Assembly: GCA_945865425.1 (NCBI GenBank)
Contig: CAMBFN010000007.1
Location: 1-32,884, forward strand
Origin: Comamonas sp. lk
Lineage (GTDB): Bacteria > Pseudomonadota > Gammaproteobacteria > Burkholderiales > Burkholderiaceae_C
Direction of reading: 5' to 3'
DNA: 32,884 bases
The notes beneath the pieces are model-generated. The model saw nothing but the letters and a program-made list of their open reading frames with translations, was not told where the DNA came from and searched no databases. The position numbers and the translations under genes were made by a program. This document shows positions 1 through 32,884 of the stretch, piece by piece (position 1 is the stretch's first letter; each line of letters begins with the position of its first letter).

Positions 1-1175
1 CTCAGGTCCGAGCGGTCGGGATGCACCGCCGGGTCACTTTCGGCGGCCTTGATGAGTGAGCGGATGGCGGTAGGCGCAGTGTAAAAAATCGTGCATTGGT
101 GGCGCTCAATCATTTGCCAGAAGCGCCCGGCGTTAGGAAAAGTGGGCACACCTTCAAAAATGATTTGCGTCGCGCCTGCGGCCAAGGGCCCATAGGCCAC
201 GTAAGTGTGGCCGGTAATCCAGCCGATGTCGGCGGTACACCAAAACACATCATCAGCGCGCAGGTCAAAGGTCCAGTCCATGGTCAGCTTGGCCCACAGC
301 AGGTAGCCGCCGGTGGAATGCTGCACGCCCTTGGGTTTACCTGTGGAGCCGGAGGTGTACAAGATAAACAGCGGATGCTCCGCGCCAACGGCCACCGGCG
401 CGCAGACGCTGCTTTGACCCGCCAAGGCTTCGGTAAAAGTTTTGTCGCGGCCTGCCACCATATTGCAAGCCGTGGCGGTGCGCTGATAAACAAACACCGT
501 TTTAATCGAATCGCAGCCGCCCATGGCCAGACCTTCGTCCACGATAGCTTTGAGTGGCAGTTCTTTGCCGCCACGCATTTGGTAGTTTGCGGTAATGACC
601 GCCACCGCGCCAGCGTCGATGATGCGTTCTTGCAAGGCTTTGGCGGAAAAGCCGCCAAAAACCACGCTGTGCGTGGCGCCGATGCGCGCGCAGGCTTGCA
701 TGGCAATGACACCCTCGAGCGTCATGGGCATATAGACCAGCACACGGTCACCTTTCTGAATGCCTGCGGCCTTCAGTGCGTTGGCAAACTGGCTGACGCG
801 CGCCAGCAGTTCTCTGTACGTCGTTTTAGTAACCGCGCCGTCGTCAGCCTCAAAAATCACCGCGGTTTTATTTTCTAGGGGCGTGCCCATGTGACGGTCC
901 AGGCAATTGGCCGAGGCATTGATTTCGCCGTCGTCAAACCATTGGTAAAACGGTGCATTCGATTCATCCAGCACGCGACTGAAAGGCTTTGACCAGCTCA
1001 GGTTCTCACGTGCCAACTGCGCCCAAAAGCCCTGATAATCTTTGTCGGCGGCATCACATAAGGCCTGGTAAGCCGGCATGCTGGCAATTCGGGCGCCTTT
1101 TTGGCTCGCCTCACTGGGGTGAAAAACTCGGTTTTCAACCAGTACGGACTCGATAGCGGATGTCGACGAACTCAT
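1..1175 (-). CDS. acs: Acetyl-CoA synthetase, N-terminal part (gene runs off the left edge)
   Basis: Reverse-strand translation from ATG at 1175 ([22 protein letters not shown]...) is open to the window edge. It contains the AMP-binding motif [22 protein letters not shown] and [23 protein letters not shown] typical of Acs. Confidence 0.95.
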
Positions 1176-1361
1176 AGAACCTGTCTCCTTGTAGTATTCG
1201 AAAAACTGGGGCAATCTTCCAGGGTGGCACTTACATTGCACTGACTTGGAGCCCAGACAACGCAGATTTTGACGCCAAATCTGCGCCGGGACAAGCTGGC
1301 GGCATAGCTAGTTCGAAAACGCCAGAGGCTAAACTCAGAGCCTATCTGCCAGCCTTACACC

Positions 1362-2912
1362 ATGACTACCATTACCCAAAACGACCTTGTTGAATCGGTC
1401 GCAGCCGCCCTGCAGTACATCAGCTACTACCACCCTGCGGATTACATCGCCCACCTAGCCCGCGCCTATGAGCGTGAGCAAAGCCCTGCTGCAAAAGATG
1501 CGATTGCCCAGATCCTGACCAACAGCAAAATGAGCGCCACCGGTCACCGGCCCATCTGCCAAGACACCGGCATCGTCAATGTCTTCTTGAAAGTGGGTAT
1601 GGAGGTGCGTTTTGCCGGTTTTGGCGGTTCTTTGGACGACGCCGTCAACCAGGGCGTGCGCCAAGGCTATCTGCACCCGGACAACACCCTGCGCGCCAGC
1701 GTAGTGGCCGACCCCGAATTTGATCGCAAAAACACCAAGGACAACACGCCGGCGGTAATCTTCACCGAATTGGTGCCCGGCAATACCGTGGAAGTCACGG
1801 TCGCAGCCAAGGGCGGCGGCTCGGAAAACAAAAGCAAGTTAGTAATGCTCAACCCGGGCGATTCGGTGGTGGACTGGGTACTCAAAACCGTACCCACTAT
1901 GGGCGCAGGCTGGTGCCCGCCGGGGATGCTGGGCATAGGCATCGGCGGTACCGCCGAAAAAGCGATGTTAATGGCCAAAGAAAGCCTGATGGACGACATC
2001 GATATGTACGCCCTGCAGGCCAAATCTTCGGCTAAGCAGGCCCTCACGCAAACCGAGGAGCTACGGCTTGAGCTCTATGACAAGGTCAATGCGCTGGGCA
2101 TTGGTGCCCAGGGCCTGGGTGGCCTGACCACGGTACTGGACGTAAAAATCAAGCTTTACCCCACCCATGCCGCCAGCAAGCCAGTGGCCATGATCCCCAA
2201 TTGCGCGGCCACCCGCCATGCGCACTTTGTCCTTGATGGCAGCGGGCCGGCCTATCTGACGCCACCGTCTCTGGACCTATGGCCTTCGGTGCAATGGACA
2301 CCCGACTATGTGAAAAGCACCCGTGTGGACCTAAATAGCCTGACGCCTGCGCAAGTAGCGGCCTGGAAGCCAGGCCAGACCTTGCTGCTCAATGGCAAGA
2401 TGCTCACAGGGCGGGACGCAGCGCACAAGCGCATCCAGGGCATGCTGACCAAGGGGGAGCCCTTGCCGGTGGACTTCACCAACCGCGTCATTTATTACGT
2501 GGGACCGGTCGATCCGGTGCCGGGTGAAGCCGTGGGGCCGGCCGGCCCGACCACCGCGACACGGATGGACGGGTTTACCGAAATGATGCTGGCACAAACC
2601 GGCCTGATTGCCATGGTGGGTAAGGCCGAACGCGGTCCGGTAGCCATCGAAGCCATCAAAAAGCACCAAAGCGCCTACCTCATGGCCGTCGGCGGTGCGG
2701 CTTATCTGGTCAGCAAAGCCATTAAGCACGCCAAAGTCCTGGCCTTTGCCGACCTGGGGATGGAAGCGATTTACGAGTTTGACGTGGTGGACATGCCCGT
2801 CACCGTGGCCGTGGATGCCGGTGGCACCAGCGCCCACATCACCGGCCCGGCGCTGTGGCAACAAAAAATCGCCAGCGGCGAATTCAAAACCATCGCCGTA
2901 CAAGCGGCCTGA
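1362..2912 (+). CDS. Fumarate hydratase, class I (iron-sulfur type)
   Basis: 516 aa ORF with class I fumarase signatures: GHRPICQDTGIVNVFLKVGM, KGGGSENKSKLVMLNPGDS, GPTTATRMDGFTEMML. Confidence 0.93.
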   Translation: MTTITQNDLVESVAAALQYISYYHPADYIAHLARAYEREQSPAAKDAIAQILTNSKMSATGHRPICQDTGIVNVFLKVGMEVRFAGFGGSLDDAVNQGVRQGYLHPDNTLRASVVADPEFDRKNTKDNTPAVIFTELVPGNTVEVTVAAKGGGSENKSKLVMLNPGDSVVDWVLKTVPTMGAGWCPPGMLGIGIGGTAEKAMLMAKESLMDDIDMYALQAKSSAKQALTQTEELRLELYDKVNALGIGAQGLGGLTTVLDVKIKLYPTHAASKPVAMIPNCAATRHAHFVLDGSGPAYLTPPSLDLWPSVQWTPDYVKSTRVDLNSLTPAQVAAWKPGQTLLLNGKMLTGRDAAHKRIQGMLTKGEPLPVDFTNRVIYYVGPVDPVPGEAVGPAGPTTATRMDGFTEMMLAQTGLIAMVGKAERGPVAIEAIKKHQSAYLMAVGGAAYLVSKAIKHAKVLAFADLGMEAIYEFDVVDMPVTVAVDAGGTSAHITGPALWQQKIASGEFKTIAVQAA

Positions 2913-2918
2913 GGTCTG

Positions 2919-3758
2919 ATGCCTAGCCCCGCAACTGCGACCGGCCCTATCGGGGTCTTTGACAGTGGGATCGGCGGCCTCAGTGTTCTGGCGGCGCTGC
3001 GACGCGAGTTGCCGCTGGAGAAATTCGTTTATATCGGCGATGCTGGCCATGCCCCCTATGGCGAGCGCGATACTGGGCATGTGCTCAAGCGATCGCAACT
3101 CCTAGCCGATTACCTTTGCACCCACCACCAGGCCAAAGCCCTGGTGCTGGCCTGCAATACTGCCACTGCAGCCGCCGTGTCCAGCCTCCGCGCGCGCTAC
3201 CCGAAGCTACCGATCGTCGGCATTGAACCGGCGCTCAAGCCTGCAGCGGCGCAAAGCGCCAGCGGCGTGGTGGCGGTGATGGCAACCCGCAGCACGCTAT
3301 CGAGCGATAAGTTTCAAATACTGCTTAGCGCACAGCCGCCTTCGGTACGATTTATCTTGCAAGCCTGTGACGGCTTGGCAGCGGCCATAGAGCAGGCCGA
3401 TCTCCAAGCTATCGAATCCTTGAGCCAGCGCTACATACAGACCTTGCGGCACCACCCGGATGGCGGTACGCACATTGATACCGTGGTGCTGGGCTGCACG
3501 CATTACGCGCTGATTAGCGATACTTTGGGGAATCTTTGGGGGCCGAAAGTAAGCTTAATTGAGGCAGGGAAACCGGTTGCGCGGCGCACGCGCCAGGTAC
3601 TGCAAGCGGCCGATCTGCTGCAGGCTACCGCCCATGCACCCCCATCCCGCGAAACGCAGTGCTTGAGCACCGGCGACCCGGCATTGCTGGACCAAGCGCT
3701 TCGAGATTGGCAGGTCGGCAGGCCAAACCTGCGCGCCAGCGCCTTGTTTTTACCCTAA
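2919..3758 (+). CDS. murI: Glutamate racemase
   Basis: [51 protein letters not shown] and [11 protein letters not shown], including both catalytic Cys motifs. Confidence 0.95.
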
Positions 3759-3775
3759 GATCATGCTAATGAAAG

Positions 3776-3852
3776 TGGCCTGTCCGACAGGAATCGAACC
3801 TGTGACCTACAGCTTAGAAGGCTGTTGCTCTATCCAACTGAGCTACGGACAG
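3776..3852 (-). tRNA. tRNA-Arg (anticodon TCT)
   Basis: Reverse complement folds as a cloverleaf: acceptor CTGTCCG/CGGACAG, anticodon loop CTTCTAA, T-arm ACAGG-TTCGATT-CCTGT, discriminator G, encoded CCA. Confidence 0.96.
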
Positions 3853-3909
3853 AAATACGCGCCAGCGGCGCAAATGAAAAAGCCAAAGACAGTGCTTTGG
3901 CAAGTATAT

Positions 3910-3986
<77 letters not shown>

Positions 3987-4061
3987 ACTAGCGCATTCTA
4001 ACCTCCCGCCTATTTTGCATTGGGCTGTGCGGCGCTGCCAAGCGGTGTGGACGGTTCATCG

Positions 4062-4808
4062 ATGAGCACGCCTGAGCTAACCTGGATGCTACCTGGCGAC
4101 CCGTTTCCACCCTTGAGTAGGACCTGGGGCCCAGGCAGCGATGCGCCGGGCTTGCTAGCAGCGGGTGGCGCGCTGGACGTTGAAACCTTGCGCGATGCCT
4201 ACGCGCGTGGCGTATTCCCTTGGTTTAATGAAACCCAGCCTACGCTGTGGTGGAGCCCCGACCCCCGTATGGTGTTGGCCACGGGTGAATTTAGGATTCA
4301 CGATTCGCTGAAAAAAACCTTGCGCCGCTTTCAGCAGGATACGCGTTGTGAGATCCGCATGAACAGCGATTTTGCCGGCGTCATACGCCAATGCGCAAAA
4401 GCGCCGCGTCAAGGGCAAGACGGTACCTGGATTGTCCCGGCCATGGTCGAGGCCTATATCGACTTTCACCATGCAGGCTATGCCCATAGCGTGGAAACCT
4501 GGGTCGATGGCGAAATGGTGGCGGGACTATATTTCGTGGCGATGGGGCGGGCCGTATATGGCGAATCCATGTTCACCAAGATGCGCGATGGCTCCAAAAT
4601 TGCGCTTTCCGCGTTGATTGCCCACTGCCGCACGCACGAGGTGCCACAACTGGACTGCCAGCAAGTTACCACCCACCTGTCGCGCCTGGGCGCGCGCCCG
4701 GTGCAGCGTGCGCAATTCCTTGCTACTATGCAAGCAGCCAGGGCGCAAACCCCCGTCCAGTGGGAATTTGCCGCCGACAACTGGAAGCATTTGCTGCAAG
4801 CCCATTGA
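4062..4808 (+). CDS. aat: Leucyl/phenylalanyl-tRNA--protein transferase
   Basis: [58 protein letters not shown] and [18 protein letters not shown] are characteristic. Start taken at MSTPELTW inside the longer ORF 4020-4808. Confidence 0.95.
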
Positions 4809-4817
4809 CCAGCCGAC

Positions 4818-5597
4818 ATGACCCATCTTCACGATCTGCCGCTGCAGACCCTGCAGTTTTACTCTACCGCACCGTATGAGTGCAGCTACCTGGACGCTCG
4901 CCAGGCACGCTCCCAGGTTGCCACGCCCAGCCACCTGATAGATAACAGCACCTATTCAGGGCTGGTGGAGAGCGGCTTTCGCCGAAGCGGTATGTTCACC
5001 TACCGCCCCTACTGTGATGGCTGCCAAGCCTGCGTACCTTTGCGTGTGCCGGTAGCCCGGTTTTTCCCCAGTCGCAGCCAACGCAGGGCGCTCAAGCAAC
5101 ACGGTAAACTGCAAGTTCGGGTGCAAAGCCTGGGCTTTTCACAAGAGCACTACGAGCTGTATCTGCGCTACCAGCACCAACGCCACGCCGGCGGTGGTAT
5201 GGAGGAGGACAGCGTGAGCCAATACACGCAGTTTTTGCTCCAAAGTCGGGTCAATTCGCGCTTGGTCGAATTCCGGGAGCCTGGAGAGAGTGAATGCGCC
5301 GGCACACTGAAAATGGTGTCTATCCTGGATGTGCTGGACGACGGAATTTCGTCGGTATACACCTTTTACGAGCCGCAGGCATATACGAGCTTTGGCACGT
5401 ACAACGTGCTTTGGCAATTGCAACAAGCCAAGTCGCTGGGCTTGTCCTATCTGTATTTGGGTTACTGGATAGCGCAAAGCCAAAAAATGAACTACAAGAT
5501 GCGCTTCGCACCTTCGCAGATTTTGGTAGATGGTCGCTGGCAAGACAGTGCTTCTTTGCCTATCGAAGCGAATTCAGATTTATTAAATTCCCGCTAA
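4818..5597 (+). CDS. bpt: Arginyl-tRNA--protein transferase / aspartate-glutamate leucyltransferase
   Basis: [71 protein letters not shown], and [22 protein letters not shown]. Confidence 0.93.
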
Positions 5598-5650
5598 TTG
5601 TTAGCCGGCCGTTGCTATAGCGCAAAATCAGGTTTTCCAATTCGCTGACT

Positions 5651-6430
5651 ATGACCAAACAAGACTCCAATAGCCCCTTGGCGCCATCGGTACAGGTCAT
5701 CGAGCGCATGTTTACGCTCATAGACGTACTGGCATCGCGCGAAGAGGCGATGACGCTCAAAGACATTAGTGACAAAGCCGGCCTGCATCCCTCCACCGCC
5801 CATCGCATTTTGAATGACCTGGTGATAGGCCGCTTTGCGGACCGCCCGCAACCGGGCAGCTACCGGCTGGGTATGCGCTTACTTGAATTGGGCAACCTGG
5901 TCAAAGGCCGCCTGAATGTGCGCGATGCAGCAATTGCGCCCATGCGCGAGTTACATAAGCTTACCCAGCAACCGGTCAATCTGAGTATGCGCCAGGGCGA
6001 CGAAATTATTTACGTGGAGCGCGCGTACAGTGAGCGCTCTGGCATGCAAGTCGTACGGGCCATTGGTGGAAGGGCACCCTTGCATCTCACCTCGGTAGGC
6101 AAGCTATTCCTAGCCGCAGACGACCCGCAGCGCATACGCGCTTATGCGACCCGCACCGGACTGCAGGGCCATACCAAAAACAGCATTACCGAACTGGCTG
6201 CGTTGGAACGCGAGTTGTCTCGAGTGCGTCAATATGGCCAAGCCAGCGACAACGAAGAGTTAGAGTTAGGTGTGCGCTGTATGGCCGCAGGGATTTACGA
6301 TGACCAGAACAAACTCATCGCTGGTTTGTCGATCTCTTCACCGTCCAGCCGCATGGAGGACGGTTGGATGCCGCGTCTCAAAGAAACGGCAAAGGAAATT
6401 TCCAAAACCTTGGGCTTTAGCGTTCGCTAA
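5651..6430 (+). CDS. IclR family transcriptional regulator
   Basis: N-terminal wHTH (LKDISDKAGLHPSTAHRILNDLV) followed by an IclR effector domain (GVRCMAAGIYDDQNKLIAGLSISSPSSRM). Confidence 0.93.
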   Translation: MTKQDSNSPLAPSVQVIERMFTLIDVLASREEAMTLKDISDKAGLHPSTAHRILNDLVIGRFADRPQPGSYRLGMRLLELGNLVKGRLNVRDAAIAPMRELHKLTQQPVNLSMRQGDEIIYVERAYSERSGMQVVRAIGGRAPLHLTSVGKLFLAADDPQRIRAYATRTGLQGHTKNSITELAALERELSRVRQYGQASDNEELELGVRCMAAGIYDDQNKLIAGLSISSPSSRMEDGWMPRLKETAKEISKTLGFSVR

Positions 6431-6485
6431 ACAATCGCCGACTTGGTTTGGCGTCTAGGAAAAAACTCAGAGACTGGGCCGAGCC

Positions 6486-7571
6486 TCACTGCCTTATTGG
6501 CGTACCCGGCAATTCAAGTGTGGCAACCGGGGACGCGCGGGTACTATCCATGGGTGCGGATTCCATCCAACGACGCACCCGCTCCGCATCGCCAATACGG
6601 CTGAGTTTGCCAGCGGAATCCAGAAAAACCATGATAATTTTGCGCCCGGCCACTTTAGCCTGCATCACCAGGCACTGTCCAGCCTCAGAGATGTACCCGG
6701 TTTTTTGGAGTCCGATATCCCAATCAGGGTTTCTTACCAGACGATTGGTGTTATTGAACTGTAAGGTGCGCCGTCCCACTTCCACCCGGTGACCAGGCGA
6801 GGTGGAATACTCACGCAAGGTGGCGTCGGCATAAGCGTAATTGACCAAGGTTGCAAGGTCTTTGGCACTAGATTGGTTTTTACTGGAGAGCCCGGTCGGC
6901 TCCACATAACTTGTCGCGGCCATGCCCAGCTCTGCTGCTTTGGCGTTCATCAAGCTAACGAAATGAGGTATTCCTCCGGGGAAGGTTCGGCCCAGCGCAT
7001 AGGCCGCGCGGTTTTCACTAGACATCAGCGCTAGGTGTAACAATTCCCCCCGGCTAAGTCTGCTACCCACCGTCAGGCGAGAGCGGCTGCCCTTTTCCAT
7101 ATCTACGTCGTCCTGACTGATGGTGATTAAATCATCCATCGGAAGACGCGCTTCACTGATCAGCACGCCTGTCATTAACTTGGTGAGCGAGGCAATCGGG
7201 AGTACTGCCAACTCGTTTTTATGCAACAAGACCTCTTTGGTGTCCTGGTCAATCACGAAAGCCACGCTGGACTTTAGCGCCAGCGCATCAGGGGCGCGGT
7301 GCAAGCCGGCGACGTCGCCAAAACTCGGCTTTTTCGCAACCTGGCGCTTGGCTTTGCTCTTCACAGGCGTTTTCCCGAAATTCTTCGCCTTCACCCATTT
7401 GCTCTGTATTTGCTGGCGGGGCGGATCCACGCGGCCCTTGCGCTTGACATCCTGCGCGGCAAAGGCCGTGCCTAGGCAAAGCAAAAGCGACAATAAAGTT
7501 AAAAGTTTTTTAGCCAATGTGCACCGGATACGACTTTTTTGAGGCGCTAAAAACGCGCTTCCGTCAATCAA
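6486..7571 (-). CDS. pbpG: D-alanyl-D-alanine endopeptidase (PBP7 / peptidase S11 family)
   Basis: Signal peptide KKLLTLLSLLLCLGTAFA. Active-site motifs SLTKLMT (SxxK), SSENR (SxN), KTGYISEAGQC (KTG). The start is ambiguous: ATG at 7571 or in-frame TTG at 7517. Confidence 0.9.
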   Translation of the reverse strand: MIDGSAFLAPQKSRIRCTLAKKLLTLLSLLLCLGTAFAAQDVKRKGRVDPPRQQIQSKWVKAKNFGKTPVKSKAKRQVAKKPSFGDVAGLHRAPDALALKSSVAFVIDQDTKEVLLHKNELAVLPIASLTKLMTGVLISEARLPMDDLITISQDDVDMEKGSRSRLTVGSRLSRGELLHLALMSSENRAAYALGRTFPGGIPHFVSLMNAKAAELGMAATSYVEPTGLSSKNQSSAKDLATLVNYAYADATLREYSTSPGHRVEVGRRTLQFNNTNRLVRNPDWDIGLQKTGYISEAGQCLVMQAKVAGRKIIMVFLDSAGKLSRIGDAERVRRWMESAPMDSTRASPVATLELPGTPIRQ

Positions 7572-7850
7572 AAGAATATATTTTAATCAAAAAATATAAC
7601 AAATCAAGCACTTACATGAGAAACATGATGCAAATTCATATAAACCTACAACCAAGCGCGGGCTGCAGGGGAATTGGACTTGTTTTCGAACTGATTGAGG
7701 GCGCACAAGTACGCTATTTGCAGAGTTCGCCACAATGTCCGGGCGCGTGCCCCTCAGATTGACCATGCGCCCACTGTTCTGCCAATATACCGTCAACTGG
7801 CCAGGCGTTTGGGCGCGCCGCTGCGGGTATGGGCCCAGTGGTGCGGGAAT

Positions 7851-8660
7851 TTATTTATGCATCCCGCGCTCATCAGGCTCATCCGTTGAGGTACTGATCA
7901 CGCTGACCGGAACGCCTCGGAATTTACGTATCCCGTAGACGACGTAGCCGCTGAAACCATACACCACAAAAATTCCCAGCATCACAGTCGGTGGGTCGAT
8001 ATTGATAATGGCGATCCCCAGGGCGATCAAAACAATTACGGCAAAAGGCACGCTTTGCTTCATACTGACGTCTTTGAAGCTGTAAAACGGAACATTGGTC
8101 ACCATGGTCAGCCCAGCGTATAGCACCCAGGCAAACATAAACCACGCTACCGAAGCAGGTGCAATACCCAAGTCGGTACACCACCAAATAAAGCCGGCGA
8201 CTAAGGCCGCCGCAGCGGGCGACGGAAGACCTTGGAAATAGCGCTTGTCCACCACATGGGTATTCACATTGAAACGGGCCAATCGCAAGGCAGCGCAGGA
8301 ACAATACACAAAAGCGGCAAACCAACCCCATTTACCCAGCCCCTTAAGCACCCATTCGTAGGACACCAAGGCCGGCGCAGCGCCAAAGGACACCATGTCC
8401 GACAGTGAATCCATTTGCTCGCCAAAGGCACTTTGGGTGTTGGTCATGCGGGCAACGCGCCCATCTAAGCTGTCCAACACCATGGCGCAAAAAATGCCGA
8501 TGGCGGACTGATCGAAATGCCCTTGCATGGCCATGACCACCGCATAAAAGCCGCCAAACAAAGCCGCCAAAGTAAACAAATTCGGAAGGACATAAATGCC
8601 TTTGCGCCGTTTGCGCACAAAAACCGGCTCATCGCCTTCAGCCTGCGTGTTTTCGTCCAT
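7851..8660 (-). CDS. pssA: CDP-diacylglycerol--serine O-phosphatidyltransferase (phosphatidylserine synthase)
   Basis: CDP-alcohol phosphotransferase motif DSLDGRVARMTNTQSAFGEQMDSLSDMVSFGAAPA. Start taken at MDENTQAEG inside the longer ORF. Confidence 0.93.
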   Translation of the reverse strand: MDENTQAEGDEPVFVRKRRKGIYVLPNLFTLAALFGGFYAVVMAMQGHFDQSAIGIFCAMVLDSLDGRVARMTNTQSAFGEQMDSLSDMVSFGAAPALVSYEWVLKGLGKWGWFAAFVYCSCAALRLARFNVNTHVVDKRYFQGLPSPAAAALVAGFIWWCTDLGIAPASVAWFMFAWVLYAGLTMVTNVPFYSFKDVSMKQSVPFAVIVLIALGIAIINIDPPTVMLGIFVVYGFSGYVVYGIRKFRGVPVSVISTSTDEPDERGMHK

Positions 8661-8769
8661 GCAATGATCCTGGTTTAATTCAGATGGGGATTGCGGCAGG
8701 GCGCTACTGCTGCTGCATACGGAATGCAGTGTACGCTGAGCCAGCCCGGGCGGCATATCTCTTTAAATG

Positions 8770-8795
8770 CCAAAGGCCACCGCAGTGGCCTTTGG
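8770..8795 (-). terminator. Strong hairpin between ilvC and pssA, likely the ilvC terminator
   Basis: Perfect 11-bp inverted repeat CCAAAGGCCAC-CGCA-GTGGCCTTTGG just downstream of the ilvC stop. The T-tract is weak on the minus strand (CATTTAAAG). Confidence 0.7.
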
Positions 8796-8823
8796 GCACC
8801 CTCTGCATCTAGGCAGAGCCGGA

Positions 8824-9876
<1,053 letters not shown>

Positions 9877-9937
9877 TTATAAAACCAATTCAAGCGGCCC
9901 GCTATGCGCTGGTAGGTGCGCAACGCAGCCACTTCGC

Positions 9938-10429
9938 TCACACGCGCAACACCCGCTCACCGCGTCCTATGCCACTGGCACCCGTACGCACCGTCTCCAA
10001 AATCGCATCCGTCTCGATAGCCTGCAAAAACGCATCATTTTTTGCCTGGTCGCCGGTCAACTCTATGGTGTAGCTTTTATCCGTCACGTCGATGACCCGG
10101 CCGCGGAAAATATCTGCCATACGCTTCATTTCCTCGCGCTCTTTACCCACAGCGCGCACTTTGACGATCATGAGTTCGCGCTCGATGTACGCGCCTTCGG
10201 TCAAATCCACCACCTTGACTACTTCAATCAGGCGGTTCAAATGTTTGGTGATCTGCTCAATCACGTCATCTGAACCATTGGTCTGCAAGGTCATGCGCGA
10301 CAAACTGGGGTCTTCAGTGGGTGCCACCGTTAATGACTCAATGTTGTACCCACGCGCAGAAAACAAACCGACCACGCGGGAAAGGGCGCCCGGTTCGTTT
10401 TCCAGCAAAACAGCGATGATGTGTTTCAT
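9938..10429 (-). CDS. ilvH: Acetolactate synthase small (regulatory) subunit
   Basis: MKHIIAVLLENEPGALSRVVGLFSARGYNIESLTVAPTEDPSLSRMT: ACT domain of IlvH/IlvN. Confidence 0.97.
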   Translation of the reverse strand: MKHIIAVLLENEPGALSRVVGLFSARGYNIESLTVAPTEDPSLSRMTLQTNGSDDVIEQITKHLNRLIEVVKVVDLTEGAYIERELMIVKVRAVGKEREEMKRMADIFRGRVIDVTDKSYTIELTGDQAKNDAFLQAIETDAILETVRTGASGIGRGERVLRV

Positions 10430-10536
10430 AAAAATAAACGCCTCTTTTCACCGCCCTCCCCCGCGCGCGGTAACGCACAGGCTTGGCAAGCAATAGATTT
10501 GTCAGTCAATGGTTAATTAAATGCCATCCTTGGCGC

Positions 10537-12324
10537 CTACAGGTCTTCAGAACCCAGCAGCATTTCGGTAATGCCCTTGCCCGCTTGAACCATGGGGAAG
10601 ACGTTTTCGGTCGGGTCGGTACGAAAATCCATGAACACAGTGCGATCCTTCAGGCGCCGTGCCTCGCGCAAAGCAGGCTCCACGTCTTGTGGGCGCTCAA
10701 TCAGCATCCCCACATGACCGTAGGCCTCGGCAAGTTTCACGAAATTGGGCAGGGCATCCATATAGCTATGGCTATAGCGGCCTTCATACTCCACCTCTTG
10801 CCACTGGCGCACCATACCTAAATAGCGGTTGTTCAAAGAGACGATTTTGATAGGCGTGTTGTATTGCAAACAGGTTGAAAGCTCCTGAATACACATCTGC
10901 ACCGAGCCCTCACCCGTAATACAAAACACCTCGCTCTCGGGTTTGGCCAGCTTAATGCCCATAGCGTAAGGAATACCCACTCCCATAGTGCCCAGACCAC
11001 CCGAATTAATCCAGCGCCGGGGCTGGTCAAAGCGGTAATACTGCGCCGCCCACATCTGGTGCTGCCCGACATCGGAGGTAATGTAGGTATCGCCATCCTT
11101 GGTCATATTCCACAGGGTCTCGACCACAAACTGAGGTTTGATCACATCGCCTTTGCCGTGGTCGTATTTCAAGCACTGGCGCGCGCGCCAGCCTTCAATC
11201 GTGTCCCACCACGCGCCCAGCGCGTTGGCCTCGGGCTTGAGCGTGCTCTCCCGAATCATTGCGATCAGTTCGTTCAACACTTCCTTGACATCACCAACGA
11301 TGGGGATGTCCACCTTCACGCGCTTGGAAATGCTGGATGGATCAATATCGATATGGATGATCTTGCGCTCGTTTTGCGCGAAATGCTTGGGGTTGCCGAT
11401 CACTCGGTCGTCAAAGCGAGCGCCAACTGCCAACAACACATCGCAGTTTTGCATAGCATTGTTCGCTTCAATCGTCCCATGCATCCCCAGCATGCCCAGA
11501 AACTTACGGTCCGACGCCGGGTAAGCGCCCAAACCCATCAGGGTATTGGTGCAAGGGTAGCCCAGCATATCTACCAGGGTTCGCAATTGGACCGAGGCAT
11601 CACTGAGCAACACGCCGCCGCCAGTGTAAATATAGGGACGCTTGGCCGCGATTAAGAGCTGCAAGGCTTTACGTATCTGCCCGCCGTGGCCCTTTCGCAC
11701 CGGGTTATAGGAGCGCATTTCTACACTGGCCGGGTAGCCTTTGTAGGGAACTTTTTTGAAGGACACATCCTTGGGAATATCGACCACGACCGGGCCGGGA
11801 CGGCCACTGCGCGCAATATGAAAAGCCTTTTTCATGACGTCAGCCATATCGCGGGCATCTTTGACCAAAAAATTGTGCTTCACAATGGGGCGTGTGATGC
11901 CCACGGTATCGCACTCCTGGAAAGCGTCCAGACCGATGGCATGGGTTGGCACCTGGCCGGTGATGATTACCATCGGAATACTGTCCATGTAGGCGGTGGC
12001 AATGCCAGTGACCGCATTGGTGACGCCCGGCCCAGACGTCACCAAAGCCACGCCGACCTCACCGGTCGCTCTGGCATAGCCGTCAGCGGCGTGCACCGCC
12101 GCCTGCTCATGACGCACTAGCACGTGTTGAATCGTGTTTTGCTTGTAAAACGCGTCGTAAATATGAAGTACCGCGCCGCCCGGATAGCCCCAAATGTACT
12201 GGACATTCTCGGCCTGAAGGGCCTTGATCAAAATCTCAGCGCCGCGCAATTCAGGGACGATAGCGGATTTAGGATTCGCTGCGGCAGCGGCAGCAGAGGC
12301 CAATTCGGCCTTGGATATTTCCAT
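10537..12324 (-). CDS. ilvI: Acetolactate synthase large (catalytic) subunit
   Basis: ThDP-enzyme motifs: GGAVLHIYDAFYKQNTIQHVLVRHEQAAVHAADGYARATG and GEGSVQMCIQELSTCLQYNTPIKIVSLNNRYLGMVRQWQ. Start taken at MEISKAELAS. Confidence 0.97.
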   Translation of the reverse strand: MEISKAELASAAAAAANPKSAIVPELRGAEILIKALQAENVQYIWGYPGGAVLHIYDAFYKQNTIQHVLVRHEQAAVHAADGYARATGEVGVALVTSGPGVTNAVTGIATAYMDSIPMVIITGQVPTHAIGLDAFQECDTVGITRPIVKHNFLVKDARDMADVMKKAFHIARSGRPGPVVVDIPKDVSFKKVPYKGYPASVEMRSYNPVRKGHGGQIRKALQLLIAAKRPYIYTGGGVLLSDASVQLRTLVDMLGYPCTNTLMGLGAYPASDRKFLGMLGMHGTIEANNAMQNCDVLLAVGARFDDRVIGNPKHFAQNERKIIHIDIDPSSISKRVKVDIPIVGDVKEVLNELIAMIRESTLKPEANALGAWWDTIEGWRARQCLKYDHGKGDVIKPQFVVETLWNMTKDGDTYITSDVGQHQMWAAQYYRFDQPRRWINSGGLGTMGVGIPYAMGIKLAKPESEVFCITGEGSVQMCIQELSTCLQYNTPIKIVSLNNRYLGMVRQWQEVEYEGRYSHSYMDALPNFVKLAEAYGHVGMLIERPQDVEPALREARRLKDRTVFMDFRTDPTENVFPMVQAGKGITEMLLGSEDL

Positions 12325-12614
12325 GATGAACCTTTGCGAATTTCTCTGACGAAACACCTTGGGTGCCCCTTCGTAAACACTTTTGGTGCCTCGTCGGGAC
12401 TTAAGATTTTGACCATGGACGCATTGAATGCTGCGCCGGACCAGAACCCGTTTGCTTTTTGAACGAAAGACGCATTATGGCATCAATCATGAGTCGCACT
12501 GGGCCGACAAATCCAGAGCACTGCCGCGGTGCGATAATTTGCGTACGCTTATGAGATTTACCTGCAAGCAAACGACCCCACCAGCGCCTTGCTGGCGCTC
12601 GCATTGGAGGTCTT

Positions 12615-13181
12615 TTGGCAACTGAACGCGAGCTCGATGCGTTCTTACGTGGCGTTGAGAAGCGGGCGTTTAAGCGGACTTTTTACCATGTACGCAACGA
12701 AGAGTCCGCGCTCGATATCGTGCAGGACAGCATGATGAAACTTGCCGAGCACTATGGGCACAAATTGTCTGAGGAACTGCCCATGCTGTTCCAGCGGATT
12801 CTGAGCAATGCCACCTTGGACTGGTTCCGCCGCCAAAAGACCCGTAACGCGCTTTTCACCCCCTTAGGCGACTTTGACAGCACAATGGGCGACGGCGAAT
12901 TCGACGTTTTGGAGGCTTTGCTCTCAAATTCTTACAATCCCCATCAGGAAAGCAGCCAGTCACAGGCCGAGCGCGCCCAAACTTTGCACGCGATAGAGTT
13001 GGAGATTCAAAATCTACCCACACGTCAACGGGAGGCCTTCCTGATGCGTTACTGGGAGGAACTGGATCTGGCGGAAACCGCCTCCGCCATGGGTTGCTCT
13101 CAGGGGAGCGTCAAGACGCACTGTTCCCGGGCAGTACGTGCATTGGCTAAAGCTTTACGATTAAAGGGGATTAATCCATGA
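12615..13181 (+). CDS. ECF-type RNA polymerase sigma factor (RpoE-like)
   Basis: Region 2 (AFKRTFYHVRNEESALDIVQDSMMKLAEHYG) and region 4 (LPTRQREAFLMRYWEELDLAETASAMGCSQGSVKTHCSRAVRALAKAL). TTG start preceded by GGAGG at 12606-12610. Confidence 0.93.
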   Translation: MATERELDAFLRGVEKRAFKRTFYHVRNEESALDIVQDSMMKLAEHYGHKLSEELPMLFQRILSNATLDWFRRQKTRNALFTPLGDFDSTMGDGEFDVLEALLSNSYNPHQESSQSQAERAQTLHAIELEIQNLPTRQREAFLMRYWEELDLAETASAMGCSQGSVKTHCSRAVRALAKALRLKGINP

Positions 13182-13612
13182 AAATATTCACTGAGTCGAC
13201 CAATACCGTTGGCCCTACCGAGGCGCACTTCGGCGCCCGGATCGCCGCTCGCCTGGAGGAGGGTTCGCTGGATCTACCCCGCAGTATCAGCGAACGTCTG
13301 CGTGCGGGTCGGATGCAAGCGCTAGCAAAACGTCGCATCACCGAGATCCAGTTAGCGCCTGCGCTAGCCGGTGCGCAAAATACGACAGGATCCAAGCGCG
13401 CACACCCGCCGGGTTTTTGGACCCGTGCCTCCGCCCTTTTGCCATTTCTGGCCCTGGTCCTGGGTTTAGTGACTATCGCAGCGCTGCAAGATCAGGAACG
13501 GGCCTACGAATTGGCTGAGGTCGATGCAGAGTTGCTCACAGCCGATTTGCCGCCGACCGCCTACACCGATCCCGGCTTTTTGCAGTACCTGAAAAAGGCT
13601 GCGCAGGAATAG
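13178..13612 (+). CDS. DUF3619-like single-transmembrane protein; candidate anti-sigma factor
   Basis: ATG overlaps the sigma-factor stop (ATGA). About 85 aa of soluble N-terminus, then one hydrophobic segment (ASALLPFLALVLGLVTIAAL), then a short C-terminal tail. Family name from memory. Confidence 0.75.
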   Translation: MKIFTESTNTVGPTEAHFGARIAARLEEGSLDLPRSISERLRAGRMQALAKRRITEIQLAPALAGAQNTTGSKRAHPPGFWTRASALLPFLALVLGLVTIAALQDQERAYELAEVDAELLTADLPPTAYTDPGFLQYLKKAAQE

Positions 13613-13633
13613 AATCGGGGACTAAACGTCCCC

Positions 13634-14263
13634 ATGCACTTTTTGGCACACTTTAAATCTTCATTGCTGGCTCGGCTAGGCGCCTATGCGCTGATTTTGC
13701 TTACAGGCCTAGCTGCCGCACAAGCTGTAAACAATGGGGCAGTGGTTAGCGGAACGGTCATTACTGACTCAGAACCGCTCTGGGAACAGCTTAGTGCCGA
13801 TGAGCAACAGTCACTCCTGCCGCTGGCTTCGATTTGGAGCAGTCTTTCCCAAGCCCACCGGCGCAAATGGCTGGCACTGGCCAAAAATTATGCCGCTATG
13901 GGCGAAGCGGACAGAGAAAAGTTGCAAAGCCGGATGGCCGAATGGTCCTCCTTGAAGCCCAAAGAGAGGGAACAGGCCCGCTTGAATTTTGCGCAGACCA
14001 AGAAGCTTCCGCCCGATGCCCGCGCAGCCACTTGGGAAGCTTACCAAGCACTTTCCGAAGAGGAACGGCGCGTTTTGCTGGACAAGGCCCCGAAAAAGCC
14101 TAGCGGCGCGGCTATTGCGGCCAAGCCTGTCGCACCTCGCAAAATGGCAGAAGTACCGGTGACCCGCAAAACTCCCGAGCAGGTGAAGGCTTCGTCCAAT
14201 CCGCGGCCCGCGATTGACCGCTACACCTTGCTTCCAAAAAAGGACAGCGCGGCGTCGAACTAA
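13634..14263 (+). CDS. DUF3106-like exported protein with repeated W-L-x-R helices
   Basis: N-terminal signal-like segment (LLARLGAYALILLTGLAAAQA), then repeats: LWEQLSADEQQSLLPLASIWSSLSQAHRRKWLALAKNYAAMGEADREKLQSRMAEWSSLKPKERE. Family name from memory. Confidence 0.78.
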   Translation: MHFLAHFKSSLLARLGAYALILLTGLAAAQAVNNGAVVSGTVITDSEPLWEQLSADEQQSLLPLASIWSSLSQAHRRKWLALAKNYAAMGEADREKLQSRMAEWSSLKPKEREQARLNFAQTKKLPPDARAATWEAYQALSEEERRVLLDKAPKKPSGAAIAAKPVAPRKMAEVPVTRKTPEQVKASSNPRPAIDRYTLLPKKDSAASN

Positions 14264-14377
14264 TGCTTTTGCAGCGCATGCCTGCATAGCGCGGCGTCCA
14301 CGCGACACCAGCAAAATACGCAGATTTCAAGCAATGCCTTTAACAAGACCTGGTCTTACCCCTTTAGCACCCACCTG

Positions 14378-14914
14378 ATGTCTGACCCTACTACCCTGGA
14401 AAACCCTGCCGACCCGACGCCCGGCCTGTGGCGGCGCATGGCTTGCTGGTTCTACGAAGGCATGCTGCTTTTTGGTGTCGTGTTTATCGCAGGCTACCTG
14501 TTTGGCACACTGACCCAGACGCGCAATGCGATGGACAACCGGACCGCTCTACAGGGTTTTTTATTTTTGGCCCTGAGTGCCTACTTCGTCATTTTCTGGA
14601 CCCGCGGGCAAACACTGGCCATGAAGACTTGGCATATCCGGGTCGTCGATGCGCAGGGCGTACTGATTTCCCGCCGTCGGGCCTTACTGCGTTATGCGCT
14701 GTCCTGGGTGTGGGTACTGCCGCCTTTGGCCCTGGCCTGGGCAGCGGCTTTGCCAGCGGGCGCGCAAGTACTGGTATTTCTGCTCTGGGTTACAGCCTGG
14801 GCCGGTAGCAGCGGGCTGGCGCCACAAAGGCAATTTTGGCATGACATACTAGCCGGCACACGGCTGGTTCATTACCAGCCGCCTGAGCCAGCAGGCAAGG
14901 GCTTAAGTCGTTAA
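14378..14914 (+). CDS. RDD family membrane protein
   Basis: Several hydrophobic helices, with GLWRRMACWFYEGMLLFGVVF and QTLAMKTWHIRVVDAQG typical of RDD proteins. Confidence 0.85.
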   Translation: MSDPTTLENPADPTPGLWRRMACWFYEGMLLFGVVFIAGYLFGTLTQTRNAMDNRTALQGFLFLALSAYFVIFWTRGQTLAMKTWHIRVVDAQGVLISRRRALLRYALSWVWVLPPLALAWAAALPAGAQVLVFLLWVTAWAGSSGLAPQRQFWHDILAGTRLVHYQPPEPAGKGLSR

Positions 14915-14936
14915 GCCCGTTCGAATACAAACCTGA

Positions 14937-15290
<354 letters not shown>

Positions 15291-15303
15291 TTAAAAAGCG
15301 GAT

Positions 15304-16980
15304 TCATGCGCGAAAGCGATTGGTAATAGGATAACGCCAATCTTTACCGAAGCTGCGGTGACTGACCCGAATTCCCGGAGGCGCCTGGCGGCGCTTGTAT
15401 TCGTTAATCTGAATCAGCCGGGTAACGCGCTCCACGTCGGTAGCGCTGTAGCCAGCGGCCACGATGTCGGCGATGCTTTGGTCGTTCTCCATATAGCGCT
15501 CAATAATGGCGTCCAACACTTCGTAGGGCGGCAAGCTGTCCTGGTCGGTTTGTTCGGGTCTTAGCTCGGCACTCGGTGGCCTGGTGATGATACGTTCGGG
15601 AATAGGCTCCTGGCCCGTGCCGTAGGGGTCATGTCGATTGCGCCAGCGCGCCATGGCGAAGACTCTCATCTTGGGCAAGTCCTTGATCACGGCAAAACCT
15701 CCGGCCATATCTCCGTACAGTGTGCAATAGCCGGTGGCCATTTCGGACTTGTTACCCGTGGTCAGCACCATGGAGCCAAACTTATTGCTCAAGGCCATCA
15801 GCAAGGTACCGCGTATGCGGGCCTGGATGTTTTCTTCGGTGCTATCTTCAGCACGGTCTAAGAATTCGCCAGCTAGCGAAGCTTTGAAGGCCTCAAACTC
15901 TGGTCGTATGGAAATTTCGTCGTATCGCACGCCCATGCGAGCAGCCATGTCGCGCGCATCTAACCAGCTGATGTCCGCGGTATAGGGCGAGGGCATCATG
16001 ACCGCACGCACCCTATCGGCACCCAGTGCATCGACCGCAATAGCCAGTACCAGCGCCGAGTCGATCCCGCCCGACAGGCCCAGCAAAACGCCAGGGAAAC
16101 GGTTTTTTCCGACGTAATCGCGAACGCCCAAAACCAATGCATCCCACAAATCGGCCTCTTGCGACCGCTGCGACTCGGTGGTAGCTGTCCAAGCAGAAGG
16201 TGGCGCAATAGACTCGAGTGCGCAAGCGAACAAGGATTCCTGGAAACTGGCGGCCCGGCCTTGTACCTGACCGAGTGCGTCCAATACAAATGAACGCCCC
16301 TCAAACACCAGTTCATCCTGTCCGCCCACCAGATGCGCATAGACCAGCGGCAAATCGGTGGAGCGGCAGCGCTCGGCCATGGCCCGTTCACGCTGATAGC
16401 CCTTGCCCAAATGAAAGGGCGAGGCATTAATCACGGCCAGAAGCTGCGCCCCCGCCGCCTTGGCCGCTAGGGCTGGGCCTTCGAACCAGGCGTCTTCACA
16501 AATCAGCAGGCCTACACGCACCAAAGCATGCGAAGGACCGGCCTCAAACACACAGGTCTTGCTGCCGGGAGCAAAGTAACGGCGCTCGTCAAACACTTGG
16601 TAGTTGGGTAGCTCCTGCTTGGCATAGGTGGCCACCACCTGCCCCTCACGCAACACGCTAGCGCAGTTAAAACGCTGGGTGATGGAAACTGCCGTGCCCC
16701 GCTGGTCGGCGCCTTGAGGATGCCCCACTACCACACACATGTCTTGAAGACCCGCTAACTGTGCGGCCAGCGATTTCAAGGCATCATCGCAGGCCAACAT
16801 AAATGCGGGGCGCAAATACAGGTCTTCGGCGGCATAGCCGCACAGCGACAATTCGGGCGTCAGCAATAAACGGGCGCCTTGCGCATGGGCCTGATGTGCC
16901 GCGTCGAGTATTTTTTGCGCGTTGCCGCCAAGGTCACCTACGATGAAATTGAGTTGGGCAACGCAAATTTTGAGAGTCAT
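15304..16980 (-). CDS. nadE: NAD+ synthase (glutamine-hydrolysing)
   Basis: N-terminal carbon-nitrogen hydrolase domain (LLLTPELSLCGYAAEDL, VGLLICEDAWFE) plus a C-terminal NAD synthase domain with P-loop GLSGGIDSALVLAIAVDALG. Confidence 0.95.
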   Translation of the reverse strand: MTLKICVAQLNFIVGDLGGNAQKILDAAHQAHAQGARLLLTPELSLCGYAAEDLYLRPAFMLACDDALKSLAAQLAGLQDMCVVVGHPQGADQRGTAVSITQRFNCASVLREGQVVATYAKQELPNYQVFDERRYFAPGSKTCVFEAGPSHALVRVGLLICEDAWFEGPALAAKAAGAQLLAVINASPFHLGKGYQRERAMAERCRSTDLPLVYAHLVGGQDELVFEGRSFVLDALGQVQGRAASFQESLFACALESIAPPSAWTATTESQRSQEADLWDALVLGVRDYVGKNRFPGVLLGLSGGIDSALVLAIAVDALGADRVRAVMMPSPYTADISWLDARDMAARMGVRYDEISIRPEFEAFKASLAGEFLDRAEDSTEENIQARIRGTLLMALSNKFGSMVLTTGNKSEMATGYCTLYGDMAGGFAVIKDLPKMRVFAMARWRNRHDPYGTGQEPIPERIITRPPSAELRPEQTDQDSLPPYEVLDAIIERYMENDQSIADIVAAGYSATDVERVTRLIQINEYKRRQAPPGIRVSHRSFGKDWRYPITNRFRA

Positions 16981-17053
16981 GTACGAATGCTTATGAAAAC
17001 AGCGGCACGGCCCGGGCCATCAGGCGCCGTCCCGGCCTTCCTTAGGGGTCTGC

Positions 17054-18244
17054 ATGGGCCGCAATGATTATGTCACCCGGGTGCACGAGTCCGTCTGCGC
17101 CATCGACGCCGCGCTCTGGGATGCCTTGTTGGCCGATCACGCCGATGCCAGCCCATTTATGCGCCACGCCTACCTCGCAGCGTTGGAGCGAAGCGCCAGC
17201 GCCTGCCCGGCCACCGGATGGCAGCCGGTTTGCATCAGCTTGGAGAGCGACGGCGCCTTGCTTGGCGCCTGCATGGTTTACGAAAAAGACCATTCCTATG
17301 GCGAATATGTGTTTGACTGGGCCTGGGCCAATGCCTATCAACAGCACGGGCTGGCCTACTACCCCAAAGCCACGGTAGCGGTACCCTTCACGCCGGTCCC
17401 CGGGGCGCGTTTGCTGGCCAGCGATGCGGCAGCGCGACAAGCACTCATTGCAGCTTTGATAGCCTACAGCCAGGATAGGGGGATGTCCTCGCTGCATTTG
17501 TTATTCGTTTCTCCACAGGATGCCCAAGCCTGCGCAGATAGCGGCATGATGCTGCGCCACACGGTGCAATTCCACTGGACCAATACCAGGCCCGGATTCG
17601 CCAACTTTGACGCTTTTTTGGCCAGCCTGGCACAGGACAAGCGAAAAAAAATCCGCCAGGAACGACGCAAAGTGCTCGACGCCGGCGTGCAATTTCGCTG
17701 GGCCCAGGGGTCCGACATCCGTGATGCCGACTGGGATTTTTTCTATCGCTGCTACGAGCTTACCTACTTGGAACACGGCAATGCGCCCTACCTTAGCCGC
17801 GCTTTCTTTACCGCTATGCAGCGTGATATGCCGGAAAACTGGCTATTGTTTATAGCCGAGCGCGCAGGCCAGCCTATCGCAAGCAGCCTGATCGGGCTGA
17901 GCAGCGCCAATTCGGATGACGCCCAGCCGCGCGTCGCCTATGGGCGCTACTGGGGAGCGCTGGAGCGCGTGGATTGCTTGCACTTCGAGGCCTGCTATTA
18001 CCAGCCCCTGCAATGGTGCATAGACCACGGCTACGCGCGATTTGAAGGCGGCGCGCAGGGCGAACACAAAATGGCGCGCGCCCTGATGCCGGTGAAAACT
18101 AGCAGTGCCCATTGGCTGGCGCACCCGGCATTTGCCGATGCCGTAGCACGCTTTTTAGAACGCGAAGGTGAGGGCATTCAACAGTACATGGGGCAGCTGC
18201 AACAGCGATCGCCATTTAAGGGCATGCCCGCAGAACCTCAATAA
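17054..18244 (+). CDS. GNAT/FemAB-like N-acyltransferase (COG3146/DUF482-type)
   Basis: SPFMRHAYLAALERS, YGEYVFDWAWANAYQQHGLAYYPK, FEGGAQGEHKMARALMPVKTSSAHW: conserved blocks of the DUF482/peptidogalycan family. Confidence 0.85.
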   Translation: MGRNDYVTRVHESVCAIDAALWDALLADHADASPFMRHAYLAALERSASACPATGWQPVCISLESDGALLGACMVYEKDHSYGEYVFDWAWANAYQQHGLAYYPKATVAVPFTPVPGARLLASDAAARQALIAALIAYSQDRGMSSLHLLFVSPQDAQACADSGMMLRHTVQFHWTNTRPGFANFDAFLASLAQDKRKKIRQERRKVLDAGVQFRWAQGSDIRDADWDFFYRCYELTYLEHGNAPYLSRAFFTAMQRDMPENWLLFIAERAGQPIASSLIGLSSANSDDAQPRVAYGRYWGALERVDCLHFEACYYQPLQWCIDHGYARFEGGAQGEHKMARALMPVKTSSAHWLAHPAFADAVARFLEREGEGIQQYMGQLQQRSPFKGMPAEPQ

Positions 18245-18313
18245 GCAGTGGCATCGAACCAGCTACAAGCACTGCGAGACCCCAATCGGGCCACAGGATG
18301 CTCGCCTTGCTGC

Positions 18314-18853
18314 TTAAACGGCCTGCTCTTTTTGGTAACTGGCTATGCCTTCGGAAATTTCTTGGTGCGCTGCCTCGGGCCCTTCCCAGCCCAAAATTTT
18401 CACCCATTTGCCCTCCTCCAGGTCTTTGTAATGCTCAAAGAAATGGGCGATGGTTTTCAAGCGCAGCGGGTTCAGGTCAGCAGGCTTTTGCCATTGGGTA
18501 TAGAGCGACAAGATTTTATCGACAGGCACGGCCAGTACCTTGCCATCCATACCCGCCTCGTCTTCCATTTTTAGGATGCCGATGGCGCGGCAAGTTACCA
18601 CCACGCCCGGGATCAAGGGCACCGGCGTAATGACCAGCACATCGACCGGATCGCCATCGCCGGAGATGGTCTTGGGCACATAGCCGTAATTGGTCGGGTA
18701 GTGCATCGCCGTACTCATGAAGCGGTCCACAAAGATCGCCCCGGTTTCCTTGTTAACTTCGTATTTCACAGGGTCTGCGTTCATCGGTATTTCGATGATC
18801 ACATTGAATTCTTTGGGTGCGTTTTTTCCGGGGGTGACTTTGTCAAGGGACAT
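18314..18853 (-). CDS. ppa: Inorganic pyrophosphatase, soluble family I
   Basis: [60 protein letters not shown], including the family I PPase signature DGDPVDVLV. Confidence 0.97.
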
Positions 18854-19086
18854 AAATAGCTCGTGAAGTGAAAGTGAGTGAAGACCGATATGTATCAGTA
18901 TTAACCCTGATTTTACTGACTTGGCCCTTGCGAAGCCCGATAAAGCGCACTTTTGCAGCTACAGTTGCGCGGGTTGGCCAATCAGCTTCCCGACTATTGC
19001 AGTTCGAGAGCATGAGGAAGCAACGCAGCGGGAGTACCGCCAGCGTTACTCCTTTGTTCGCGAAACATGCTAGTTTGGAGATTTTT

Positions 19087-21165
19087 ATGACAGGTAACTC
19101 AGCGCTGATTCTTGCGCTTGTCTGTGGTTTGATTGCCGTGATCTACGGTGTTTGGGCCCGCAGTTGGATTCTTTCCCAGGACGCAGGCAATGCCCGCATG
19201 CAAGAAATTGCAGCGGCCATTCAAACCGGTGCCGGCGCTTACTTGGCGCGGCAATATAAAACCATTGCCATGGTCGGCGTGGTGCTGGCTATTCTCATTG
19301 CTTGGTTCTTAGACCCCTTGAGCGCCGTCGGCTTTGTGCTCGGTGCGGTGCTCTCCGGTGCCTGCGGTTTTATCGGCATGAACGTGTCGGTGCGCGCCAA
19401 TGTGCGCACCGCACAGGCAGCCACCCGGGGCATTGGCCCGGCGCTGGATGTCGCCTTTCGCGGCGGCGCTATCACCGGCATGCTGGTGGTGGGTCTTGGC
19501 CTCTTGGGCGTGACCGGTTTTTACTGGTACCTCACCTCGGCAGGCGTTCCCGCAGACGGCAAGGCGCTGGCTAGCATGCTCAATCCGCTGATAGGTTTTG
19601 CCTTCGGCTCTTCGCTGATTTCTATCTTCGCCCGCTTGGGCGGCGGCATTTTCACCAAGGGCGCTGACGTGGGTGCCGATCTGGTGGGCAAGGTCGAAGC
19701 CGGCATTCCGGAAGACGACCCGCGCAACCCCGCCGTGATTGCGGATAACGTGGGCGACAACGTGGGCGATTGCGCAGGCATGGCAGCTGACTTGTTTGAA
19801 ACCTATGCCGTAACACTGATCGCCACCATGGTGCTGGGCGCGATGTTGGCGGGTACCGCTGGCCCCAATATGGTGCTCTACCCGCTGGTTCTGGGCGGCG
19901 TGTCCATCGTGGCGTCCATCATTGGGTGCTTCTTTGTCAAAGCCAGCCCCGGCATGACCAACGTCATGCCTGCGCTGTATAAAGGCTTGGCCGTTGCCGG
20001 CATTCTTTCATTGGTGGCGTTTTACTTTGTCACCCAGTCATTTTTCCCGGCGCCGCTGGCATTGCCCGATGGCACGGCTTTGAGCGCCAGTGGACTGTTT
20101 GGCGCTTGTGCCGTTGGCTTGATTCTGACTGGTGCGTTGGTCTGGGTTACCGAGTACTACACCGGCACGCAATACGCTCCAGTGCAGCATATTGCGCAAG
20201 CATCGACCACCGGCCACGGCACCAACATCATTGCCGGCTTGGGCGTCTCCATGCGTTCCACCGCTTGGCCCGTGCTGTTTGTGTGTGCTGCGATTTACAG
20301 CGCTTTTGATCTGGGCGGTCTCTATGGCATCGCTATCGCAGCTACCTCAATGCTGAGCATGGCCGGTATCGTGGTCGCTTTGGACGCCTATGGCCCCATC
20401 ACCGACAACGCCGGCGGCATTGCCGAAATGGCTGAACTCCCAGCCAGCGTGCGCGACATCACCGACCCGCTGGATGCGGTGGGCAACACCACCAAGGCCG
20501 TGACCAAAGGCTATGCCATCGGTTCTGCCGGTCTGGCCGCACTAGTCCTATTTGCTGACTACACCCACAAGCTCGAAGGTTTGGGCGCACACATCAAGTT
20601 TGACTTGAGCGACCCTAAAGTCATCATCGGACTGTTCATCGGCGGACTGATTCCTTACTTGTTTGGTGCCATGGCGATGGAGGCTGTGGGCCGCGCCGCC
20701 GGTGCCGTGGTGGTCGAAGTGCGTCGCCAGTTTAGGGAAATCAAAGGCATCATGGACGGTACCGGCAAGCCCGAGTACGACACGGCGGTGGATATGTTGA
20801 CCACAGCGGCCATCAAGGAAATGATGATCCCCAGCCTGTTGCCGGTGGTAGCACCCATCTTGGTCGGCTTGATTCTTGGACCAGCGGCTTTGGGCGGCTT
20901 GCTGATGGGCACCATCGTGACCGGTTTATTCGTGGCTATTTCCATGTGTACCGGTGGCGGTGCTTGGGATAACGCCAAGAAATACATCGAAGACGGACAC
21001 CATGGCGGCAAGGGCTCTGAAACCCACAAGGCTGCTGTTACAGGCGACACCGTGGGCGATCCTTACAAGGACACAGCCGGCCCTGCGATCAACCCCTTGA
21101 TCAAGATCATCAACATCGTGGCATTGCTGATCGTGCCAGTGATGATGAAGATTCACGGCGGCTGA
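19087..21165 (+). CDS. hppA: Membrane-bound ion-translocating pyrophosphatase (K+-independent type predicted)
   Basis: [48 protein letters not shown] and [22 protein letters not shown]. Start at 19087 with GGAG upstream; the ORF is open to 18868 but that region is not hppA-like. Confidence 0.96.
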
Positions 21166-21214
21166 TAACGGTAAGCGAATCTGCGCCTAGACCGGTCCCC
21201 TGCGGGCCGGCCCC

Positions 21215-21248
21215 ATCCCGCAAGCCCAGCGCTTTGCGGGATTTTTTT
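21215..21248 (+). terminator. Intrinsic terminator downstream of hppA
   Basis: 9-bp stem ATCCCGCAA...TTGCGGGAT followed by TTTTTT. Confidence 0.88.
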
Positions 21249-21277
21249 GGTTGCTACTTTGCATTAAGGTGCAATAA

Positions 21278-21943
21278 TTGCGGCTCTGTACGGCCTATTC
21301 GTTGGAAGCTCAAGGCGTCGTGAAAATACTCATAGTCGATGACCATGCGCTGGTGCGTGAAGGCCTGGGCCAAGTGCTGTCTAGCATGTATCCCAGGCTG
21401 CAGTTGCTGCATGCGGGAACAGGTGCCGCGGCGATTGATATGCTACTGCCACATCGCGACATAGACCTGGTGCTGCTGGATTACCACCTACCGGACATGA
21501 ATGGTTTGGAGGTGCTGCGCCAGATGGGCCGCATCCAACCCGCACTAGTGGTGTTAATGATCTCGGGCAGTACCACGCTGCAATTGATTCAACTTGCGCT
21601 CAAAAACGGTGCCGCCGGTTTTGTGACTAAGACGGGCAACACCGACGACTTGCTCGAAGCCATTTCCCAGGTACTCAATGGTGTGATTTACCTGCCGCAG
21701 GAGCTCAGACCTTTAGCCGCTGCGGGCAAGGCAGCCCTGGCGCTGCCGCTATCGCCCAAACAGGAAATGGTGCTGCGCGGCTTAATGGAAGGACATACCA
21801 ACCGGGAAATAGCTAGCGCGCTTGAGGTTTCGGAAGAAACCGTAAAAACCCATGTGAGTGCCATACTGCGCTATTTCCATGCGGACAACCGCACGCAGGC
21901 CGTGCGCACCGCGGCCAACTACGCCTTCAACGCCAGTCATTGA
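21278..21943 (+). CDS. LuxR/NarL family response regulator
   Basis: REC domain (ILIVDDHALVREGLGQVL, DLVLLDYHLPDMNGLEVL) plus LuxR HTH (LSPKQEMVLRGLMEGHTNREIASALEVSEETVKTHVSAIL). The start may be GTG at 21320 (VKILIVDD). Confidence 0.93.
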   Translation: MRLCTAYSLEAQGVVKILIVDDHALVREGLGQVLSSMYPRLQLLHAGTGAAAIDMLLPHRDIDLVLLDYHLPDMNGLEVLRQMGRIQPALVVLMISGSTTLQLIQLALKNGAAGFVTKTGNTDDLLEAISQVLNGVIYLPQELRPLAAAGKAALALPLSPKQEMVLRGLMEGHTNREIASALEVSEETVKTHVSAILRYFHADNRTQAVRTAANYAFNASH

Positions 21944-23296
21944 CTAAGGCAAGGCTTCGGTTCGCAGCACGCGACGCAGCCATGCACGCAACTGGCCAGC
22001 TTGCAAAGCTTGGCCCAAGACAGCCGTAGCGGCAGGAAGATCGAGCATAACTTGGGCGTTACCAAGGTCAGCGTGAATCATGCAAGCGGGTATGTGACTC
22101 CCAACACCCGCGCGCAAGGCCCGGATGTGCTGACCCGACTGCAGCGGCGCATCCGCCTGCCAGGCGCAAACGATGGCTTGGGCTTGGCCTGCCTTAGCAG
22201 TGTCCAAGGACTGCGCATCGATCAGCACACAACCCCAACTGCGCAACCAGGCAGCGACCATGTCTGCGCGTTCTTGGTCGGTATCGAACAAGGCCACACG
22301 CAATCCGTCCAGACCGAAGGTCTCCAGGGCCTTGGGTAAATCCGCACCTTGCACCTTGATGCCTTCATCGGCCAGCGGCAAGGTGATGGAAAAACGGCTC
22401 CCGCGCCCCAATGCAGAACGCAACTGCACCTGGGTTCCCATCAGTTGGCAATGGCGGGAGGCGATATGCAGGCCCAGTGAGGGGCGCGATGGCTCTTGCA
22501 GCGTTGCCACATTGCGCTGGACAAATGGCTCGAAAATCTTGGCGTGGTCGCGCTCGGCGATGCCCGGTCCGCTGTCGCTGACATCCAGACGCACTGCCGC
22601 CCCACCCTGCACCAAGCGAGCGCTGAGCAAGACCGTACCTTGCGCGCAATATCGCAGCGCGTTGCGGCCCAAAGCCAGCAAGACGCGTTCGAGTAGCGCC
22701 GCATCCCCGAGTACCGAGCGCCCATTGGAGCGGACGACCCAACGCAAACCTTTGGCCTGCGCCTGATCGGCCAGTTGCTCGCGCACCCGGAAAAACAGCT
22801 CGTCCACCGACACCACCATGCGCGAGGCCTGCACCTCTCCGGCCTCGATCTGCGCCAGTTCCATCAGACCGGCAAGCAAGCGCGTCAAGTCTTGCATAGA
22901 GGATTGCAAATAACCGTGCAAAGCCTCAGCGGATGCCTCAGGCGGCAAGCGTCGCAAACGCTCTAAAAACAGCGCTAGGGCCTGAGCGGGCTGGCACAAG
23001 TCATGGGTGGCAGTCGCCCAAAAGCGCGCGCGTTGCTGCAGCAAATCCGGCGGCTCCTCCTGCGCCGGCCCAGCCGGTCGTAAGCGCAACAGCGCTTCCT
23101 TGGTGATGCGGTCCGGTCCGGCCGGCACCTCGGTGGGCTTGTGCGTGGGCGCCTGAACCATTAAGCGCGTAGCTGAAGGACTTGCAGCCGTCGTGGAAGT
23201 CCCCGCTTGGGCCGTGATATCCGGTTCTCGCCAAAAGCGCTGCCACCAGGGCCGCGGTCGGCCCGGCTTATCGCCAATGTCTGAGGGCGTGTTCAT
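21944..23296 (-). CDS. Soluble hybrid sensor histidine kinase with a degenerate C-terminal receiver
   Basis: H-box FWATATHDLCQPAQALALFLERL, N/G boxes LALGRNALRYCAQGTV and VSDSGPGIAERDHAKIFEPFVQ. REC-like C-terminus (LRVALFDTDQERADMVAAWLRSWGCVLIDAQ). Start taken at MNTPSDIG. Confidence 0.9.
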   Translation of the reverse strand: MNTPSDIGDKPGRPRPWWQRFWREPDITAQAGTSTTAASPSATRLMVQAPTHKPTEVPAGPDRITKEALLRLRPAGPAQEEPPDLLQQRARFWATATHDLCQPAQALALFLERLRRLPPEASAEALHGYLQSSMQDLTRLLAGLMELAQIEAGEVQASRMVVSVDELFFRVREQLADQAQAKGLRWVVRSNGRSVLGDAALLERVLLALGRNALRYCAQGTVLLSARLVQGGAAVRLDVSDSGPGIAERDHAKIFEPFVQRNVATLQEPSRPSLGLHIASRHCQLMGTQVQLRSALGRGSRFSITLPLADEGIKVQGADLPKALETFGLDGLRVALFDTDQERADMVAAWLRSWGCVLIDAQSLDTAKAGQAQAIVCAWQADAPLQSGQHIRALRAGVGSHIPACMIHADLGNAQVMLDLPAATAVLGQALQAGQLRAWLRRVLRTEALP

Positions 23297-23453
23297 AGAC
23301 CGTAAAGCCACGCACCGCAACGCCAGCCCGGCACGGCTAGTGCGTTTAGCGCATTGAGCGCGATTCGGGCAAGGTTAAGGAAGTAATCCATGGCAAACAA
23401 CAATAGTACCAAGGCGGGAGTTAGGGCCTGAGCACACACTGCACAATAGCGAC

Positions 23454-24611
23454 ATGAGTAATTCCCACCCGCCGCGCGTAATTCCGGTGTACGACCTGCG
23501 CCCAGGCGCACTCCCCATCCCCCCGGCGACAGCAGGGACTAGCCGTGCGCCAGGGCTTGCGACTAGCGACATTCTGGGACGGCCCTTGCGAGATTTGCGC
23601 ATCAGCGTCACCGACCGGTGCAATTTCCGCTGCAGTTATTGCATGCCCAAGGAAGTGTTTGACAAGGACTACCAGTACCTGCCCCAGTCAGCCCTGCTGT
23701 CCTTTGAAGAAATTGTGCGAGTGGCTAGGGAGTTTGTTGGCTTGGGCGTGCAAAAAATCCGCCTTACGGGGGGCGAGCCCTTGCTGCGCAAGAACCTGGA
23801 GTTGCTAATTGCCCAACTTGGCGCATTGCGCACACGCGAGGGGCAGCCGCTGGACATGACGCTAACCACCAACGGCGCCCTACTAGCCCGCAAAGCCCAG
23901 GCATTGCGTGATGCCGGCCTGCAACGTGTCACCGTCAGTCTGGATGGACTGGACGACCGCATATTCCGCCAAATGAACGACGCAGACTTTCCCGTGTCCG
24001 AAGTGCTAAAGGGCATTGAAGCAGCACAGGCTGTAGGCCTGGGGCCTATCAAGGTCAACATGGTGGTCAAGCGTGGCACCAATGACCATGAAATTCTTCC
24101 CATGGCCAGGCATTTCCGAGGGACCGGAATTGTTTTGCGCTTTATCGAATACATGGATGTCGGTGCCACCAACGGCTGGCGCATGGATGAAGTGTTGCCT
24201 TCGGCCCAGGTCATAGCGCGCTTGCAAACTGAATTTGCGATGCTACCGCTGGAGGCCTCTGCAACGGGCGAGACAGCGCAACGCTGGGCTTACGCCGACG
24301 CGCAGGGCCGAGCGGATGCAAATGCGGGAGAAATAGGCGTCATCAGCAGCGTGACCCAAGCCTTTTGCAGCGACTGCAACCGCGCACGTTTATCTACGGA
24401 AGGCCAGTTGTATTTGTGTCTGTTCGCCAGCCAGGGCTACGACTTGCGCAGCCTGCTGCGCGCAGGCGCGAATGCGCAGGAACTGGCTGGCGCCATAGGC
24501 GCGATCTGGGAGCAGCGCGATGACCGCTACTCGATGCTGCGCGCCACACTGCCCGCGCAGCCTGAGGCAGAGTCCGGGCGGCGGGTGGAAATGAGTTACA
24601 TCGGTGGATAA
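23454..24611 (+). CDS. moaA: GTP 3',8-cyclase (molybdenum cofactor biosynthesis protein A)
   Basis: Radical SAM motif CNFRCSYC, C-terminal cluster CSDC-x13-C ([19 protein letters not shown]), and C-terminal Gly-Gly. Confidence 0.97.
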
Positions 24612-24626
24612 GGTGGATTTCTTTCT

Positions 24627-25928
24627 ATGAAATCGCTGGCAGAAATAGCCGGCGCATTGCTGGGTTATGACCCTGATGCATTAGCGGCACAGTCGGTCAA
24701 TACATTCCTGGCCGATATGGTGCCCCGACCCACGCAAACCGAAGCGCTGCCCCTGATGCATGCATTGGGACGGGTATTGGCCCAGGACATCATCAGCCCG
24801 ATTGACGTACCACCGCACGATAACTCCGCCATGGACGGCTATGCATTCGATGGCAGCGCCTTGTCGACAAATAAGCCTTTGCAATTAGAGCTAGCAGGCA
24901 GCGCACTGGCGGGCACGCCATTTTCCGGGCAGATTGGCCCAGGCCAATGTCTGCACATCATGACCGGGGCCATTCTCCCGCCCGGCCTGGACACCGTGGT
25001 GCCGCAAGAACTGGTAAAGCTGCATAAGAATTGCATTGAGATTGCGCAGGGCATTTTGCAGCCGGGTGACAACCGGCGCTTGCGCGGCGAGGATGTGCAC
25101 TGTGGCAGCGTTGCGCTAACCAAGGGCTCGGTCTTAGGGCCTGCCGCCCTGGGCCTGCTCGCTAGCCTGGGTTTGCCTACGGCACCCATATTTCGCAAGC
25201 TTCGCGTGGCTTATTTTTCCACTGGCGACGAAATTTTGAGCCTGGGCGACAGCCCCCGTGAAGGCGCCGTGTTTGACAGCAACCGTTATACCGTATCGGG
25301 CATGCTGCAGCGCATGGGCATTGAATGCATTGACCTGGGGGTGGTCCGCGATGACCCGGATTTGCTGGAAAGCGCGTTTCGCAAAGCTGCGTCGCAAGCA
25401 GACGCGATTGTGACCAGTGGCGGCGTAAGCGTGGGCGAAGCCGACCACACCAAAGCCATGATGCGGCAACTAGCGCACAGTGATACTGCGGGCGAAGGCG
25501 GCGTGGCCTTTTGGCGCATTGCCATGCGACCGGGCCGCCCTATGGCGGTGGGCCGCATCGGCCGCGTTCCCTTGTTTGGCCTGCCGGGCAACCCGGTAGC
25601 GGTGATGGTGACGTTTTTAGCCTTCGTGCGCCCAGCCCTTTGGCAAATGATGGGCGCCAGCCCAGTAGACCCACAGGTGCAATGCCCGCTGTTGCAAGCG
25701 CGCAGCAGCCAAGCCATTCGAAAAAAGCCGGGACGCACCGAATACCAGCGGGCGATCGTCTCGCGTGCGGCCGACGGCTCGATGCAGGTCCGCACTACCG
25801 GTCAGCAAGGCTCAGGGGTGCTGAGCTCTATGGTGCAGGCCAATGGACTGATGGTCTTGCCGCATGGGCAAGGCGATATCGCCATAGGCGATGTCGTCGA
25901 AGTCATGATGTTCGCAGGCGTACTCTGA
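24627..25928 (+). CDS. moeA: Molybdopterin molybdenumtransferase
   Basis: ISPIDVPPHDNSAMDGYAFDG, VAYFSTGDEILSLG, DAIVTSGGVSVGEADHTK, PLFGLPGNPVAVMVTF. Confidence 0.97.
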   Translation: MKSLAEIAGALLGYDPDALAAQSVNTFLADMVPRPTQTEALPLMHALGRVLAQDIISPIDVPPHDNSAMDGYAFDGSALSTNKPLQLELAGSALAGTPFSGQIGPGQCLHIMTGAILPPGLDTVVPQELVKLHKNCIEIAQGILQPGDNRRLRGEDVHCGSVALTKGSVLGPAALGLLASLGLPTAPIFRKLRVAYFSTGDEILSLGDSPREGAVFDSNRYTVSGMLQRMGIECIDLGVVRDDPDLLESAFRKAASQADAIVTSGGVSVGEADHTKAMMRQLAHSDTAGEGGVAFWRIAMRPGRPMAVGRIGRVPLFGLPGNPVAVMVTFLAFVRPALWQMMGASPVDPQVQCPLLQARSSQAIRKKPGRTEYQRAIVSRAADGSMQVRTTGQQGSGVLSSMVQANGLMVLPHGQGDIAIGDVVEVMMFAGVL

Positions 25929-25935
25929 CTCCGAA

Positions 25936-26391
25936 CTAGCGGCTGAGCTGTTCCACCCCGCGGTTGGCTAAGGCGTCCGCGCGCTCATTGCCGGGGTCGC
26001 CGGCGTGGCCCTTGACCCATTGCCACTCGATGCGGTGTTCGCTTTGGTGTACCAAGGCATCGAGTCTTTGCCACAAATCCACGTTCTTGACGGGTTGCTT
26101 GGCTGCCGTGCGCCAGCCCTTGGCTTTCCAGCCGTGCAGCCATTCGGTCATACCCTTGAGCACATACTGGCTGTCCACAAACAGGATCACATGGCAAGGG
26201 CGCTTGAGTGCCGAAAGTGCCTCAATAACTGCCATCATCTCCATGCGGTTATTGGTGGTCTCTAGCTCGCCGCCACAAAGTTCTTTTTCGGCACCATCGG
26301 CAGCGCGCAAAAGCGCCCCCCAACCGCCCGGCCCCGGATTGCCTTTGCACGCGCCGTCGGTGTAAATCACGATCTTGTTCAATGCTTTCAC
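25936..26391 (-). CDS. rnhA: Ribonuclease HI
   Basis: [87 protein letters not shown] start. Confidence 0.97.
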
Positions 26392-27194
26392 TCCTTAAGC
26401 AGCGCATCCTGGTTGCTCTGGCCGGCCGGCACTTGACGGGGCACGCGCCCACGGGTGGTCTTCCACACCGAACCGAGCAAACGCACACCACGCACGCGCT
26501 TGACCCCCACCACCAAATAACTGGAACCAAAAATCGGCCACCAGCGCGGCCCCAGGCGCTCCATCCAAGCAAAGCGTTGCAGCCAGGCTGGGCTGGACAC
26601 CGCAGGAACGTAGCAACCAAAGCGCACAATTTCCACCTCAAAATCTAGCAGGCGAAGCCAATCGCGCAAGCGCCAATAGCCGATGTATTCACCGGCTACC
26701 GGCAAATAGCCCTGGCCCGACCAGCGACCGCCGCTCAGGCTTTCCCACATGCGGGAGCGCGCCTGCCGCAGCGCCCACAAGCCCACCGGATTGAAACCGC
26801 AAATCAGCACCCGCCCTTGCGGCACCAGCACACGCTCGACCTCGCGCAAAGTAGCATGGGCATCCATGCTCACCTCCAGGCTGTGCGGCATCAAGACCAA
26901 ATCTAAACTGGCAGACGGAAAAGGTAAGGCCGAAAAATCGGTAACCAGTGCAGGGGTAGGCCCAGGGTTCGCATCGCCCTGGGGCACCAACTCGGGCGAC
27001 TCTTGCACCGCCAACCAGCGGTGCGGCATGCGGTTGTGGGCCAAGCCCTGAAATTGCGGCAAGCCCAGCTGCAAAGCATGAAAGCCGAACATGTCTGCGA
27101 CCAATGCGTCCGCTTGGCCTTGCTCCCAAGCCAGCATATAGCGTCCGGCATGGGTTTGGAGCCAGTCCTGCAAATCTATAATCCGGTCGCTCAT
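26388..27194 (-). CDS. SAM-dependent methyltransferase (class I)
   Basis: Methyltransferase_11-like: [55 protein letters not shown]. Stop overlaps the rnhA GTG start. Confidence 0.88.
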
Positions 27195-27248
27195 GACATT
27201 GTTTTCGCTGCCCGCTCTGCCTACGCTGATTTTTTTGGATGTCCCAAG

Positions 27249-28820
27249 ATGCGTCGGCCAGTCGCCAACCAGTCGATCTTCCGCCCCAAAGCGCCACTGC
27301 GCAGCAAACCGCTGCTAAGTCCAGCGCATTCTAGTCAGACCCCATTGCACCACCCCATACGCTTGACTGTGGTTCGCGCCCTGCGTGCGCTTACTGCCCT
27401 CCTACTCCTGGGCTGTGCCAGCCTCACGCATGCTGCGGAAGGCCCCGCCAGCTTACAAGCGCTGGATGTGCAGGAAAGCAAGTCTCTGCCAGTGGCCGAG
27501 ACGGCCACCCCCGCCGATTTATGGGAGCGCATACGCCGTGGCTACGCCATGCCCGACCTCACAAGCAATCTGGTGCGTGACCGCGAGCAGTGGTACAGCA
27601 CGCGCCCCGATTACATTTTTCGCATGACGGAGCGTTCGCGCAAATACCTCTTTCATATCGTGGAAGAACTGGAGAGGCGCAATATGCCTACCGAGTTGGC
27701 CTTGCTGCCATTTGTTGAAAGCGCATTTAACCCGCAGGCCGTCTCCAGCGCCAAAGCGGCAGGTATGTGGCAATTCATGCCAGCGACGGGGAAGAGCTTC
27801 GAACTCAAGCAAAACGTTTTTCGGGACGATAGGCGTGATGTCCTGGCCTCGACCCGCGCCGCGCTGGACTACTTACAAAAGCTGCATGGCATGTTTGGCG
27901 ACTGGCATCTGGCGCTGGCGGCCTATAACTGGGGCGAAGGCAGTGTCGGCCGCGCTATCGCCAAAAACCAGCGCCTAGGCCTGCCCACCGGCTATACCGA
28001 CCTGGGCATGCCGCAGGAAACCCAGTACTACGTACCCAAATTGCAGGCCATAAAAAACATTGTGGGCCAGCCAGAAATTTTCGGTGCGCAATTGCCCGAT
28101 ATCGGCAACCATCCCTATTTCAAAACCGTGAGCATCGCCAACGACATCGACGTGGCGATGGCGGTCAAGCTATCTGGCGTGCCTCTGGACGATTTCAAGT
28201 CGCTCAACCCCTCGGTGAACAAGCCCATCATCATGGCAGCCGGTACACCGCATATCCTGCTGCCCTGGGACAACGCCGATGTGTTCGAAAAAAATCTGCA
28301 AGAGTTCAAAGGCCCGCGTTTAGCCAGTTGGACGGTTTGGGTGGCCCCGTCCACGGTACGCATTGCTGAAGCGGCCAAGCAAGTGGGTATGACCGAATCG
28401 CAATTGCGAGAGCTCAACAATATACCCCCGCGTATGCTCATCAAAGCCGGCTCGACGCTGCTGGTACCCCGCGCCGCCCATTCGCAAAAAGATATCAGCG
28501 AGTCCGTCGCCGACCGAGGTCAGGTGACTTTCACCCCGGAAATGATTAGCGTGCGCAAATCCATTCGCGCGGGCAAGGCAGACACCGTGGCGTCCTTGGC
28601 CAAACGCCTCAATGTCAGCCCTGCGAATCTGGCCCAATGGAACAAAGTGCCGGCCAACGCAAAGTTCAAACCGGGCCAGGCCCTGGTGATAGTGGTGAAT
28701 GTCCCTGCCGGTTCCGCAAGCAAAGTCAAAAGCAAGCCCAAGACCCCAGCCAAGGCGGTAGCCAAACCAGCGCCTAAGCCAAGCGCCAAAAAACCGCCAG
28801 AAAAGCAGCAAAAAAAATAG
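27249..28820 (+). CDS. mltD: Membrane-bound lytic murein transglycosylase D-like, with LysM-type repeats
   Basis: SLT motifs (ALLPFVESAFNPQAVSSAKAAGMWQFMPATGKSFEL, WHLALAAYNWGEGSVGRAI), two LysM-like segments, Lys/Pro/Ala-rich tail. Start uncertain: ATG 27249 or TTG 27363 (lipoprotein-type LLLLGCAS). Confidence 0.92.
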   Translation: MRRPVANQSIFRPKAPLRSKPLLSPAHSSQTPLHHPIRLTVVRALRALTALLLLGCASLTHAAEGPASLQALDVQESKSLPVAETATPADLWERIRRGYAMPDLTSNLVRDREQWYSTRPDYIFRMTERSRKYLFHIVEELERRNMPTELALLPFVESAFNPQAVSSAKAAGMWQFMPATGKSFELKQNVFRDDRRDVLASTRAALDYLQKLHGMFGDWHLALAAYNWGEGSVGRAIAKNQRLGLPTGYTDLGMPQETQYYVPKLQAIKNIVGQPEIFGAQLPDIGNHPYFKTVSIANDIDVAMAVKLSGVPLDDFKSLNPSVNKPIIMAAGTPHILLPWDNADVFEKNLQEFKGPRLASWTVWVAPSTVRIAEAAKQVGMTESQLRELNNIPPRMLIKAGSTLLVPRAAHSQKDISESVADRGQVTFTPEMISVRKSIRAGKADTVASLAKRLNVSPANLAQWNKVPANAKFKPGQALVIVVNVPAGSASKVKSKPKTPAKAVAKPAPKPSAKKPPEKQQKK

Positions 28821-28828
28821 GCGCGTCC

Positions 28829-28852
28829 GGCGCCTAAGCGGTTTTAGGCGCC
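28829..28852. terminator. Hairpin between convergent mltD and MAPEG gene, possibly bidirectional
   Basis: 9-bp perfect inverted repeat GGCGCCTAA-GCGGTT-TTAGGCGCC. No clear T-tract. Confidence 0.5.
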
Positions 28853-29263
28853 AGGCGCCGCAGAAAAAAGAATCGCTACGTTGGTGGCCAGCGCCAGCGC
28901 CCATGCCAAACTGCGCGCATTGGCCCGGTCGGCAACATATAAAGCGACATACACCACACGCAAGGCCACATAGATCAGGGCTAGCATATCCATACGTGCA
29001 GCGTCAGCGCCTGCATGCTGCGCCAGCGCTATAGCTCCAATAAAGAAAGGAAGCGCTTCAAAACAATTGGACTGTGCCGCATGCGCGCGGGCCCGCCAAC
29101 CGGTTTGCCCTGCCAGCCACCGGCGTGGCATCGCATTGTCATAGCCCCCCTCGTGGACGGGCCTACCAAAGCCATTGGACTTGGCCATACCAGCGCAGAA
29201 TATGGGCATAAAAGCAGCGAGCAAAACACACCAATGTAAAACGGAAAAAACAGAATCTGTCAC
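28844..29263 (-). CDS. MAPEG family membrane protein
   Basis: About 139 aa, four hydrophobic segments, with RARAHAAQSNCFEALPFFIGAIALA and LRVVYVALYVADRANARSLAWALAL typical of MAPEG. Confidence 0.85.
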   Translation of the reverse strand: MTDSVFSVLHWCVLLAAFMPIFCAGMAKSNGFGRPVHEGGYDNAMPRRWLAGQTGWRARAHAAQSNCFEALPFFIGAIALAQHAGADAARMDMLALIYVALRVVYVALYVADRANARSLAWALALATNVAILFSAAPGA

Positions 29264-29301
29264 ACAAATCTCCCCAAAAAATTATTGAAAAAATAAACCC
29301 C

Positions 29302-29892
29302 TCAGCGCCTGTCTACCAAGGCATGGGCAATCGTTCCCAAGTCCACGTATTCCAATTCGCTACCCACCGGCACACCACGTGCTAGCCGCGTTGGATTGAG
29401 ACCCTTGGCGCGCAAACCTTCGGCGATGACGTGGGCCGTAGCCTCGCCCTCGGCGGTAAAGTTGGTCGCCAAAATCACCTCGCGCACAATGCCATCACAC
29501 GCGCGGGTAAACAATTTATCCAAGCCCAATTCATGCGGCCCGATGCCGTCGAGCGGGCTGAGCTTGCCCATCAACACAAAGTAAAGCCCTTGGTAGGCAC
29601 CAGTGCGCTCCAGAGCAGCCTGATCGGCCGGTGTCTCCAACACGCACAGCTGCGTGTGGTCGCGCCGGGTATCCAGGCAGGTCGCACACACCTGATCTTG
29701 GGTAAAGGTATGGCAACGTTCGCAATGGCGCACGTTTTCACTGGCCTCTTGCAAAGCCCGCGCCAAGGCCTGCGCACCAAGCCGATCGCGTTGGAGCAAA
29801 TGAAAGGCCATGCGCTGTGCCGATTTGATGCCCACGCCGGGCAGGCGCCGCAAGGCCTGAATCAAGGCGTCCAGCGCATGCGCGTCAGACAT
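29302..29892 (-). CDS. recR: Recombination protein RecR
   Basis: [42 protein letters not shown] zinc finger, Toprim [24 protein letters not shown]. Confidence 0.97.
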
Positions 29893-29926
29893 CGCGCGAT
29901 GCCTCTGCTTGCAAAGTCATCACACG

Positions 29927-30253
29927 CTAAAAAGGAAGCTTCATGCCCGGGGGCAGGCCGGCAGTGATCTTGGCCATTTTTTGCTCCGAGGTGGCTTCGG
30001 CCACGCGCAAGGCCGCGTTGAAAGCGGCAGCTACCAGGTCTTCAAGCATGTCTTTGTCGTCTGCCAGCAGACTCGGGTCGATAGTGATGCGCTTGACCTC
30101 GTGCTTGCAAGTCATGGTGACTTTGACCAGACCGGAACCGGATTCGCCTGTGACTTCAATCTGACCCAACTCTTCCTGGGCTCTTTTTACGTTGTCTTGC
30201 ATCGCCTGCGCCTGCTTCATCAGGCCGGCAAGTTGTCCTTTATTGAACATCAA
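29927..30253 (-). CDS. YbaB/EbfC family nucleoid-associated protein
   Basis: [63 protein letters not shown]. Located in the usual dnaX-ybaB-recR order. Confidence 0.96.
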
Positions 30254-30315
30254 AATTCCTTATAGGTGTGCTGTAAATGCGAGAAGTGTCTATGCCATCG
30301 GTCCATGCCAAGCCA

Positions 30316-32181
30316 CTATAAAGGTCGGATGCTACCGGGAACAATTTTCGCCCCAAAGTCGCGCAGCCAGCTTTTTACTAAGGGGTTGTTGTAGATGATG
30401 TGCTCCGCGGCCTGCTGGCGCTCTGCGCTGGCGCGCGCATTGCGGCGCGCCGGACTGTCGCTGACGCGTCCAACCTCCACCAGCAAGTTAACCGCAAAGC
30501 CCGCGGCCTGCAGCGCTTGGCTGAGGCGATCGCGGCTGCCCGCTTGGTTGAGCGACTCGCTTTCCACCCGCAAAATCCACTGGTCTTCGTCGCGCCCAAT
30601 CAGTTGCGACTGCAAAGCCAACTCGCGCGCCAAGGCGCTAACCGCCTGCGCCTGCACCAAAGCCTGCACGGTTTGCTGCCAAAAAGCACCATGCTCAGTC
30701 TCCACGAAGCCAGCGACTGCGCCAGTAACATGCTGGTCCAGGCGGCTTTCTTGCTGCACCCGCATCGGAACGCCCACCACGCGGTGGATTGGCGTGCTCT
30801 TGTCGCTGGGCTCAGCATGCAGGCCATGGCGGACAGCCGGGTCATGGACTGAAAGCAATTGGCCCGGTGGCACCAGATCGTTGGTGGCGACTTGCGCGCT
30901 TACAGGGCGATCGGGCTGGACTATTTGCGCAGAAGTCGCAGGAGACAGTGGCACAGCCGGTTTCAACATTTGCACGGGCGCAAGGCCAGGGCTGAATGGG
31001 GCCTCAGGCACCGATTTCAGGCTTTTTTTTTCCGCTGCCAATGTGCCAGAAGCGCTATGCGTATGCAAGGCCCCGTCGCCGGGCTTGAAAGCCAGCAAGC
31101 GCAAGAGCACCATAGTGAGGGCCACATATTCGTCCGGCGCCAAACCTAAATCACCCCGCCCATGCAGGCAAATACTGTAGAGCAACTGTGTTTCATCGGC
31201 GGGCAAAAGCACAGCCAGTCGGGCTATGTCGGCCTCCTGCGGGTCACCGCTGTCGGCTGCGGCAGCCTCGCCCATGGACTGATAAACCGCCATCCGGTGC
31301 AAAACGCTGGCCATTTCCTCCAGCGCAGAGGCGGCATTGAGGCCCTGCACCCGCAGGCTTTCCACGGTTTCCACCACCTTGCGGCCCTCGCTTTGGGCCA
31401 GCGCTTCAATCAAGGCAAACACATAAGACCGATCCACGCTGCCCAGCATTTGTCGCACCGTGAGCTCGGACACCTGCCCACCGCCAAACGCGATGGCTTG
31501 GTCGCTCAGGCTCAGCGCATCGCGCATGGAGCCGCGCGCCGCGCGCGCCAGCAAATGCAAAGAAGGCTTATCAAAGACCACGCTTTCAGCGGCCAGCACC
31601 TGCTCCAAATGGTCCAATATGGTTTGCGGCGCCATAGGCCGCAGATTAAATTGCAGGCAGCGCGAGAGCACCGTGACCGGCACTTTTTGCGGATCGGTGG
31701 TGGCCAGCACAAATTTCAGGTAATCCGGCGGCTCTTCCAGCGTCTTGAGCATGGCATTGAACGCATGCCCGGTGAGCATGTGCACCTCATCGATCATGAA
31801 GACCTTGAAGCGCCCCTGCACCGGTTTATAGACCGCTTGCTCCAGCAGCGCCTGTACCTCATCTACGCCCCGGTTGGACGCGGCATCTAATTCGGTGTAG
31901 TCCACAAATCGGCCAGCGTCAATATCCGTACAGGCCTGACAGACGCCGCACGGAGTGGCAGTTATGCCACCCTGGCCGTCGGGCCCTTGGCAATTAAGCG
32001 ATTTGGCCAAAATACGCGAAACCGTAGTCTTGCCCACGCCTCGCGTGCCGGTAAACAGGTAGGCATGGTGCAGGCGCTGGGTGGAAAGTGCATTGCCTAG
32101 GGCTTGCACCACAGGGCCTTGGCCCACCATTTGCGCAAAATTGCGCGGTCGGTATTTGCGGGCAAGAACCAGATAGGACAT
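30316..32181 (-). CDS. dnaX: DNA polymerase III subunit tau/gamma
   Basis: MSYLVLARKYRPRNFAQMVGQGPVVQALGNALSTQRLHHAYLFTGTRGVGKTTVSRILAKSLNC, Zn-binding CGVCQACTDI, DEVHMLTGHAFNAMLKTLEEPP. Confidence 0.97.
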   Translation of the reverse strand: MSYLVLARKYRPRNFAQMVGQGPVVQALGNALSTQRLHHAYLFTGTRGVGKTTVSRILAKSLNCQGPDGQGGITATPCGVCQACTDIDAGRFVDYTELDAASNRGVDEVQALLEQAVYKPVQGRFKVFMIDEVHMLTGHAFNAMLKTLEEPPDYLKFVLATTDPQKVPVTVLSRCLQFNLRPMAPQTILDHLEQVLAAESVVFDKPSLHLLARAARGSMRDALSLSDQAIAFGGGQVSELTVRQMLGSVDRSYVFALIEALAQSEGRKVVETVESLRVQGLNAASALEEMASVLHRMAVYQSMGEAAAADSGDPQEADIARLAVLLPADETQLLYSICLHGRGDLGLAPDEYVALTMVLLRLLAFKPGDGALHTHSASGTLAAEKKSLKSVPEAPFSPGLAPVQMLKPAVPLSPATSAQIVQPDRPVSAQVATNDLVPPGQLLSVHDPAVRHGLHAEPSDKSTPIHRVVGVPMRVQQESRLDQHVTGAVAGFVETEHGAFWQQTVQALVQAQAVSALARELALQSQLIGRDEDQWILRVESESLNQAGSRDRLSQALQAAGFAVNLLVEVGRVSDSPARRNARASAERQQAAEHIIYNNPLVKSWLRDFGAKIVPGSIRPL

Positions 32182-32270
32182 GCTCAGATTCTACGGTGGC
32201 CTTGCCTGCTGCCCTAGGGCAGGCGCAAGCAATCCGGTATATTGCCACGTACGCAATACGGAGCCACGCT

Positions 32271-32884
32271 ATGAACATGCTCTCACCAGCTTCCCTGTTA
32301 ATGAGCGGCGATGAATACCGCGAATCACTGCGCCGCTACCGGCCCCGGGTTTTTCTGGATGGCCGATTGGTCGAATCCGTGGTGGATGAACCCGGCTTTG
32401 CGCCGGGCATGAACGCCATCGCCCTGACCTATGACTATGCGCTTAAAGCCCAATACGCCAAGCTCATGACCGCCGTGCAGCAAAGCAGCGGCAAAACGGT
32501 GAACCGGCTCACCCATATCAATACCAGCGCCGGCGACCTGCTCAATAAGCTAGAAGCCGTGCGCCTGGTTTGCCAGGAAACGGGCTGCGCCCAGCGCTAC
32601 CTGACACACGACGCGCTCAACGCCATTGGCCAGGTGAGCGCCCGCATTGACGACGCCAAAGGCAGTACCGAACACACTGCACGGTTTTTGAACTATATGC
32701 ACCGCGTGCAGGACCAGGACTTGACGCTGGGCGTAGCCATGACCGATGCCAAAGGCGATCGTGGCCTGCGCCCGCACCAGCAAGGCAACCGCGACAGCTA
32801 TGTCCATATCGTCGACTACCACGCCAAGCACAACGGGCAGCATGGCATTGTGATTTCAGGCACGAAGGCTATCGTCACCGGCGC
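32271..32884 (+). CDS. 4-hydroxyphenylacetate 3-hydroxylase (HpaB) / 4-hydroxybutyryl-CoA dehydratase (AbfD)-family protein, N-terminal part, runs off the right edge
   Basis: LMSGDEYRESLRRYRPRVFLDGRLVESVVDEPGFAPGMNAIALTYDYA, LTHINTSAGDLLNKLEAVRLVCQETGCAQRYLTHDALNAI, GVAMTDAKGDRGLRPHQQ, HGIVISGTKAIVTG. ORF remains open to the window end. Confidence 0.85.
   Translation, partial: MNMLSPASLLMSGDEYRESLRRYRPRVFLDGRLVESVVDEPGFAPGMNAIALTYDYALKAQYAKLMTAVQQSSGKTVNRLTHINTSAGDLLNKLEAVRLVCQETGCAQRYLTHDALNAIGQVSARIDDAKGSTEHTARFLNYMHRVQDQDLTLGVAMTDAKGDRGLRPHQQGNRDSYVHIVDYHAKHNGQHGIVISGTKAIVTG

Follow-up and report, generated by a model that had tools for sequence, protein, structure and literature searches.

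A conserved nine-A run in dnaX of Comamonadaceae-type bacteria as a probable transcriptional-slippage site for two DnaX proteins

The window, which is the whole stretch of 32,884 nucleotides analysed here, carries on its minus strand (30316-32181) an open reading frame identified as dnaX by its matches to NCBIfam dnaX_nterm (TIGR02397, E = 9e-119) and to the Pfam families DNA_pol3_gamma3 and DNA_pol3_tau_5, with a full-length tau protein of 621 aa as its product. Pfam places the ATPase and lid at aa 21-235 and domain III at aa 237-364 (aa 21-364 in all, 31090-32121, minus strand), and the alpha-binding domain V at aa 506-617 (30331-30666, minus strand). An uninterrupted run of nine As lies 62% along the gene (31023-31031, minus strand), in codons GAA AAA AAA AGC for aa 384-387 and in the context GCG GAA AAA AAA AGC CTG AAA TCG GTG CCT GAG. 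The earlier note had reported this A9 at 31031-31023 in a 621-aa dnaX, and its position, codons and reading are all confirmed from the sequence; its description of the run as lying just after domain III is borne out as well, the last residue of the domain being aa 364 and the first of the run aa 384. The two A8 runs noted elsewhere in the window (17644-17651 and 28810-28817) are real, and A9 runs number five in the whole assembly (2.12 Mb, 72.7% complete), both strands taken together. The clearest sense-strand coding A9 of the assembly besides dnaX is found on the minus strand of L348 (about 1041-1049 of the reversed locus; G000:C159:1951-1959), at about aa 333 of a 445-aa open reading frame resembling an NAD(P)/FAD oxidoreductase. 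Other features of the window include an ilvH RNA leader (RF02993, 74.7 bits) at 10436-10503 on the minus strand, and a tRNA-Arg (tct) at 24590-24683 on the plus strand that was called by ARAGORN only, overlaps a 433-aa open reading frame, is without Rfam support and is probably false.

Simulated indels in the window dnaX place a stop at codon 4 upon loss of one A and at codon 9 upon gain of one. A run read as A8 or A11 meets the TGA at 31017-31019 (minus strand), the A8 product ending in EKKA-stop at 387 aa, and a run read as A10, or a -1 ribosomal slip, leads to the TGA at 31004-31006 (minus strand) with EKKKPEIGA-stop at 392 aa; both ends had been predicted before and are reproduced by the simulation. 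By the Pfam layout, both short products would retain domains I-III and be deprived of domain V. Slips at the dnaX A9 are thus strongly predicted, from the reading frames, to yield a second, shorter, gamma-like clamp-loader protein.

Conservation of the run among close relatives, the loss of which had been named as a possible refutation, was checked in a collection of contigs, in which the best relatives with names are Rhodoferax and other Comamonadaceae. The same-genus genomes with usable dnaX carry nine As, no more and no fewer, in an unchanged codon phase in 34 of 34 cases, mostly at aa 366-389 and surrounded by variable linker, and 109 of 109 further best relatives (L058-L166, named Rhodoferax, Ramlibacter, Curvibacter, Caenimonas, Polaromonas and others) keep the run in phase, one of them as an A10 that arose from GAA -> AAA with the frame intact. 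In the middle and lower score range of the same family, A9 is present in 33 of 60 members and absent in 27 of 60 (in 25 of the 27, not even six consecutive As occur anywhere in dnaX), and these run counts are not random frequencies, because the sample of relatives was ranked by similarity. Since roughly half of these lower-scoring relatives lack the run, its function would not be universal. The three sets gave 161 distinct genes, with exactly A9 in phase 1 in 160 and A10 in one, counts that do not represent independent events since the sampled rows are related to each other. Two genes cut at their 5' end (L018, L034) both carry A9. Long homopolymers are typical contingency loci, and the run could be conceived as a phase-variable tract in which genomic changes of length toggle the C-terminal part of the protein; yet the near-invariant length, the intact frame of the lone A10, and the essentiality of tau in the bacteria studied leave this explanation with a negligible probability.

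Codon choice at the run, compared over the 161 distinct genes, shows selection at the level of the nucleotide sequence. Both lysine codons of the run are AAA in 161 of 161, as against 5-43% AAA use at nine of ten other conserved dnaX lysine columns; the exception among the ten is a conserved lysine near the 3' end (aa 612 of the window dnaX) with 95% AAA (131/138). Glu384 is GAA in 155 of 155, whereas other conserved Glu columns reach at most 76%. The codon following AAA AAA is always A-initial, its Thr or Ser being encoded by ACN or AGY and never by TCN, and this constancy across two residues indicates that the feature preserved is the full set of nine As and not a heptamer. The shifted frames point the same way: with one A lost, a stop occurs within 4 codons in 93% of relatives compared to 2.3% with downstream codons shuffled; with one A gained, within 13 codons in 96% compared to 30%; and both frames are closed within 13 codons in 96% compared to 6%. 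Leu388 is encoded by CTA in 28 genes, a codon making up 1.5% of Leu codons elsewhere, and CTA at this position is followed by A or G in 28/28, CTG by A in 117/118. On the tree, the out-of-frame stop changes type (TGA/TAA/TAG) at least 25 times, and the codon overlapping it changes its amino acid 62 times but its first base only 14 times, a pattern which selection for the out-of-frame stop would be expected to leave.

Considered as a tau-linker protein motif, E-K-K-[T/S]-L does form a conserved island of five residues within variable sequence, and the A run could be its by-product. However, the codons for lysine and glutamate are fixed where synonyms are free, only 4 of the 110 genes that lack the A9 run have an EKK-like peptide, and the out-of-frame stops are left unexplained, so that we regard a purely peptide-level origin as very improbable. 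Still less credit is due to a chance A-rich codon run without function: the two A8 runs within the window speak for it, and conservation, codon bias and maintenance of the out-of-frame stops contradict it. Judged by this comparison of genes, the A9 run with its double stop is not chance, and the dnaX site is real, conserved and selected.

We understand the run as a programmed transcriptional-slippage site through which one dnaX gene would give two DnaX proteins. In RNA polymerase copying the run, the RNA:DNA hybrid of about nine bases would consist entirely of A:T pairs and be able to realign, and realignment would produce mRNAs whose run is shorter or longer. Translation would continue to the end of the 621-aa tau where the run has 9 As or exceeds 9 by a multiple of 3, and would stop soon on all other transcripts, A8 and A11 at the TGA directly past the run and A10 at the TGA a few codons on. 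The gamma-like protein of about 387-392 aa thus generated, comprising domains I-III, could in principle load clamps, without the part that binds polymerase alpha. We judge it highly probable that a single dnaX gene gives rise to two DnaX proteins by programmed transcriptional slippage at the A9; that slippage takes place, in what direction and how efficiently, and that a short protein exists and has a role, is what we infer from the conserved pattern. Transcriptional insertions in E. coli increase exponentially as homopolymers lengthen up to 9, and the E. coli RNA polymerase rarely deletes within homopolymers (PMC5574713); the A8 route may hence contribute little, and A11 may be the main target of the +1-frame stop.

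Between the two mechanisms offered in the earlier note, Thermus-type transcriptional slippage appears to be the likeliest over -1 frameshifting of the E. coli type. The alternative, that gamma is made by a -1 programmed ribosomal frameshift on A_AAA_AAA with no transcriptional slip, can draw on a heptamer in the right phase, on a -1 frame closed soon after the shift in the window dnaX as in 96% of relatives, and on one genus inside the clade that has A_AAA_AAG together with a -1 stop. We nevertheless consider it improbable. A -1 slip needs seven As and one stop, yet nine As and the +1-frame stop are equally conserved. No in-phase A_AAA_AAG heptamer was found, A_AAA_AAA being followed by AGC in the window and both lysines being AAA throughout the 161 genes; Shine-Dalgarno-like matches of at least 5 nt upstream of the run are rarer than in shuffles (3.7% vs 9.3%); and no consistent stem was found on either side. 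In E. coli, moreover, A_AAA_AAA is much less shift-prone than A_AAA_AAG (PMC5009743). Given the right phase of A_AAA_AAA for a -1 slip, some ribosomal contribution alongside transcriptional slippage is possible. Folding upstream and just downstream of the run is slightly more stable than in shuffled controls, and the downstream fold at +12 has mild excess stability (z -0.45 +- 0.17). A hairpin in the RNA directly next to the run was rejected as a stimulator of slippage, since the stems seen were weaker than in shuffles, and an E. coli-like downstream stem-loop gave no consistent signal. Two tRNA-Lys species are an unlikely cause of slippage, as the CUU species appears not to be universal in the clade: lysine tRNAs with UUU and CUU occur in G007, G182 and G251, but G028, G035 and the incomplete G000 yielded UUU alone.

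The run is embedded in a wider conserved element, roughly CGGC[T/G]G-A9-CTCT[G/A]A, as derived from a nucleotide and synonymous-codon table. The window carries a less common variant, CAGCGG-A9-GCCTGA, with the upstream flank CAGCGG at 31032-31037 (minus strand) in place of the family consensus CGGC[T/G]G. GCT before the run is seen 81 times versus 13.5 expected and ACT after the run 113 times versus 9 expected, at positions which are free by the code and unneeded for the stops. This bias suggests that the flanks may serve to tune slippage. In the literature on known systems, we found no mention of this extended flank.

Among those systems, the closest analogy exists to Thermus thermophilus, whose dnaX makes gamma by transcriptional slippage on an A9 with stops in both frames (Larsen et al. 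2000, as reported in PMC5009743 and PMC1088944). Here as there, the A9 is placed in a single tau reading frame after the clamp-loader domains, both other frames have close stops, and the short product keeps the clamp-loader domains. Differences are that Thermus belongs to a phylum unrelated to that of the window's bacterium, that its run is placed about seven-eighths along dnaX (PMC1088944) as compared to 62% here, and that slippage was measured in Thermus whereas we infer it for the window dnaX. Two lysine tRNAs (UUU, CUU) are proposed in Thermus to disfavour ribosomal slippage. E. coli shares the gene and a truncated gamma-like product ending after domain III, but its -1 frameshift uses A_AAA_AAG, a Shine-Dalgarno element and a stem-loop, of which AAG and Shine-Dalgarno enrichment are lacking here and no conserved stem-loop was found; a second stop, in the +1 frame, is conserved in the present clade in distinction to E. 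coli. The dnaX cluster from GeneTack, having A7-A10 runs in Chlorobium and others (PMC3711429), is alike in that a dnaX poly-A run is assigned to transcriptional realignment. In that cluster, gamma is what the genomic frame encodes and recoding is required for tau, while in the window tau is in frame and the slip would give gamma. Caulobacter crescentus represents another route to a shortened DnaX, its gamma being made by proteolysis (as cited in PMC5009743 and PMC4456610), which is post-translational and requires no slippery run.

Slippage in dnaX is thus of a kind already known from Thermus and E. coli. According to reviews, the making of gamma by frameshifting appears to be restricted to enterobacteria (PMC4456610), and a signature of this kind is not retained in most bacteria (PMC3290774). 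Our search for dnaX literature on Comamonadaceae or Betaproteobacteria returned no match, and with Burkholderia no such site was recognised in titles or abstracts; the spread of the dnaX A9 site through Comamonadaceae-type bacteria seems undescribed in the literature searched. That such a site has been preserved throughout a large and common group speaks for a contribution of the short clamp loader to fitness, which has long been debated in E. coli. Since the clade has cultured isolates (Rhodoferax, Ramlibacter, Curvibacter, Caenimonas), the proposal is directly testable.

The A9 genes of the clade cluster on a tree built on the N-terminal part of DnaX, in which deep branches are weakly supported and the placement of L214 is uncertain. 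This is compatible with a gain of A9 near the base of the clade and losses in two genera. In one of these, located inside the A9 clade (L221/L274, G147; L272, G249), the run is gone with no visible replacement. In the other (L218 = L273, G216; L271, G090), TCA AAA AAG CCT GAA replaces the A9 at dnaX aa 379-381, so that A_AAA_AAG stands in phase with a -1 frame stop directly after it (GCC TGA). Both forms have GGAG about 15 bases upstream of the heptamer, a strong hairpin follows closely in L271, and the nearest +1-frame stop is now distant (21 and 43 codons). This genus looks like a probable case of a switch from transcriptional to ribosomal recoding, and the swap of A9 for A_AAA_AAG would be a natural experiment on how the two can replace each other. 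We see even chances for the broader scenario of a clade-wide slippage cassette that has made gamma since the origin of the Comamonadaceae-type bacteria, with tuned flanks and at least one lineage swapped to ribosomal frameshifting. If true, the cassette swap would constitute a natural interconversion of two recoding mechanisms within one gene. Runs of A9 or A10 are scattered elsewhere in the order: in L035/L282 and L283 (f8, aa 491-519), in L296 and L308 (f50, aa 378-380), in L046 and L340 (f13, A10), in L305 (f15, A9 in another phase) and in L307 (A10). These runs look independent. The f8 and f50 runs have a -1 frame stop immediately after them (AAC TGA or AAC TAA).
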